A stretch of DNA of 64,000 bases from Octadecabacter sp. B2R22. GTDB lineage: Bacteria > Pseudomonadota > Alphaproteobacteria > Rhodobacterales > Rhodobacteraceae. This document shows positions 1 to 64,000 of this stretch, in pieces. Where the stretch lies: contig NZ_JAHKQJ010000002.1 in the NCBI RefSeq assembly GCF_018861045.1, positions 310,001 through 374,000 of the forward strand. Direction: 5' to 3'. Under the pieces are notes generated by a model. That model was not told the DNA's origin. It did no database searches and worked only from the letters and a program-made list of their open reading frames with translations. A program made the position numbers and the translations under genes. How positions within the stretch are numbered: the stretch's first letter is position 1; every line of letters begins with the position of its first letter.

Positions 1-1
1 G

Positions 2-277
2 GTGAATGATCAGTCCATCTATGTTGATCGCTCGCTGCGGCAGGTCGAATACATCCACATGCTCTTGCCGAGCCATGAGGTGATGTTTGCCAACGGTGTC
101 GAAAGCGAGAGCTTCCACCCTGCAAGTGCGGGCCTTGAGACCCTTGATGATCATGACCGCGCACGCCTGTTCGCGCAGGTTCCCGAGATTGCGGCAGACG
201 TTAACGCCTATGGCGCCTACGCACGCCGTGTCGTTTCGGCATCTGAAGCTGCGATTTTGCGTCACGACGCGGCCTAA
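2..277 (+). CDS. Hint domain-containing protein, C-terminal part only
   Basis: The frame is already open at the left edge of the window, so only the last 91 residues of a longer protein are probably present. The segment with LLPSHEVMFANGVESESFHP is typical of the end of the Hint_2 domain of Rhodobacteraceae proteins, where a conserved H precedes the hydrophobic strand and an ANG-(V/I)-E turn follows. The same pattern occurs in the complete Hint protein at 45817-46623 (residues FMSHERIVANGVEIDS). These proteins are usually secreted or surface proteins related to haemolysin-type or adhesin-like proteins, but the physiological role is not known. A GTG lies at the first codon; I do not believe it is the real start because the Hint domain would be cut in half. 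Confidence 0.7.
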   Translation: MNDQSIYVDRSLRQVEYIHMLLPSHEVMFANGVESESFHPASAGLETLDDHDRARLFAQVPEIAADVNAYGAYARRVVSASEAAILRHDAA

Positions 278-280
278 GCG

Positions 281-994
281 ATGCGGCTACTCGCCAGCTT
301 CGTGAAAGGTCACTGGCAATTGCTGGTCTTGGCCGCACTTCTATTTGCGTTTTGGGACACGGACGTCGTTTGGCCCTTGCGGGTAATGATCGTACTATTT
401 CACGAGTTATCCCATGCTGGCGTAGCACTTTTGACGGGCGGTGAGGTTCTGGAGTTGACCATAAACCGGCGCGAAGGTGGTCAGGTCTGGTTTCGAGGCG
501 GAAGCTATATCTGGACAGCAATGGCTGGATATCTTGGATCACTCTTCATCGGTGTGTTCTTATTCCTGATAGGGGTACATACCCGATTGGATAGATATGT
601 GACGGTAGGGCTTGGGCTGATTATTCTGCTAACAACCATCCTTTTCGTTCGCGAATGGTTCGCGATTGCCTTCATGACCGTAACAGCCGTTGTCTTAATC
701 GCGATAGGCTGGAAGCTGCCCCGTGAAGTATCTGATCTGTTTTTGCGGCTTATTGGGCTCGTTAGTATGCTTTACGTTCCTTGGGACATCGCCGTTGATA
801 CGATCTTCACGCGCAACCGTACGTCCTTAATGGCTACGGATGCTCAGGCGATTGCCTATCAACTCGGCCTGACGGAAAAGATCGTGGGAGTGGTTTGGGT
901 TATTGTTGCTTTGACTGTGACGGCTCTGACACTGCGGTTTGCATTGCGATCGCCTAGCAACTTGAGCTTCCAGACCTCGTCAGATTTGCGTTGA
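281..994 (+). CDS. M50B-like membrane metallopeptidase
   Basis: This 237-residue protein is strongly hydrophobic with about six predicted membrane segments. Residues 41-45 read HELSH inside a membrane helix, the HExxH zinc-binding and catalytic motif of site-2-protease (M50) enzymes, followed by a GG-E-x-L region of the kind seen in 'peptidase M50B-like' proteins. No PDZ domain is present. The start is ATG only 3 nt after the stop of the upstream Hint gene, so the two may be co-transcribed; no strong ribosome binding site is visible. It likely cuts or binds membrane substrates, but the substrate is unknown. The family name is fairly sure from the motif and topology; proteolytic activity is inference. 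Confidence 0.75.
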   Translation: MRLLASFVKGHWQLLVLAALLFAFWDTDVVWPLRVMIVLFHELSHAGVALLTGGEVLELTINRREGGQVWFRGGSYIWTAMAGYLGSLFIGVFLFLIGVHTRLDRYVTVGLGLIILLTTILFVREWFAIAFMTVTAVVLIAIGWKLPREVSDLFLRLIGLVSMLYVPWDIAVDTIFTRNRTSLMATDAQAIAYQLGLTEKIVGVVWVIVALTVTALTLRFALRSPSNLSFQTSSDLR

Positions 995-1131
995 CTCATG
1001 ATTGGCTCGCGCGTAGAGGGGCCGTTCATTGGTGTTGGTGGTTCCCGCAAGGGAGTGCCTGTCGGGCTTCGGCCAGAGGACAACGCCCTTCATAGCCCGC
1101 ATTGGGCGCTCTAATCGAAGGAGATCAGCGT

Positions 1132-1752
1132 ATGACTAAACGTACCGCTGCCAAGTACAAAATTGACCGCCGGATGGGTGAAAACATCTGGGGTCGTCCG
1201 AAATCCCCTGTTAACCGTCGTGAATATGGCCCCGGCCAGCACGGTCAGCGCCGTAAGGGCAAATTGTCTGACTTCGGTATGCAGCTGCGCGCCAAGCAGA
1301 AGCTGAAAGGCTACTACGGCGACCTGACAGAGAAACAGTTCCGCCGCATCTTTACAGAAGCTGAGCGTGTAAAAGGCGATACAGGTGAAAACCTTATTGG
1401 TTTGCTTGAGCGTCGTTTGGACGCTGTTGTGTACCGCGCCAAGTTCGTACCGACTGTTTTCGCAGCACGTCAGTTCGTGAACCACGGCCACGTTCGTGTG
1501 AACGGCAAAAAGGTAAACATCCCTTCTTACCGCGTTAAAGAAGGCGACGTGATCGAGATTCGCGACCGTTCCAAGCAGAACGTTGCAGTGATCGATGCAG
1601 TTGCACTGACAGAGCGTGACGTTCCTGACTACATGGACGTTGACCATAACAAAATGACAGCGACATTCGTGCGCACTCCAGGTCTGGGTGACGTACCGTA
1701 TCCGGTCATGATGGAACCAAACCTCGTCATCGAATATTACGCTCAGAACTAA
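1132..1752 (+). CDS. rpsD: 30S ribosomal protein S4
   Basis: The 206-residue product is full length for alphaproteobacterial S4. It has the N-terminal S4 region rich in Arg/Lys ([20 protein letters not shown]) and an S4 RNA-binding domain around residues 96-160 ([12 protein letters not shown] ... [17 protein letters not shown]). S4 nucleates 30S assembly by binding 16S rRNA and in many bacteria also regulates its own mRNA. ATG at 1132 is chosen because AAGGAG lies at 1118-1123 with good spacing; an upstream in-frame ATG at 1102 has no such site. Codon choice is strongly biased (ACA for threonine, CGT/CGC for arginine), as in other highly expressed genes of this window. A stand-alone rpsD away from the alpha operon is normal for alphaproteobacteria. 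Confidence 0.97.
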
Positions 1753-1787
1753 GTCTGGGCAGGGCGCTTTCGCGCCGTTAAAGATAG

Positions 1788-1820
1788 GGCCTGCCACCTT
1801 GCGTGTGGCGGGCCTTTTTT
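1788..1820 (+). terminator. Intrinsic terminator after rpsD
   Basis: A 10-bp stem (GGCCTGCCAC paired with GTGGCGGGCC, one T-G wobble) with a 7-nt loop is followed directly by six T. It lies 36 nt after the rpsD stop and only 24 nt before the hisC start. A smaller hairpin (GGCGC-TTTC-GCGCC) sits just upstream at about 1763-1776. Confidence 0.85.
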
Positions 1821-1844
1821 GTTTTACGACCCAAAGGAAAGATC

Positions 1845-2924
1845 ATGGCGATCACACCACAACCCGGCATCATGGACATTGACCTTTATGTTGGCGGCAA
1901 AAGCCATGTGGACGGGCTCAGCAATGTGCTGAAGCTGTCCTCAAACGAGAACCCTTTGGGGTCTTCTGATGCTGCCAAAGACGCCGTGGTGCGGGCGTCG
2001 CATACAATGAACAGATACCCTTCGTCCGATCACGCGTCCTTGCGCGAAGCAATCGGGGATGTTTGGGGCCTAGATCCAGAGCGCATCATTTGTGGCGCGG
2101 GGTCCGACGAGATTATCGCGTTCCTGTGTCAGGCCTATGCAGGGCAGGGCGATGAAGTTATCTACACCGAGCACGGGTTTGCGATGTATCGTATCGGCGC
2201 ATTGGCCGTTGGGGCGACACCTGTTGAGGTTGCCGAGCGGGAACGGGTTGTCGACGTCGATGCTATTCTGGCCGCCTGCACGAAGAAGACCAAGCTGGTG
2301 TTCATCGCCAATCCGGCAAACCCAACAGGCACGATGATCGGTGAAGCAGATGCCACACGTCTGGCCGAAGGTCTGCCTGAACAGGCCATTCTAGTGTTGG
2401 ATGGGGCCTATGCCGAATATGTCGACGGTTATGATGCTGGAAAACAGTTGGTTGAAAGCCGCGACAATGTTGTGATGACCCGCACGTTCTCCAAGATTTA
2501 CGGGCTGGGCGGGCTGCGGGTTGGCTATGGCTATGCGCCAAAACCGATCCTTGATGTCTTGAACCGCATTCGTGGGCCATTCAATGTGTCTTCCGTTGGT
2601 TTGGTCGCGGCAGAAGCTGCTGTGCGCGATACCGCCCACACCGAAAAGTGCCGCGCGGAGAATGCCAAGCAGCGTGAATGGATGGCGGGAGCACTGGCCG
2701 AAATGGGGTTGCCGTCGGATACGTCCACGGCGAACTTTATTCTGGTGCGGTTCCCATCTGCGGATGAAGCCAAAGCCTGTCACGATGCGTTGGCCAATCA
2801 GGGCATCCTTTTGCGCTACGTTGCCAATTACGGACTGCCAAACTGTATCCGGATCACCGTCGGTGATGAGGCGTCCTGCCGCCGTGTCGTCCACGCGATT
2901 GGGCAATTCAAGGGAGCATCCTAA
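1845..2924 (+). CDS. hisC: Histidinol-phosphate / aromatic aminotransferase (HisC family)
   Basis: A 359-residue class I/II PLP-dependent aminotransferase of the HisC family. Visible motifs are SSNENPLG (residues 32-39), NPANPTG (156-162) and the Schiff-base lysine K217 in [18 protein letters not shown]. HisC converts imidazole-acetol phosphate to histidinol phosphate; members beside tyrosine genes also transaminate phenylpyruvate or 4-hydroxyphenylpyruvate. Here the stop codon overlaps the start of tyrC by one base, so a role in tyrosine/phenylalanine synthesis is likely, possibly in addition to histidine. ATG at 1845 follows AAAGGAAAG; the open frame reaches further up through the rpsD terminator but without a better start. 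Substrate assignment is inference. Confidence 0.9.
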
Positions 2925-3841
2925 TGGCTGTTATGTATGACCGTGTTGCGCTGATCGGGCTTGGCCTGATCGCATCATCGATGTTTTGGGCCATGAAACG
3001 CGCTGATTTGGCGGGCGAAGTTGTTGGCTATGCCCGTTCAGAAGAAACGCGTTCTACCGCCCGTAAGATCGGGTTGTGCGACCGTATCTGTGACAGCGCG
3101 GTTGAAGCCGTTGAAGGCGCTGATTTGGTGATCCTCTGTGTGCCGGTTGGTGCAATGGACAGTGTCGCCGCTGAAATTGCGCCGCACCTTAAGGCGGGCG
3201 CTGTTGTGTCTGATGTGGGGTCTGTGAAGCGGGCGGTGATCGATGCGATTGGTCCGCATATTCCAGACGGTGTGCATTTTGTTCCGGCGCACCCGCTTGC
3301 GGGGACGGAACAATCAGGGCCAGAATCCGGCTTTGCGGAACTGTTCGATAACCGCTGGTGCCTGCTGACGCCCAATGGGGCTGACGCGGCTGAAACAGCG
3401 AAGTTGCGTAAATTTTGGGAGGCCTTGGGTTCTAAAGTCGACGAAATGGAAGCCGATCACCATGATCTGGTGTTGGCCGTCACATCGCACACGCCGCACT
3501 TGATTGCGTACACGATGGTTGGCGTGGCCGATGACTTGGGCCGCGTGACGGACACTGAAGTCGTCAATTTCTCGGCCGCGGGGTTTCGGGATTTCACGCG
3601 GATCGCGGCGTCCGACCCGACGATGTGGCGCGACGTGTTCTTGAACAACAAGGACGCGACGCTGGAAATTCTGGGCCGTTTCACCGAAGAATTGTTCGCT
3701 TTGCAGCGGGCGATCCGACAAGGCGATGGCGACCATCTTCACGACTATTTCACCCGCACCCGCGCGGTGCGTCGCGGGATTATTGATGCAGGGCAGGACA
3801 CGGACGAAGCGAACTTCGGCCGTTATCCGTCGAAATCATGA
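2924..3841 (+). CDS. tyrC: Prephenate/arogenate dehydrogenase
   Basis: A 305-residue protein with an N-terminal Rossmann fold (VALIGLGLIASS, residues 8-19, the NAD(P)-binding turn) and the family signature HPLAGTEQSGP in the middle, followed by the helical dimerisation half ending in a region with many charged residues. It oxidatively decarboxylates prephenate or arogenate in tyrosine synthesis. Its ATG overlaps the hisC TAA (TAATG), implying translational coupling with the aminotransferase that would act in the same pathway. A second ATG three codons downstream is possible. The last base of the last glycine of the classic GxGxxG is replaced here by alanine, which is common in this family. 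TyrC rather than TyrA(p) is chosen by family resemblance in alphaproteobacteria. Confidence 0.9.
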   Translation: MAVMYDRVALIGLGLIASSMFWAMKRADLAGEVVGYARSEETRSTARKIGLCDRICDSAVEAVEGADLVILCVPVGAMDSVAAEIAPHLKAGAVVSDVGSVKRAVIDAIGPHIPDGVHFVPAHPLAGTEQSGPESGFAELFDNRWCLLTPNGADAAETAKLRKFWEALGSKVDEMEADHHDLVLAVTSHTPHLIAYTMVGVADDLGRVTDTEVVNFSAAGFRDFTRIAASDPTMWRDVFLNNKDATLEILGRFTEELFALQRAIRQGDGDHLHDYFTRTRAVRRGIIDAGQDTDEANFGRYPSKS

Positions 3842-4443
3842 GGGCGTTGGCGGCTTTTCTCGCGCTCGCGCTTGTCGCGTCCTGTTCGCGCGATGCCCCT
3901 GAGGCCGAAGCGCAGGTTGGCCCGGGCAATGTGTGTGGTGATCCGCAGCTGTTTGGCGAAACGATCGGCGACGTCGAAGGCTCTGGCGCATGTGGTGTTG
4001 AAAACGCGGTACGGCTGACGTCTGTGTCTGGTGTTACGCTGTCGACGCCTGCAACGATCACCTGTGGCACGGCGCGTGCTCTGAAAACATGGGTCGAGAC
4101 GGGCGTTCGCCCCGTTGTCGGCGAAACGGGCGGCGGCGTGTCGTCCCTGCGGGTTGTTGCGCATTATTCGTGCCGCACCCGCAACAATCAATCTGGTGCA
4201 CGCCTATCCGAACACAGCTTTGGAAACGCGATTGATATCGCGGGCATTGGCTTGGCTGACGGCAGTGAAATGACGGTTCTAACAGATTGGGGGACGTCTG
4301 GTTATGGCGCCCAGCTGCGTCAGATGTGGCAGGCGGCCTGTGGTCCGTTCGGCACGGTCCTTGGGCCCGAAGCGGACCGTCATCACCGCGATCATTTCCA
4401 TTTTGATACGGCTGATTACCGCTCTGGCAGCTATTGCCGTTAA
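3838..4443 (+). CDS. Extensin family protein (lipoprotein, LAS-type peptidase fold)
   Basis: The 201-residue product begins with a lipoprotein signal (hydrophobic stretch then LVASC, lipidated Cys16). The mature part carries the extensin-like C-terminal domain found across alphaproteobacteria, with HSFGNAIDIAGI and a closing HHRDHFHFD segment. The spacing of H, D and H resembles VanY/MepA-type LAS metallopeptidases, so a cell-wall amidase or carboxypeptidase activity is plausible but unproven. Six or so cysteines suggest disulfides in the periplasm. Its ATG overlaps the tyrC stop by 4 nt (ATGA), so it is read with hisC-tyrC although its job seems unrelated. It ends convergently with the next gene, sharing the GTTAAC at 4439-4444. 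Confidence 0.85.
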   Translation: MRALAAFLALALVASCSRDAPEAEAQVGPGNVCGDPQLFGETIGDVEGSGACGVENAVRLTSVSGVTLSTPATITCGTARALKTWVETGVRPVVGETGGGVSSLRVVAHYSCRTRNNQSGARLSEHSFGNAIDIAGIGLADGSEMTVLTDWGTSGYGAQLRQMWQAACGPFGTVLGPEADRHHRDHFHFDTADYRSGSYCR

Positions 4444-5435
4444 CGCAGACGCGGAGCAGGGCCCAGCGGAAGTGGCCCCAGTGACATCTGGCCGTCTGTG
4501 ATCATCAATGTTGTCGTTAACGTATCTGAAATGTGGGGGGTTTCGTCCAAACTGTCGATTATCCCCTCGTAGAACTGACGTTGCTCGTCTGGAATCGCAC
4601 CAGCGATCACCGCGAGGTCTAGGACGGTTTGCCAGTTGCGGGCCGATAGCGTGATCGAACCGTTCAAAAGCCCTGCCTGATCAGGAACAACGTCACCAAT
4701 CGCGGACAAGGACATCTCGCCCCATTCGAACGCAAATTCATGGATGCTGAGCATGTCAATCCGCGGCGGTGTTTCGCTGGCTCCGTTAAGCTGAAGGGGC
4801 GCGGATAATTCAACGTCGCTATCAAGGCGCAGGCTTTCAATGACTGCGGGTTGCGCGTTCCCAGGGTCAAGAAGCTGACGCAAGGCGTCGGGCAGAACGA
4901 TTGCACGGGCCTCGATGTAGGCGTCATAGGTCTGGGTCGTTTCTGGCGTCAAGCGCATGGCTGCAAAGAGCCGTGCAAGGGTCAGCTCCGCACCCTCCTC
5001 GGATTGTAGGCGCGGATTAAGCAGCTCTAGCTCGGCCTGTTCAAAGGGCAGGGACGCATTGGGGCTAACCTGACCACGGGCGACCATTTCATCCGTGAAC
5101 AGCGTCAGCCGCTCACCATCAATGATGAAAACCTGTTCTTGCGGGAAATAGGCGCGCACGTTGTTGGGCTGATAGGACAGGGCCAAGAGCTGAAAGATCG
5201 GCGTCTCCCACCGCACCGCCGCATCGGAGCTATCAATGACAAGGTCGGTCAGCGTCGTATCAAAACGGGACGGAAAGCCGCGCGTCTTGAGTGAGGAATA
5301 ATCGATGTCCATCGGACCAGCGTCGATTTCAACGAGGGCCTCTGCCAAGCGCGTTTGGATTTGCGATTTGCCGACGAACCAGTATCCGCCATAAAGTAAG
5401 GCGAGAACAACGACAGCGACGATCAGTTTACGCAT
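4440..5435 (-). CDS. DUF2125 domain-containing protein
   Basis: A 331-residue protein with one N-terminal membrane helix or uncleaved signal (RKLIVAVVVLALLYGGYWF) followed by a long, mostly beta periplasmic region. The sequence GGYWFVGKSQIQTRLAE after the helix and the overall length fit the DUF2125 family, which is widespread in alphaproteobacteria and has no assigned function. The ATG at 5435 is chosen over a GTG at 5450 because GAAAGGCCC precedes it. It is convergent with the extensin gene and divergent from the ChaC-like gene 65 nt away. A role in the envelope is only a guess from the topology. Confidence 0.8.
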   Translation of the reverse strand: MRKLIVAVVVLALLYGGYWFVGKSQIQTRLAEALVEIDAGPMDIDYSSLKTRGFPSRFDTTLTDLVIDSSDAAVRWETPIFQLLALSYQPNNVRAYFPQEQVFIIDGERLTLFTDEMVARGQVSPNASLPFEQAELELLNPRLQSEEGAELTLARLFAAMRLTPETTQTYDAYIEARAIVLPDALRQLLDPGNAQPAVIESLRLDSDVELSAPLQLNGASETPPRIDMLSIHEFAFEWGEMSLSAIGDVVPDQAGLLNGSITLSARNWQTVLDLAVIAGAIPDEQRQFYEGIIDSLDETPHISDTLTTTLMITDGQMSLGPLPLGPAPRLR

Positions 5436-5500
5436 CTTTGGGCCTTTCACGAGCCAGTTGTTTGGTGTTTAGAGGAGCCGCAATAAAAGGACCATGGCTT

Positions 5501-6022
5501 ATGACAATGTGGGTGTTTGGGTACGGATCTTTGCTGTGGAACCCCGGTTTTGAACCGGTTGAGGCCGTGACGGCAACGCTGTCAGGGTATCACCGCAGCT
5601 TTTGTATGTTGTCGATCCATCATCGCGGCACAGTTGAAGACCCCGGATTGGTGTTGGCGCTGGATGAGGGGGACGCCACCTGCACGGGCGTTGCGTTTCG
5701 TGTCGCCGAGCCCGAGGAAGACCGTGTTTTGGCAGAACTGCGCGAACGCGAGCTAATTTCAAGCGCCTATGTTGAACGTCATTTGCCCTTGGCGCTGCAA
5801 GACGGGCGCGGCGTGGATGCGTTGGCCTATGTGATCAACCGCGACCACGAACAATACTGTCAGTTCGATCTTGAACGCCAAGCGCAGATGATCGCGCGGT
5901 CAGTCGGCGGGCGCGGCCCGAACCCTGAATATCTGTTCAACACCGCCGAGCATTTGGTGAAGATGGGGATCAGCGACCCCGATATGGACTGGCTGGTTAA
6001 ACGCGTGCGTGCGCTGGGTTAA
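5501..6022 (+). CDS. ChaC-like gamma-glutamylcyclotransferase
   Basis: The 173-residue product opens with MWVFGYGSLLWNPGF, the YGSL substrate-binding loop of the gamma-glutamylcyclotransferase fold, and continues as the ChaC branch (YHRSFCMLS, GVAFRV, REREL). Such enzymes release 5-oxoproline from glutathione in the cytosol. The start is taken at 5501 after AAAAGG; ATG at 5507, two codons later, would give the same domain. The open frame extends far upstream into the divergent DUF2125 gene but that part has no family match. The MotA-like gene follows after 69 nt on the same strand, which may be chance or a shared transcript. Confidence 0.88.
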   Translation: MTMWVFGYGSLLWNPGFEPVEAVTATLSGYHRSFCMLSIHHRGTVEDPGLVLALDEGDATCTGVAFRVAEPEEDRVLAELRERELISSAYVERHLPLALQDGRGVDALAYVINRDHEQYCQFDLERQAQMIARSVGGRGPNPEYLFNTAEHLVKMGISDPDMDWLVKRVRALG

Positions 6023-6091
6023 TTTTGTTTGGGAAATGTGCGGCTTGCGCATATGTTAACCGCAACAAACAACAAAGAGGTGCCTGATCCC

Positions 6092-7270
6092 ATGGCAACA
6101 GGGGACCCTAAGGCCGAGCCGCAGTTCTCCCAACCTTGGCGCCAGATCATCTTGATGCTGGTCGGCTTGGGCTTGGTCTGCGCAGGTGTCATTCTAGCCT
6201 TTCCGCGTGTCGGACCGGTGTTTCTGGCGAACCCCTATTTGAACGGGTTCATCTTCGTCGTTTTCATTATCGGCGTGATGTCATGTTTTTGGCAGGTCTG
6301 GCAGTTGATCAAATCGGTCAGTTGGATTGAGGGATTTGCCGGCGAAAACGAAGCCACGCAGCTTATCCAAGCACCGGGGTTGTTGGCGCCTTTGGCGACG
6401 CTGATGCGGTCGCGCGGGGCGCGAATGAATCTGACGTCCAGTTCCAGCCGCTCTATTCTTGATTCAGTGTCTCAGCGGATCGACGAAGACCGCGAAATCA
6501 CGCGGTACATCGTTAACACGCTAATCTTCCTTGGCCTTCTGGGGACGTTCTATGGCTTGGCGACGACCGTTCCGGCCTTGGTGGACACGATCCGATCTCT
6601 CACCCCGCAAGAGGGTGAAAGCGGCGCAGACGTGTTTGTGCGCTTGCAGGCAGGACTAGAAAGTCAGTTGGGCGGCATGGGCGTGGCCTTTGCGTCGTCT
6701 TTGTTGGGGCTTGCCGGATCACTAGTTGTAGGCTTGTTGGAATTGTTCGCAGGCCACGGTCAGAACCGGTTTTACCGCGAACTCGAAGAATGGATGTCCT
6801 CGATTACCCGCGTTGGGCTCGCGGCGGGGGATGAAGCAGACGGTGAAACCACCGCTATGTCAGGTGTGGTGGATCACATGGTTGACCAGATGGAACGCAT
6901 GCAAGACATGTTCGCCGCCTCAGAGGCGAGCCGGACAGAGGCCAATCAACGCATCGGCGCTTTGGCAGAAGTCGTTGAAATTTTGGCAAAGAATACCGCA
7001 GGGACCAATGCAACAGAGCAACTGACCCGCGTCGCGGATGCGCAAGAACAATTGATCGTTGCGCTGAAGGACACTGGGATGGAAGGCATCGATGCCGAAA
7101 GCCGCATGCGGTTGCGTTCTATTGATGTCGGGATTTTGCGCATCCTCGAAGAAATGGCCGCTGGCCGACAAGAGGTCATTCACGATCTGCGCGCCGATAT
7201 GGCAGGCCTGACCAAAGCTGTGCGCCAAGGCACGCGAGAGGCGCGCAAAACCAATCAGGACGGCACCTAA
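6092..7270 (+). CDS. MotA/TolQ/ExbB-type proton-channel protein
   Basis: A 392-residue inner-membrane protein with four predicted helices: about residues 18-37, 50-70, 140-165 and 200-230. Helix 3 contains LIFLGLLGTFYGLA, matching the LGLLGTVxG signature of TolQ/ExbB/MotA, and helix 4 LGGMGVAFASSLLGLAG matches the partner helix. A cytoplasmic stretch of about 70 residues separates helices 2 and 3, as in this superfamily, and about 150 charged, helix-prone residues follow helix 4. It would form the pentameric ring around the dimer made by the next gene. ATG 6092 follows AAAGAGG. Stop and next start are 3 nt apart, so the two are translated together. The physiological process driven is unknown. 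Confidence 0.85.
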   Translation: MATGDPKAEPQFSQPWRQIILMLVGLGLVCAGVILAFPRVGPVFLANPYLNGFIFVVFIIGVMSCFWQVWQLIKSVSWIEGFAGENEATQLIQAPGLLAPLATLMRSRGARMNLTSSSSRSILDSVSQRIDEDREITRYIVNTLIFLGLLGTFYGLATTVPALVDTIRSLTPQEGESGADVFVRLQAGLESQLGGMGVAFASSLLGLAGSLVVGLLELFAGHGQNRFYRELEEWMSSITRVGLAAGDEADGETTAMSGVVDHMVDQMERMQDMFAASEASRTEANQRIGALAEVVEILAKNTAGTNATEQLTRVADAQEQLIVALKDTGMEGIDAESRMRLRSIDVGILRILEEMAAGRQEVIHDLRADMAGLTKAVRQGTREARKTNQDGT

Positions 7271-7273
7271 GCC

Positions 7274-9169
7274 ATGGCGTTGAGCCGCAGAACAGGTGCG
7301 CGGTTCCAAGGCTCAATTTGGCCGGGGTTCGTAGATGCGATGACTGGCCTTTTGCTGGTTTTGATGTTTGTGCTGACCATATTCATGGTGCTGCAATTCG
7401 TTTTGCAAGAAACGATCACAGGTCAGGAAACTCAGCTGGACGAACTGTCGGCCGAAGTGGCCGCATTGGCGAACGCATTGGGGCTTGAGCAGGATCGCTC
7501 AGCCACATTGGGGAGCCAAGTCGGAGTTCTCGCGGGTGAGGTCACAGGCCTGCAGGCGGATCTGACCGAAAGCGAACGGGCGGTGGCTGAGCAAAATGCG
7601 ATGATCGCCCGTCTCACCGGAGAGCGCGATGAGCTGTCGGCCGCGCTGTCTGATGCTGATACACAGATCACGGGCTACGAGGCACAGGTCGCCGGATTGT
7701 TGGCGCAACGCCGCGCCGCCGAGGTAACGATCGAAGGATTGGAAGCACGTGAGGCTGAGCTGCTGACGTCGCAAGAAGCAGCGGCGCTGGCATTGGCACA
7801 GGCCCGAACAGAGATTGACGAAGGCGAAGAAGCCGCGCGGTTGGCCGCGGCGCGTCGTGAAGCCCTTGAGGCGATGGTGGCCGAGTTGGAAACCGATGGG
7901 GCTGCGGCACAAGAACAGATCACCGCATTGGAAGCCGAGATGCTGGTCGATGCCGCCGCCGCAGAGGCCCTGCGCGAAAGGCTGGCAAGTGCGGACACCG
8001 AGATTACGGCGATGACGCTGGCGCTTGAGGAGCAACGTCAACAAGCCGAAGACACGTTGACGTTGCTGGCTGCGGCTGAAATCGCGCGAGAAGAACTCGA
8101 CCAGAACCTTGCGATTGCTTTGCTGGCCCAACAAGAAGCGCAGGCGGCGGCCGACGCCGTGGGGCTGGATCGCGAGGCTTTGGCCGAACGGTTGGCCGCC
8201 GCATTGGACGACGCAGGGGCGACAACACAAAGCATGGACGCGCTCGAAGCACAGCTCGCCGAAGCGCTGATCGCGCGCACGGGACTCGAACAAGAGCTGC
8301 AATCTGCGACGACGGATCGAGAAACACTGGGCGCTGAATTGGCGGCAGCGGTTGCGGCGTTGGCCGCGGCCCAGTCTCAGTCAGGATCGGCTGAGGCCGA
8401 TATTGATCGCCAGACAGCCCTATTGGCGCAAGCGAATGCTGCACTGGCCGAACAAGAAGCACTTTCAACAGAGAGCCAGCGGCAGGTGGCCTTGCTGAAC
8501 CAACAAGTGAGTACGTTGCGAGGGCAGTTGGATCAGCTACAAGGGTTGCTTGATTTGGCAAACGACGAAGATGTTTCGGCCAATGTGCAGATAGAGACTT
8601 TGACCCAAGACCTGAATACGGCAATGGCGCGCGCGCTTTTGGCAGAGCAACGCAATAATGCGCTTGAGGCAGCGGAGGTTGCGCGGTTGGCTGCTGAAGC
8701 AGAAGAGCTTGAGCGCTACAGGTCAGATTTCTTGGGACTGTTGCGCGATGTCCTGGAGGGTGTGGACGGGGTTCGGATCGAGGGCGATCGGTTCGTGTTC
8801 TCATCCGAGGTTTTGTTTGAACAGGGCGCTGCGGAGCTTTCGGCAGAAGGACAGGGCGAGATTGCGAAGGTTGCCCAAATCTTGAGGGATGTCGCGAGTG
8901 ATATTCCCGACGAGATTGAATGGGTTATTCGTGTGGATGGCCACACCGATAACGTGCCGTTGTCGGGCGCAGGGGAGTTCGCGAACAATTGGGAACTTAG
9001 CCAAGCGCGGGCACTGTCGGTTGTTCTGTATATGGTGAATTCGCTTGGTATTCCGCCAGACCGATTGGCCGCAAACGGGTTCGGGCAATATCAACCGATC
9101 AACCCGGCAGATACGGATGCCGCCCGCGCCCAAAACCGCCGAATCGAATTGAAGCTCACCGAGCGGTAA
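7274..9169 (+). CDS. MotB-like OmpA-family protein with giant coiled coil
   Basis: A 631-residue partner of the upstream channel protein. A short basic N-terminus is followed by one membrane helix (residues 15-44) containing WPGFVDAMTGLLLVLMF, in which Asp21 sits where MotB has its proton-carrying Asp. Residues about 46-480 are almost entirely Glu/Ala/Leu/Gln-rich heptad-like helix, predicted periplasmic coiled coil. Residues 490-631 form an OmpA/MotB peptidoglycan-binding domain with VDGHTDNVPLSG, NNWELSQARAL and QNRRIELKL. MotB itself has only a short linker at this place, so the coiled coil is unusual in length. The pair resembles motile or Zorya-type 5:2 motors, but no defence effector genes or flagellar genes lie nearby. 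Confidence 0.85.
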   Translation: MALSRRTGARFQGSIWPGFVDAMTGLLLVLMFVLTIFMVLQFVLQETITGQETQLDELSAEVAALANALGLEQDRSATLGSQVGVLAGEVTGLQADLTESERAVAEQNAMIARLTGERDELSAALSDADTQITGYEAQVAGLLAQRRAAEVTIEGLEAREAELLTSQEAAALALAQARTEIDEGEEAARLAAARREALEAMVAELETDGAAAQEQITALEAEMLVDAAAAEALRERLASADTEITAMTLALEEQRQQAEDTLTLLAAAEIAREELDQNLAIALLAQQEAQAAADAVGLDREALAERLAAALDDAGATTQSMDALEAQLAEALIARTGLEQELQSATTDRETLGAELAAAVAALAAAQSQSGSAEADIDRQTALLAQANAALAEQEALSTESQRQVALLNQQVSTLRGQLDQLQGLLDLANDEDVSANVQIETLTQDLNTAMARALLAEQRNNALEAAEVARLAAEAEELERYRSDFLGLLRDVLEGVDGVRIEGDRFVFSSEVLFEQGAAELSAEGQGEIAKVAQILRDVASDIPDEIEWVIRVDGHTDNVPLSGAGEFANNWELSQARALSVVLYMVNSLGIPPDRLAANGFGQYQPINPADTDAARAQNRRIELKLTER

Positions 9170-9233
9170 TTTAAAGGCGCGGCTGCGCCGCCCATGATTA
9201 ATGGTGCATTCCGTTGGCGTGAGCCAATCGCGG

Positions 9234-10193
9234 TCAGGGGAGGGTGACTGTGGCGGTCTGGCGGTCCAGTTCAATGCCATTACGGCTATGGATCACGACG
9301 CCATCGTAGAGGCCAGATTGCCAGCCTGCGTCTGGGGCATTCAATCCGCCCGCCCGCATGAAAAGCGCCTGTTGGCGGTCTAATACATCATCGGTTTCAA
9401 ACAGCGGGCCGTCGGGACCATCGATAGCAATGTGCAAGACGTCACCCGGTTGTGCGCCAAACGCAAAGGCCCAAAGGACAATGGGCGCGTTTGCGGAAAG
9501 TTCGGGCGCGGCTGCGGTTCCTGCTTTGACGTCGAGGTATTCGGGCACTCTGTCGGAAAATCCGGTTGTGATCAGACCACCGGGAGGGGTGTCGAGTGGG
9601 ACGTGCCAAAGGCTGGTGTCAGAAGGTTCGCCACAGGTGATCTGACCGTCAGGGTCAAACGGATCCACCACGTTTCCATCACGGCGCACAGAGATATGGA
9701 CGTGCGGGAATTGGGTCCGCCCTGAAAGCCCGACTTCGCCAAGGATATCGCCAGTGTTCACGAAGTCCCCTGTCTGCACGACGACAGAGCCTTCTTTCAT
9801 GTGGCAATACTGGGTTTCCCAGCCATCGCCGTGGGCGATGACGACGCCATTGCCACAGTCCCGCCCGTTGATTTCGCCATCAAGGTCGGGCGTGTAGATG
9901 ATATCTCGCATGTCGTTGCGCACGCTGCGCACTGTACCGGAGGCCGAGGCCAGAACGTCAACACCAGCGTCCATGTCTGCGAGCGAGTGCAGGCCGAAGT
10001 CGGTGCCTTTGTGGGTGTCATAGGTTAGCGCGCCGCATTGGAAATCTGATGCGGCTTCGCTGGGGTCGTGATCGACATAGTTCTGGATATAGCAGGTCTC
10101 ACCGAGCGCGCAGTCGATGGGGAGGTCCAATTGAAAATCCTGCGCCATGGCGGGCATGGCGCAGGATATCATGAGTGCAGTCAGGCGTATCAT
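9234..10193 (-). CDS. M23 family metallopeptidase
   Basis: A 319-residue secreted protein with a signal peptide (MIRLTALMISCAMPAMAQD, cut after AMA). The M23/LytM zinc ligands are visible: THKGTDFGL (HxxxD) and FPHVHISV (HxH), with ANG-like loops YCHMKEGSVVVQTGDFV between them. A C-terminal beta region of about 120 residues follows the peptidase. M23 enzymes cut peptide cross-links in peptidoglycan in the periplasm. ATG 10193 overlaps the last base of the clpA TAA, so translation is coupled to clpA. The open frame upstream of this start is only the shadow of clpA. It is convergent with the MotB-like gene. Confidence 0.88.
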   Translation of the reverse strand: MIRLTALMISCAMPAMAQDFQLDLPIDCALGETCYIQNYVDHDPSEAASDFQCGALTYDTHKGTDFGLHSLADMDAGVDVLASASGTVRSVRNDMRDIIYTPDLDGEINGRDCGNGVVIAHGDGWETQYCHMKEGSVVVQTGDFVNTGDILGEVGLSGRTQFPHVHISVRRDGNVVDPFDPDGQITCGEPSDTSLWHVPLDTPPGGLITTGFSDRVPEYLDVKAGTAAAPELSANAPIVLWAFAFGAQPGDVLHIAIDGPDGPLFETDDVLDRQQALFMRAGGLNAPDAGWQSGLYDGVVIHSRNGIELDRQTATVTLP

Positions 10194-12514
10194 TAGTCCG
10201 CAGCGAGAAGCGGCGGTTTGTCTTTTGAGATACGAGCCTTTTCTGGTGGTTCGATCTGGAGATCCAGTTCGCCCTTTCTGGTGCCGACTTTGACGTGGCC
10301 ACCTTTGGCCAGCTGTCCGAATAGCAGTTCTTCGGCCAGTGGTTTCTTGATGTATTCTTGGATGACGCGGCCCAAGGGGCGCGCACCCATTTTGTCGTCG
10401 TACCCTTTGTCGGCCAACCATTCGGCGGCTGGGCGGGTCAACTCGATAGAGACGTTGCGATCCATGAGTTGTGCTTCGAGTTGCAGCACGAACTTTTCGA
10501 CCACTTGAAGGATGACTTCTTTGCCGAGCGGCGCGAAGGAAACCACAGCGTCCAGACGGTTGCGGAATTCTGGCGTGAAGGTCTTTTCCAGGGCCGCAGT
10601 GTCTTCGCCGGTGCGGCGATCACGACCAAAGCCGATCGCCTCTTTCGCCATTTCGGACGCACCCGCGTTGGATGTCATGATGATGATGACATTGCGGAAA
10701 TCTGTTGTCCGGCCATTGTGGTCGGTCAGTTTGCCGTGATCCATCACCTGCAACAGAATGTTGTAGACGTCGGGATGCGCCTTTTCCATTTCATCGAGCA
10801 GAAGCACGCAGTGCGGGTTTTGATCGACGCCGTCGGTCAGCATGCCGCCTTGGTCAAAGCCGACATAGCCCGGAGGCGCACCGATAAGACGAGAAACCGC
10901 GTGTTTTTCCATGTATTCGGACATATCAAACCGCAAGAGTTCGACGCCCAAAGTATCTGCCAGCTGTTTGGCGACTTCGGTTTTACCCACACCTGTTGGC
11001 CCTGCGAACAGGTAGTTGCCGATAGGCTTTTCAGGTTCACGCAGGCCTGCACGGGACAGTTTGATCGCCGAGGACAGCGCGACAATGGCGTCGTCTTGAC
11101 CGAACACAACCCGCTTGAGGCTGGATTCGAGATCTTTCAGCACCTCAGCATCGTCTTTGGTGACGTTCTTGGGAGGGATGCGTGCGATTTTCGCGACAAC
11201 CGCTTCGATTTCCTTAGCACCGATGGTTTTACGGCGTTTGGATTCCGCGACCAGATGCTGAGCTGCGCCCGCTTCGTCGATGACGTCAATCGCCTTATCC
11301 GGCAATTTACGGTCGTTGATATAGCGCGCGGCCAATTCTACAGCCGATTTGATCGCATCAGCGGTGTATTTGATCTGGTGGTGGTCCTCGAAGTACGGCT
11401 TCAGGCCTTTGAGGATCTTGATGGAATCCTCAACAGACGGCTCGTTCACATCGATCTTTTGGAAACGACGGGCCAAGGCACGGTCTTTCTCAAAATGTTG
11501 GCGGAATTCCTTATAGGTGGTGGAACCCATGCAGCGCAGTTTGCCGCCCGCAAGCGCAGGTTTCAGCAAGTTGGATGCATCCATCGCGCCGCCGGACGTC
11601 GCGCCAGCGCCGATCACAGTATGAATTTCATCGATGAACAACACGGCGTCATCGTGATCTTCCATTTCGGTCATCACGGCCTTGAGGCGTTCTTCAAAAT
11701 CGCCTCGGTAGCGCGTGCCAGCCAGAAGTGCGCCCATATCTAAGGAGTAGATTGTTGTGCCGGACAGAACCTCAGGCACTTCACCTTCGACGATTTTGCG
11801 CGCCAGACCTTCGGCAATGGCAGTTTTGCCAACGCCTGGATCACCAACGAGCAACGGATTGTTCTTGCGGCGGCGGCACAGGACCTGCACGCAGCGTTCG
11901 ACTTCGTGGCTGCGGCCGATCAGTGGATCAACATCGCCTTCAGAGGCTTTAACATTGAGATCTACGCAGTATTTGGCCAAGGCGCTTTCGTCTTTGCTTT
12001 CTTCGCTCGCAACGTCTGCTTCTTCGTCCAGAGTTGGCGCACCAGAAACGGGGCGGCTTTCGCCGAATGCGGGATCTTTGGCGACACCATGGGCGATGAA
12101 GTTCACTGCGTCATAGCGGGTCATATCCTGATCTTGTAGGAAGTAGGCAGCGTTGCTTTCGCGTTCAGCAAAGATCGCGACTAGAACGTTGGCGCCCGTG
12201 ACTTCGGTACGGCCAGAGGACTGAACGTGGATCGCAGCACGTTGGATAACGCGCTGGAATGCGGCTGTTGGAACGGCCTCAGAACCTTCAACCTCGGTCA
12301 CAAGAGTGGAAAGGTCGTCGTCAATGAAATCTTCGAGCGTTTTGCGAAGCTCATCCAGATCAACGGAACAGGCCTTCATGACGCGGGCCGCGTCAGGTTC
12401 ATCAACCAACGCGAGCAAAAGGTGCTCAAGCGTGGCGAGTTCGTGTTTTTTGGCATTGGCAAGCGCCAAGGCGCCATGAATGGACTGCTCAAGCGTGGTG
12501 GAGAATGATGGCAC
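10193..12514 (-). CDS. clpA: ATP-dependent Clp protease ATP-binding subunit ClpA
   Basis: The 773-residue product has the double Clp_N repeat (residues 1-145), a first AAA module with GDPGVGKTAIAEG and a second with GPTGVGKTEVAKQ, and the ClpP-docking IGF loop (KEAIGFGRDRRTG), which is the hallmark of ClpA rather than ClpB. It unfolds proteins and feeds them to ClpP in the cytosol. The start is GTG at 12514 with AAGGAG seven bases upstream. The adaptor gene clpS, often directly upstream of clpA in this group, is not present here: the next gene upstream is gloB after 186 nt. The stop codon overlaps the M23 peptidase start. Confidence 0.96.
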   Translation of the reverse strand: MPSFSTTLEQSIHGALALANAKKHELATLEHLLLALVDEPDAARVMKACSVDLDELRKTLEDFIDDDLSTLVTEVEGSEAVPTAAFQRVIQRAAIHVQSSGRTEVTGANVLVAIFAERESNAAYFLQDQDMTRYDAVNFIAHGVAKDPAFGESRPVSGAPTLDEEADVASEESKDESALAKYCVDLNVKASEGDVDPLIGRSHEVERCVQVLCRRRKNNPLLVGDPGVGKTAIAEGLARKIVEGEVPEVLSGTTIYSLDMGALLAGTRYRGDFEERLKAVMTEMEDHDDAVLFIDEIHTVIGAGATSGGAMDASNLLKPALAGGKLRCMGSTTYKEFRQHFEKDRALARRFQKIDVNEPSVEDSIKILKGLKPYFEDHHQIKYTADAIKSAVELAARYINDRKLPDKAIDVIDEAGAAQHLVAESKRRKTIGAKEIEAVVAKIARIPPKNVTKDDAEVLKDLESSLKRVVFGQDDAIVALSSAIKLSRAGLREPEKPIGNYLFAGPTGVGKTEVAKQLADTLGVELLRFDMSEYMEKHAVSRLIGAPPGYVGFDQGGMLTDGVDQNPHCVLLLDEMEKAHPDVYNILLQVMDHGKLTDHNGRTTDFRNVIIIMTSNAGASEMAKEAIGFGRDRRTGEDTAALEKTFTPEFRNRLDAVVSFAPLGKEVILQVVEKFVLQLEAQLMDRNVSIELTRPAAEWLADKGYDDKMGARPLGRVIQEYIKKPLAEELLFGQLAKGGHVKVGTRKGELDLQIEPPEKARISKDKPPLLAAD

Positions 12515-12700
12515 GTTGGTGCTCCTTCTTGATCGAGGGTCTATCGGCCAATTGCGACCCGCCTAGACCGTGGCCTCTTAGAGTTAAGTTTTGGCTTATT
12601 TCGCCGAGCTTCAAGGGAAAAATGGGCACAAAACCGTTACTGAGGGCCGAAAGTGGTGTTGAAGACTCTTTTTTGGGCAAGCAGGTAAGGGGTTGGAGGG

Positions 12701-13465
12701 CTATTGGAACGTATCGCGCTTTTTTCGAACTGCAGCGAAAACGTCGGTTGGATCTTGGTTTACCATGCTCATTGCGGATTGCAGTGCGGAAACATCCGCC
12801 CGCAGAAAGGGGTTGGTTCGTTTTTCCAGCCCCAGTTCGGATGGGACCGTCGGAAGCCCCGCAGCGCGGGTTTTAGTGATTTCGTCTATACGAGAGATAA
12901 GGTCAGCATTCTGAGGTTCAATAGTCAGAGCGAAACGTGCGTTGGTTTCTGTATATTCATGACCCGAACAAACCCGTGTTTCATCGGGCAGGATGCGGAG
13001 TTTCTGCATCGACTGCCACATTTGCGCCGGCGTGCCTTCAAACAAGCGGCCGCAGCCCAATGCCATCAAGCTGTCAGCTGTAAACACCACGCCTGCAGCT
13101 TCAACGTAGACAGCGATGTGGTTAATCGTGTGGCCCGAAACGTCAAAGACCTGCGCTTTTGCACCACAGATGGTCAGATCATCTCCTTCGCTGACGGCCA
13201 AATCGAGCGGGGGAAGCCGGTCTGCGTCGGCGGCGGCACCGATCACCCGCGCCGAACCGCGAAGGGCGGGCAGCCCATCAACATGGTCCCAATGGTGATG
13301 GGTCAGAAGGATATCGGTCAAAATCCACCCCTGCGCATCTAGTGAAGCCTGAATCGGCGCTGCTTCGGGGGCATCGACCAGCAACGTTTCACCGCTGTCT
13401 GAATTGTGCAGCAGGAATGCGTAATTATCTTCGAGGCAGGGGACAGTTAACAGTTCAAGAGGCAT
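12701..13465 (-). CDS. gloB: Hydroxyacylglutathione hydrolase (glyoxalase II)
   Basis: A 254-residue metallo-beta-lactamase-fold protein with the di-zinc motif THHHWDHVDG, further ligands in VFDVSGHTINHIAVY and FTADSLM, and the C-terminal glyoxalase II segment (CSGHEYTETNARFALTIEP). It hydrolyses S-lactoylglutathione to D-lactate in methylglyoxal detoxification. ATG 13465 is used because AAGGAC lies 12 bases upstream and the protein then has normal GloB length; the open frame extends 21 codons further without support. It is divergent from the methyltransferase gene, 62 nt apart. Confidence 0.95.
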   Translation of the reverse strand: MPLELLTVPCLEDNYAFLLHNSDSGETLLVDAPEAAPIQASLDAQGWILTDILLTHHHWDHVDGLPALRGSARVIGAAADADRLPPLDLAVSEGDDLTICGAKAQVFDVSGHTINHIAVYVEAAGVVFTADSLMALGCGRLFEGTPAQMWQSMQKLRILPDETRVCSGHEYTETNARFALTIEPQNADLISRIDEITKTRAAGLPTVPSELGLEKRTNPFLRADVSALQSAMSMVNQDPTDVFAAVRKKRDTFQ

Positions 13466-13527
13466 GGCATTGGCGTCCTTGATGGGTATGGTAGCGGTGA
13501 GTGTTACTGAAAGCAGGTGCCTGCGCA

Positions 13528-14274
13528 ATGCATCTAGACGTGCATGATCTGAGAGAATTCTATTATCGCAGCACGTTGGGGCGTGCGGCCCAAAAGGTGA
13601 TCCGCACTGAACTCACCCGCTTATGGCCTGAGGCAAAGGGGCAAACGGTTGTGGGGTTCGGCTTTGCGGTGCCATTATTGCGGCCCTTTATGGATGACGC
13701 GCGGCGGGTCATTGGGTTGATGCCGGGACCGCAGGGCGTCATGCCGTGGCCCGCGGGCCAGAAGAACGTCAGCGTTTTGTGCGAAGATACGCTTTGGCCG
13801 TTGGCGGCAGGGTCCGTCGATAAGTTGGTTTTGCTACATGGCTTGGAAACATCGGATCATCCGATGGCTTTGCTGGATGAATGCTGGCGGGTGTTGGGGC
13901 CGGGCGGGCGTGCGGTGTTTATCGTGCCAAATCGCGCTGGGCTGTGGTCTCGCGCCGACAATACTCCGTTTGGCTTCGGACGGCCCTATTCGCTGGGACA
14001 ACTAGAAAGTCAGCTGCGGTCTGTCGGGTTGATCCCTGTAAAGACGCTTTCGACACTCTATCAGCCGCCATCGTCCAAGCGGATGTGGCGCAAGTTGGCG
14101 GGGACCATGGAGAACGCAGGTCGCCATTTGCCCGTGTTGGCGGCGGGCGGGGTGCTCATGATTGAGGCGACCAAACAGGTGCCTCAGCCAAAACGCCCAG
14201 GCCTAACGCAAGCGGTCAAACGGCCTCTGCGCGTTCTTGAAGGCATGGGCGGGCCGGTGGTGAAACCCGTTTAA
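13528..14274 (+). CDS. Class I SAM-dependent methyltransferase
   Basis: The 248-residue protein has a Methyltransf_11-like core: a glycine-containing strand [11 protein letters not shown] in motif [35 protein letters not shown] for motifs IV-V, and a C-terminal extension with conserved basic residues. It is the methyltransferase commonly paired with gloB in Rhodobacteraceae, but its substrate is not known. ATG at 13528 is preferred; a GTG nine codons earlier lacks a ribosome binding site. It faces away from gloB, so the two could share regulatory sequence in the 62-nt gap. Confidence 0.82.
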
Positions 14275-14734
14275 CGCGCGGGCCGCTTGGCTGAAGCAAA
14301 CTGTTAAGCGTCCAAGACTCTTAAATGATTCTGAATCAGGGTCAGGTTAGCGGCGATCTCGACAAGCGGGAGTTGAAGGGCGCTCTGTTTTTGATGGGTT
14401 GCTGACTTTGTGCCAAAACGCCGCACCCCGTTGCAGTTTTTTATCAGAAAACTAGGGTTTGCACCGCTTCGTGCGGCGGCCATCTGGTTGCAAAGGCTAA
14501 GGAATGAGCATTTCAGAGCGGAAATGCCAGTAAAACGGTGCGAAAGTATTTCGGTATGCAAAGGTGTACTGAAACCCCTGCGCTTAACGTTTTGCACCGC
14601 AAGGCGGTTGCCCCGTTTGGAACCCTCTGCTACATCGACCCAGAATTAACTGCCCCGCGACTCTGTGGGGCTTTAATGTGACCCCCCAAAGCCTTCTCCT
14701 GAAGGGTCGGGGCCAAGACATCGGAAGGGTGGAC
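14275..14734. other. 460-nt gene-free region upstream of the F1 operon
   Basis: No convincing gene is present: the short open frames on both strands lack ribosome binding sites and family likeness. The 10-mer TTTGCACCGC occurs twice (14458-14467 and 14591-14600), and a GCCGC-rich hairpin follows the first copy. A promoter-like pair and a hairpin before atpH are described separately. The region probably holds the promoter and leader of the atp operon. Confidence 0.6.
14608..14671 (+). promoter_or_regulatory. Candidate promoter and leader hairpin of atpHAGDC
   Basis: TTGCCC at 14608-14613 and TACATC at 14631-14636 are separated by 17 nt, a plausible housekeeping promoter. Within the predicted leader, GCCCCGC and GTGGGGC (14652-14671, one G-T wobble, 6-nt loop) form a hairpin followed by CTTTAATG. 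The motif match is moderate and no other data support it. Confidence 0.4.
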
Positions 14735-15295
14735 GTGTCTGAATCAGCTTCGATTTCCTCCGGCATCGCAACACGCTATGCCACAGCCGTCTTTGACCTG
14801 AGCAAAGACGCCAAAGGCCTTAATGGTCTTGAAACAGATATTAACGCTTTGTCTGACGCCCTTGCAGGTAGTGACGACCTAAGCGATTTGATTTCGTCCC
14901 CACTCTATAGCCGCGACCAACAGGGCGCTGCGATCGGGGCCGTTGCCAAGAAAATGAAACTCTCAAAAACCATGACCAACACGCTGGCGCTTATGGCGTC
15001 CAAACGTCGCTTGTTCGTGGTGCCGCAGTTGGTCGCGTCTTTGCGTGACATGATTGCGGAACATAAGGGCGAAGTAACGGCTGATGTCGTTTCTGCCAAA
15101 GCCCTGACCAAAGCCCAATCCGACAAGCTGGCAAAGACGCTTAAGGCGTCCGTTGGCTCTGACGTGATTATCAATGCGACCGTTGATGAAACTCTCATCG
15201 GCGGTCTTGTCGTTAAAGTTGGCTCCAAAATGATCGACACGTCGGTCAAGGCGAAGCTCAACGCCCTCCAAAACACTATGAAAGAGGCCCGGTAA
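14735..15295 (+). CDS. atpH: ATP synthase F1 subunit delta
   Basis: The 186-residue delta (OSCP) subunit links the F1 head to the peripheral stalk. The family start pattern [21 protein letters not shown] and the closing [20 protein letters not shown] are present. GTG at 14735 is chosen because the SES... beginning matches homologues and GGAAGGG lies 7 bases upstream; an in-frame ATG at 14678 would add 19 residues unlike the family. It is the first gene of the F1 operon. The Fo genes (atpIBEF) are absent here, as expected for Rhodobacteraceae where they form another operon. Confidence 0.95.
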
Positions 15296-16830
15296 TGGCG
15301 ATCCAAGCTGCGGAAATCTCCGCGATCCTCAAGGACCAAATTAAGAACTTCGGTAAAGAAGCCGAAGTTGCAGAAGTTGGCCGCGTGCTGTCCGTCGGTG
15401 ACGGTATTGCGCGTGTATATGGCCTCGATAACATTCAGGCCGGCGAAATGGTTGAATTCCCAGGTGGAATTCAGGGCATGGCGCTGAACCTCGAAGCTGA
15501 CAACGTCGGTGTTGTTATCTTTGGTTCCGACCAAGACATTAAAGAAGGCGACACAGTTAAGCGTACAAACGCGATTGTGGACGTTCCAGTTGGCGACGAG
15601 CTGCTGGGCCGCGTCGTTGATGGCCTTGGTAATCCGATTGACGGCAAAGGCCCGATCAAAGCCAAGAAGCGTGCGATTGCGGATGCAAAAGCACCGGGTA
15701 TTATCCCGCGTAAATCGGTTCACGAACCGATGGCGACAGGCCTGAAGTCTGTGGATGCGATGATCCCGATTGGCCGTGGCCAGCGCGAATTGATCATTGG
15801 TGACCGCCAAACAGGTAAAACAGCGATCGCGCTCGACACGATCCTGAACCAAAAGTCTTACAACGACGCAGCCAAAGACGAAGGCGGCAAGCTTTACTGT
15901 GTATACGTGGCCATCGGCCAGAAGCGTTCCACAGTGGCTCAGTTGGTTAAGAAGCTCGAAGAAGCTGGCGCGATGGAATATTCCATCGTTGTAGCTGCGA
16001 CAGCGTCTGACCCTGCTCCTCTGCAGTTTCTCGCACCATACGCAGCGACTGCGATGGCTGAACACTTCCGCGACAATGGCCGACACGCTTTGATCATCTA
16101 TGATGACCTTTCCAAGCAAGCTGTTGCGTATCGCCAGATGTCCCTTCTGCTCCGTCGCCCACCAGGCCGTGAAGCGTACCCAGGTGACGTTTTCTACCTT
16201 CACTCCAGACTTCTTGAGCGTTCCTCGAAGCTGAACGAAGACAACGGCTCCGGTTCTTTGACAGCTTTGCCTGTTATCGAAACTCAGGGTGGTGACGTGT
16301 CTGCGTTTATTCCGACAAACGTGATTTCGATCACCGATGGTCAGATCTTCTTGGAAACTGAATTGTTCTACCAAGGTATCCGCCCTGCGGTTAACACTGG
16401 TCTGTCTGTTTCTCGTGTCGGTTCATCCGCTCAGACATCTGCGATGTCCTCTGTTGCTGGTCCTGTTAAGCTGTCGCTTGCTCAGTACCGTGAAATGGCT
16501 GCCTTCGCGCAGTTCGGTTCCGACCTCGACGCGGCAACACAGCGCCTTCTGGCCCGTGGTGCACGTTTGACAGAGCTGATGAAGCAAAAGCAGTACTCAC
16601 CGCTGACCAACGCTGAAATCGTTGTTGTCATCTTCGCCGGTACAAACGGTTACCTCGACAACGTTGACGTGTCTCGTGTTGGCGAATGGGAAGCTGCGCT
16701 TTTGAAGCACATGCATGCAAACCACGCGGATGTTCTTGACTGGATCACCAACGACGATCCTAAAATCAAGGGCGATGCCGCCGACAAACTTAAAGCAGCT
16801 CTCGATCCGTTCGCAGCTGATTTCGCTTAA
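15295..16830 (+). CDS. atpA: ATP synthase F1 subunit alpha
   Basis: The 511-residue alpha subunit carries the non-catalytic nucleotide site, [13 protein letters not shown] (Walker A), and the family signature [17 protein letters not shown]. It alternates with beta subunits in the F1 hexamer on the cytoplasmic side of the membrane. The ATG overlaps the atpH stop by one base (TAATG). Codon use is strongly biased, with ACA the main threonine codon, in line with high expression. Confidence 0.98.
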
Positions 16831-16847
16831 GGGAAGGATGACGCCAA

Positions 16848-19164
<2,317 letters not shown>

Positions 19165-19215
19165 GATCGGCCCCGACTGCGAGAGCAGTCAATTGTAAGA
19201 TGTAGGAGCCTAACA

Positions 19216-19617
19216 ATGGCAGACTTCAAATTTGATCTCGTGTCTCCTGAACGCCGCTTGGCGGAAATGGATGCAACAGAAGTTCAGATCCCAGGTGCGG
19301 ATGGGGACATGACGGCTATGGCCGATCACGCTCCAACCATCACCACGCTGCGCCCTGGTATTCTGGCCGTCACCCATGCGGGTGGCGTCGAGGAATACAT
19401 CGTATCCGGCGGTTTCGCCGAGATCAGCCCAACAGGCGTCTCCGTTCTTGCGGAAAAGGCGATCCCAAAGGCCGAGATCACAGCTGAGCAGATGCAAAAG
19501 CTGGTCGATGAAGCGCATGCCGCTCATCAATCCGCGGCCGAACTTGGCCAAGGCGTTGATGAAGCGGACATGATCCGCAACGCAATGGTTGACGTTGCAG
19601 GTCTGGTCGGCGCGTAA
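19216..19617 (+). CDS. atpC: ATP synthase F1 subunit epsilon
   Basis: The 133-residue epsilon subunit has the beta-sandwich start [25 protein letters not shown] split here across the well-known VSPE motif, and a helical C-terminus ending in alanine-rich residues. It regulates ATP hydrolysis by F1. AGGAG lies 8 bases before the ATG. It is the last gene of the operon and is followed by a strong terminator 25 nt after the stop. Confidence 0.96.
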
Positions 19618-19641
19618 ACGCAGGTCGTATTGAATTGAAGA

Positions 19642-19668
19642 ATGGCGTCCCACTGGGGCGCCATTTTT
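19642..19668 (+). terminator. Terminator of the F1 operon
   Basis: A 10-bp stem (ATGGCGTCCC with GGGGCGCCAT, one wobble) with a 3-nt loop is followed by TTTTTC. It closes the atpHAGDC operon. Confidence 0.88.
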
Positions 19669-19747
19669 CGTTTCTGAGATCACTTTGTGCGTTTGGGCAT
19701 AGGTGAATATTCTAGTGAGGCAGTTCTGTTCGCGTTAGAGAATTACA

Positions 19748-20269
19748 ATGAAACGCATCATTATCACGGGGGCCAACGGGTCCGGCAAAAGCCATTTTGC
19801 TGCGCAGTGCCACGGTGCACGGCCAGATGTTCCTTTGATGTCCTTTGACGCGATCAAATTGACAACCAACTGGATCCAACGCCCGCGATCCGAAATTGAC
19901 GCAGATCTGGTGAACGCCATCCAAGGCGAGAGTTGGATTCTTGAGGGTGGCCCAAGCCTTTTGCCGCTGGCGCTCTCGCGGGCGGATGCGGTGGTCTGGC
20001 TCGATCCCCCCATCGCACTGCGCGCTTGGCGGTTGTTGAAGCGGCCCCTGAAAAGGCGGGGTATGACGCGCCCTGAGCTGCCTGATGGTAATCCTGACTA
20101 TCTCATGGAACAATACCGCTTCGCATGGCGCTCATTGCGGAAGGATACGCAGTTTCGTGCATCGATTGCCGTGGCCTTGTCCGGCATAACGATTCCCTTA
20201 TTGACGGTCTATTCTCGCGTTGATGCTGACAGTGCGTTGTCACTATGGGCGGGCGGGCACCCCGATTAG
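19748..20269 (+). CDS. P-loop nucleotide kinase-like protein
   Basis: The 173-residue protein starts with a clear P-loop, ITGANGSGKSHFA, and continues with a D-A-I acceptor loop (MSFDAIKL), WILEGG and VVWLDPP, the layout of small adenylate-kinase-like proteins annotated as 'DNA topology modulation' or AAA family. A C-terminal basic segment follows (LLKRPLKRRG). It may phosphorylate a small molecule; the substrate is unknown. It begins after the F1 terminator and ends 38 nt before the MFS gene. Confidence 0.75.
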   Translation: MKRIIITGANGSGKSHFAAQCHGARPDVPLMSFDAIKLTTNWIQRPRSEIDADLVNAIQGESWILEGGPSLLPLALSRADAVVWLDPPIALRAWRLLKRPLKRRGMTRPELPDGNPDYLMEQYRFAWRSLRKDTQFRASIAVALSGITIPLLTVYSRVDADSALSLWAGGHPD

Positions 20270-20307
20270 GGCTTGTCAGACAACACCAAAAGGCGTCACG
20301 TCGCCAA

Positions 20308-21510
20308 ATGAACAACCGCGCCTACATCTTTATCCTGATCACCCTGATGATCGACGCCATCGGCATCGGGATCGTCTTTCCGATCATGCCCGACCTCATG
20401 GCGCGTGTTGGGGCTGTTAGCACGGGCGAGGGGGCATTGTGGGGCGGTATCCTGATGGCGTCTTATGCTGGGGCTTTGTTTCTGTTCGCGCCTATTATCG
20501 GCAGCCTGTCGGATGCGTTTGGCCGCAAGCCGGTCTTGATCGCCGCTTTGATCGTTCTTGCGGTCGATTACGCAATTATGGCCATGGCGAGCGTGTTCTG
20601 GGTTCTGCTGATCGGGCGGATCCTCGCAGGGGTGGCGGGGGCGACCTATACCACGGCGACCGCCTATATTGCCGACATCTCCAGCCGCAAGGAACGGGCC
20701 GCGCGATTTGGGATGATTGGTGCCGCCTTCGGGGTCGGTTTTGTCATGGGGCCAGCCATTGGCGGGGTTGCCGCTACTTGGCACATCGCCGCGCCGTTCT
20801 GGATTGCTGCGGCCATGTCTGCATTGAATGTGCTGTTCGGTGTGTTTGTCCTGCCCGAGAGCTTGCCCGCGCACAAACGTCGCCCCTTTGGCTTTCGAGA
20901 CCTCAATCCGTTCAAGGCCATTATCGATGCCTTCAAAATACCTGGCCTCGCAATTCCGTTGATCTGTCTGTTCGTGTTTGAGTTCGCAAATATGGTCTAC
21001 CCGACGCTTTGGGCGTTCTTTACCCGCGAGCTGTTTGACTGGTCTACGGCGATCATTGGTATGTCATTGGCGGGGTATGGTATTTTGCTGGCAGGAGTCC
21101 AAGGAGGCTTGATGCCTGTGCTTATTTCGCGCCTCGGTGAATTTAGAACGCTTCAGATCGGCGTGCTTTCGGCCTTGATCGGGTTTGTCGGCTTTGGCCT
21201 GATTTCGACCGTCACGGGACTCATCCTTGTTTTGATCTTTGCGGCGCTCTCGGATTTATCACCGCCGATGATGACCGCAATGGCGGCCAACACGGTAGAG
21301 GAAGACAAACAGGGGTTGGTTCAGGGGGTTATCGCGTCTTTGTCCTCAATCGCAGCGTTCCTGGCGCCGTTGGTTGCCACAGGGGTCTTTGAGTCCTTTG
21401 TGGACGACACCGGTCTTTATCTCCCCGGCGCGCCGTTCTTGATGGCGGCGGTCTTGATTGTTTTGATTATCCCGCTGATCTACCGATTGCGCAGCGTTGC
21501 TCAATCGTGA
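20308..21510 (+). CDS. MFS transporter, TCR/Tet-like
   Basis: A 400-residue protein with 12 predicted membrane helices. The loop between helices 2 and 3 reads GSLSDAFGRKPVL, the MFS signature, and the N-terminal LMIDAIGIGIVFPIMPDL is that of the TetA/multidrug DHA1 branch. It probably exports a hydrophobic compound by proton antiport, but calling it a tetracycline pump would go beyond the evidence. ATG 20308 gives a normal N-terminus; a longer frame starting at 20245 overlaps the previous gene. No regulator of the TetR type lies beside it. Confidence 0.88.
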   Translation: MNNRAYIFILITLMIDAIGIGIVFPIMPDLMARVGAVSTGEGALWGGILMASYAGALFLFAPIIGSLSDAFGRKPVLIAALIVLAVDYAIMAMASVFWVLLIGRILAGVAGATYTTATAYIADISSRKERAARFGMIGAAFGVGFVMGPAIGGVAATWHIAAPFWIAAAMSALNVLFGVFVLPESLPAHKRRPFGFRDLNPFKAIIDAFKIPGLAIPLICLFVFEFANMVYPTLWAFFTRELFDWSTAIIGMSLAGYGILLAGVQGGLMPVLISRLGEFRTLQIGVLSALIGFVGFGLISTVTGLILVLIFAALSDLSPPMMTAMAANTVEEDKQGLVQGVIASLSSIAAFLAPLVATGVFESFVDDTGLYLPGAPFLMAAVLIVLIIPLIYRLRSVAQS

Positions 21511-21610
21511 CCGAAAGGGCTCTCGTCAAAACTGGGGCTTAAATCTGCCCAAATTTACTTCTATCACTGATCTTGGATGGATAATGGCCCCTTCGGGCTA
21601 ACGGTAAGAC

Positions 21611-21961
21611 ATGAAACGACTAAGAAACCACTTGATCGGAGTGGACCATGGCGACGTGGTCCTGTTCTCTGATTTTGAACATGATGGCGTGATGTGGACG
21701 GGTGAGGGCGCCCGGCAAACGCGTGCGCATGTGGAATTTTCCGAAAGCTTCCGATCCAACCCGGTTGTTCAGGTGTCGTTGTCGATGTTTGATATGTCCA
21801 ACAGCACCAATGCCCGCGCGGATGTGCAGGCCGAAGACATCACAACAGATGGGTTTGCCATCGTGTTTCGCACGTGGGGCGACAGTAAAATCGCCCGTGT
21901 GCGCGTGTCATGGCAAGCCTTCGGCGAACTGCGTCAAACCGATGAGTGGGATGTGTATTAA
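21611..21961 (+). CDS. H-type lectin domain protein
   Basis: The 116-residue protein consists almost wholly of an H-type lectin domain, the fold first known from snail agglutinin and discoidin. Recognisable parts are the H-V-E-F-S-E-S-F-R-S-N-P-V-V-Q-V-S-L strand pair and the closing strand RVSWQAFGEL. No signal peptide is visible, so it may act inside the cell or be exported by another route. In eukaryotes the domain binds N-acetylgalactosamine; the ligand here is unknown. It ends 2 nt before the convergent prs stop. Confidence 0.75.
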   Translation: MKRLRNHLIGVDHGDVVLFSDFEHDGVMWTGEGARQTRAHVEFSESFRSNPVVQVSLSMFDMSNSTNARADVQAEDITTDGFAIVFRTWGDSKIARVRVSWQAFGELRQTDEWDVY

Positions 21962-21963
21962 CG

Positions 21964-22983
21964 TCAGACGTTGGAATACATAACTTCGTAAATTGGCTGC
22001 AACGTCTTGTGATCAAACAAAGATGATACGGATGTGCCGTTCCATGTGTTCATAATCGCCTGAGCAAACATCGGCGCGGTTGGCACGATGCGAATGTTCT
22101 TACAGGCTTTCACTGCGTCCGTCGGTTCAATCGTGTCCGTTATCACGAGGTTCTTCATCACCGAGTTGCTGACACGTTCGATCGCAGGGCCAGACAACAC
22201 GCCGTGCGTAATGTAGGAGTGCACTTCCTTGGCACCGTGTTCCATCAGAACCTCAGCCGCTTTGCAAAGCGTGCCGGCTGTATCAACGATGTCATCCACG
22301 ATCAGGCAAACACGGTCTTTTACGTCACCGATCACAGTCATCTCAGCAACTTCGCCGGGTTTCCCGCGGCGCTTGTCAACGATAGAGAGTGGCGCGCCAA
22401 TCCGTTGCGCCAGATCGCGTGCGCGGGCCACACCGCCAACGTCAGGGGACACAACCATCACGTCTTCCATTTGCCCTTTGAAGTGGTGCATCGCGTCCAG
22501 CGCGAAGACAGGGCTGGCATAAAGGTTGTCCACAGGAATATCGAAGAACCCTTGGATCTGGGTGGCGTGCAAATCGAGCGTCAGGATGCGCTCAATGCCG
22601 GCTTCAACCAACATGTTGGCGACCAGTTTGGCGGTGATTGGTGTACGCGCCTTGGATCGGCGGTCCTGACGGGCATAGCCAAAGTAAGGGATCACAGCAG
22701 TGATACGGCCCGCAGATGAGCGGCGCAGCGCATCGGAAATGATCAGCAATTCCATCAGATTGTCGTTGGCTGGGTTCGATGTGGGCTGGATGATATACAT
22801 ATCCTCGCCGCGAACGTTTTCGTAAACTTCGACGAAAATCTCACCGTCGTTGAATCGTTCGACCCGTGCGTCCACAAGACCGACGTTGATGCCGCGATGC
22901 ATAGACATGCGCTTGGCGACGTTTTCTGCCAACGGCAGGTTGGCATTACCGGAAATGAGTTTCGGCTCGATGAGGTTTGGCAT
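21964..22983 (-). CDS. prs: Ribose-phosphate pyrophosphokinase
   Basis: The 339-residue enzyme makes phosphoribosyl pyrophosphate from ribose 5-phosphate and ATP. Diagnostic segments are [32 protein letters not shown], the KRRGKPGE catalytic flexible loop region and the PRPP-binding [17 protein letters not shown] 22983 gives [15 protein letters not shown], the usual start in Rhodobacteraceae. It serves purine, pyrimidine, histidine and tryptophan synthesis. Confidence 0.97.
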
Positions 22984-23079
22984 GTGCAGGGGTCCCAGAT
23001 GACAGATTCGTGACGTTGACACGGCGTAGCACGTCCTTAGGGTCTGACCAACAAACCAAGCACCGCTCAGGAGCACTAA

Positions 23080-23676
23080 ATGCCAAATATCGACTATTAC
23101 TTCGCAACCATTTCACCATTTACCTATCTGGCCGGACCAAAGTTCGAAGAGATCGCAAAGAAACACGGTGCGACGGTGACGTATAAGCCGCTGGACATCA
23201 TGGCGTTGTTTGCCCGCACCGGTGGCGTCCCGCCAAAAGACCGCCACCCCAACCGTCAGGAATACCGCCTGCAAGACATGCGTCGTCGCGCGATTGTCAC
23301 GGGCCAGCCGTTTACAATGAAACCAGCGTTCTGGCCGACAAACATGGCGCCGTCATCCTATGCGATTATCGCGGCACAAAACGCAGGCGGCGACGTGGGC
23401 GCACTGGTCAACGCGCTGACACGCAGCTGCTGGGCAGATGACAAGAACATCGCCGAGGATGACGTCATCCGCGCTTGTCTAGAAGAAACAGGGTTTGATC
23501 CTGCCTTGGCTGATAGCGGTTTGTTAGAGGGTGCAGACACCTACGCACGCAACCTTGAAGAAGCCGTCGCAAAAGGCGCGTTCGGCGCGCCGTTCTTTAT
23601 CTCGGACGCGGATGAACGGTTCTGGGGCGAAGACCGCCTAGACGATCTTGATCGTCATCTCGCTGGCGACTTTTAA
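23080..23676 (+). CDS. 2-hydroxychromene-2-carboxylate isomerase family (DsbA-like fold)
   Basis: The 198-residue protein begins [17 protein letters not shown], the thioredoxin-like start in which Ser replaces the active-site Cys, as in HCCA isomerases and kappa-class glutathione transferases. The end reads [25 protein letters not shown], where V/G-x-P-x-F-F forms the cis-proline loop. Known members isomerise a naphthalene breakdown intermediate with glutathione; no aromatic degradation genes are nearby, so the true substrate is open. It overlaps the convergent threonine aldolase gene by 4 nt. Confidence 0.9.
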
Positions 23677-24713
23677 GCGTTTAGGGCGGCGAGGAACGCA
23701 TCCACGCCGTCCGATCCCACCGACCAGTCACAGACCAGACGGCCAAGGACGGGCTCGTCGTCAGCCCCCTCAAGTGATCCCATGACGTAATATTGGGCAC
23801 CTGCCGCTTGGACCTTTTTGTGCAGGCCACGCGGCATTTCAAAGAACATCAGGTTTGCCTCGGGCTCGTTGGGGAACGACACGTCTTTGTGCGCGCGCAA
23901 CCCATCGGCCAGACGCTGGCCTGACGCATTCGCTGAAGTCGCCAAGTCGTGCCACAGGTTGTTCGTCAGATAGGCTTCTATTTGGGCGGACAGGTAGCGG
24001 TGTTTGGAAAACAGATGGCCACCGCGTTTACGGCGCAGCTCAAATTCCCAAGCGTGTTTCGGGTCAAAGAAGATAACTGCTTCGACACCCATCAGCCCGT
24101 TCTTGGTGCCGCCAAAGGACACACAATCAACACCGGCTTTCCACGTCATCTCGGCTGGGGTGCACCCCAACGTGACGATCGCATTGGAAAAACGCGCGCC
24201 GTCCAAGTGGGTTGCAACGCCAAATTCACGGGCAACGTCGGTCACGGATTTGATTTCATCCAGTGTGTAAACTGTGCCTTTTTCAGTGACTTGCGTGATG
24301 GACACGGGGCCGCGCTGTGGCCCGTGCACGCCGCGAGTTTCTTCGGCGTCCAATGCGGCCCGCAAGGTCTCTGAGGTCATTTTGCAGTTATCATCCCCGA
24401 CCAACGTCAGCTTGGCGCCGCTATAAAACTCGGGCGCATTGCATTCGTCTTCGTTGATGTGACTGGGCTTGGTGCAAAAGATGGTTTCCCACGGCTTCGT
24501 CAGCGTTGCCAAGGCAATGGAATTGGCTGCCGTCCCTGTGGCTGCCAGATAGACAGCGGCTTCGGGGGCTTCGAACAGGTCGCGCATCATCGCTGTAACG
24601 CGGGCCATTTCTTCGTCTGCGCCATAGCCAAAACGAAATCCTTCGTTCGCGCGCATCACAGCCTCCATCACAGAGGGGTGGGCCGGGCCGGAGTTGTCTG
24701 AGGCGAAAAACAT
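23673..24713 (-). CDS. Low-specificity threonine aldolase family (beta-eliminating lyase)
   Basis: The 346-residue PLP enzyme starts MFFASDNSGPAHPSVMEAVMRAN, typical of threonine aldolase, and has HLDGARFSNA and the lysine segment FGGTKNGLMGVEAVIFF. It cleaves threonine or allo-threonine to glycine and acetaldehyde. Its ATG directly follows the stop codon of ycgN with no gap, so the two are translationally coupled. This is the last gene of a MaoC-ribF-ycgN-aldolase transcription unit. Confidence 0.93.
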   Translation of the reverse strand: MFFASDNSGPAHPSVMEAVMRANEGFRFGYGADEEMARVTAMMRDLFEAPEAAVYLAATGTAANSIALATLTKPWETIFCTKPSHINEDECNAPEFYSGAKLTLVGDDNCKMTSETLRAALDAEETRGVHGPQRGPVSITQVTEKGTVYTLDEIKSVTDVAREFGVATHLDGARFSNAIVTLGCTPAEMTWKAGVDCVSFGGTKNGLMGVEAVIFFDPKHAWEFELRRKRGGHLFSKHRYLSAQIEAYLTNNLWHDLATSANASGQRLADGLRAHKDVSFPNEPEANLMFFEMPRGLHKKVQAAGAQYYVMGSLEGADDEPVLGRLVCDWSVGSDGVDAFLAALNA

Positions 24714-25184
24714 TTAATAAGGCTCCTCGATTATGTGGTCTTCCCAGTCGTCTTCAGGGGTGTTGGCTTCGCTGACGGTCAGGTCTTGCACCGATACGCC
24801 TGCATCATGAACCGATTGCGGTGTACCCGACACCAAAGGGTGCCAGTGGAACAGCGGTTTTCCCTCATGCAGAAGACGGTAGGCGCAGGTTTGCGGCAAC
24901 CAATACATGTGTTCCTGAATGGTACTGGGTGTCAGCACGATGCATTCGGGGACATAGGTGTGGCGGGTTTTGTAGGACGTACAAAGGCAATCTCTGTCAT
25001 CAAGAAGCTTGCAAGCGACGCGGGTCAACACGACCTCTCCGCTGTCTTCGTCTTCAAGCTTGTTCAGGCAGCATTTGCCGCAGCCATCACACAGCGCTTC
25101 CCATTCGGGCTGTGTCATCTTTGTGAGTGGGACATGGGCCCAGAATTCGGGCCGCACATCGCTGCGATCAATCGGATCAGACAT
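24714..25184 (-). CDS. YcgN family cysteine-cluster protein
   Basis: The 156-residue protein has the CDGCGKCC cluster followed by further cysteines in VACKLLDDRDCLC and YVPECIVL, the pattern of the UPF0153/YcgN metal-binding family. The function is unknown; bound zinc or iron-sulfur is inferred from the spacing. The start at 25184 overlaps the ribF stop by 8 nt; a longer frame within ribF is not supported. Confidence 0.9.
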   Translation of the reverse strand: MSDPIDRSDVRPEFWAHVPLTKMTQPEWEALCDGCGKCCLNKLEDEDSGEVVLTRVACKLLDDRDCLCTSYKTRHTYVPECIVLTPSTIQEHMYWLPQTCAYRLLHEGKPLFHWHPLVSGTPQSVHDAGVSVQDLTVSEANTPEDDWEDHIIEEPY

Positions 25185-26109
25185 TTGACAGAATTTCGCG
25201 CGCGCGTTCGCAGTCAGCATTCATCTGCGTGATAAGCGCATCAAGGCTGTCGTATTTTTCTTCGGGCCGCAGGTAGTCCACAAGTGCGATGCTAAGTTCC
25301 GCGCCATAAAGATCACCCGCAAAATCAAAGATATGGCTTTCGCAGTTGGGCGCATTCACACCAAACGTCGGACGAATACCAATAGAGGCAGCACCGTCAT
25401 AGCTGCCTTTGTGGGGGCCATCCAGAACGTCAACTTTGACGGCGTAGACCCCAAACCTTGGCTGATGCAGTCCTTTAATCGACATATTGGCCGTCGGAAA
25501 CCCAAGGTCGCGGCCACGTTGGTCGCCTTTGATGACGGGTCCGTCGATGCGGTGCCAATGGCCGAGCATTTCAGCCACGATGCGCAGTTCGCCATCGCTA
25601 AGTGCAGTCCGGATCGCCGTTGATGAAACATGACCAGCAGGCGTGGCGAGCAGTGGCGCAATCGTAACGCCAAAGCCGAACGCGGCGCCGAACGCTATCA
25701 GGTCTTCGGCGGTTCCTGCGCGGCCTTTGCCAAAACAAAAATCTTCACCGACCACGACATGGGTCAGCCCAAGGCGGTCTTTGATGAAGGTCTTCGCGAA
25801 CTCTTCAGGTGATAGCTCAGCAAGGGAGGTGTTGAATGGCACCTCATAAAGGCGCTCAACGCCCAGCTTTTCAAGGCGGTGGGCCTTAGTGACGGCATTC
25901 ATTAATCGGAATGCTTTCCCCTCTGGCGCAAAATATTCACGCGGGTGGGGTTCGAACGTTACGACGCCCAAGGGCGCGCCGTTCGCGACGCTGCGGGTCA
26001 GATCAATGACGGCTTGATGGCCTAAATGCACGCCATCGAAGTTACCGATGGCTGCCGCGGCGCCGCGATCTTGTGGGGCAATGAAATCTGGGTCTCGAAT
26101 GATGCGCAT
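25177..26109 (-). CDS. ribF: Bifunctional riboflavin kinase / FAD synthetase
   Basis: The 310-residue enzyme has an N-terminal FAD synthetase nucleotidyltransferase domain (AIGNFDGVHLGHQAVI; VVGEDFCFGKGRAG) and a C-terminal riboflavin kinase domain (GDQRGRDLGFPTANM; YDGAASIGIRPTFG). It converts riboflavin to FMN and FAD in the cytosol. It follows the MaoC gene after 36 nt and overlaps ycgN. No FMN riboswitch is seen in front of the unit. Confidence 0.97.
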   Translation of the reverse strand: MRIIRDPDFIAPQDRGAAAAIGNFDGVHLGHQAVIDLTRSVANGAPLGVVTFEPHPREYFAPEGKAFRLMNAVTKAHRLEKLGVERLYEVPFNTSLAELSPEEFAKTFIKDRLGLTHVVVGEDFCFGKGRAGTAEDLIAFGAAFGFGVTIAPLLATPAGHVSSTAIRTALSDGELRIVAEMLGHWHRIDGPVIKGDQRGRDLGFPTANMSIKGLHQPRFGVYAVKVDVLDGPHKGSYDGAASIGIRPTFGVNAPNCESHIFDFAGDLYGAELSIALVDYLRPEEKYDSLDALITQMNADCERAREILSNV

Positions 26110-26145
26110 AAGGCATCCGTAGCCCGCAAAACTGCAGGTTACAAG

Positions 26146-26601
26146 TCAGTCAAATTTGCGCGATGGCGCAAGCACAACGGCTTCGCCCTTGAGAACCTTC
26201 TTACCGTCGATTTCGCAGTAGGTTTCCATGGTGACGCGGCGCTTTGCGATGTCCATGTCCGACACCGTGACAACAGCCTCAACCATATCGCCGGGGCGCA
26301 CAGGGGCCAAGAATTTCAGGCTCTGACCAAGGTACACCGTGCCGTGTCCGGGCAGTTGTTCACCGATAACCGCGGAAATAAGGCCAGCTGTCAGCATTCC
26401 GTGCGCAATGCGACCTTCAAAGATCGTGTCTTGGGCATAGGCATCATCGAGATGAACGGGATTGCGGTCTGTGGAGACTTCGGCAAACAGCTCGATGTCG
26501 CGATCTGTGATGATCTTACGCAAAGACCGAGACATGCCGATTTCGATGTCTTCGATACAGATGGTTCCGCGGGGCGCATTGTCGAGCATATCATGATCCA
26601 T
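26146..26601 (-). CDS. MaoC family dehydratase
   Basis: The 151-residue hot-dog-fold protein has the (R)-specific enoyl-CoA hydratase motif: FAEVSTDRNPVHLDDAYA with catalytic D and H, and IAHGMLTAGLISAVIG. Short MaoC proteins like this hydrate enoyl-CoA, often linking fatty-acid oxidation with polyhydroxyalkanoate synthesis (PhaJ). It is the first gene of the ribF transcription unit and has a good promoter upstream. Confidence 0.92.
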   Translation of the reverse strand: MDHDMLDNAPRGTICIEDIEIGMSRSLRKIITDRDIELFAEVSTDRNPVHLDDAYAQDTIFEGRIAHGMLTAGLISAVIGEQLPGHGTVYLGQSLKFLAPVRPGDMVEAVVTVSDMDIAKRRVTMETYCEIDGKKVLKGEAVVLAPSRKFD

Positions 26602-26641
26602 GGGGTAATAATAAAACTTCTAACGTAGATTGATTGAAACT

Positions 26642-26671
26642 TTATTACTTTGCAAGCGCAGCAATTGTCAA
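26642..26671 (-). promoter_or_regulatory. Housekeeping promoter of the MaoC-ribF unit
   Basis: On the minus strand TTGACA (26671-26666) and TAATAA (26647-26642) are 18 nt apart, in a markedly AT-rich stretch 40-70 nt before the MaoC ATG. The -35 box is a perfect consensus match. Confidence 0.65.
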
Positions 26672-26683
26672 GAGATTCTTAAC

Positions 26684-27559
26684 TTATTTCAGGAAGCCAA
26701 TTGAGTAGGTCGGGGTCACCATTTCCGCAATAATGTAGGCATTTAAGGCATCTTCATCAGGCTGCTGCACGGTTTTGGTTTCCTCGGCTGACAGCCCGCC
26801 TGTGATAAACAGAGTGTCGATGTCTTCTTGTTGCCCGCCGAGGATGTCAGTGCGAATCCCATCTCCGATGGCGATGATGCGCGGATCAGACAGTGATCCG
26901 GCGAGTGCTGCGTAGCGTCGACGTGCAAGATCGTAGATCGGCGGGTGAGGTTTCCCGAAATAGAGGCTCTCGCCGCCCATTTCAGTATAAAGCGCAGCCA
27001 ATGCGCCCGCACACCATTCACGTGTTTCACCGCGATCGACGATGATGTCAGGGTTGGCGCAAAGCAGTTTTAGCCCCTTGGATTTAGCATAAAGGAAATC
27101 AGCGCGGTTCACGTCCACGTCGGCTTGCGTATCAAAGGGGCCGCAGCAGACGATGCCCTCGGCCTGATCCAGCGTAACCTTTTGAATATCAACGGGACTA
27201 TCGATGATGCTGAGCGGTTTGAAAAAGTCGTCATCACGGGGTGTTTCGCCCATAAAGTAGACCTTTTCACCAACAATACCACGAAACATTGCGGCGCGGG
27301 CGCTGTCGCCAGACGTCGCGATAGCGTCCCAGCAATCATCGGGTGCGCCCATATCGGAAATCTGTTTGGCCACAGAATCCCACGGACGAGGGGAGTTCGT
27401 AACGAGGACAACAATGCCGCCCGCCGCGCGGTAGGATTGCAAGGCCGCTACAGCGTCCGGATAGGCTGTGATGCCATTGTGAACACAGCCCCAAAGATCG
27501 ACGAAAGCCACGTCGTATTGGGCAGAGATTTCGGCGAAAGAGGTGACGATCTGAGACAT
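26684..27559 (-). CDS. TIGR01459 family HAD-type hydrolase
   Basis: The 291-residue protein opens with a HAD motif I, VAFVDLWGCVHNGI, in which the second Asp of DxD is replaced by tryptophan-glycine as in the TIGR01459 group, then LVTNSPRP (motif II), GKPHPPIYDLA (motif III lysine) and IAIGDGIRTDILGGQQ (motif IV). These resemble NagD/4-nitrophenylphosphatase-type enzymes. The loss of the second Asp suggests unusual chemistry or substrate; the substrate is not known. The family is found mainly in alphaproteobacteria. Confidence 0.9.
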   Translation of the reverse strand: MSQIVTSFAEISAQYDVAFVDLWGCVHNGITAYPDAVAALQSYRAAGGIVVLVTNSPRPWDSVAKQISDMGAPDDCWDAIATSGDSARAAMFRGIVGEKVYFMGETPRDDDFFKPLSIIDSPVDIQKVTLDQAEGIVCCGPFDTQADVDVNRADFLYAKSKGLKLLCANPDIIVDRGETREWCAGALAALYTEMGGESLYFGKPHPPIYDLARRRYAALAGSLSDPRIIAIGDGIRTDILGGQQEDIDTLFITGGLSAEETKTVQQPDEDALNAYIIAEMVTPTYSIGFLK

Positions 27560-27691
27560 GAAAACGGGCCTTTCGGGCGATATGGTCCCGGTATGGTTCG
27601 GGTAAGGTTCAGGTATGGGACCAATGTTGCCTAAAGAGGCTAACCTAATGGAATGTCGCCAACAATGCTGGATTGGGCAGGTTTGGCGTGT

Positions 27692-28204
27692 TCACGCCTG
27701 ACGTGCGAAGAGATAGCCCCCTTTTAGGTGTTCGACGGTCCATGGGCTGTTTTGGGTCCGAAGCGTGGATGTGAAGTCCGGGATGTTTGAGGTTTCATCC
27801 GCGATCAGCAGCCACCCGTTCGGGCGGATGTGGCCCAGAAGGCGGGTCAGGACTGCGCGGCGATCCGGTGCACTGAGCATATGCAAGGTGCGGTCGATCA
27901 AGATGACATCGAAAGTGCCTGACGGGACATATGACACGATGTCGGCCACGATGCCCTGTATTGGAAGGCCGTCTTTGGTGGCCGCATCGTTGAGCGCGCG
28001 AATGCCGTTGGGCGAGAGATCCACGCCCGTCACATGGTGACCTTTGCGGGCCATGAAAACGGCGTCGCGCCCCTGACCGCAACCAACATCAAGAATGCGG
28101 GCGTTTGGGTGATCGAAACGGTCGAAAAACTCCACGAAGATCGGGGTCGGTTCCCCGAGTGCGTTTTCGGTTTCGCCATAAAGTTTGTCGTAGTTGTATG
28201 CCAT
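27692..28204 (-). CDS. Class I SAM-dependent methyltransferase (TehB-like)
   Basis: The 170-residue protein has a clear motif I, ILDVGCGQGRDAVFMARKG, then VTGVDLSPNG (motif II) and VILIDRTLHMLS (motif IV). The order and the N-terminal MAYNYDKLYGE segment resemble TehB/thiopurine-type small-molecule methyltransferases. The start at 28204 is chosen by family length; a frame reaching back to 28342 crosses the neighbouring terminator. The substrate is unknown. Confidence 0.82.
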   Translation of the reverse strand: MAYNYDKLYGETENALGEPTPIFVEFFDRFDHPNARILDVGCGQGRDAVFMARKGHHVTGVDLSPNGIRALNDAATKDGLPIQGIVADIVSYVPSGTFDVILIDRTLHMLSAPDRRAVLTRLLGHIRPNGWLLIADETSNIPDFTSTLRTQNSPWTVEHLKGGYLFARQA

Positions 28205-28287
28205 GTACCAAGGATACCCGAGCCGTGGCGAGATGGCTAAGTGAAATATGTCGTGAGCGGTTGAGGGCGAGGCAGGTTCAGATGCAA

Positions 28288-28318
28288 CAAGGCCCGCAGC
28301 GTGGAGCTGCGGGCCTTG
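28288..28318 (-). terminator. Terminator-like hairpin after the pyrophosphatase gene
   Basis: A perfect 13-bp inverted repeat (CAAGGCCCGCAGC with GCTGCGGGCCTTG) with a 5-nt loop lies 38 nt past the end of the minus-strand pyrophosphatase gene. On that strand it is followed by TTG-TTG-C rather than a pure T-run, so it is strong as a hairpin but imperfect as an intrinsic terminator. Confidence 0.65.
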
Positions 28319-28355
28319 GAGAAATTGCGTAATGGGGGTCACCCATCCAAAGAGA

Positions 28356-29273
28356 TCAGACCTTGAGGTTTGGGATGATCTGCTTTTTGCGGCTCATGAC
28401 GCCGGGCAGGACTACGTTGTCGCCCGTCACGGTCGCACCGAAGGATTTCTCAGCGACTGTTTTTGTCAGATCATTCGGGATCAACATCGTTGCTTCTTCG
28501 TTCAAGATATCGACAACGAACAAGAGAACCTGATCAACGCCGTCCTCGGACGCAACGCCAGTCATGCTTTCCATGATGGAGGCTTTGCGGTCCAGAACGA
28601 TGGCAGGGGCCGTTGTTTCTAGAACGGAGACGCGGAATTTGGTGCCGTCGACTTCGTATTCTTTGGAATCCATACGCAGAAGTTCCGCGTCAGAGAATGC
28701 AGAGACGTCAGATTTCGCAGCGAACATTTCAGTCGCGTAATCCGCGATGGACAGGTTCAATTCTCCAGCGAGCTTTTCAGCCAGTGCTTTGTCTGTGTCG
28801 GTCGTCGTCGGGGAGCGGAATTCCAAGGTGTCGGAAATGATGCAAGACAGAACCAAACCTTTGACGTTGTCAGGCATGTGATCGGCGTGTTCGCCCATCA
28901 GGTCGTGCATGATTGTCGCTGTGCAAGCCAGTGGGCGGATCGTGATGTCGATCGGGCCTTTTGTTTCCAGACCGCCAACCAGTTTGTGGTGGTCGATAAT
29001 CGCAGTGACGTTGGCGCCGTTGATGTTGGCTGGCAGTTCGGCTGGGTTGTTGGTGTCAACAATCACGCAGTCCTGATCGTCGGCGACGTCATCAATGATG
29101 TCTGGCTGTGCAAAGCCCCATTTTTCAGCAACGAAAGCCGCTTCGGTGTTTGGCGTGCCCAGCAGTTTCGCTTCGGCTTTGGTGCCCGTGTGGTTCATGA
29201 ACCACGCCCAAATCAGGGCAGAGCCAAGGGAGTCTGTATCAGGGGCCTTGTGGCCGAAAACGAGAGTTGTCAT
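28356..29273 (-). CDS. ppaC: Manganese-dependent inorganic pyrophosphatase (family II)
   Basis: The 305-residue DHH-superfamily enzyme has GHKAPDTDSLGSA at the start, the metal-binding VDTNN, IIDHHKLVGG, and the C-terminal substrate-binding SRKKQIIPNL. It hydrolyses pyrophosphate to phosphate in the cytosol. Codon use is rather biased, which fits a well-expressed enzyme. Confidence 0.96.
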   Translation of the reverse strand: MTTLVFGHKAPDTDSLGSALIWAWFMNHTGTKAEAKLLGTPNTEAAFVAEKWGFAQPDIIDDVADDQDCVIVDTNNPAELPANINGANVTAIIDHHKLVGGLETKGPIDITIRPLACTATIMHDLMGEHADHMPDNVKGLVLSCIISDTLEFRSPTTTDTDKALAEKLAGELNLSIADYATEMFAAKSDVSAFSDAELLRMDSKEYEVDGTKFRVSVLETTAPAIVLDRKASIMESMTGVASEDGVDQVLLFVVDILNEEATMLIPNDLTKTVAEKSFGATVTGDNVVLPGVMSRKKQIIPNLKV

Positions 29274-29403
29274 TAAAAATGCGCCTATTATCGGTTGGAA
29301 TTTGGGGCCTTATAGGGCGCGCCGTTCTGCCTGTCACCCCTACGCAGTGGCATGGCTGATTTGACGCGGGCGCGGGTCTGCGCTTAAGATTGGCCCACTT
29401 TAG

Positions 29404-29510
29404 AGGAGTGCCCAGACAATGACACAGCATAGCTGATCCCCGTCACACCTGACTGGCTGGCGCGACCCGCCTGCCGCATTTCTTTTAGGAGTACCCTGAC
29501 AATGGAGCAG
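29404..29510 (+). repeat. Duplicated Shine-Dalgarno / mini-ORF module
   Basis: Two 24-nt units, 29404-29427 and 29487-29510, agree at 19 positions and share AGGAGT-N-CCC-N-GACAATG. Each places a ribosome binding site before an ATG that opens a five-codon frame: MTQHS (29419-29436, stop TGA) and MEQTG (29502-29519, stop TAA). The units are 83 nt apart and lie before the 59-residue basic gene at 29580. The rest of the 306-nt gap between the pyrophosphatase start and that gene shows nothing else I can name. Confidence 0.6.
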
Positions 29511-29579
29511 ACCGGATAAATCCGCTCGCGCTGCGCGTTATCGTGTGGCCAATTTTCCAGATACATCAGGAGGCAAACT

Positions 29580-29759
29580 ATGCCCCGTTCTTCAAAACCG
29601 CGCCGCAAGACTGCGGCCAGCGCACCAGTGGCGCGTTCCAATCGCCGCGCCACCACCCCGAAACAAGCCAAGGGACCAAACGATCTGGGCCGACGCGGGC
29701 GCAGTGGGCAAACCGCCGCGCGCGCGACCAAATTCCCAGGACGCCAAGGCGGGCGTTAA
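29580..29759 (+). CDS. Small, very basic protein of 59 residues
   Basis: ATG at 29580 follows an excellent ribosome binding site (CAGGAGG at 29567-29573). The product, which starts MPRSSKPRRKTAAS and ends KFPGRQGGR, is rich in Arg, Lys, Ala, Gly, Thr and Ser and has hardly any acidic or hydrophobic residues, suggesting a disordered nucleic-acid-binding protein. It is too short for usual gene-length cut-offs and may be unannotated. A stem-loop follows 10 nt after the stop. I recognise no family. Longer frames on the opposite strand overlap it but have no ribosome binding site. Against it: extreme GC-rich basic frames can arise by chance. Confidence 0.55.
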   Translation: MPRSSKPRRKTAASAPVARSNRRATTPKQAKGPNDLGRRGRSGQTAARATKFPGRQGGR

Positions 29760-29768
29760 AACAAGGGG

Positions 29769-29787
29769 CCCCAGTCTCGGACTGGGG
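29769..29787. terminator. Stem-loop between convergent genes
   Basis: CCCCAGTC-TCG-GACTGGGG is a perfect 8-bp stem. On the minus strand it is followed by CCC-CTTGTTTT, so it could end the YjbR-like transcript; on the plus strand no T-run follows. It separates the basic small gene and the YjbR-like gene. Confidence 0.5.
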
Positions 29788-29789
29788 GT

Positions 29790-30143
29790 CTACAGCCCCA
29801 GTTCGGTACGTTTCTTTTTGGTGAGGGCGGCGACGGCCATTTCGTGGGAATAGGTGATGTGGTTTTGCAGCTCCACGTCCGAAAGCCCCGGATCGCGGGT
29901 GTCTTGCAGCCATTTCATCCCGCGCGAGGCGAGGTAAGGCGCGGGGCGAATGCCTTGCATGTCAGGTAGTACTTCAAAGGCGATTGGCGAGACTTTGAAC
30001 GTCACCGCCGTGTCGCCGTTGTTCCACCCAAGGACGGCGAACAACTTACCGCCAACTTTCCAGACATCCGAATTGCCCCACTGAACGACATGGGTCGCCT
30101 GCGGGAGGGATGCACAGAAGGCGTTGATGGCTTCACGGTTCAT
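29790..30143 (-). CDS. MmcQ/YjbR family protein
   Basis: The 117-residue protein has the CyaY-like fold signature of the MmcQ/YjbR family: VVQWGNSDVWKVGGKLFAVL near the start and ASRGMKWLQDTRDPGL near the end. Members are annotated as DNA-binding from the fold; no target is known. Here it is divergent from the DUF2161 gene 53 nt away. Confidence 0.88.
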   Translation of the reverse strand: MNREAINAFCASLPQATHVVQWGNSDVWKVGGKLFAVLGWNNGDTAVTFKVSPIAFEVLPDMQGIRPAPYLASRGMKWLQDTRDPGLSDVELQNHITYSHEMAVAALTKKKRTELGL

Positions 30144-30196
30144 GTTGGCAGTTTGCTGGCTTGGTTCGCAGGTGTAAATGCTGTTAATCTTACCCC

Positions 30197-30859
30197 ATGA
30201 GCAAACCTCGCGAAGCAGATCTATACGCCCCCGTAAAAGCCTACCTTCAGCGGCAAGGCTATGACGTGAAAGGCGAGGTCGGGGCCGCCGACGTTGTCGG
30301 GCGGCGTGGCGACGAGGTGGTTATCGTCGAGCTCAAGGTCGGGTTCTCGCTGGCGCTGTTTCATCAGGGGATCGAGCGGCTGGCGGTGACGGATGACGTA
30401 TATGTTGCTGTGCCTGCGGGCGGAAAAGACAAAGCCCTGCGATCCAACGTGAAATTGGCACGCCGTTTGGGGCTTGGTGTTTTGACGGTGCGGCTGCGGG
30501 ACGGGTTCGTTGAGGCATTGGCCGATCCGGGGCCGTACGCGGCGCGCAAGATCAAGAAGAAGAAGACCAAGATGTTACGCGCCTTTGACCGATTGGATGG
30601 CGACCCGAACGAGGGTGGGGCCACGCGGCACGGAATCGTGACAGGCTATCGGCAAGATGCGCTTAAGTGCGCTTTGTATCTGGTGAATTCAGGGGCCGAG
30701 AAAGGCGCGATCGTAGCGAAGGCCACAGGCGTCACCGTGGCCACGACAATCATGCGCGACAATCACTATGGCTGGTTTGAAAAGGTCGAAAAGGGTGTCT
30801 ATTCCCTGACGCCCAAAGGGCAGCAAGGCGTCAAGGATTGGGGCGATGTCCTCGGCTGA
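30197..30859 (+). CDS. DUF2161 family PD-(D/E)XK-type phosphodiesterase
   Basis: In this 220-residue protein residues about 30-55 show the nuclease-like core: a GAADVVGRR acidic strand followed by VVIVELK (ExK). After a lysine-rich stretch (KIKKKKTK) comes a C-terminal region resembling a winged helix (GAIVAKATGVTVATTIMRDN). This is the architecture of the DUF2161 family, a putative phosphodiesterase or nuclease of unknown target, common in Rhodobacteraceae. It ends 3 nt before the convergent TraB/GumN stop. Confidence 0.85.
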   Translation: MSKPREADLYAPVKAYLQRQGYDVKGEVGAADVVGRRGDEVVIVELKVGFSLALFHQGIERLAVTDDVYVAVPAGGKDKALRSNVKLARRLGLGVLTVRLRDGFVEALADPGPYAARKIKKKKTKMLRAFDRLDGDPNEGGATRHGIVTGYRQDALKCALYLVNSGAEKGAIVAKATGVTVATTIMRDNHYGWFEKVEKGVYSLTPKGQQGVKDWGDVLG

Positions 30860-30862
30860 GGG

Positions 30863-31849
30863 TTAGAGCGGCGAGATCGTCCAGCCTTCGGTTTCAAGCA
30901 AACGTAAGACTCCGTTTTCGCCGATCAGATGCGCCGCTCCGAAGGCCACGAAGACATTTTTATGATCGAGTGCGGCTTTTTCGATCACAGGAATCCAGTT
31001 GGCGTTGCGCTGGGTCAGTAACATCTCTTCCATCATCGCCATTTGTTCATCGAACACCGCTGGGTCCACGTCAGGTAGGAAGTGTTGTGTGTAATAAGTC
31101 ATCTGCCAAGCGTGGGCGGTTTGACCCGCAAAGTAGTCTTCCACCAGCGTGACCATCAACGCGTCGGCCAAGTCAGGCTCAAGCAACCCCATGCGCAGGG
31201 CATCTACCTGTTCGTCAAAAGTGCCCGACGTCAGCAGCGCGAACATCTCTTGCCACGATTCGAGCGGGGCCACCGGTATGTCGAGCGTCGCGGCTTGGTC
31301 CATCAAAAGCGCATCAAGCCCGCCTTGCCCGCTCATCATTTCGGCGGCAGCACAGGTTGGAATGGATAAGGTCAACGCTAAGAACCAAGGCTGCATTTTT
31401 GCGACCATAAAACCCGGAAGGCCGCGCTGCTCGGCGGCGATGCGGATCGTGTCCCATGTGGCGTCGTCCAGAAGGTCGGGCAGGGTGGGGCCATCGGTGA
31501 TCACCAGCATGTCAGGGTTTTGCGCCATATAGGTCTGCATGTCGGCTTGGTCTTGCTGCGTGGCTTCGACCAGCAGTAAATCGGCGGCCGTCAGGCGCGG
31601 CAGTGCAACATCAAGGGTCACGGCATGGCGGGGGTCTGGCAAATGCATCGTGCCAAGAATGGTAACTGTATGACCATCTTTCTGCGCCTGCCAATAATTG
31701 CCCAAGGCATAGGGTGTCGCCGCCACTGTTTCGTTGATCTCGACCAAGTCTTGCGGCGTAAGGTAGGTCTCGAACCGGTCCCCGTTGCACAGTGCAAGGG
31801 CGGGAAGCGGCAGGACAAACGCAAAAATGGTAGCAAGCAAACGCGACAT
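30863..31849 (-). CDS. TraB/GumN family protein
   Basis: The 328-residue protein has a signal peptide (MSRLLATIFAFVLPLPALA). Its mature part has ILGTMHLPDPRH and the C-terminal FVAFGAAHLIGENGVLRLLE, the two GxxH-like segments that define TraB/GumN (Tiki-type) proteins. Homologues are thought to be metal-dependent proteases; activity in bacteria is not proven. It is probably periplasmic. Confidence 0.9.
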   Translation of the reverse strand: MSRLLATIFAFVLPLPALALCNGDRFETYLTPQDLVEINETVAATPYALGNYWQAQKDGHTVTILGTMHLPDPRHAVTLDVALPRLTAADLLLVEATQQDQADMQTYMAQNPDMLVITDGPTLPDLLDDATWDTIRIAAEQRGLPGFMVAKMQPWFLALTLSIPTCAAAEMMSGQGGLDALLMDQAATLDIPVAPLESWQEMFALLTSGTFDEQVDALRMGLLEPDLADALMVTLVEDYFAGQTAHAWQMTYYTQHFLPDVDPAVFDEQMAMMEEMLLTQRNANWIPVIEKAALDHKNVFVAFGAAHLIGENGVLRLLETEGWTISPL

Positions 31850-31997
31850 GGTATCCCCTTGGGTGGTTGCCTGTTTAACTTAGGGTGCGGGCGTGTGCCG
31901 TGCAACGGAGCACGGCATTTATGCTAGGAAAATGGCTTGATCCAACGCAAGGCGGAGTCAACGCGGCGTGTTAACTTGAGGTCGAAAAGGAGATCAC

Positions 31998-32708
31998 ATG
32001 AGCGATCATTCACATGAGCCACACGACATTGCAGCGCGGATCGGCGAACCCAAGGGGCGCGGCGTTCTGCGGGATGCGATCTATGGCGCGATTGACGGAA
32101 CGGTCACGACCTTTGCAATCGTTGCGGGGGTGGCGGGTGCTGGGCTGTCACCGTTTGTGGTGGTCGTGCTGGGTCTTGCCAATGTGTTGGCGGATGGGTT
32201 TTCCATGGCGGCGGCGAACTATTCCGGCATCAAAGCCGAACAAGACAACTACAAACGTATTCGCCAGATCGAAGAACAACACATCAAGGACCACCCAAAA
32301 GGCGAATGGCTTGAGGTGCGGGAAATCCTGTCGCGTAAGGGATTAAGTGGCCGTGTGCTGGATCAGGCAACGGACGCGGTGACGCAAGACAAAGAGAGCT
32401 GGATCGAGTTGATGATGGAGGGCGAGTACGGATTGGGCGGAATTGATCCGCGTCCTCTGCGCGCTGCACTTACAACGTTCGCGGCGTTCCTTGTCGCGGG
32501 GATGGTTCCGGTTGCGCCGTTCTTGTTTGGGTTAGAGAACGCGTTTCAACTGTCCGCATGGATGACCATGTTTACGTTCTTTTGCATCGGCGCCCTGAAA
32601 AGCCATTGGTCGCTGACACCTTGGTGGTGGTCCGCATTGGAAACGATGTTGATCGGCGGCGCTGCGGCTGGGTTGGCTTACGGCGTTGGTAACTTGTTTT
32701 ACGTCTAA
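31998..32708 (+). CDS. VIT1/CCC1 family iron/manganese transporter
   Basis: The 236-residue protein has five predicted membrane helices. GAIDGTVTTFAIVAGVAGAG and LANVLADGFSMAAANY are typical first and second helices of the VIT1/CCC1 family, and a charged cytoplasmic insert with Glu/His (QIEEQHIKDHPKGEWLEVRE) fits the metal-binding domain between helices 2 and 3. It probably exports Fe(II) or Mn(II) from the cytosol. AAAAGGAG lies before the ATG. groESL follows on the same strand with its own promoter. Confidence 0.92.
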   Translation: MSDHSHEPHDIAARIGEPKGRGVLRDAIYGAIDGTVTTFAIVAGVAGAGLSPFVVVVLGLANVLADGFSMAAANYSGIKAEQDNYKRIRQIEEQHIKDHPKGEWLEVREILSRKGLSGRVLDQATDAVTQDKESWIELMMEGEYGLGGIDPRPLRAALTTFAAFLVAGMVPVAPFLFGLENAFQLSAWMTMFTFFCIGALKSHWSLTPWWWSALETMLIGGAAAGLAYGVGNLFYV

Positions 32709-32782
32709 CGGCCGAACCCCAGTTCAATAACGCCTGACACGCGCCTTTTGAGCGGGGCGCACCAATTATTTTCCCGTAGTTG

Positions 32783-32811
32783 TTGACTCACCCATTTTGC
32801 TTCCTTACCTA
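32783..32811 (+). promoter_or_regulatory. groESL promoter
   Basis: TTGACT at 32783-32788 and TACCTA at 32806-32811 are 17 nt apart. The CIRCE element begins 8 nt downstream, about at the expected transcription start, which supports the assignment. Confidence 0.7.
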
Positions 32812-32818
32812 TCCGCTG

Positions 32819-32845
32819 CTAGCACTCATATGACGTGAGTGCTAA
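32819..32845 (+). promoter_or_regulatory. CIRCE operator (HrcA binding site)
   Basis: CTAGCACTC - 9 nt - GAGTGCTAA matches the CIRCE inverted repeat with a single change in the first base. HrcA binds it and represses groESL until heat shock titrates GroEL. hrcA is not in this window. Confidence 0.95.
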
Positions 32846-32900
32846 CGGCCCCGAAAAAGGGGCCGGAGAATTAAAACTGTTAAGCTAGGGAGCTACAGAA

Positions 32901-33188
32901 ATGGCTTTTACACCGCTTCACGACCGCGTCGTTGTTCGTCGCACTGAAGGCGAAGAAAAGACCGCTGGCGGTCTGATCATTCCAGATGCAGCTAAAGAAA
33001 AGCCTGCTGAGGGCGAAATCGTTTCCGTTGGTGCAGGTGCACGTGACGACGACGGTGATCGCATTGCGATGGACGTCAAAGTTGGCGATCGCGTTTTGTT
33101 CGGCAAATGGTCCGGCACAGAAATCACCATCGACGGCGAAGAGCTGCTGATGATGAAGGAATCCGACATCATGGGCATCCTGTCCTAA
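32901..33188 (+). CDS. groES: Co-chaperonin GroES
   Basis: The 95-residue protein has the GroES start ([12 protein letters not shown]) and the mobile loop ([18 protein letters not shown]). It caps the GroEL ring. Ribosome binding site AGGGAG precedes ATG 32901. The groEL gene follows after 41 nt. Confidence 0.98.
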
Positions 33189-33226
33189 GTCGACCGATTT
33201 ATATTTCGAAATTCAAAGGGAGCTAA

Positions 33227-34876
<1,650 letters not shown>

Positions 34877-34967
34877 TCACAAACCCAATGGGTTTGTGAT
34901 CAGACTACAAAGCGGCAGTTGTTTCGAAGAAACAATGAGAGCTTTGAAGCCTATCGCCTAAAGATAG

Positions 34968-34996
34968 AAAGGGCGTCCCGTTTGGGGCGCCCTTTT
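34968..34996. terminator. Terminator between groEL and the EamA transporter gene
   Basis: AAAGGGCGTCCC and GGGGCGCCCTTT form a 12-bp stem with a 4-nt loop and flanking T/A tracts on both sides, so it can work for both converging transcripts. An additional perfect 11-bp hairpin (ATCACAAACCC / GGGTTTGTGAT, 34876-34900) overlaps the groEL stop. Confidence 0.8.
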
Positions 34997-35000
34997 GAGT

Positions 35001-35891
35001 TCAACGACCCACCGATTTTCCGCGCCAAAGGATGAATAGGCCAGAAAATACGATCAAACTGGAACCAAGCACCATTGCGGAACTCATTTGCTCTCCGAAT
35101 ATCACAACACCCAGCGCAATCCCGAAAAGCAGCCTTGTGTATCTGAAGGGTGTTACCGCAGAGACTTCGCCGGTGCGCATTGCCTTCATAAGGCAAGAAT
35201 AGGCGCCGACACCCGCGAGGATTGCCCCTAACAGGTATAAGGACGTCTCAATGTCAGGGTAAAGAAATGTCGCCCCTTCCCAGATCGAGAACATCCCGCC
35301 AGCGACCACAATCGACAAGAATCCATACAAACCAAGGATATTTGTGCTGAGCGTAGCAGGTGCAGCACGGCTCGCGAGGTCACGCCCTGCAAAACCAAAC
35401 ATGCCGACAATAGCAAGGATCGACAGCACCGAAAAACTGTCTGTTCCTGGCTGGATAATAATTACCACGCCAATCAAACCGACGAAAATCGCAAACCACC
35501 TGCGCCACCCGACCTTTTCGCCGAAAACTAACGCGGCACCAGCGACAACAACTAGCGGGGTTGCCTGCAAGATAACCGTAGCGGCTGATAATGGCGTCAA
35601 GGTTATGGCAAGGACATAGAACAAGCGGCCGACAATTTCGAATACGACGCGGATGCGCATCGGGCGCGATACCACATCTTGCACGAATAGCGGTTTGCCA
35701 TTGAAGCGTGCCAAACTGGCAAACACAGCGGCCCCGCCTAAACCGAAGATTATCAGGATCTGCCCAACCGACAGGGTGGAGGAAGCCGCTTTCACAAATG
35801 CGTCCTCAATGGCAAATATAGCCATCGCAGCAACCATCCAGATGCTACCAAGCAAGTTCGTTCTGCGATCTGTTTGGTTTTTCGTGGTCAT
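35001..35891 (-). CDS. DMT (EamA) family transporter
   Basis: The 296-residue protein has ten predicted membrane helices in two EamA repeats (first half with FAIEDAFVKAASS; second half with LGAILAGVGAYSCLMKAMRTG). Such proteins export metabolites or amino acids; the substrate cannot be told. The gene is convergent with groEL. Upstream of it, 35892-36088 holds no recognisable gene. Confidence 0.9.
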   Translation of the reverse strand: MTTKNQTDRRTNLLGSIWMVAAMAIFAIEDAFVKAASSTLSVGQILIIFGLGGAAVFASLARFNGKPLFVQDVVSRPMRIRVVFEIVGRLFYVLAITLTPLSAATVILQATPLVVVAGAALVFGEKVGWRRWFAIFVGLIGVVIIIQPGTDSFSVLSILAIVGMFGFAGRDLASRAAPATLSTNILGLYGFLSIVVAGGMFSIWEGATFLYPDIETSLYLLGAILAGVGAYSCLMKAMRTGEVSAVTPFRYTRLLFGIALGVVIFGEQMSSAMVLGSSLIVFSGLFILWRGKSVGR

Positions 35892-36088
35892 GGATGATCC
35901 GATTTAGATGTCGTTTGTCGCGATGATTGGTAGGGTGCGCGTCATTGTCATTGTCATGAGCATCGAGAGCGATGCCAGCGCCGTTCAGATCTGTCAACCA
36001 ATGCCCGCCATAACCAGCCATTCGTAGTGTAACCGCGAACGGCAACTGCGGCCCGCACAGCAGACATGGCTTCCTCAGTCAATTGCCA

Positions 36089-36535
36089 TCACGGCAGGAT
36101 CACCTCAAGAGCGTCATAAACCGGCGCGTCGCGATCACCCCAAGCCACAGCCGCGAGGGATCTTGGCCGTACGGTCATCCCATCCAACTCTTCACGAGTC
36201 ACCCAACGGCGCAGGCTGACGATGTGTTCAGGGTCTTGCCATGTGTCTTCCAATTTACCGCCCGCCAGGGTGCAGCGAAAGAACACCTCGACCTGATGGA
36301 AGTCGCCGTCTGGGTCGTGAAACTCATTGAGCAAACAAGGCGTGCCGACCTGCACGGTTAGTCCCGTTTCTTCGTGGATTTCGCGGGCGAGGTTTTCCGG
36401 CAGACTTTGGTGGATTTCTGCCCCTCCACCGGGCGCACACCAGAGGTCGCCGCGCCCTTTGTAGGCGTTCACCAACAATAAGCGGTCATTGTGCATAAGA
36501 ATGCCGCGTACAGCGAGGCGAATTGGGCGTGTCAT
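36089..36535 (-). CDS. NUDIX hydrolase
   Basis: The 148-residue protein contains a complete Nudix box: GGGAEIHQSLPENLAREIHE followed by ETGL, fitting Gx5Ex7REUxEExGU. It hydrolyses a nucleoside-diphosphate derivative; substrate unknown. It is divergent from the lipase-like gene 77 nt away. Confidence 0.93.
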   Translation of the reverse strand: MTRPIRLAVRGILMHNDRLLLVNAYKGRGDLWCAPGGGAEIHQSLPENLAREIHEETGLTVQVGTPCLLNEFHDPDGDFHQVEVFFRCTLAGGKLEDTWQDPEHIVSLRRWVTREELDGMTVRPRSLAAVAWGDRDAPVYDALEVILP

Positions 36536-36612
36536 AGGGGCAGAGTGACGCGGTGCGAAAGGTCAGGCAAGTCTGACCTTATTATTTCTTGCGGGTGGGT
36601 TATGTAGAGGGC

Positions 36613-37347
36613 ATGAAACGGATTGTTACGATAGCTATGTTGGCCTTGGTCCCCGTCTCGGCGGCGGCGGAAGATTGCGTTGTGTTGTTGCACGGGTTGG
36701 CGCGATCCGAGACGTCGTTTTTGCCATTGCAGGAACTGCTGGAATTTGACGGCTACCACGTCGTCAATGAGGGCTACCCGTCAACCAGCGCGGACATTCG
36801 CACGTTGGTGGATCAAAACGTGCCACAAGCAGTTGCAGCCTGTGGAAACAGGCGCGTGCATTTCGTGACCCATTCCATGGGGGGTATTTTGGTGCGGGTG
36901 TATCTATCCACCGATCGCCCAGAGATTATGGGCCGTGTCGTGATGTTCGGACCACCCAACGATGGATCGCAACTGGTTGACGTGCTTGGTGATTTGGAAC
37001 CGTTTGAATGGATCAATGGACCCGCAGGCATGCAGCTTGGCACGGAAGAAATTGATCAAGAGGGGGCGCCGCTGAGCCTGCCTTGGCTGGGGTATGAATT
37101 GGGGATCATTGCGGGGGATCGATCCCTGAACGCCTATTACTCGAGTCTGATTGATGGGCCTGATGACGGCAAGGTCAGCGTGGCATCAACGCGGCTGGAC
37201 GGGATGCAGGACCATATCACTTTGCCTGTGACGCACACGTTCATGATGAACAACCCGCTGGCGATGCGCCAAGCGATGGAGTTTATCGCCGAGGGGCGGT
37301 TTGATCGATCGCTTAGCCTAAGTGGTGTGATGTTCGGGTTTCAATAA
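36613..37347 (+). CDS. Secreted alpha/beta hydrolase, lipase-like
   Basis: The 244-residue protein has a signal peptide ([19 protein letters not shown]) and then [14 protein letters not shown] (oxyanion HG), [17 protein letters not shown] with the nucleophile Ser in SMGG, and a late His in [11 protein letters not shown]. This layout is that of triacylglycerol-lipase-like esterases of the periplasm. Substrate is unknown. ATG 36613 follows TAGAGGGC; upstream in-frame ATG 36589 would spoil the signal peptide. Confidence 0.88.
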
Positions 37348-37368
37348 GCTGCGCCTGCGGCGAGCGGG

Positions 37369-37459
37369 GGCGCCCCTGCGGGGCGCCAAAAGAGGGGGCC
37401 AGCCCCCCGCCGCTGTGCGGCTCCCCCCGAGGTGTTTTAGAAACAAAGGCAAAGGCCTG
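37369..37459 (+). repeat. Dispersed 3'-end repeat, copy 1
   Basis: After the hydrolase stop come a hairpin GGCGCCCC-TGC-GGGGCGCC (37369-37387), a second GGGGGC-CA-GCCCCC (37394-37407), a third GCCGC-TGT-GCGGC (37409-37421), then CCCCCCGAGGTGTTTTAG and AAACAAAGGCAAAGGC. The same hairpin-plus-core arrangement recurs at 50551-50605 and, inverted, at 58801-58862. The repeat lies between convergent genes and is oriented like the upstream hydrolase gene. Confidence 0.75.
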
Positions 37460-37464
37460 AGGTC

Positions 37465-38550
37465 CTATTTGGCGGGGCCTGTGACGGTGTTGATGTGGCC
37501 CATTTTACGGCCCTTTTTGGCGTCAGCTTTACCATAAAGGTGGATCGCCGTGTTTGTTTTTGCGATCTCGGGCAGGCGATCTACGTCATCGCCGATCAGG
37601 TTTTCCATAACAACGTCTGAGTGGCGCGTGCCGTCACCCAAGGGCCAGCCCGCAATTGCCCGGATGTGTTGTTCGAATTGATCGACCGTGCAGCCGGCTT
37701 GGGTCCAGTGGCCGGAATTATGCACGCGTGGCGCGATTTCATTGACGATCAGACCGTGGGGCGTGACGAAAAGTTCGACCCCCATAGTGCCGACGTAATC
37801 CAGCGCGTTCAGGATATTGGCTGTTAGCAAGACAGCATCAGTGCGTTGCGCGGGTGTCAGTTTTGCAGGCAATGTTGTGGTGTGAAGGATGCCATCCCGG
37901 TGAACGTTTTCACCGGGGTCAAAGCAAGAGATCGCGCCATCGGCACTGCGGGTTCCGATCACCGAGACTTCTATGCTGAAGTCGATGAAACCTTCGAGGA
38001 CAGATGGCGCACCTGCCATGTCAGCCAGTGCTTGTGGGGCATCATCTGGCGACATCAGGCGAGACTGGCCTTTGCCATCATAACCCAGACGGCGGGTTTT
38101 CAAGATCGCTGGAATACCAATTTGATCGATCGCGCGTTCAAGGTCTTCTGCGGTTTCCACGGCCGCATAGGGGGCCGTTTGCAGGCCGATGCGGGTCAGA
38201 AAATTCTTCTCGATGAAGCGATCCTGGGATGTCGCTAATGCGTCGCGGTTCGGGTGGATCGGGGCGATGGCTTCGACAATGTCGAGCGCTTCGGTCGGGA
38301 TGTTTTCAAATTCATAAGTCACCACATCGCAGGTGTTAGCAAAGGCGGTGAGCGCCTCGGCATCCGAATATTCGGCCTTGATGTGCGTGTGGGCGACATG
38401 GGATGCAGGGCAGTCAGCTTGCGGTTCAAAGATGCAGGTCTTAAAGCCCAGGCGCGAGGCCGCGACGGAGAGCATACGGCCCAATTGGCCACCGCCAAGA
38501 ATACCAATGGTGGCACCAGTTTTCAGCATATGAGATTGAATATCAGTCAT
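37465..38550 (-). CDS. purK: 5-(carboxyamino)imidazole ribonucleotide synthase
   Basis: The 361-residue ATP-grasp enzyme carries [20 protein letters not shown] at the start and the ATP-grasp segments [15 protein letters not shown] and [15 protein letters not shown]. It carboxylates AIR with ATP and bicarbonate in purine synthesis and acts before PurE. ATG 38550 overlaps the purE stop by 8 nt; an ATG at 38529 (GATIG seven codons later) is possible and gives a shorter, also acceptable protein. Confidence 0.95.
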
Positions 38551-39028
38551 CACTTGGTTCATCCGGAATAGAAGCTGAGAGGGCATCGCGCCACGCATCC
38601 AAGCGTTCAGCAAGGTCGGGGTCTTGCAAGGCTAAAATACCAGCGGCCATGAGTGCGGCGTTGGCGGCCCCAGCGGCGCCAATCGCCATGGTGGCAACGG
38701 GAAACCCTTTGGGCATCTGCACGATGGAATAGAGGCTATCGACACCAGAGAGGGCCTTGGTTTGCACAGGTACGCCGATCACTGGCACACGGGTTTTGCT
38801 GGCCATCATGCCTGGCAAATGCGCAGCGCCCCCGGCGCCTGCGATGATTGCTTGCAGCCCACGTCCAGCGGCTTCTTTGCCGTAGGTCCACAGGCGGTCA
38901 GGCGTGCGATGGGCCGAGACAATCTTAGCCTCGTATGAAATACCCAATTCATCCAGAAGCGTTGCTGCTTCGCGCATGGTGGGCCAATCGGACTGGCTGC
39001 CCATAATAATGCCGACGGATGGGGTCAT
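38543..39028 (-). CDS. purE: N5-carboxyaminoimidazole ribonucleotide mutase
   Basis: The 161-residue protein has [13 protein letters not shown] and VSAHRTPDR, the active-site signature of class I PurE, and [12 protein letters not shown]. It moves the carboxyl group from N to C in CAIR formation, together with PurK encoded by the overlapping next gene. Confidence 0.97.
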
Positions 39029-39097
39029 GTTTGTGCGCCTTTCATTCTGAAGGGGCTTTATAGCGAGCAGGCGGGGAGGTGCAATCAGCCCCGCCGT

Positions 39098-39349
39098 TCA
39101 AGCAATGATATCAGGGGTTGTTCGATCCTCAAGCACGGCGATTTTGTCTTTCAGCTTGAGCTTCTGTTTTTTCAGACGTTTGACCGTGAGCATGTCAGCC
39201 GTTCCGGTTTCTTGCAGCGCATGGATCGCCTCATCAAGGTCGCGGTGGTCTTGCCGTAGCACGCCCAATTGAATGAGCAGCACTTCGTCAGTTTTCATAG
39301 GGGTGCTGCTGTTCACGAGCGAATCCATATTGTCAGTGTCGTTGGCCAT
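39098..39349 (-). CDS. YdcH/DUF465 family small coiled-coil protein
   Basis: The C-terminal two thirds, with LRQDHRDLDEAIHAL and VKRLKKQKLKLKDKIAVLED, match the DUF465 (YdcH/SlyX-like) pattern of two antiparallel helices. The function is unknown. Three in-frame ATG codons (39349, 39328, 39298) give 83, 76 or 66 residues; none has a clear ribosome binding site, and I chose the longest that avoids the heat-shock promoter region. It is divergent from hsp20. Confidence 0.75.
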   Translation of the reverse strand: MANDTDNMDSLVNSSTPMKTDEVLLIQLGVLRQDHRDLDEAIHALQETGTADMLTVKRLKKQKLKLKDKIAVLEDRTTPDIIA

Positions 39350-39398
39350 AGATGTATGTGCAAACGACGTTTTTACAAAGCAAAACCACACACATACG

Positions 39399-39427
39399 CT
39401 TGCAACGGGGCAGATGACCCCCCATAT
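39399..39427 (+). promoter_or_regulatory. RpoH (sigma-32) type promoter of hsp20
   Basis: CTTGCA at 39399-39404 and CCCCAT at 39420-39425 followed by ATT are 15 nt apart, close to the heat-shock consensus CTTGAA / CCCCAT-x-T. It lies about 65 nt before the hsp20 ATG. Confidence 0.7.
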
Positions 39428-39491
39428 TTTAATCAGGCCGCCAGTATTGGGGCCGGAATTTTGACTGTCGCTTAACCTAAGGACGTGTCGC

Positions 39492-39905
39492 ATGACGAAA
39501 CTATCACTGGGAACGCATCCGTTCCTTCTTGGCTTTGAAGAGCTAGAGCGCTTGGTTGAACGGACCGCTAAGTCCGGCAACGAGGGCTACCCCCCTTATA
39601 ACATCGAGCAAACCTCGCAGACGTCCTACCGCATAACACTGGCTGTGGCTGGCTTTGGCGAAGGCGATCTTGCGATCACGGTTGAGGACAATCAGTTGGT
39701 GATCCGTGGACGGCAATCAGACGACAGCGAAGGACGCGTATTCTTGCACCGTGGAATCGCCGCGCGTCAGTTTCAGCGGTCTTTTGTGCTGGCTGAAGGG
39801 GTCGATGTGGGTGAAGCAATCATGGAAAACGGGTTGCTGCACGTGGATCTCTCCCGTGAAGTGCCGGAGTCTGTGGTGCAAACGATCAATATCAGAAAGG
39901 GCTAA
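39492..39905 (+). CDS. Hsp20 family small heat-shock protein
   Basis: The 137-residue protein has an alpha-crystallin domain: YPPYNIEQTSQTSYRITLAV, LVIRGRQ, and the closing ENGLLHVDLSREVPE with the conserved G-x-L. Small heat-shock proteins hold unfolding proteins in the cytosol. AAGGA precedes the ATG. DUF1150 follows after 3 nt, a constant partner in alphaproteobacteria. Confidence 0.95.
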   Translation: MTKLSLGTHPFLLGFEELERLVERTAKSGNEGYPPYNIEQTSQTSYRITLAVAGFGEGDLAITVEDNQLVIRGRQSDDSEGRVFLHRGIAARQFQRSFVLAEGVDVGEAIMENGLLHVDLSREVPESVVQTINIRKG

Positions 39906-39908
39906 GTC

Positions 39909-40133
39909 ATGGATACGAAATTCAATTTTGCCGATATGGGCGACCGCGTTGTTTACGTGAAATCTGTAAATGTCGCTGAACTGCCCGAAGAGGTTCGCGA
40001 AGCTGCGGGCGATCGTGAAGAACTGTTTGCGGTGCATGACAGCGAGGGGCAGCAACTGGCTTTGGTGGCGGACCGTCAGATGGCTTTCGTTCTCGCACGA
40101 CAAAACGACATGCAGCCGGTGACGGTTCATTAA
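39909..40133 (+). CDS. DUF1150 family protein
   Basis: The 74-residue protein with RVVYVKSVNVAEL and LFAVHDSEGQQLALVADRQMA fits DUF1150, found next to hsp20 throughout alphaproteobacteria. The function is unknown; constant linkage to hsp20 suggests a role in heat-shock or small-HSP action. It ends 3 nt from the convergent membrane-protein gene. Confidence 0.92.
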   Translation: MDTKFNFADMGDRVVYVKSVNVAELPEEVREAAGDREELFAVHDSEGQQLALVADRQMAFVLARQNDMQPVTVH

Positions 40134-40136
40134 GCC

Positions 40137-40730
40137 CTAGTCGAGGCTCGGTTTGCGTTGTGACGTGCCAATTGCGATGGCCGATAGCAATGCTACGGCA
40201 ATGCAACTTCCGTACGCAAATGGAACAAGCGTGTAAAACAACTCGGCTGAGCCTTTCGCCAAGAAACGACTGCTGCCGAGCGCCAATGCAAAAAGCCAGC
40301 TGAGTGTTGAAACACCTGCGATGCAGGCCATCGGCAGCCTTAGGGAATTTGGCATATTCAAAATGCGTTTGCCCAATCGCTGCTCAAGGCAGGGCACTGC
40401 ATAGAGGCCAATGACCAAAGCGTTGGCGGTAAGAACCGTTACGACCAGTATTTTCGTGAACAGTTTTGGGCTGAAGTTTTCCAAAACAAAGCCCGTGCGC
40501 AGATAGATGAGTGCGAGGCCAGAGGCCCACATCACAACGATCGCGGCCCATACAATGCGATGACAGCAATCAAGCGTGTCGAGTAACGGCTGGTTAACAG
40601 TGGAGCGAATACGGCGCAGGACATTGAAGTCTGCAAAGAACGATGCGCCAATCCCGATCGCTACTGAAAGTAAGTGAATGTAGCGGACAGTGTCATCGAT
40701 TAGTGTCGTGATCAAAATGTCATTACTCAT
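40137..40730 (-). CDS. Unknown integral membrane protein
   Basis: The 197-residue protein has five predicted membrane helices, with VRYIHLLSVAIGIGASFFAD near the start, CCHRIVWAAIVVMWASGLAL, and FTKILVVTVLTANALVIG. Histidines inside or at the edge of helices 1 and 2 and an ends-of-helix lysine recall the CopD/DUF2269-like group of small membrane proteins, but the match is weak. I do not assign a function. ATG 40728-40730 is chosen because it precedes the first helix; the frame extends further without support. Confidence 0.6.
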   Translation of the reverse strand: MSNDILITTLIDDTVRYIHLLSVAIGIGASFFADFNVLRRIRSTVNQPLLDTLDCCHRIVWAAIVVMWASGLALIYLRTGFVLENFSPKLFTKILVVTVLTANALVIGLYAVPCLEQRLGKRILNMPNSLRLPMACIAGVSTLSWLFALALGSSRFLAKGSAELFYTLVPFAYGSCIAVALLSAIAIGTSQRKPSLD

Positions 40731-40905
40731 AAAGATGGGCCGAAATCTATTTACCAAGAACAGTCGTAGAATGAACGCGCGACGCAAAAGATTGAAACAC
40801 GTGTTCTGGGCAGTAGTCGCGAGGTTCAAAGGTTAACGCAACAGACAATTTACGATTTGGATCAACTAAAGGGTGAGTGTGCCACGCGAAGCAAACCTAA
40901 AACAA

Positions 40906-40938
40906 AAAAAGGCGCAAGCTTGATGCTCACGCCTTTTT
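40906..40938 (-). terminator. Terminator of the sulfurylase/kinase gene
   Basis: AAAAAGGCG and CGCCTTTTT pair over 9 bp around an inner AGC-GCT helix. On the minus strand it is followed by more T residues, 41 nt past the stop codon. It can also work on the plus strand. Confidence 0.8.
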
Positions 40939-40978
40939 GTTAGTCAATTTTGAAAGGCTAAGTTTCAGCCTCGCCGCT

Positions 40979-43057
40979 TTACTCAGCGGCAATCAGACCC
41001 ATGCTTTCGAGCTTCAGGATCACCTGATGCGCACAGTTGTCTACGTCGACATTTTCAGTCTCCACGGACAGCTCAGGGTTAACCGGAACGTCATAAGGGT
41101 CAGAGATCCCTGTGAATTCCTTGATCTTTCCTTCGCGGGCCAGCTTGTAGAGACCCTTACGGTCGCGCTTTTCACACTCTTCAATGGATGTTGCGACATG
41201 AACTTCGATGAATGCACCGAAAGATTCAATGTCTTCACGAACGGCGCGGCGTGTGGTTGCGTATGGCGCGATTGGCGCACAGATCGCGATACCACCGTTC
41301 TTGGTGATCTCGGATGCAACGTAACCGATGCGGCGGATGTTCAGGTCGCGGTGCTCTTTGGAAAAGCCCAGTTCGGAGGACAGGTTCTTGCGAACGATGT
41401 CACCATCCAGAAGCGTCACAGGGCGGCCGCCCATTTCCATCAGTTTCACCATCAAAGCGTTGGCGATTGTGGATTTTCCTGAACCGGAGAATCCAGTGAA
41501 GAACACTGTGAAACCCTGCTTGGAACGTGGCGGCTTTGTGCGGCGCAATTCTTTGACAACTTCAGGGAAGGAGAACCACTCAGGGATTTCCAGACCTTCA
41601 GCCAAACGGCGGCGCAATTCTGTGCCAGAGATGTTGAGGATCGTGACTTTGTCTTTGTCTTCGATCTCGTCGATCGCTTCGTATTGCGCACGTTCGTCAA
41701 CCCAAACCATGTGTTTGAAATCGACCATTTCGATGCCCATTTCTTCTTGGTGGGCGCGGAACAAGTCTTGTGCGTCGTAAGCACCGTAGAAATCTTCACC
41801 AGCGGAGTTGGAACCTGGGCCCGCGTGGTCACGGCCAACGATGAAGTGTGTACAGCCGTGGTTCTTACGGATCAGGCCATGCCAAACTGCTTCGCGTGGG
41901 CCTGCCATACGCATGGCAAGGTTCAGCAAGGACATCGCAGTTGTGGACTGTGGGTACTTGTCCAGCACTGCTTCGTAGCAACGAACGCGTGTGAAGTGGT
42001 CAACGTCGCCCGGCTTTGTAAGGCCCACAACAGGGTGGATCAACAGGTTAGCCTGTGCTTCGCGTGCTGCGCGGAATGTCAGTTCTTGGTGCGCACGGTG
42101 CAGCGGGTTACGTGTTTGGAACGCAACCACTTTGCGCCAGCCCATTTTGCGGAAGTAAGCGCGCAATTCGTTTGGCGTGTCGCGACGGGCGCGGAAATCG
42201 TAGTGCACTGGCTGTTGGATGCCGGTGACTGGACCACCAAGGTACACCTTGCCAGCTTGGTTGTGCAGGTAGTTGACGGCTGGGTGCGCATCATCATCAG
42301 CGCCGAAGACTTTTTCAGCTTCTTTGGCTTTGTTTGGCACCCAGTTGTCGGTGACAGTCATGGTCGCCAGAATAACGCCTTCTTGGTCGCGCAGGGCGAT
42401 GTCTTGACCAGCTTCAAGAGAGGCTGCGAAGTCCTCAGAGACGTCCAAAGTGATCGGCATTGGCCAAAGTTCGCCTGTTGTCAGGCGCATATTGTCGACG
42501 ACGCCGTCGTAGTCGGCTTCGGTCAGGAACCCTTTGAGTGGGTTGAAGCCGCCGTTCATCAGCAATTCAAGGTCGCAGATCTGACGCGGTGTCAGGTCGT
42601 GGCTGACGAGTTCGCCAGCTTCAACTTTCAGCTTCTGTGCTGAATCGTAGGAGACATACAGCTCTGGGATCGGAGAAAGGTTGTGTTCCATAAGTTTGGT
42701 CCTGTTACTAAGAGACGTGAGGCCGGATGCGCTGCCCGTAAGTTCGGCATGTAGCGCGTCGTATTCGGCAAGTTTTCGAGTTAGAAATTGAGTTGTAAGG
42801 CGGTTCTTCTCGCCCGCGCCACGTGCCGTGATGGCATAGGTATGGCGCGCGCGTTTGTCTGGGCCGTTGCGGTCTTCGACGTTTACAAGGCCCGCTTCGG
42901 TGGCTTGTTTCAACAGTGCGTTAAGTCGACCCAAAGAGACGCCGATCGCCTCTGCGGTCACCCGCTGGGACGCGTCAGGCGCGAGGTCCAACTGCCGTAA
43001 CAATCGGAACATTTGGTCCTCTTGCTCGGTTGTGATTTTGGCGGGCGACATGGCCAT
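40979..43057 (-). CDS. MarR/EPS-type regulator domain fused to ATP sulfurylase / APS kinase
   Basis: An uninterrupted 692-codon frame. Residues 1-110 match the small 'EPS-associated MarR' regulators (TIGR04176-like): a winged helix with LLRQLDLAPDASQRVTAEAI, then the helix TTQFLTRKLAEYDALHAEL. Residues 123-510 are ATP sulfurylase (QTRNPLHRAHQE, GRDHAGPG); residues 515-692 are APS kinase (GFSGSGKSTIANAL, DGDIVRKNL). The enzyme half makes PAPS from sulfate and ATP. A second start at 42691 (MEHNLSPIPEL, residue 123) has AGGA eight bases upstream and yields 570 residues, the normal length of the bifunctional enzyme in this family. So either a true fusion or two proteins from one frame are made. 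Two palindromes lie just upstream. Confidence 0.85.
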   Translation of the reverse strand: MAMSPAKITTEQEDQMFRLLRQLDLAPDASQRVTAEAIGVSLGRLNALLKQATEAGLVNVEDRNGPDKRARHTYAITARGAGEKNRLTTQFLTRKLAEYDALHAELTGSASGLTSLSNRTKLMEHNLSPIPELYVSYDSAQKLKVEAGELVSHDLTPRQICDLELLMNGGFNPLKGFLTEADYDGVVDNMRLTTGELWPMPITLDVSEDFAASLEAGQDIALRDQEGVILATMTVTDNWVPNKAKEAEKVFGADDDAHPAVNYLHNQAGKVYLGGPVTGIQQPVHYDFRARRDTPNELRAYFRKMGWRKVVAFQTRNPLHRAHQELTFRAAREAQANLLIHPVVGLTKPGDVDHFTRVRCYEAVLDKYPQSTTAMSLLNLAMRMAGPREAVWHGLIRKNHGCTHFIVGRDHAGPGSNSAGEDFYGAYDAQDLFRAHQEEMGIEMVDFKHMVWVDERAQYEAIDEIEDKDKVTILNISGTELRRRLAEGLEIPEWFSFPEVVKELRRTKPPRSKQGFTVFFTGFSGSGKSTIANALMVKLMEMGGRPVTLLDGDIVRKNLSSELGFSKEHRDLNIRRIGYVASEITKNGGIAICAPIAPYATTRRAVREDIESFGAFIEVHVATSIEECEKRDRKGLYKLAREGKIKEFTGISDPYDVPVNPELSVETENVDVDNCAHQVILKLESMGLIAAE
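42689..42703 (-). promoter_or_regulatory. Internal start with ribosome binding site for the sulfurylase/kinase alone
   Basis: AGGA at 42700-42703 lies eight bases before ATG 42691 on the minus strand. From here the protein has exactly the length and N-terminus of stand-alone bifunctional sulfate adenylyltransferase/APS kinases, so this start may be used in addition to, or instead of, the fused one. Confidence 0.55.
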
Positions 43058-43075
43058 CAGGCGCGACTCACTATT

Positions 43076-43124
43076 TGTTCAAGCGTGAACATAGGACCAA
43101 AGTTTGTTCATGCAAGAACAAACT
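43076..43124 (-). promoter_or_regulatory. Two operator-like palindromes upstream of the MarR fusion
   Basis: Site 1 (43076-43091) is TGTTCA-AGCG-TGAACA, site 2 (43101-43124) is AGTTTGTTC-ATGCAA-GAACAAACT, a perfect 9-bp inverted repeat. Both contain TGTTC - 6 nt - GAACA, and their centres are 29 bp apart. They end 18 nt before the MarR start and would overlap its promoter, as expected for an autoregulatory MarR-type site. Confidence 0.65.
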
Positions 43125-43329
43125 TGCGCCGATGCTGGGTTTTTCCTGAAACTGGGCGGGTGATGGCGGTATTGTTTCGAAAATTCGCCTATTGAGCGGT
43201 CAGCCCCGTCAATGTTTCCACGATTTCCAACTGGGTTTGCGCAGAGTTCGAACGAATTTACAAAAGCATCATTTAATGGTAAATTTTACGGATAAATCGG
43301 ATAAGTTTTTAAAGTTATGGAGAATTACG

Positions 43330-43977
43330 ATGAGATTGATATCTACAGCTGCTGCATTGGTGGCTTTTTCGTCACCAGCGTTTGCTGCAACCCTCGATTT
43401 TACCGGCGACATTTGTACGGGGGGCGGTAGCTGCTCTAATGGCCTGCAGATTGACCAAACTTATGGCGACATTGCTGGTGAGCTGGATGTTGTTTGGGAT
43501 GCTAACACCGCGACCGCTGCCGATGAGAACGTATTTTATTGGGGTGGCAACTATGAGGACCTGGGATCGGTTGCGTACTCGCTCAGTTCTGGGACGGGGA
43601 TGTCGATTACTTTCGCCGCGGCAGCTGGTTTCGATGCCTTGCTCGATGGGTTCAGCATCGCACGATATGCCAACCGAGTGGTGACAACGAGCATTACCGT
43701 CGTCGACCTGGCGGATAGTTCCGTGCTTCTGGATACTGGAAATTTTGAAACAACATATGACGGCAGTCTTGATTACGTTCTCAACGCTCAATCAAGCGCT
43801 GGCTTTGAGATCCTTTTCGGCCCAGATTCTTGGAACGTCGGTATTTCCGACATATCTTATAGTTCACAAGCGACGGCAGTGATCGATCCATCTCCGGTGC
43901 CACTGCCTGCCGCTGGCTGGATGCTTTTGGCAGGTCTTGGCGGAATGGCCGCAGTAGGTCGCCGCAAGAACAGCTAA
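43330..43977 (+). CDS. VPLPA-CTERM sorting domain-containing protein
   Basis: The 215-residue protein has a signal peptide (ending SSPAFA, cut near residue 19), a beta-rich region with two cysteines (CTGGGSCS) and the tripartite C-terminal signal: VPLPA (190-194), the hydrophobic stretch AGWMLLAGLGGMAAVG and the basic end RRKNS. This is the substrate signal of the exosortase D (XrtD) system of Rhodobacteraceae. ATG 43330 follows GGAGAATTACG. It is divergent from the MarR/sulfurylase gene, and exosortase systems go with extracellular polysaccharide. The exosortase itself is not in the window. Confidence 0.9.
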   Translation: MRLISTAAALVAFSSPAFAATLDFTGDICTGGGSCSNGLQIDQTYGDIAGELDVVWDANTATAADENVFYWGGNYEDLGSVAYSLSSGTGMSITFAAAAGFDALLDGFSIARYANRVVTTSITVVDLADSSVLLDTGNFETTYDGSLDYVLNAQSSAGFEILFGPDSWNVGISDISYSSQATAVIDPSPVPLPAAGWMLLAGLGGMAAVGRRKNS

Positions 43978-43999
43978 GTTTTAGTTTAGCGAAAAATAG

Positions 44000-44034
44000 A
44001 ACGGCGGCCCGGTTATCGGTGCCGCCGTTTTTTT
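44000..44034 (+). terminator. Terminator after the VPLPA-CTERM gene
   Basis: AACGGCGGC and GCCGCCGTT form a 9-bp stem closed by an inner CCG-CGG helix and followed by TTTTT. Confidence 0.88.
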
Positions 44035-44109
44035 GTGCGCATTGTGGCAATCACACTATCGATGGTGCAATTTCGCTTAACGGTTTTCCGACTGTCACCC
44101 GCCAACGGC

Positions 44110-44178
44110 GCCCAAGACTTGCTGTCACTTTGGAGTGTTGAGCCGATCCAAAATCCCTGAGCAAAGCAAGATTTGGGC
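44110..44178. other. Imperfect long inverted repeat before the trxB end
   Basis: GCCCAAGACTTGCT (44110-44123) and AGCAAGATTTGGGC (44165-44178) can pair at 12 of 14 positions with a 41-nt loop. It lies 12 nt beyond the trxB stop. It may stabilise the trxB 3' end; no T-run follows. Confidence 0.35.
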
Positions 44179-44189
44179 TACCTCATTAC

Positions 44190-45131
<942 letters not shown>

Positions 45132-45313
45132 GGCTGTAAATCCTCTTTGGTTGGGATGGATATACGCAGCAACTGGGGCGGGTAAAAGGGGGCGTGATAC
45201 AATGTCACCAACCCGTGACGGTATGATGGAAAATTACCGAGGCGCGAAATATTGTTGCGCAAGGTTTGTGTCTGACGTATGAATCGACGCAACCACAGGG
45301 GATTTGCGCCATT

Positions 45314-45814
45314 ATGCCAGGACAGAAGCTGGATGAGATCGACCGGATGATTCTTGCTGAACTGCAAGCAGACGGGCGAATGACCAACGTAGAGTTGGCA
45401 AAACGAGTCGGAATATCCGCCCCCCCGTGCTTGCGTCGTGTGCGCACGCTAGAAGAACAGGGGTTCATTCGCGGCTACCATGCGGACGTGAACGCCCGCG
45501 AGCTGGGCTTTGAGGTGCAGGTCTTCGCCATGGTCGGGCTCGTGTCCCAAGCCGAAGTGGACCTCAGCGCGTTCGAGCAAAAGTGCCAAGGCTGGCCGCT
45601 GGTCCGCGAATGCCACATGCTTAACGGCGAAGTGGATTTCGTTCTGAAATGCGTGGCGCCGGACCTACGAACCTTCCAGAACTTCCTCACAGAAGACCTG
45701 ACCAGCGCCGAAAACGTCGCCAGTGTAAAAACCTCGTTGGTTATTCGCGGTGCAAAAGATGAACCCGGCGTGCCGTTCGACGTGCTCGAAGAACGGCTGA
45801 GGAGGGACGCCTAA
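45314..45814 (+). CDS. Lrp/AsnC family transcriptional regulator
   Basis: The 166-residue protein has an N-terminal helix-turn-helix (LDEIDRMILAELQADGRM; VELAKRVGISAPPCLRRVRT) and a C-terminal RAM/AsnC ligand domain. It probably binds an amino acid and regulates its own gene or divergent trxB. ATG 45314 gives the family N-terminus; an upstream in-frame ATG at 45266 has no family match. It ends 2 nt before the convergent Hint gene. Confidence 0.93.
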   Translation: MPGQKLDEIDRMILAELQADGRMTNVELAKRVGISAPPCLRRVRTLEEQGFIRGYHADVNARELGFEVQVFAMVGLVSQAEVDLSAFEQKCQGWPLVRECHMLNGEVDFVLKCVAPDLRTFQNFLTEDLTSAENVASVKTSLVIRGAKDEPGVPFDVLEERLRRDA

Positions 45815-45816
45815 GG

Positions 45817-46623
45817 TTAGGCGACCACTCCGAAATCGAGATCATGTAGGGACAAGCGTGGGTGCATCAGCATCCCGAAGTCTTCGATCCGTTCAACATG
45901 CGGGAACAGTGTAAGGTACAACGCCAGTTGATCACCGCGCAGGCCAAGTTCATGACGCGCGCCGGGGTTGTGGCTGTCGATTTCGACACCGTTCGCAACG
46001 ATCCGCTCGTGAGACATAAAGCCAATCTGGAACACCTGAACCGGCGTTTGGGGTGTGATTTCGACGATGTTCACACCGTCCACGAAATCAACGGCAGGGA
46101 CGAAAGCCGCTTCGTGGCCCGTCACGCGCTGCAACTGTGGTGAGCGGTGATAGAGACGCGCGGATGGTCCAAGCAAAAGGTCGGGCATCGGGCGACCAAC
46201 ACCAAGCGCATCTGCCGCCACACGGATTAGTTTGCCCATCCGAGACGTTTGACCAGACGCACGGGGAACCAGCGTCATTGATCCGCGCCAGTAAACCGTT
46301 TGGAAACCGTTGGTGACGGTTTTCACTTTGTCGCCCGGAAGGATGTCTTCGATCGCGACCATGCCGCGATCTGTTTTCAAAAGGGCACCACGAGCGAGCG
46401 CGCCAAAGCTATCTTCGAAAGAAGAATTTGCAGGTGCAATGCGGGTAAAGTCGTCAATGTCGCCATTGGGAGTAAGATGGACGACCTCATATTGGCGCAT
46501 AAGAGGCTGGGCGCGCTGAGGTCGTCCTTCTAACTGAGCAAGCCGGGCTGAGGAGGCCACCGGTGCTTTTGTATTTCGTGCCGCCGCGAGGCCTGCGGTG
46601 GCGGAGGGGGTCATTTTCATCAT
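45817..46623 (-). CDS. Hint domain-containing protein lacking the nucleophile cysteine
   Basis: The 268-residue protein has a Hint_2 domain from about residue 75 (GALARGALLKTDRGMVAIED then LPGDKVKTVTNG) to 225 (FMSHERIVANGVEIDS). At the position of the splice/processing Cys the sequence reads ALARGA, so alanine replaces cysteine. It should therefore not self-cleave like an intein or Hedgehog protein. The role is unknown; the same family ends at the start of this window. ATG 46623 follows AGGTGA. The gene is a single-gene unit convergent with the Lrp gene. Confidence 0.87.
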   Translation of the reverse strand: MMKMTPSATAGLAAARNTKAPVASSARLAQLEGRPQRAQPLMRQYEVVHLTPNGDIDDFTRIAPANSSFEDSFGALARGALLKTDRGMVAIEDILPGDKVKTVTNGFQTVYWRGSMTLVPRASGQTSRMGKLIRVAADALGVGRPMPDLLLGPSARLYHRSPQLQRVTGHEAAFVPAVDFVDGVNIVEITPQTPVQVFQIGFMSHERIVANGVEIDSHNPGARHELGLRGDQLALYLTLFPHVERIEDFGMLMHPRLSLHDLDFGVVA

Positions 46624-46943
46624 GCGATCACCTAGTTCTGGTTGGTCACATCATCTGTTGGCCCCCGCCAACAACATCTGAGGAGAGTTGCGTTGACTGA
46701 AATGTGGCTGATAGCGCCTCGTTTCGTCAAACATATTTGGAAAATCAATGAGTATTGGGATCAATCGACACGTCTTGGTATGGATTGTTCGCGGCCCGAT
46801 AACAGCGCCGCCACATTTGGGGCTTCGCAGGGCAGGCGATTTGGCGCTGAAACGAGAATCGCCGCCCCCGGAGAATGCGACAGGGACGGCGATTCTAATG
46901 CTGGCGGTAGTGGCCAGCGATGTTTGGGGATTAACCTGCCGGT
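46624..46943. other. Gene-free region upstream of the Hint gene, with two hairpins
   Basis: TGTTGGC-CCCC-GCCAACA (46656-46673) is a perfect 7-bp hairpin in the presumed leader of the Hint gene. AGAATCGCCG and CGGCGATTCT (46855-46864 and 46887-46896) form a perfect 10-bp stem with a 22-nt loop; it lies beyond the end of the 55-residue gene on the minus strand and may terminate it. No coding region is supported. Confidence 0.5.
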
Positions 46944-47111
46944 TTAGGCGGCGGGGCGCAGTGTCCGGGACGGCGCGGACGTAAGGGCTTCAACAGCGCG
47001 GCGGCTTGCGATAAACGCTTCGCGGCGCAGGCCACGTTCCCATGGCATTTTCGTCGTGCAGTTTTGTGCTTCACGGATGGTGGATTTGATCCAACGGTTT
47101 TGTTTGGTCAT
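46944..47111 (-). CDS. Conserved small basic protein, 55 residues
   Basis: The protein starts [15 protein letters not shown] and contains [17 protein letters not shown]. Very similar short proteins with TTKMPWERG occur, to my knowledge, widely in Rhodobacteraceae but have no named family or function. GAGG lies 9 bases before the ATG. A frame extends upstream without any supporting signal. Charge and size suggest binding to nucleic acid or ribosome, which is only a guess. Confidence 0.75.
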
Positions 47112-47372
47112 GGGATTTGCCTCATGGTTTTGTATGCTTGCTCGATGGATACAAATTGACGGCGCAAACGGGCATGAGTGGGGCCAGATCAGGGAAAAAT
47201 TAGAAAAGGGCGGTGGCGGTGTCCATCGAATGTGACCGCTACAGCGGACATGATCATGGTGCGTAAACCCCAATTTTTCAGGGATCTGGCAACAATCCTA
47301 CATCCATCATAGGGATTGTTTCGCATCGACTGTGGCACGGTTTGGGCCATAAAAGCCCAATTGGTGTCAAAT

Positions 47373-48140
47373 TCAGCCCGCTGGGCCTAATGTGATTGCC
47401 GCGATCAAGCGGCCATAGTCGGCGTCCTTGTTATGGGTCGCGCGGCGGTAGCTATAGAACCGCTCCGGGTCGCTATAGGTACAGTGGCGCGTCCATTCCG
47501 CTGAGCCAACTCCAGCCTCACGCAAGCGGTGCAGCCCCAAAGCGGGCAGGTCAAACTGGTACTTGCCATCTTCACCATTGGCAAAGAAACGGGCGAAGGC
47601 CATGTCTTGTGCGATGAAGTCTTCAAAAAACTCGGGCCCGACCTCGTATGCACGTTGCGAAATACAGGGCCCGATGACAGCGCAGGTGTTTGCGCGCGAG
47701 GCCCCTAGGTTTTCCATCGCGTCTAGTGTCGCTTCGAGGACGCCGTCCAATGCACCTTTCCAACCCGCATGGGCCGCGCCAATAACACCAGCCTCTGTGT
47801 CCGCAAAGAGAACTGGTTGGCAGTCCGCAGAAAGAACGGACAGCGCAACGCCTCGGGTCGCGGTGACCATGGCGTCCGCTTTCGGGCGATCTGTGTTCGG
47901 GCTGGTGACGGTGACCACATCTGGCGAGTGTACCTGATAAACGCCCATCAAATCATGCTCGCCCACGCCCATCGCATCGGCCACGCGCGCGCGGTTGATC
48001 GTAACCGCTTCGATCTGGTCGGTGCTGCCCGTTCCGCAGTTCAATCCTTCGAACACACCCGAAGAGGCGCCACCACGGCGGGTAAAGAACCCGTGGCGGA
48101 TCGGTGAAAGGCTGTCAGTCGTGATGATTTCGAGTGTCAT
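47373..48140 (-). CDS. pgeF: Peptidoglycan editing factor PgeF (YfiH family)
   Basis: The 255-residue protein shows GFFTRRGGASSGVFEGLNC, VHSPDVV, SADCQPVLFAD and AHAGWKGALDGVLE, the Cys/His ligand set of the multicopper-oxidase-like fold of YfiH/PgeF, followed by GPCISQRAYEVG. It removes wrongly attached serine-containing muropeptide precursors in E. coli. Its start overlaps midA by 4 nt, so lgt-midA-pgeF is one operon. Confidence 0.94.
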   Translation of the reverse strand: MTLEIITTDSLSPIRHGFFTRRGGASSGVFEGLNCGTGSTDQIEAVTINRARVADAMGVGEHDLMGVYQVHSPDVVTVTSPNTDRPKADAMVTATRGVALSVLSADCQPVLFADTEAGVIGAAHAGWKGALDGVLEATLDAMENLGASRANTCAVIGPCISQRAYEVGPEFFEDFIAQDMAFARFFANGEDGKYQFDLPALGLHRLREAGVGSAEWTRHCTYSDPERFYSYRRATHNKDADYGRLIAAITLGPAG

Positions 48141-49192
48141 GGCTCAAGTCCTGCGGGTGGTGGTGCACCGTTGGGGTAAATCCCAATTACTTTGAACAGG
48201 GAACCCATTTCGGCGGGATCCGTCAAGCGGCGGTGTGCAGCAACAAGCGTGTCGAGAGCATCTCCGCTTAGGGGCGCGGCCAAAGTTTGGGCCCGCTGCG
48301 TGATGCCGAGGCGTTCAAGAAAGACCCCTTGCGGCGTCAAGCGCGTGAATTTGGCGGGGGACGTGGCAAGTGAGATAGCCTCGAAATCTACATGGGCGGT
48401 GATGTCTGCCTCACCAACGGTCGTGAACGCGTCAACGGGGGCGTGGTTTTGCACGGCCTGCACCGTGTCCCCGAGCGAACGCCAATCGCCGTAGTCGATT
48501 ATGAGGGCGATGCCGCCGTGGGTGTCGATGCGGGATGCAATGGTGGACGTTATCGGAGGGAGCGCTGGGCAAATCTCGACTATGTCGCCGTCTCTGGTGT
48601 CGTCCAAACGGTGCTTAAGTTCCGGAATGGGTTTGGTCGGGGACAGGCCTTTTGCCAAAGCATCGCCCTGAGCTGTGACCATGACTTCGCGCCAGCCAGA
48701 ACCATCGCGTTGGAACTGTCGGATTGGCAAGGCATCAAAGAATTCATTGGCGATTAGAAAGAGGGGCTGATCGGGCAGGGTCGTGGTGCCGTCGTGCCAA
48801 GTCGCACTAACACGCTTTGCCTGTTCAGCCCGCAACGTGGGCGAAGTTTCGACAAGGTGGACCTGCGCTGCCGCGTGAAAACCGGGTACTTTGGCCGTGG
48901 CCCGCAAAAGATCTGCCATCAACGTTCCGCGCCCCGGGCCGAGTTCAGCCAAGCAAAACGGATTTGGCTGGCCTTGATCGATCCACGCTTGCACAAGAGC
49001 AAGCCCGATGAGTTCCCCGAACATCTGGCTGATTTCCGGCGCCGTGATGAAATCTCCCGCAGCGCCAAGTGGATCGCGAGTGCTGTAATAGCCGTGTTCG
49101 GGATGCATCAGGGCTTCGGCCATATAGTCGGCCAAGTTCATTGGCCCGTCCGCTGCGATGCGCGCGGTTAGTAGATCCGAGAGCGCCGTCAT
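48137..49192 (-). CDS. SAM-dependent methyltransferase, MidA/NDUFAF7 family
   Basis: The 351-residue protein has LADYMAEALMHPEHGYYSTRD split by the family start, GDFITAPEISQMFGELIGLA and ELGPGRGTLMADLLR (SAM binding), which define the DUF185/MidA family. The mitochondrial relative NDUFAF7 methylates an arginine of complex I, so a similar role in bacteria is plausible. It is the middle gene of lgt-midA-pgeF with 4-nt overlaps on both sides. Confidence 0.93.
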   Translation of the reverse strand: MTALSDLLTARIAADGPMNLADYMAEALMHPEHGYYSTRDPLGAAGDFITAPEISQMFGELIGLALVQAWIDQGQPNPFCLAELGPGRGTLMADLLRATAKVPGFHAAAQVHLVETSPTLRAEQAKRVSATWHDGTTTLPDQPLFLIANEFFDALPIRQFQRDGSGWREVMVTAQGDALAKGLSPTKPIPELKHRLDDTRDGDIVEICPALPPITSTIASRIDTHGGIALIIDYGDWRSLGDTVQAVQNHAPVDAFTTVGEADITAHVDFEAISLATSPAKFTRLTPQGVFLERLGITQRAQTLAAPLSGDALDTLVAAHRRLTDPAEMGSLFKVIGIYPNGAPPPAGLEP

Positions 49193-50115
49193 GTGGATGA
49201 CTTGGCCATGCGGCGCGTGATGATCACAAGCGCGAGGCCCACAAGGATCATCGGCAGGGACAGCGCTTGGCCTTGGGTCAAACCCCAGTTGCCAAAATCA
49301 TAAGCCCAACCGATTGGATTGTCCGCAGAGGTGAACTGCACGTCTGGCTGGCGGACGAATTCTATCGCAAACCGCGACAAGCCGTAGCCCATCAAGAACA
49401 CAGCTACGAGAGACCATTGGCGTTTCAACCAGCCGCGCGAAAAGGCGAGGAACAGGATAATTGCGCCCAGCAAAAGGCCCTCAAGACCAGCTTCATAAAG
49501 CTGGCTGGGGTGGCGTGGGACCTCGGTGCCAGTGTAGAACCAGTCACCCGCGACGGCGCAGGTTTGATAGACTGGATCAACACACATGCTGGGGAATTTC
49601 ATACCCCAAGGGAGGTCTGTCGCACGGCCGTAAAGTTCAGCGTTGATAAAATTGGTTATCCGAACAAGGAAAATCGCAGGCGTAGCGGTCAGAGCTAGGA
49701 CATTTGCAACGTCGCCCAATGCCGAACCGTATTTGCGTGCACAGACAATGACGGCAACGCAAACCCCGATAAAACCGCCATGAAATGACATGCCGCCATC
49801 CCACACACGAATGATCGATAAGGGGTCTTGGCGGAATTGCCCGTCACCGTAAAACAAGACATACCCGATGCGGCCGCCGAAAATGACGCCTAAGACAATC
49901 CATGTCAGCAGGTCTTCGATTTGATCGCGGGTCAGGGCGGCTGTGTCATTGCGCCAAAGGCTTGGGCGTTTGATTGCGCGCGCCGCGATCCACCAGCCGA
50001 TTAGGATGCCGACAATATACCCCATCGCATACCAGCGCAGCGCAAAGGTGAAACCAAATAGCGTGATCGAAAAGATCACGGGTGAAATCTCGGGGAAGGG
50101 GATCGAGGTCAACAT
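49189..50115 (-). CDS. lgt: Prolipoprotein diacylglyceryl transferase
   Basis: The 308-residue inner-membrane enzyme has about seven helices and the signature RITNFINAELYGRATDLPWG, preceded by GGMSFHGGFIG. It adds diacylglycerol from phosphatidylglycerol to the lipobox Cys of lipoproteins. It is the first gene of the lgt-midA-pgeF operon and divergent from ubiK. Confidence 0.97.
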   Translation of the reverse strand: MLTSIPFPEISPVIFSITLFGFTFALRWYAMGYIVGILIGWWIAARAIKRPSLWRNDTAALTRDQIEDLLTWIVLGVIFGGRIGYVLFYGDGQFRQDPLSIIRVWDGGMSFHGGFIGVCVAVIVCARKYGSALGDVANVLALTATPAIFLVRITNFINAELYGRATDLPWGMKFPSMCVDPVYQTCAVAGDWFYTGTEVPRHPSQLYEAGLEGLLLGAIILFLAFSRGWLKRQWSLVAVFLMGYGLSRFAIEFVRQPDVQFTSADNPIGWAYDFGNWGLTQGQALSLPMILVGLALVIITRRMAKSST

Positions 50116-50218
50116 GGGCCCCTTAGTGCCTCAGGGTGCGACGATGTCAACCGTTTGAACGGGGTTGTTATGGGGGGAAGGGCTGCCCATATAGGGGTGA
50201 GAGATCAAGGAGAGTACC

Positions 50219-50458
50219 ATGCAAACCCGCAACAAAGTTTTTGACGACCTGTCGCAATTGATGACCAACGCCATGGGCGTCGCGCAAGGCGCCAAGGATG
50301 AAGCATCAACTGCAATGTCTGGCATGGTTGACCGCTGGTTGGCCGATCGCGATTTTGTCACCCGCGAGGAATTTGATGCAGTGCGCGTCATGGCGCAAAA
50401 GGCGCGCGAAGAGAACGCAGCACTTTTGGCGCGTATCGAGGCGCTTGAAGGTAAGTAA
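50219..50458 (+). CDS. Accessory factor UbiK family protein (BMFP)
   Basis: The 79-residue protein has an amphipathic first half (FDDLSQLMTNAMGVAQGAKD) and a coiled-coil second half ending AALLARIEALEGK, which is the YqiC/BMFP/UbiK pattern. UbiK helps organise ubiquinone synthesis in E. coli. Ribosome binding site AAGGAGAG lies before the ATG. Confidence 0.88.
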   Translation: MQTRNKVFDDLSQLMTNAMGVAQGAKDEASTAMSGMVDRWLADRDFVTREEFDAVRVMAQKAREENAALLARIEALEGK

Positions 50459-50497
50459 GCGGAGCGGCTTCGCCGCACGTGATATTTGATTTGATGG

Positions 50498-50523
50498 GGG
50501 CTGCCGTTTGGTGGCCCTTTTTT
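50498..50523 (+). terminator. Terminator after ubiK
   Basis: GGGCTGCC and GGTGGCCC form an 8-bp stem with two wobble pairs, a GTTT loop and six T residues. A smaller GCGGC-TTC-GCCGC hairpin directly follows the stop codon. Confidence 0.75.
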
Positions 50524-50550
50524 AATGGCTGAGAGGGGCGAGATGAAGGA

Positions 50551-50605
50551 GGGGGCGCTGCCCCCGCTACGCTCCCCCGAGGTATTTTAGAAACAAAGGC
50601 AAGGG
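50551..50605 (+). repeat. Dispersed 3'-end repeat, copy 2
   Basis: GGGGGC-GCT-GCCCCC is followed by GCTACGCTCCCCCGAGGTAT and TTTAGAAACAAAGGCAAGGG. The core is nearly identical to copy 1 (37369-37459). It ends exactly where the convergent FAD monooxygenase gene stops and follows the ubiK terminator. Confidence 0.75.
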
Positions 50606-51784
50606 CTAGAGGCGTCCGATGGGTGGAACCATGGTGCCGCAGACAAGGCTTGTGAGGATGCGCGGGACCGGAGGGATCTGTGAGGTTGGAAACAGAGCGC
50701 GGTCCCTTAGGAAAGGCAAAAGGCGGCTGTCGGATTGATACATCGGTGTGAAGCCCCATGACATCGCTTGATAGATTTTGGTGTGCAGGCGGCGAGCGCG
50801 GGCATAGGCGGGCAGGGCGCGTGCCACTGGGCGCGTCGCAAGAGCACGGGACAGGGCCAGTGCATCGAGCAAGGCCATGTTTGCCCCTTGGCCAAGCTGA
50901 GGGGATGCGCGGTGCGCGGCGTCGCCGATATGGACGAGTCGATTGTTGTAGGGGCGGTTCAGGGTGCCGTGGCTATAACGAGCCATTGTCATTTGATCGG
51001 GGTCAGTGATTTGATTGAGGAAGGGGGTAAGCGCGGGCCAAAGGGTTGTGGCCTCTATCTTCCATGCGTCGATGCCGTTTTTGCACCATGTAGAATGGGC
51101 GTCGCGGGGGAGAGACCAGAAGATCGCCGCCTTAAATCCGGTTTCGCCAGCAAATGAACCGATTGGCAGCGCGCCGATCATATGAGACGCGCCGAGGTAG
51201 CGCTGACTTAGATGGGTTTTCGGTAGGTCTGTGTCTTCGGGCCAATCGACAGTTCCCCAAATCGCGCCGTAGCCAAGGGGTTTGGATTTGATCGGGGATA
51301 TGGGGGACCCCGCGCCAGAGCTGTCGATGCAAAGATCAAACGGCCCGTGAACGTCGTGGTTGGCCGCGAATACCTCGATGCTTTCGGAATCTTGGCGCAC
51401 GGAGGTCACATCGGCAGAGGTCACAACCTCAATACCGGATCGTTTCTGCATCGCTTGCCAAAGTGCGTCAAACAGTGCCGAGCGGTGAATTGCGAGACCA
51501 TAAGCGTTTGGATCGACAAGGTCGTATTTTACATCCAGCACGCGCCGACCGTTCTGCGCCTCGATCCCAAGCATGTCGGTGATACGGTTGCCATATCCAA
51601 GGGCAGTCTCCAAGGCACCGACTTCGCGCAACACGTCTTGGCCGACGGGTTGAATGACCAGACCTGAACCGACAGGTTTCGGTGTGTCGAATTGATCGAA
51701 GATCGTGATCTTATGGCCTTGATCCGCAAGGAGGCATGCAGCCGTCAGGCCACCCATTCCGGCCCCGATTATGGCGATGTGCAT
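50606..51784 (-). CDS. FAD-dependent monooxygenase
   Basis: The 392-residue protein starts MHIAIIGAGMGGLTAACLL (GxGxxG for FAD) and has HIGDAAHRASPQLGQGANMA, the GD motif of the salicylate/p-hydroxybenzoate hydroxylase family. It probably hydroxylates an aromatic or related compound using NAD(P)H; the substrate is unknown. ATG 51784 is the start fitting the Rossmann strand; the frame is open further up without support. Confidence 0.9.
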   Translation of the reverse strand: MHIAIIGAGMGGLTAACLLADQGHKITIFDQFDTPKPVGSGLVIQPVGQDVLREVGALETALGYGNRITDMLGIEAQNGRRVLDVKYDLVDPNAYGLAIHRSALFDALWQAMQKRSGIEVVTSADVTSVRQDSESIEVFAANHDVHGPFDLCIDSSGAGSPISPIKSKPLGYGAIWGTVDWPEDTDLPKTHLSQRYLGASHMIGALPIGSFAGETGFKAAIFWSLPRDAHSTWCKNGIDAWKIEATTLWPALTPFLNQITDPDQMTMARYSHGTLNRPYNNRLVHIGDAAHRASPQLGQGANMALLDALALSRALATRPVARALPAYARARRLHTKIYQAMSWGFTPMYQSDSRLLPFLRDRALFPTSQIPPVPRILTSLVCGTMVPPIGRL

Positions 51785-51897
51785 AACAATAAACCCCTTA
51801 CGGTCTGCAGATAGAATCGATGTAGAAACCGTATGGGTAAATGGCACCTGCGGGGCAAGGTCGCAGGACGCAAACGCTGCACTTTACCCTAGGCGCA

Positions 51898-51983
51898 GGC
51901 GGCCCTATAAGCCGCCCTATGGACACTCGCATGATCCAGATTATTCGAATTATATCCCCGACGCTGTGACCCCCACACGTCGG
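51898..51983 (+). promoter_or_regulatory. Two hairpins in the ileS leader region
   Basis: GGCGGC-CCTATAA-GCCGCC (51898-51916) and CCGACG(C)TGTG-ACCCC-CACACGTCGG (51958-51983, one bulged C) lie 70-150 nt before ileS. They could be a leader regulating ileS or belong to the divergent gene. No T-box features are recognised. Confidence 0.4.
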
Positions 51984-52050
51984 AGCAGAGGTGTTGAGTT
52001 ATCGCACCGTCCCAGCCTTTTCAATTTGACCGATCTAAAGGACGCCCCAA

Positions 52051-54981
52051 ATGTGCGCCGATACGACTGAAACACCCGAATACAAAACAACGTTGAACCT
52101 GCCGAAAACGGATTTCCCGATGCGGGCCGGATTGCCAAAGCGCGAGCCCGAGTGGCTGGCCCATTGGGACAAGCTCGATGTTTATGAAACGCTACGTGAA
52201 AAGGCCAAGGGCGAGACCCGCCCGCCGTTCACGCTGCACGATGGCCCCCCGTATGCGAACGGCCATTTGCACATCGGCCACGCGCTGAACAAAATCCTGA
52301 AGGACATGGTGGTGCGGTCCCAGCAGATGATGGGCAAAGATGCGCGCTACATCCCTGGTTGGGATTGCCACGGTCTGCCGATCGAGTGGAAGATCGAAGA
52401 AAAGTACCGCGAAAAGGGTAAGAACAAAGACGACGTTGATGTTGTTGAGTTCCGTCAGGAATGCCGCGATTTTGCGGCCGGTTGGGTCGACATCCAGCGT
52501 GATGAATTCAAGCGCCTTGGCATCACCGGTAAATGGGACGACCCTTACCTGACGATGAACTTCCACGCCGAGAAAGTGATCGCTGAGGAATTCCAGAAAT
52601 TCTTGATGAACGGCACGCTGTATCAAGGTTCAAAGCCTGTGATGTGGTCCCCCGTTGAGGAAACCGCGTTGGCTGAGGCCGAGGTGGAATATCACGACAA
52701 GGATAGCTTTGCGATCTGGGTGAAGTTTGCTGTGGATGCAGGCGACTTAGCTGGCGCTAAAGTTGTGATCTGGACGACAACTCCTTGGACGATTCCGTCC
52801 AACAAGGCGGTTGTTTACGGGGCCGACTATTCCTACGGCTTGTACGAAGTCACAGCGACACCTGATGAATGTTGGGCCGAGGTTGGCGAGAAATTCTTGT
52901 TGGCTGATAAGCTGGCTGGTGATGTTTTCGCCAAGGCGCGTCTTGAGGAAGGCCAATGGCAGCGGGTTCGCGATGTGACGGCGGATGAGCTGTCAGGGTT
53001 GTCTCTGAAGCACCCGCTCAACGGTGTTGAAGGCGGCAATGGCGAATGGGATGATCTTCGCGATTTCCGCGCGGCTGATTTCGTGACTGACGACGAAGGC
53101 ACGGGTTTCGTGCACTGTGCGCCGTCCCACGGGATGGAGGAGTTCGAACTCTATCGTGATCTGGGCATGTTGGCCGAAGTCATCACCTATAACGTTATGG
53201 ACGACGGCACCTTCCGCGAAGACATGCCGTTCTTTGGCGGCAAGCGCATTCTGCGGGCCAAGGCCAAGAAGGGTGATTGGGAAGGCGATGCCAACGGCGC
53301 AGTCATGTCCAAGCTGGCCGAAGTGGGCGGGTTGTTGGCGCGTGGCAAGATCAAGCACTCCTATCCGCACAGCTGGCGGTCCAAAGCGCCGATCATCTTC
53401 CGCAATACGCCGCAGTGGTTTGCCGCGATTGATAAAGAAGTTGGCGATGGCCAAGACACCTACGGCACCACGATCCGTGAACGCGCTTTGCGCTCTATCG
53501 ATGAATTGGTCACATGGACCCCGCAAAAGGGTCGTAACCGCCTGTTCTCCATGATCGAAGCGCGGCCTGATTGGGTTCTGTCCCGTCAGCGGGCTTGGGG
53601 TGTTCCACTGACCTGTTTCACCAAGAAAGGCGCACAGCCTACGGATGCGGATTACCTGTTGCGCGATCCCAAAGTGAACGCGCGGATTTTGGAAGCGTTT
53701 GAGGTCGAAAGTTCGGATGCATGGTATGTAGAGGGCGCCAAAGAGCGTTTCTTGGGCGGCGACCACAACCCTGATGACTATAATCAGGTGATGGATATCT
53801 TGGATGTATGGTTCGATTCTGGGTCTACACACGCGTTCACATTGCGTGACCGCGAAGACGGATCTGAGGACGGGCTTGCTGATCTTTATCTTGAGGGCAC
53901 TGACCAGCACCGCGGGTGGTTCCATTCATCTATGTTGCAGGGCTGTGGCACCATTGGCCGCGCGCCATACCGCGGTGTGCTGACACACGGGTTCACGCTG
54001 GATGAGAAGGGCATGAAGATGTCCAAATCCATCGGCAACACAATCGTTCCCGAAAAGGTCGTGCAGCAATACGGCGCGGACATCCTGCGTCTTTGGGTGG
54101 CTCAGGTTGATTTCACCAATGACCAGCGGATCGGGGATGAAATCCTCAAAGGTGTGGCAGACAGCTACCGCCGTTTGCGCAACACCATGCGCTATATGCT
54201 TGGATCACTCGGTGATTTTGATGCGTCCAAGGCCGTGGCCCGGGACGACATGCCAGAGCTTGAGCAGTTGATCTTGCACAAGATGGCCGTGTTGGATGGT
54301 GTCGTACGCGAAGGCTACGCAAAATACGACTTCCAAGGCGTGTTCCGCGCGGTATTCGATTTCGCAACGCTGGACCTCAGCTCGTTCTATTTCGACGTGC
54401 GTAAGGATGTGTTGTACTGCGACGGTGATACGGATCGCCAGCGTGCTGCACTGACGGTTCTGGATGCGCTTTATACGCGTCTAACAAGCTGGCTGGCGCC
54501 GATCCTGATCTTCACGATGGAAGAGGTTTGGCTGGAACGCAATGGTGGCGACACATCTGTCCACCTGACCGATTTCCCGGACACTCCAACGGAATGGCGT
54601 GATGATGTGCTGGCCGCCCGTGCTGAAACCGTGCGCGCTGTGCGTCGTGTGGTAACGGGTGCGCTTGAAGAACAGCGTACGGCCAAAGTGATTGGGTCTT
54701 CTCTGGAAGCAGCGCCAACCGTGTATCTGTCACCAGAGCTGGCGGCGATCATCACCAACACCGATACCTTTGCGGACCTTTGCATCACCAGCCAGATCAC
54801 GATTGTGGAAGGCGATGCACCAGACGGTGCGTTTGCATTGGACGATGTAGCAGGTGTTGGCGTTGTCTTCGCCGTGTCCGACGGCGAAAAATGCGCTCGA
54901 TGCTGGAAGATCTTGCCAGATGTAGGCAGCCACAGCCACGCGGGCGTTTGCGGGCGCTGTGACGAGGCTTTGAGCCAATAA
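52051..54981 (+). CDS. ileS: Isoleucine--tRNA ligase
   Basis: The 976-residue class I synthetase carries [16 protein letters not shown] (HIGH), the editing domain with [21 protein letters not shown] (KMSKS) and a C-terminal zinc finger CARCWK...CGRCDEAL. It charges tRNA-Ile and hydrolyses mischarged Val. AAAGGACG precedes the ATG. The next gene begins one base after its stop. Confidence 0.98.
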
Positions 54982-54982
54982 G

Positions 54983-55726
54983 ATGGTGCGCGGACGGGAT
55001 ACAAAGCTGTCCGCGCCCTATCTACGTTCTATATGTGTGGATGAACCAGAGGAGGCCTTTCCCGAAGGCTATCCGTTCGATCTTCCGTGGCTGACGCCGG
55101 ATTTCGAGCTGGACTTTCACTCTCCGGTTACGATCCTGATGGGAGAAAACGGCGCGGGGAAGTCAACGTTACTTGAGGCGATGGCGACACTGGCAGGGTT
55201 TTCGACCACGGGCGGCGGCGCATGGACGGACGCAGGCACAGATACGTCCGAGGGTGGGGCAATTGCGCTCGCCAATCGTCTGCGTGCAGGCTGGCTGCCG
55301 AAAATGAAAAAGGGATGGTTCCTGAAAGCCCAGAGCTTCGCTGCGGTATCACGACAAACCGCAGGGGGCTATCTGTCGATGTCCCATGGTGAGGGGTTCT
55401 CGAATATGATCGGGGATCGCATGTCAGGGCAGGGTGTTTATTTTCTCGATGAACCAGAAGCTGCGTTGTCGCCGTCACGTCAGGTCGAGTTGCTTGTTTT
55501 CTTGAACGAAATTCAGGAAAGTGCGGATGCACAGGTTATCATGGCAACTCATTCCCCTATTTTGATGGCGGTACCCAATGCCACTTTGTTGCAGATCACT
55601 CACCGTAGCATCAGGCCGATTGACCTGCGTGATACGGAGCATTTCCGGCTAACGTCTGCCTTTACGGATGATCCTGAAGGTTTCGTTCAGGCCGCACTGA
55701 TCGGTGATGAACGCAATTTGTACTGA
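54983..55726 (+). CDS. AAA family ATPase (ABC-type, AAA_21-like)
   Basis: The 247-residue protein contains a Walker A GENGAGKSTLLEA, a short signature LSMSHGEGF in place of LSGGQ, Walker B VYFLDEPEAALS and a switch His in VIMATHSPILM. This is the single-domain SbcC/RecF-like ATPase often called 'predicted ATPase' (AAA_21/YbbL-like). No membrane partner or nuclease lies beside it; it is transcribed right after ileS. The task is unknown. Confidence 0.85.
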   Translation: MVRGRDTKLSAPYLRSICVDEPEEAFPEGYPFDLPWLTPDFELDFHSPVTILMGENGAGKSTLLEAMATLAGFSTTGGGAWTDAGTDTSEGGAIALANRLRAGWLPKMKKGWFLKAQSFAAVSRQTAGGYLSMSHGEGFSNMIGDRMSGQGVYFLDEPEAALSPSRQVELLVFLNEIQESADAQVIMATHSPILMAVPNATLLQITHRSIRPIDLRDTEHFRLTSAFTDDPEGFVQAALIGDERNLY

Positions 55727-55793
55727 CGTAGCCCTGAGCTAAAAGCGCAGGTTTCGGATTGCCGAGACGATGAGAATTGGTGAGGGTAGGATT

Positions 55794-56246
55794 ATGCCTA
55801 GACTCACCATCCCCACCCAATTCGGCCCACTAACCCTTTGGGAAGACGACGGCGCGATTGTGCGCGTTGACTGGGACGGGGACGGGTCTGACGAAACGCC
55901 ATTGTTAAGCGACGCCGCGCGACAATTGCGGGCCTATGACGCTGGGCAACTGCAGGATTTTGATCTTCCGCTGCGTGTTGCTGGGTCAGATTTCCAACGT
56001 GCTGTTTGTGATCAGATGACAGCGATCCCCTTTGGCGACACAGTGACGTATGGCGATATCGCCAAGGCGCTGGGCCAATCGGCACAGGCGGTCGGGTCTG
56101 CCTGTGGCGGCAACCCGATCCCTGTCATCATTCCATGTCATCGGGTTATGGGCGCAAAGGGGCTTACCGGATTTTCCGGCAAGGGCGGTGTTGAAACCAA
56201 AGTCGCGCTGTTGCGCCATGAAGGCGCGGGTGGGTTTCTGATTTAG
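55794..56246 (+). CDS. ogt: Methylated-DNA--protein-cysteine S-methyltransferase
   Basis: The 150-residue protein has VIIPCHRVMGAKGLTGFSG, the active-site PCHRV of Ogt/Ada-type O6-alkylguanine repair proteins, and the winged-helix helix FGDTVTYGDIAKALGQ. It transfers the alkyl group to its own cysteine. ATG 55794 follows GAGGGTAGG; an in-frame ATG eight codons upstream is also open. Confidence 0.94.
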   Translation: MPRLTIPTQFGPLTLWEDDGAIVRVDWDGDGSDETPLLSDAARQLRAYDAGQLQDFDLPLRVAGSDFQRAVCDQMTAIPFGDTVTYGDIAKALGQSAQAVGSACGGNPIPVIIPCHRVMGAKGLTGFSGKGGVETKVALLRHEGAGGFLI

Positions 56247-56260
56247 GGCAGAAGCCTGCG

Positions 56261-56289
56261 GCGCGGATACTTAAGAACCAAAGAAGGGC
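56261..56289 (+). repeat. Possible degenerate copy of the 3'-end repeat
   Basis: After the ogt stop, GCGCGGATACTTAAGAACCA and AAGAAGGGC resemble the repeat core (CGAGGTATTTTAGAAACAAA, GGCAAGGGC) with several changes. It lies between convergent genes, in the orientation of the upstream gene, as the better copies do, but lacks their GC hairpin. Confidence 0.35.
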
Positions 56290-56997
56290 TTAACCGTCTG
56301 GCCCGTGCAACACCTGTTGCATTGCTCCTGCGCCGAGAAGGTAGAGGGATGTTATCATCAGCCCCCAAAAGACCGGCGCGGATGGTTCAAACCCGACCCA
56401 CGCTGAAACACCCGCAAACACAGTCCAAGCCAATGCCATCGGCAAAGAAATCGCGCGCCAGCGGTTAGTCCGGACAGGGTGGATGAACTTTACGGGGACG
56501 AACATTGTCACCGTTAACACACCGATAATCGCAAGACAGGCCCACCACGGGGGCGTCAATGCAAACAAAACAAGGATCAACATGTTCCAGCATCCAGGAA
56601 AGCCGGAAAACGAATTATCGCTTGTTTTCATGCGTGTATCGCAAAAATATAAGGCTGATCCAAAGGTGATCACAATGATTGCCACCCAGCCAGACCAACC
56701 ATCCATCAAGCCCGACGCATAAAGCGCATAGGCTGGAATAAACACATAGGTCAGGTAGTCGATAATAAGATCCAACAAGACCCCATCAAATTGCGGAGCA
56801 TATTTCTTAACGTTGAAATGGCGTGCCATCGGGCCATCGACGCCATCCACTGCGAAGGCCACAATCAACCAAACGAACATCATCGCCCAGTCTTTCTGGA
56901 TTGCTTGCAACATCGCCAGCATCGCAAAAACGGCGCCCGTGGCGGTAAACAAGTGAACGCCAAGCGCTTTGGTTTGTGCGGAGGTCATTGAAGTCAT
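56290..56997 (-). CDS. pcs: Phosphatidylcholine synthase
   Basis: The 235-residue protein has about seven helices and the CDP-alcohol phosphotransferase motif DGVDGPMARHF ... FDGVLLDLIID. The DG-x2-G-x2-AR-x8-G-x3-D-x3-D-like order with the Pcs-specific spacing points to phosphatidylcholine synthase, which joins CDP-diacylglycerol and choline. Choline-based lipid is typical for Rhodobacteraceae. The gene is convergent with ogt. Confidence 0.93.
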   Translation of the reverse strand: MTSMTSAQTKALGVHLFTATGAVFAMLAMLQAIQKDWAMMFVWLIVAFAVDGVDGPMARHFNVKKYAPQFDGVLLDLIIDYLTYVFIPAYALYASGLMDGWSGWVAIIVITFGSALYFCDTRMKTSDNSFSGFPGCWNMLILVLFALTPPWWACLAIIGVLTVTMFVPVKFIHPVRTNRWRAISLPMALAWTVFAGVSAWVGFEPSAPVFWGLMITSLYLLGAGAMQQVLHGPDG

Positions 56998-57051
56998 TCC
57001 CGTGTCATGACGGATTTGAAGCAGCGGGGCAACCGCAGCATGACGCTTGGG

Positions 57052-57972
57052 TTATCCGGCGGCCTTTGGGTGGGCTGCGTCATAGACTTCCATCAGGCGG
57101 GCCGTGTCGACGGCCGTGTAGGCTTGTGTTGTCGACAGCGACGCATGACCCAGCAGTTCCTGGATGGATCGCAGATCGCCCCCCGCATTCAACAAATGCG
57201 TCGCAAAACTGTGGCGCATGGCATGGGGCGTTGCTGTGGCGGGCAAACCCAATTGCATCCGCGCCTGCGCCATCACCGACTGGATCGCTTTGGGATAAAG
57301 CGCACCGCCACGCGCCCCCCGAAAAACCGGCTGGTCGTCTTCTGGCGGAAACGGGCAGGCGCGCAAGTAAGCATCTACTGCGGCACGTGCCGCGGGGATC
57401 ACCGGCACCAGGCGCTCTTTGCCGCCCTTACCCAAGATGCGCAACGTGGCGGGTAGGGGGACGTCCGCGCCGGTTAACCCCAGCGCCTCGGAGATACGCA
57501 AGCCGCACCCGTATAAAAGCGTTACAACCGCGACATCGCGTTGTGCGACCCACGGTTCGCGGGCTTGCAGTTCAACGGTGTCGATCATTGCACGGGCGGC
57601 ATCCACGGCAAGCGGGCGCGGTAACTTCTTTTGGAATTTCGGTGAACGCGTAGATAAGACGGCAGTCGGTTCAAACCCTTCGCGATCGGCCAGCCACCGA
57701 TAGAATGATTTTACTGCCGACAAGGAACGCGCCAACGACCGCGCCGACACACCGCGCCCCCGTTCATGTGCCATCCAAGAGCGCATATCGGTCACAGCAA
57801 TTTTTGAGATCGGCCCAAGTCCCTGCGCCTCACCGTGGTGCTGGGTCATGAATGACAAAAATCCAAGAACGTCGGTTTGATAGGCCGTTAGTGTGTTTTG
57901 CGCAGCCCCTTTGAGCGCGCGTTGATGGTCCAGCCAATCCGCCAATGCGCGGGATAGGGCTGGCGATACCAT
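57052..57972 (-). CDS. xerC: Tyrosine recombinase XerC
   Basis: The 306-residue protein has the SAM-like N-terminal domain and the tyrosine-recombinase catalytic set: GLRISEALG (Arg), GKGGKERLVP (Lys), HAMRHSFATHLL (His-x-x-Arg), LLGHASLSTTQAY (His, Tyr nucleophile). It resolves chromosome dimers with XerD at dif. It starts at the DUF484 stop with 1-nt overlap, the usual order in alphaproteobacteria. It is the housekeeping recombinase, not a sign of an integrated element. Confidence 0.95.
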   Translation of the reverse strand: MVSPALSRALADWLDHQRALKGAAQNTLTAYQTDVLGFLSFMTQHHGEAQGLGPISKIAVTDMRSWMAHERGRGVSARSLARSLSAVKSFYRWLADREGFEPTAVLSTRSPKFQKKLPRPLAVDAARAMIDTVELQAREPWVAQRDVAVVTLLYGCGLRISEALGLTGADVPLPATLRILGKGGKERLVPVIPAARAAVDAYLRACPFPPEDDQPVFRGARGGALYPKAIQSVMAQARMQLGLPATATPHAMRHSFATHLLNAGGDLRSIQELLGHASLSTTQAYTAVDTARLMEVYDAAHPKAAG

Positions 57973-58679
57973 CAGCTTAACCAGTGGCGCATGACGCGTT
58001 CAAAAACGCCAGCAAAGAATGTTAGCAGGTCCGTGCCTTGCTGGGGGGTGAACTGGTGCGGATCTTCGGCGCCAAAGATCAACATGCCCGGCAAACGGCC
58101 ATCGCCAAGGTTCAAGCGCAAACAGGCCTCAGAGCGGATGTACTCCGCCTTGTCACCAAAGATTTCAACGTCGTCGGTCTTCACTTGGCGCAAAGTCACT
58201 TGGCGCGCAGGGGCAGAACGCCCATGGCTGATATAGTTTTGCACAAACCCCGGTTCGGCAATCGACAACACATCGCTGAGCCGTGCAATCGCTGGGTCTG
58301 CATCGGTCGTCGAAGACTCCAACACCAAACGCACAGCATCCACACGTAAAATGTCAGAGACGTCGCCTCGCAGATCATTCAAGAAACTCTCGAACTTGCC
58401 CGCATCCATCATCCGCAAGATCGCGCGGTGGATCTGGTTGGTCCCTGCAAGGTTTTCGTAAGCCGCTGCAATAACGTTGCGATGGGTGTCCTCAAGGCGG
58501 TCAAGACGACCTTCCAAACGCTCCATCGCGATACCGCGAAGATCGACGATGTTGCCGCCAAGGTTTTTCTCATTCGCAGCGACCAGCGCGCGCATAATAT
58601 CCTGATCCTCAAGCAAGGCTTCGGGGTCGGACATGATTTTGGACCGAACGTCATCGTTCAGGAGGGGATCACTGCTCAT
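57972..58679 (-). CDS. DUF484 family protein
   Basis: The 235-residue protein has a helical N-terminus (RGIAMERLEGRLDRLEDTHRN split at the family helix) and a GAF-like C-terminal half, as in DUF484. It is the constant neighbour of xerC. The biochemical role is unknown. Confidence 0.92.
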   Translation of the reverse strand: MSSDPLLNDDVRSKIMSDPEALLEDQDIMRALVAANEKNLGGNIVDLRGIAMERLEGRLDRLEDTHRNVIAAAYENLAGTNQIHRAILRMMDAGKFESFLNDLRGDVSDILRVDAVRLVLESSTTDADPAIARLSDVLSIAEPGFVQNYISHGRSAPARQVTLRQVKTDDVEIFGDKAEYIRSEACLRLNLGDGRLPGMLIFGAEDPHQFTPQQGTDLLTFFAGVFERVMRHWLS

Positions 58680-58800
58680 TTTGGTCTTCTCTTATTGATT
58701 GGCACCGTACCTAGCAGACGGGCGCACCCTCGCGCTAGGTATATTTATGATGAATCCAAAGTGTTGCAGGGCGACACTCATGTAGAATGCCGCCCCGCTC

Positions 58801-58862
58801 ATGCCTTTGTTTCGAAAATACCTTGGGGGGAGTCCGAAGGACGGGGGGCTAGCCCCCCTCCC
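58801..58862 (-). repeat. Dispersed 3'-end repeat, copy 3 (inverted)
   Basis: Read on the minus strand: GGGGGGC-TA-GCCCCCC, then GTCC-TTC-GGAC, TCCCCCCAAGGTATTTTC and GAAACAAAGGCAT. The order of hairpins and core is the same as in copies 1 and 2. It lies 17 nt past the stop of the minus-strand transaldolase gene, so here too it follows a gene in the same orientation. Confidence 0.75.
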
Positions 58863-58878
58863 ACGCCCGCCGCAGGCG

Positions 58879-59532
58879 TTAAACGATTTTGATGTTCGCT
58901 TTTGCGGCGTCCTTAAGGAACGCGGCCAGACCATTGTCCGTCAAGACGTGGTTCGCCATAGCTTTGATCACATTCGGCGGCGCTGTCGCGACGTCCGCAC
59001 CGATCTTGGCGCATTCAGACATGTGGTTTGCGTTGCGGATAGACGCCGCAAGGATCTGCGTGTCGTAGCCGTAGTTGTCATAGATCGTGCGGATGTCTTC
59101 GATCAGTTCAAGGCCATCAAGGTTGATGTCATCAAGACGACCGATGAACGGGCTGATGAATGTCGCACCTGCTTTGGCCGCCAAAAGCGCCTGATTTGCA
59201 GAGAAGCACAGCGTCACGTTGACCATGTTGCCTTCGCTGGACAGAACGTTACAGGCTTTCAAACCGTCCCAAGTCAAAGGCACTTTTACGGCGATGTTAT
59301 CTGCGATTTTAGCGAGCTTGCGGCCCTCGGCGATCATGTCGTCGGCGTCTGTTGCAACAACTTCTGCGGATACCGGACCACTGACGAGGTCACAAATCTC
59401 TTTTGTCACCTCAAGGATATCGCGGCCAGACTTGGCGATGATGGAAGGGTTTGTTGTAACGCCATCTACCATACCCAGATCGTTGAGTTCGGTGATTGCG
59501 GTGATATCTGCGGTATCTACGAAGAATTTCAT
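58879..59532 (-). CDS. fsa: Fructose-6-phosphate aldolase / transaldolase-like protein
   Basis: The 217-residue protein starts [13 protein letters not shown] and has [25 protein letters not shown] with the Schiff-base Lys, and [20 protein letters not shown]. The short length is that of TalC/Fsa-type aldolases. Which activity dominates, transaldolase or fructose-6-phosphate aldolase, cannot be told from sequence by eye. Confidence 0.94.
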
Positions 59533-59669
59533 GTGTTCGACTCCGGGTTCATGAATTTGGCGCAGGGATACCCTAATGCGCGACGCTTCGAAAGGGGTGC
59601 TGAATGCCCGTTGAATGACAGGGGCGGCAAGTGTCTAATGCGGTCTTGGGGCGGACATAGGAGATTCCC

Positions 59670-60299
59670 TTGGACCTATCACTTTGGATGACATTTGTGG
59701 CGGCGACAGTCGTCTTGCTGATCATTCCGGGCCCGACGATCGTGCTGGTTTTGACTTATGCACTGACCCAAGGGCGGCGTGTGGCTGTGGCCTCTGCTGC
59801 TGGAGTTGCGTTGGGGGACTTCATCGCCATGACGACCTCACTGGTGGGGCTTGGGGCTTTGGTTCTGGCATCGGCGACGTTGTTCACCGCGCTTAAATGG
59901 ATCGGAGCGGCCTATCTTGTCTGGATGGGGATTGGCATGATCCGCAGCGCGGGCGGCGCAACCTTGGGTAAAATAGAGAACGCACCACGCCTTAGTGCCG
60001 GGGCGGTCTTTCGCAACGCCACCATTGTAACTGCGCTGAACCCCAAATCCATCGCCTTTTTCATCGCCTTCGTTCCTCAGTTTATTCGGCCCGAGGCGGC
60101 GTTGTTGCCACAGTTTTCAATTCTGATCGCAACCTTCGTTGGCTTGGCGGCGTTGAACGTCGTGATCTATGCGGTGCTGGCCGACCGTTTGCGCAGCACG
60201 ATCCGCAAACCCGCTGTGCTGGGTTGGATGACCCGCATTGGCGGCGGCGTCTTGATCGCCATGGGCGTGCTGACCGCCACGTTGCGAAAAGCAGCCTAG
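59670..60299 (+). CDS. LysE family amino-acid exporter
   Basis: The 209-residue protein has six predicted helices with LLIIPGPTIVLVLTYAL and a G-x-x-x-G-D-F-I-A-M segment, the LysE/RhtB pattern. The start is read as TTG at 59670, because AGGAG lies 7 bases before it and the peptide DLSLWMTFVAA follows the family; the next ATG at 59688 would remove part of helix 1. It lies one base before priA. Confidence 0.88.
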   Translation: MDLSLWMTFVAATVVLLIIPGPTIVLVLTYALTQGRRVAVASAAGVALGDFIAMTTSLVGLGALVLASATLFTALKWIGAAYLVWMGIGMIRSAGGATLGKIENAPRLSAGAVFRNATIVTALNPKSIAFFIAFVPQFIRPEAALLPQFSILIATFVGLAALNVVIYAVLADRLRSTIRKPAVLGWMTRIGGGVLIAMGVLTATLRKAA

Positions 60300-60300
60300 G

Positions 60301-62493
60301 ATGACGCAGGACTTCTTTCATGAAGGTGATTTGGTGGGCGTTCTCACGACGCAACCGATTGACCGCATGTTGGACTACAAAGCCCCCGAAGGCGGCTGCC
60401 ATTTGGGCGCATTCGTAGAAGTGCCCCTTGGTCCGCGCAAAGTGCTGGGCGTCGTCTGGGGCAAAGGGCAGGGTGATTTCGACTATGCCAAGGTGCGCAA
60501 AGTCATCCGCGTTTTGGATGTCGCGCCCATGGCGGACGAGATGCAGCAGTTCTTGCAAAGGGCGGCGGATTATACGCTGACGCCTATGTCTGCGATGTTG
60601 CGTCTTGCGACCCGCGCGCCGGGTTTGGGCGATGCACCGTCCATGCGAAAGGTCTACCGCTTGGGCAGCGAAACGCCGACCCGCATGACCGATGCCCGCA
60701 CCAAAGTGCTTGAGGTTCTTCGCGAATACGGCGGGTTGGCGTTTACACTGAAAGAAGTTGCAGACATGGCTGGGGTTACGTCCTCGGTGGTCAAAGGCTT
60801 AGTCAAACTCGGCGCGGTGTCCGAAGAAGACAGCCCGCGCGATCTGCCCTATCCCAAGCTGGACCCTGATTACGGCAGCAAAGAGCTGACGAAAGACCAA
60901 CGCGCTGGCGCGAAAGTCCTGTGCGAGGCCGTCCGCTCAGGCGCCTATGGCACGACCTTGCTTAAGGGCGTTACGGGGTCCGGCAAAACCGAGGTCTACC
61001 TCGAAGCCGTGGCGGAATGTTTGCGCAGTGGGCGACAAGCGCTCGTGTTGCTGCCCGAGATTGCCCTGACGTCCGAATTTATCACACGGGTCGAGGCACG
61101 TTTCGGTATGAAGCCTGCCGAATGGCACAGCGGCGTGACGATGACAGAACGTCGCCGTTGCTGGAAAATGGTTGGGCAGGGCGCGGCGCAATTGGTTGTC
61201 GGCGCGCGCTCGGCTCTCTTTCTGCCGTTTCAGGATTTGGGGCTGATCATTGTCGATGAAGAACATGACACGTCTTACAAACAAGAAGACGGGGTTCTTT
61301 ATAACGCGCGGGATATGACGGTGCTGCGGGCCTCGCTGAACTCCGCGCAGGTGGTGCTGGCAAGCGCGACACCCAGTCTTGAAAGTTGGGCCAATGTCGA
61401 GGCCGGAAAATATGCCCGCGTGACCCTTGCGTCGCGTTATGGAGTTGCGGTTCTTCCGAAAATGTCAGCGATCGACATGCGGGTTGAGGACCTCCCCGGA
61501 AGTCGTTGGGTGTCGCCGTCATTGCAACGCATGGTCCAGACGCGGCTGGAAAAAGGGGAGCAGTCGTTGCTGTTCCTGAACCGTCGCGGCTATGCGCCGG
61601 TGACGATTTGTCGGGCCTGTGGCCATCAGATCGGCTGTGATCATTGCGATGCGACGATGGTGGAACACCGGTTCCTGAAGCGCCTGATGTGCCACCAGTG
61701 CGGTGAGACCAAACCCATGCCATCCGTCTGTCCGTCGTGTGAAGCCGAAGACAAACTGGCCCCCGTCGGTCCTGGTGTGGAACGCATGGCCGAAGAGGCC
61801 CAAGAGCTGTTCCCTGATGCAAAGATCGCAGTGCTAAGCTCGGACCTTTATGGATCGGCGCGGGCGCTCAAAGAGCATATCGAAAGCATCGCACGCGGAG
61901 AGGCGGATGTGATCGTGGGGACGCAATTGGTTGCCAAAGGGCATAACTTTCCGAAGCTCACGCTTGTTGGGGTCATTGATGCCGACCTTGGTCTGCAAGG
62001 CAGCGATCTTCGTGCGGCTGAACGCACGTTTCAATTGATGCGCCAAGTTGCGGGCCGTGCAGGGCGCGCGGAAATCGAAGGCGAGGCTGTGATGCAGACG
62101 TTTCAGCCAGAACACCCCGTGATCCGCGCAATTCTGGGCGGCGACGAAGAAGCGTTTTGGGCCGCCGAGGCCGGAGAGCGTAGGGCAGCAGGCGTTCCGC
62201 CATACGGGCGCATGGCGGGCATCGTGCTTAGCAGTCCGAACGTGCAAGAGGTCTTTGATCTTGGCGCAGCGATGGCGCGCCAAGACGGACCGCTGCGCAA
62301 AATCGGTGCGCAGGTCTTTGGGCCAGCGCCAGCGCCGATCGCGCGCATAAGGGGACGGCATCGTGTGCGGTTGTTGGTGAAGGCGGAGAAAACCGCGCCT
62401 TTACAGCAGGCATTGGCCGCTTGGGCGGCGCAATTCAAACTGCGTGGCGAATTGCGCATGGCGATCGATATCGACCCGCAGAGCTTTTATTGA
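60301..62493 (+). CDS. priA: Primosomal protein N' (PriA helicase)
   Basis: The 730-residue helicase has KGVTGSGKTEVYLE (Walker A), IIVDEEHDTSYKQEDG (DEEH box), the binuclear zinc cluster CRACGHQIGCDHC ... CHQCGE ... CPSCEAE, and QVAGRAGRAEIEGE (motif VI). It restarts stalled replication forks. LysE's stop is adjacent, so the two may be co-expressed. Confidence 0.97.
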   Translation: MTQDFFHEGDLVGVLTTQPIDRMLDYKAPEGGCHLGAFVEVPLGPRKVLGVVWGKGQGDFDYAKVRKVIRVLDVAPMADEMQQFLQRAADYTLTPMSAMLRLATRAPGLGDAPSMRKVYRLGSETPTRMTDARTKVLEVLREYGGLAFTLKEVADMAGVTSSVVKGLVKLGAVSEEDSPRDLPYPKLDPDYGSKELTKDQRAGAKVLCEAVRSGAYGTTLLKGVTGSGKTEVYLEAVAECLRSGRQALVLLPEIALTSEFITRVEARFGMKPAEWHSGVTMTERRRCWKMVGQGAAQLVVGARSALFLPFQDLGLIIVDEEHDTSYKQEDGVLYNARDMTVLRASLNSAQVVLASATPSLESWANVEAGKYARVTLASRYGVAVLPKMSAIDMRVEDLPGSRWVSPSLQRMVQTRLEKGEQSLLFLNRRGYAPVTICRACGHQIGCDHCDATMVEHRFLKRLMCHQCGETKPMPSVCPSCEAEDKLAPVGPGVERMAEEAQELFPDAKIAVLSSDLYGSARALKEHIESIARGEADVIVGTQLVAKGHNFPKLTLVGVIDADLGLQGSDLRAAERTFQLMRQVAGRAGRAEIEGEAVMQTFQPEHPVIRAILGGDEEAFWAAEAGERRAAGVPPYGRMAGIVLSSPNVQEVFDLGAAMARQDGPLRKIGAQVFGPAPAPIARIRGRHRVRLLVKAEKTAPLQQALAAWAAQFKLRGELRMAIDIDPQSFY

Positions 62494-62552
62494 TCAAGGC
62501 GTCAGGCCAACTGTGCAAAAATGCGGGTTCGACAAATCATAGGGGCAGGCGT

Positions 62553-63797
62553 ATGGCGGAGAGTATGAAAACCCTGCCGCTCTCAGAAACTCGAAATCTG
62601 CCAGTTTGGCGCCGTCCTGTCACGCTGTTGTTCTTGATGGCAGCGGCGATGCCAATTGCGTTTTCGACGTGGTTAGCGCTGATCAATAACTTCGTGATCG
62701 AGGTCGCTAATTTTGACGGTGCTGACATCGGCTGGCTGCATACTGTCCGCGAAATTCCGGGTTTCTTTGCAATCGGCGTGATCGCCCTTTTGATGTTCTT
62801 TCGTGAACAAGTCTTGGGGCTGGTGTCCTTAGTCATGCTGGGCGTCGCGACAGCGGTAACCGCACAGTTCCCGTCCATGGGCGGGATTTTGACGATCACG
62901 ATGCTGAGCTCCATCGGGTTCCACTATTACGAAACCGTAAACCAATCGCTACAATTGCAATGGATCGACAAGCAGCGCGCGCCGCAGCTTTTGGGTTGGA
63001 TCATTGCCGCTGGATCAGGTGCGACGTTCGTGGCCTATGTTTTGATTGTGTTGACGTGGGAAGCCCTTGGTTTGTCGTACTCAATGGTCTTTTGGGCATC
63101 CGGCGGGCTGACAGCAGCGATCGGGTTGTTTTGTATGTTTGCCTATCCGCAATTCGAAAGCCCCACCCCCCAGCGCAACCAATTCGTGCTGCGCAGGCGG
63201 TACTGGCTCTATTATGCGCTGCAGTTCATGTCGGGTGCGCGACGGCAAATCTTTGTGGTCTTCGCCGGCTTTATGATGGTCGAAAAGTTCGGCTTTGCGG
63301 TGCACGAAGTCACGTCGCTCTTCTTGATTACCCTTCTCGCCAATATCATCTCCGCCCCGTTGGTTGGGCGTGCGGTTGGTGTGTTCGGGGAACGCAATGC
63401 ATTGGTGTTTGAATACGTTGGCCTTGCGGTGATCTTCTTCCTGTATGGCGGGCTATATTATTTCGGCTGGGGCGTGGTTCTGGCCTCGGCGCTTTATGTG
63501 TTCAACCACATCTTTTTCAGTCTGGCGCTGGCCCTGAAGACTTATTTTCAAAAGATCGCCGACCCGCAAGATATTGCACCAACAGCTGCGGTGGCGTTCA
63601 CAATCAATCACATCGCAGCAGTCTTTTTGCCCGCATTGTTAGGATACCTCTGGCTGACATCACCCGGATTGGTGTTCTTGGCAGCAGCAGGAATGGCGAT
63701 AGTGTCGCTGCTGCTGGCCTTGTTGATCCCGCGCCACCCAGAGCCAGGATATGAATCAATTATTGACCGCGCCAATCGCGCTAGACCGGCGGAGTAA
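62553..63797 (+). CDS. MFS transporter
   Basis: The 414-residue protein has about twelve membrane helices. Typical MFS pieces are weak, but the two six-helix halves and the central loop with FESPTPQRNQFVLRRRY fit; the middle has GGLTAAIGLFCMF. The substrate is unknown. ATG 62553 follows AGGGGCAGG; ATG 62565 is an alternative. The final segment ends in GYESIIDRANRARPAE. Confidence 0.85.
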   Translation: MAESMKTLPLSETRNLPVWRRPVTLLFLMAAAMPIAFSTWLALINNFVIEVANFDGADIGWLHTVREIPGFFAIGVIALLMFFREQVLGLVSLVMLGVATAVTAQFPSMGGILTITMLSSIGFHYYETVNQSLQLQWIDKQRAPQLLGWIIAAGSGATFVAYVLIVLTWEALGLSYSMVFWASGGLTAAIGLFCMFAYPQFESPTPQRNQFVLRRRYWLYYALQFMSGARRQIFVVFAGFMMVEKFGFAVHEVTSLFLITLLANIISAPLVGRAVGVFGERNALVFEYVGLAVIFFLYGGLYYFGWGVVLASALYVFNHIFFSLALALKTYFQKIADPQDIAPTAAVAFTINHIAAVFLPALLGYLWLTSPGLVFLAAAGMAIVSLLLALLIPRHPEPGYESIIDRANRARPAE

Positions 63798-63800
63798 GCC

Positions 63801-64000
63801 ATGACGACCTTTACAGCCCTTACCACCCTGACAGGAAAACCTGCCGCAGATGCGCTGGGCGCCGCGATGGAGGACATGGACCCGACCCCAACGGGCGTCG
63901 GCGTGTTTGAGGTCGAAGATGACAGCGGGTTATGGGAAGTGGGCGGCTACTTTGAAGGTAAGCCCGACGAGGTGGCCCTCGCGTTGCTGGCGGCGACATT
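63801..64000 (+). CDS. prmA: Ribosomal protein L11 methyltransferase, N-terminal part
   Basis: The first 66 codons of a gene cut by the window end. The start MTTFTALTTLTGKPAADALG and the strand GVGVFEVEDDSGLWEVGGYF match the substrate-binding N-terminal domain of Rhodobacteraceae PrmA, which trimethylates L11. It begins 3 nt after the MFS gene with GGAGTAAG before ATG 63801. Confidence 0.82.
   Translation, partial: MTTFTALTTLTGKPAADALGAAMEDMDPTPTGVGVFEVEDDSGLWEVGGYFEGKPDEVALALLAAT

Follow-up and report, generated by a model that had tools for sequence, protein, structure and literature searches.

Does a PAPS synthase gene that opens with a DNA-binding domain encode an enzyme, a regulator of its own transcription, or both? 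Activation is the step through which sulfate enters cysteine and sulfated polymers, and bacteria of the roseobacter type play an important part in the sulfur cycle of the sea. The gene considered here lies in a 64,000-nucleotide stretch of the Octadecabacter sp. B2R22 genome (the window). The original prediction held that a winged helix of the MarR_EPS type runs there without a stop into ATP sulfurylase and APS kinase.

A winged helix and a PAPS synthase in one frame

The long frame opens at ATG 43057 and passes from the MarR part into the enzyme with no stop between them (Table 1). Residues 121-690 matched the NCBIfam family NF004040, bifunctional sulfate adenylyltransferase/APS kinase, at 1037 bits (curated cut-off 669), and Pfam concurred in identifying HTH_24, PUA_2, ATP-sulfurylase and APS_kinase; with PF01747 and PF01583 both present above that cut-off, the enzyme part belongs to NF004040. 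The motifs QTRNPLHRAH, GRDHAGPG and GFSGSGKST can all be read in the 692-residue sequence, presumably in their catalytic roles. Solved structures scoring best against the enzyme were the ATP sulfurylases 1i2d and 1m8p, which we take to be fungal. Reading frame, NCBIfam and Pfam thus confirm the fusion of a winged helix with ATP sulfurylase and APS kinase in a single stop-free frame of 692 codons.

The N-terminal part scored 77.1 bits (E 9.1e-22) against TIGR04176 (MarR_EPS) over residues 12-107, and 81.2 bits in the genome search, both under the curated cut-off of 88. Five other fused domains were set against this cut-off, one lying above it (L171, 98.4) and four below (77-84), and all 15 of the stand-alone MarR_EPS genes tested exceeded it. 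Fused and stand-alone domains have ten invariant residues in common (R32, S41, G43, Y74, T77, G80, K95, E98, L102 and E105). Modelled by AF2, residues 1-114 fold as a winged helix with a C-terminal helix of 30 residues (pLDDT 86.9), and the top Foldseek matches of the MarR-part model were MarR-family structures (E 3e-5 and weaker). In the whole-chain model (mean pLDDT 71) the linker, residues 117-133, was of low confidence and parts of the enzyme were poor, so that only the MarR part was submitted to the fold search. In its family residues and fold the domain agrees with MarR_EPS, a family for which our literature search returned no paper. The polysaccharide-cluster location that the family name implies was not found for the fused gene, which lies in trxB/lrp/purE synteny. 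In a tree that also held 24 stand-alone domains, the 64 fused MarR domains grouped as a single clade (SH-aLRT 100), the pattern expected from one fusion event.

Table 1 Features of the fused gene and its surroundings, in window coordinates
Feature	Position	Strand	Basis and remarks
MarR_EPS-like winged helix + PAPS synthase, 692 aa	40979..43057	-	ORF, NCBIfam, Pfam; mass estimated in the original prediction ~75 kDa
MarR_EPS-like winged helix, residues 12-107, long C-terminal helix 78-107	42737..43024	-	TIGR04176, AF2, Foldseek
Plain PAPS synthase, short frame, 570 aa	40979..42691	-	extent as in unfused homologues; mass estimated in the original prediction ~62 kDa
Internal Shine-Dalgarno AGGA, AGG being the Arg119 codon	42700..42703	-	codon conservation
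Internal start ATG, Met123, nine bases past AGG	42689..42691	-	conservation
PUA_2 domain, N-terminal portion of sulfurylase	42215..42670	-	Pfam PF14306
ATP sulfurylase catalytic domain	41540..42184	-	Pfam PF01747
APS kinase domain with P-loop GFSGSGKST	41063..41518	-	Pfam PF01583, sequence
Intrinsic-terminator-like stem with T tail	40906..40938	-	scan; weak by itself (2 such sites against 3.5 expected in shuffles)
Proximal operator (predicted) TGTTC-N6-GAACA	43076..43091	.	18 bases ahead of first ATG; conserved in 132/133
Distal operator (predicted)	43105..43120	.	29 bp from proximal; symmetry spans 43100-43125
Possible promoter TTGCAT-16-TATGTT across both operators	43088..43115	-	by eye
VPLPA-CTERM frame	43192-43977	+	ORF; in 1/80 relatives

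The comparison with homologues that the original prediction had proposed found the MarR part ahead of the enzyme, without a stop, in 133 distinct loci, which rules out sequencing error or chance read-through as the source of the fusion. These fused genes comprise the window, nine congeners, 80 loci and 43 genes from a survey of family genomes; the 80 loci are the best-scoring 80 of 585, a sample biased toward fused genes and used for conservation, not frequency, and the search behind them included the genera Phaeobacter and Shimia. Excluded were L001 and L002 (the window itself), L003, L005, L008 and L013 (contigs of L025, L026, L027 and L033), and L016 and L018-L024 (broken or partial genes of G014, G008, G010 and G013). 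In the fragmented assemblies of the congeners G014 and G008 the fused gene is broken across more than one frame, whether by error or in reality.

All 19 genomes in the genus search matched, 14 with a complete gene (residue 1-5 to 692), four with a partial or broken one and one (G005) with the enzyme alone; the nearest named relative is O. algicola D2-3 (99 %). The family survey covered 395 genomes from 351 genera, 380 of which matched. Among the 150 matches listed at least 93 were fused, 43 of these being read, and at least 57 started at residue 81-125; an unfused row with a short upstream region (G231) stands outside the 57 plain genes that were read. A stop was reported in the fused rows of G223 and G282, and the G223 frame reads complete. 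In a second draw, of 196 genomes, 66 carried the MarR part within a frame 690-790 codons long and another 15 rows were short stand-alone frames, while 387 genomes drawn from the class gave such long frames in three, all of this family. Judged from these searches, the fusion is of early origin and occurs frequently in the family.

Neither a MarR match nor the palindrome described below was found at 56 of the 57 plain genes; the exception (L125) has both, with the MarR gene separate. The plain gene of the window's own genus (G005, locus L017) follows trxB as its relatives do and has neither domain nor palindrome. trxB was read within ~1.2 kb at 26 of the 57, so many plain genes occupy the same locus as the fused ones. 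Fused and plain genes were interspersed in a tree of 125 enzyme parts, with 24 state changes on the best tree and at least six on well-supported branches, which makes repeated loss of the domain, or repeated replacement of the gene, probable. The operator tracked the fusion in 6/6 independent pairs on well-supported branches (200 random pairings, median sign-test p 0.031); a few pairings gave 5/6, with one pair not differing.

The internal ribosome-binding site and second start

Within the long frame the original prediction had singled out ATG 42691, preceded by AGGA (42703-42700), as a start that would yield 570 residues, and these elements are present as claimed. The linker arginine is encoded by AGG in all 133 fused genes and the next base is A in 132. 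Nine bases past the AGG stands a start codon in 132/133 (ATG in 128, GTG in 4), the sole gene without one (L009) having ATA in place of ATG. Elsewhere in the same genes AGG encodes 9 of the 5,292 arginines of the enzyme part and 31 of the 1,480 of the N-terminal part, and CGC or CGT leads in all 33 other arginine columns. Among 383 conserved columns (≥ 97 % identical residue, Met and Trp set aside) the AGG column is unique in using a single codon (131/131). The runner-up column for a six-codon residue has its commonest codon in 124 of 133 genes, and other residues conserved in the MarR part have their commonest codon in 31-86 % of genes. Median pairing energies to the anti-Shine-Dalgarno were -4.0 for the internal start, -2.2 for the first start and -2.4 for random positions, and by this measure the internal site outscored every candidate first start in 105 of the 133 genes, with 2 ties.

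The retention of one arginine codon out of six, which a need for arginine cannot explain, points to ribosome binding. A conserved internal ribosome-binding site and start, as a dual-start gene would have, are present, and the codon and spacing patterns indicate that both are preserved at the nucleotide level. The gene very probably gives rise to two proteins, a long one that is both repressor and enzyme and a short one that is enzyme alone; the earlier proposal that one frame gives a regulator-enzyme and a plain enzyme thus gains support from the conserved AGG and ATG. A literature search found no proteomics of a strain carrying the fused gene. The database entry gi|115345666 is, we presume, probably a PAPS synthase of the plain, plasmid-borne type. 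In the accessible part of a study of Roseobacter litoralis, a table gives a PAPS synthase at 64.39 assigned to this entry (PMC4103551).

Candidate operators and the MarR_EPS palindrome

That the gene has its own operators, as originally proposed, is borne out at the level of prediction by two palindromes in the window, one of which is conserved. Of the 133 fused genes, 132 have GTTC-N6-GAAC upstream, whereas equally sized coding windows contain it in 5 of 887 cases; the one miss (L086), still counted as such, is a contig that begins inside the palindrome. GTTC and GAAC themselves are set by the search pattern. At the bases free of it the inner A is kept in 98 % and the inner T in 100 %, the flanks are Y and R in 132 sites, and T stands at -3 in 92 %. 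The palindrome ends 19, 19, 18, 23, 4 and 75 bases before the first start in six examples (the last start is doubtful), first starts being rule-based assignments that are uncertain for some genes; its distance to the internal start is 384-386 bases in 76 of 132. A second palindrome lies 29-34 or 47-49 bases farther upstream in 36 of the 133, with a spacing of 29 or 32 in 26 of these two-site genes. These counts indicate that the window's two palindromes exceed chance, and it is by sequence comparison that an operator can be placed at the promoter relevant to a trigger enzyme. A scan for consensus sigma-70 promoters detected none at the operators.

The strict pattern TGTTC-N6-GAACA occurs at five places in the 3.3-Mb genome, two here and three within open frames. 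It marks no further promoter of the genome, and a multi-gene regulon was rejected on this ground. The looser YGTTC-N6-GAACR occurs at 25 places: two are here and 14 of the others were examined. Thirteen of the 14 fall within open frames and one (L240) is intergenic, followed by a frame that reads like dnaA. At the cysH locus (L250) GTTC-N6-GAAC lies ~1.4 kb away from the match.

Within the family, all 14 stand-alone MarR_EPS genes that were read are preceded by YGYTC-N6-GARCR at -104 to -132 (0.6 % in mononucleotide shuffles), and no PAPS synthase was found in the 3.8 kb read for each. They are 14 of the 15 stand-alone rows in the draw of 196 genomes, the 15th being the gene in L170. GYTC-N6/7-GARC lies ≤ 350 bases upstream of all nine stand-alone genes taken from other families of the class, compared with 3 of 72 control windows drawn from the same loci. 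In L125 a second PAPS synthase, within a polysaccharide cluster, lies ~260 bases behind its separate MarR_EPS gene, which scores 154.9 bits, above the TIGR04176 cut-off, and has CGTTCAACTGTGAACG ahead of it. By this comparison the palindrome type is that of the MarR_EPS family, and the data point to an operator for the whole family, YGYTCA-N4-TGARCR, which supplies it with a candidate DNA target.

A predicted autoregulatory circuit and its setting

We think it likely that this housekeeping sulfate-activation gene encodes a trigger enzyme that regulates itself and is made as two products. Enzyme and DNA-binding domain lie within one chain, as in a trigger enzyme. The fusion, the operator, their joint absence and the conserved internal start come from comparing sequences, and from these we infer DNA binding, repression, isoform amounts and the signal. 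The original prediction had offered trigger enzyme and dual product as alternatives; the fusion, the operators and the conserved second start favour both together.

The long product would dimerise via its MarR_EPS-type winged helix, bind GTTC-N6-GAAC over its own promoter and repress transcription of its own gene, while the internal AGGA-N8-ATG on the same mRNA would give the short product, a plain bifunctional PAPS synthase that adds enzyme but no repressor. The long form holds the entire enzyme, which makes the enzyme's own ligand state a likely input. As PAPS (or APS) builds up in the sulfurylase/kinase part, the protein would tend toward its DNA-binding form, and sulfur limitation would release it. 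We favour such product-dependent repression by analogy, the ligand being its weakest step. Since a P-loop is present, both kinase activity and PAPS binding are plausible for the window's enzyme. In Penicillium ATP sulfurylase a C-terminal kinase-like domain confers PAPS-mediated allosteric control, according to the accessible part of one study (PMC4220642). We suggest only tentatively that the isoforms might co-assemble, so that a fixed long:short ratio would set the repressor per oligomer and the PAPS/APS state the operator affinity, a one-gene homeostat that we consider possible but somewhat doubtful.

Rare codons between domains may slow translation to aid folding, and a gene making the long autorepressor-enzyme alone could carry the linker AGG and Met by accident or for such a pause. 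AGA and CGA are about as rare as AGG, yet AGG is always used, and a pause needs neither the A that follows nor a start at exactly nine bases. Moreover, AGG and ATG are displaced jointly by one codon in two fused genes, and within residues 109-128 R119 and M123 alone reach ≥ 90 % conservation (73 sequences), all of which makes a long-form-only gene improbable. The palindrome could also be owned by another regulator of sulfur metabolism, with the MarR domain serving structure or protein contact. GTTC/GAAC half-sites do occur with some regulators, the alphaproteobacterial LexA site, GTTC-N7-GTTC, being a direct repeat. Palindrome and domain are however present or absent jointly, and the 14 stand-alone MarR_EPS genes with no PAPS synthase nearby have a like palindrome; we consider ownership by another regulator very improbable.

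The domain may instead activate transcription, or repress on a signal other than the enzyme's, such as thiol or redox state. MarR proteins sense many ligands and trxB is the usual upstream gene, but the proximal operator sits close before the first start, a repressor-like placement, and the conserved residues of the fused MarR part in the alignment include no cysteine, so that we regard activation or a foreign signal as rather unlikely. A role as exopolysaccharide regulator, coupling PAPS supply to polysaccharide sulfation, would suit the domain's family, the stand-alone MarR_EPS gene before the second PAPS synthase in a polysaccharide cluster, and the presence of plain PAPS synthases next to genes for exosortase or sulfotransferase on two of the three roseobacter-type plasmids examined. 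The fused gene, however, lies in trxB/lrp/purE synteny, no second PAPS synthase was found in the genome, and the strict operator stands at no other promoter; such coupling seems to us extremely improbable. Self-regulation by the enzyme's own product remains the reading that we prefer.

Among the 80 loci (best of 585) trxB lies upstream in 78, lrp in 68 and purE downstream in 51, some loci ending early. The divergent VPLPA-CTERM neighbour had been taken to strengthen a link with exopolysaccharide; the frame exists, but it adjoins one of the 80 relatives, against 78 with trxB upstream, and we abandoned this link. The window genome has one match to the fused protein, the only PAPS synthase found, together with one PAPS-reductase match and no CysN above cut-off, so the gene's main role is most likely general sulfate assimilation. 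The single enzyme and the missing CysN agree with the accessible part of a study describing Rhodobacterales as without CysN/CysD and with an ATP sulfurylase akin to the fungal enzyme (PMC2275785).

The fused domain is like the MarR_EPS regulators of TIGR04176 in extent, invariant residues and operator type. Those regulators are however stand-alone proteins of roughly 105-180 residues, whereas the fused domain is joined to a PAPS synthase, forms its own clade and, in the window, scores below the cut-off. The entire 570-residue enzyme can be aligned with NF004040, with the fungal 1i2d and 1m8p and with 2gks, to which the fused gene adds an N-terminal DNA-binding domain. The CheA short form and the Tn5 transposase inhibitor are shorter isoforms made from an internal in-frame start; as there, one frame would give two proteins, the shorter without the N-terminal part, whereas the part missing here is a transcription-factor domain predicted to act on its own gene. 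The Escherichia coli trigger enzymes PutA, BirA and NadR join a metabolic enzyme to a DNA-binding domain and control transcription by substrate, with PutA binding solely the putA-putP spacer, as given in the accessible part of a survey (PMC8249747). The fused gene resembles them in pairing an enzyme with a DNA-binding domain for control of transcription, predicted in this case, and differs in enzyme, pathway and DNA-binding family. The same part of that text mentions no second start giving the enzyme without its DNA-binding domain. Loss of the BirA DNA-binding domain in alpha- and betaproteobacteria, described in the available portion of PMC5343134, parallels the unfused PAPS synthase genes. 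The fusions of ATP sulfurylase named in available portions of PMC4220642 and PMC2275785 have APS kinase, pyrophosphatase or APS reductase as partner; the term 'DNA-binding' is absent from both texts. Among the literature matches listed, no title or abstract opening dealt with the fusion, and the fusion with a second start was not found in print. We regard this trigger-enzyme architecture as real and widespread, its second start being conserved. Sulfate activation would join the short list of trigger enzymes, with a testable control circuit proposed for the housekeeping ATP sulfurylase of roseobacter-type bacteria, and annotation from either start alone probably covers one of two products.

Plasmid-borne PAPS synthases of the plain type were found near XrtD on pTB2 of Roseobacter denitrificans and near a sulfotransferase in Sulfitobacter pontiacus, and that of a Paracoccus saliphilus plasmid had no polysaccharide genes within the stretch examined. 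Given the resemblance to MarR_EPS and the stand-alone gene before the second PAPS synthase in L125, the fused domain may have come from a polysaccharide locus, a link that may be historical.

PAPS synthase and MarR_EPS as separate genes

At locus L170, which holds a second PAPS synthase within a polysaccharide cluster, a stand-alone MarR_EPS gene carrying the family palindrome lies about 260 bases ahead of the synthase, an arrangement of separate genes that is possibly a picture of the state before the fusion. A gene that is presumably NusG-like is divergent at this locus. The VPLPA-CTERM protein of the window recurs in one of 80 relatives (the best-scoring of 585), namely the nearest named one. 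Plain PAPS synthases were also seen on Roseobacter denitrificans plasmid pTB2 and Sulfitobacter pontiacus plasmid unnamed3, with XrtD exosortase/VPLPA-CTERM genes or a sulfotransferase nearby.

Coordinates of the features discussed
Feature	Sequence	Position	Setting
VPLPA-CTERM protein	window	43192-43977	between trxB and the fused gene
Second PAPS synthase	L170	9997-12291	polysaccharide cluster

A GGTAGC core upstream of stand-alone MarR_EPS genes

A GGTAGC core, mostly embedded in GTGCGGTAGC, was observed upstream of the stand-alone MarR_EPS genes in 12 of the 14 loci from the family and, by eye, in 8 of 9 loci at class level. This core resembles the ops element of RfaH/NusG-like antiterminators.

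Exceptions among relatives

Among the fused genes read, the linker of a single relative (L009) has ATA at the internal start, which may be an error or a real weakening of that start. Across the family, 15 of 395 genomes were without a match to the protein and some had, among the matches listed, weak matches alone (about 1e-35); in these genomes, therefore, other enzymes may activate sulfate or sulfate activation may have been lost.
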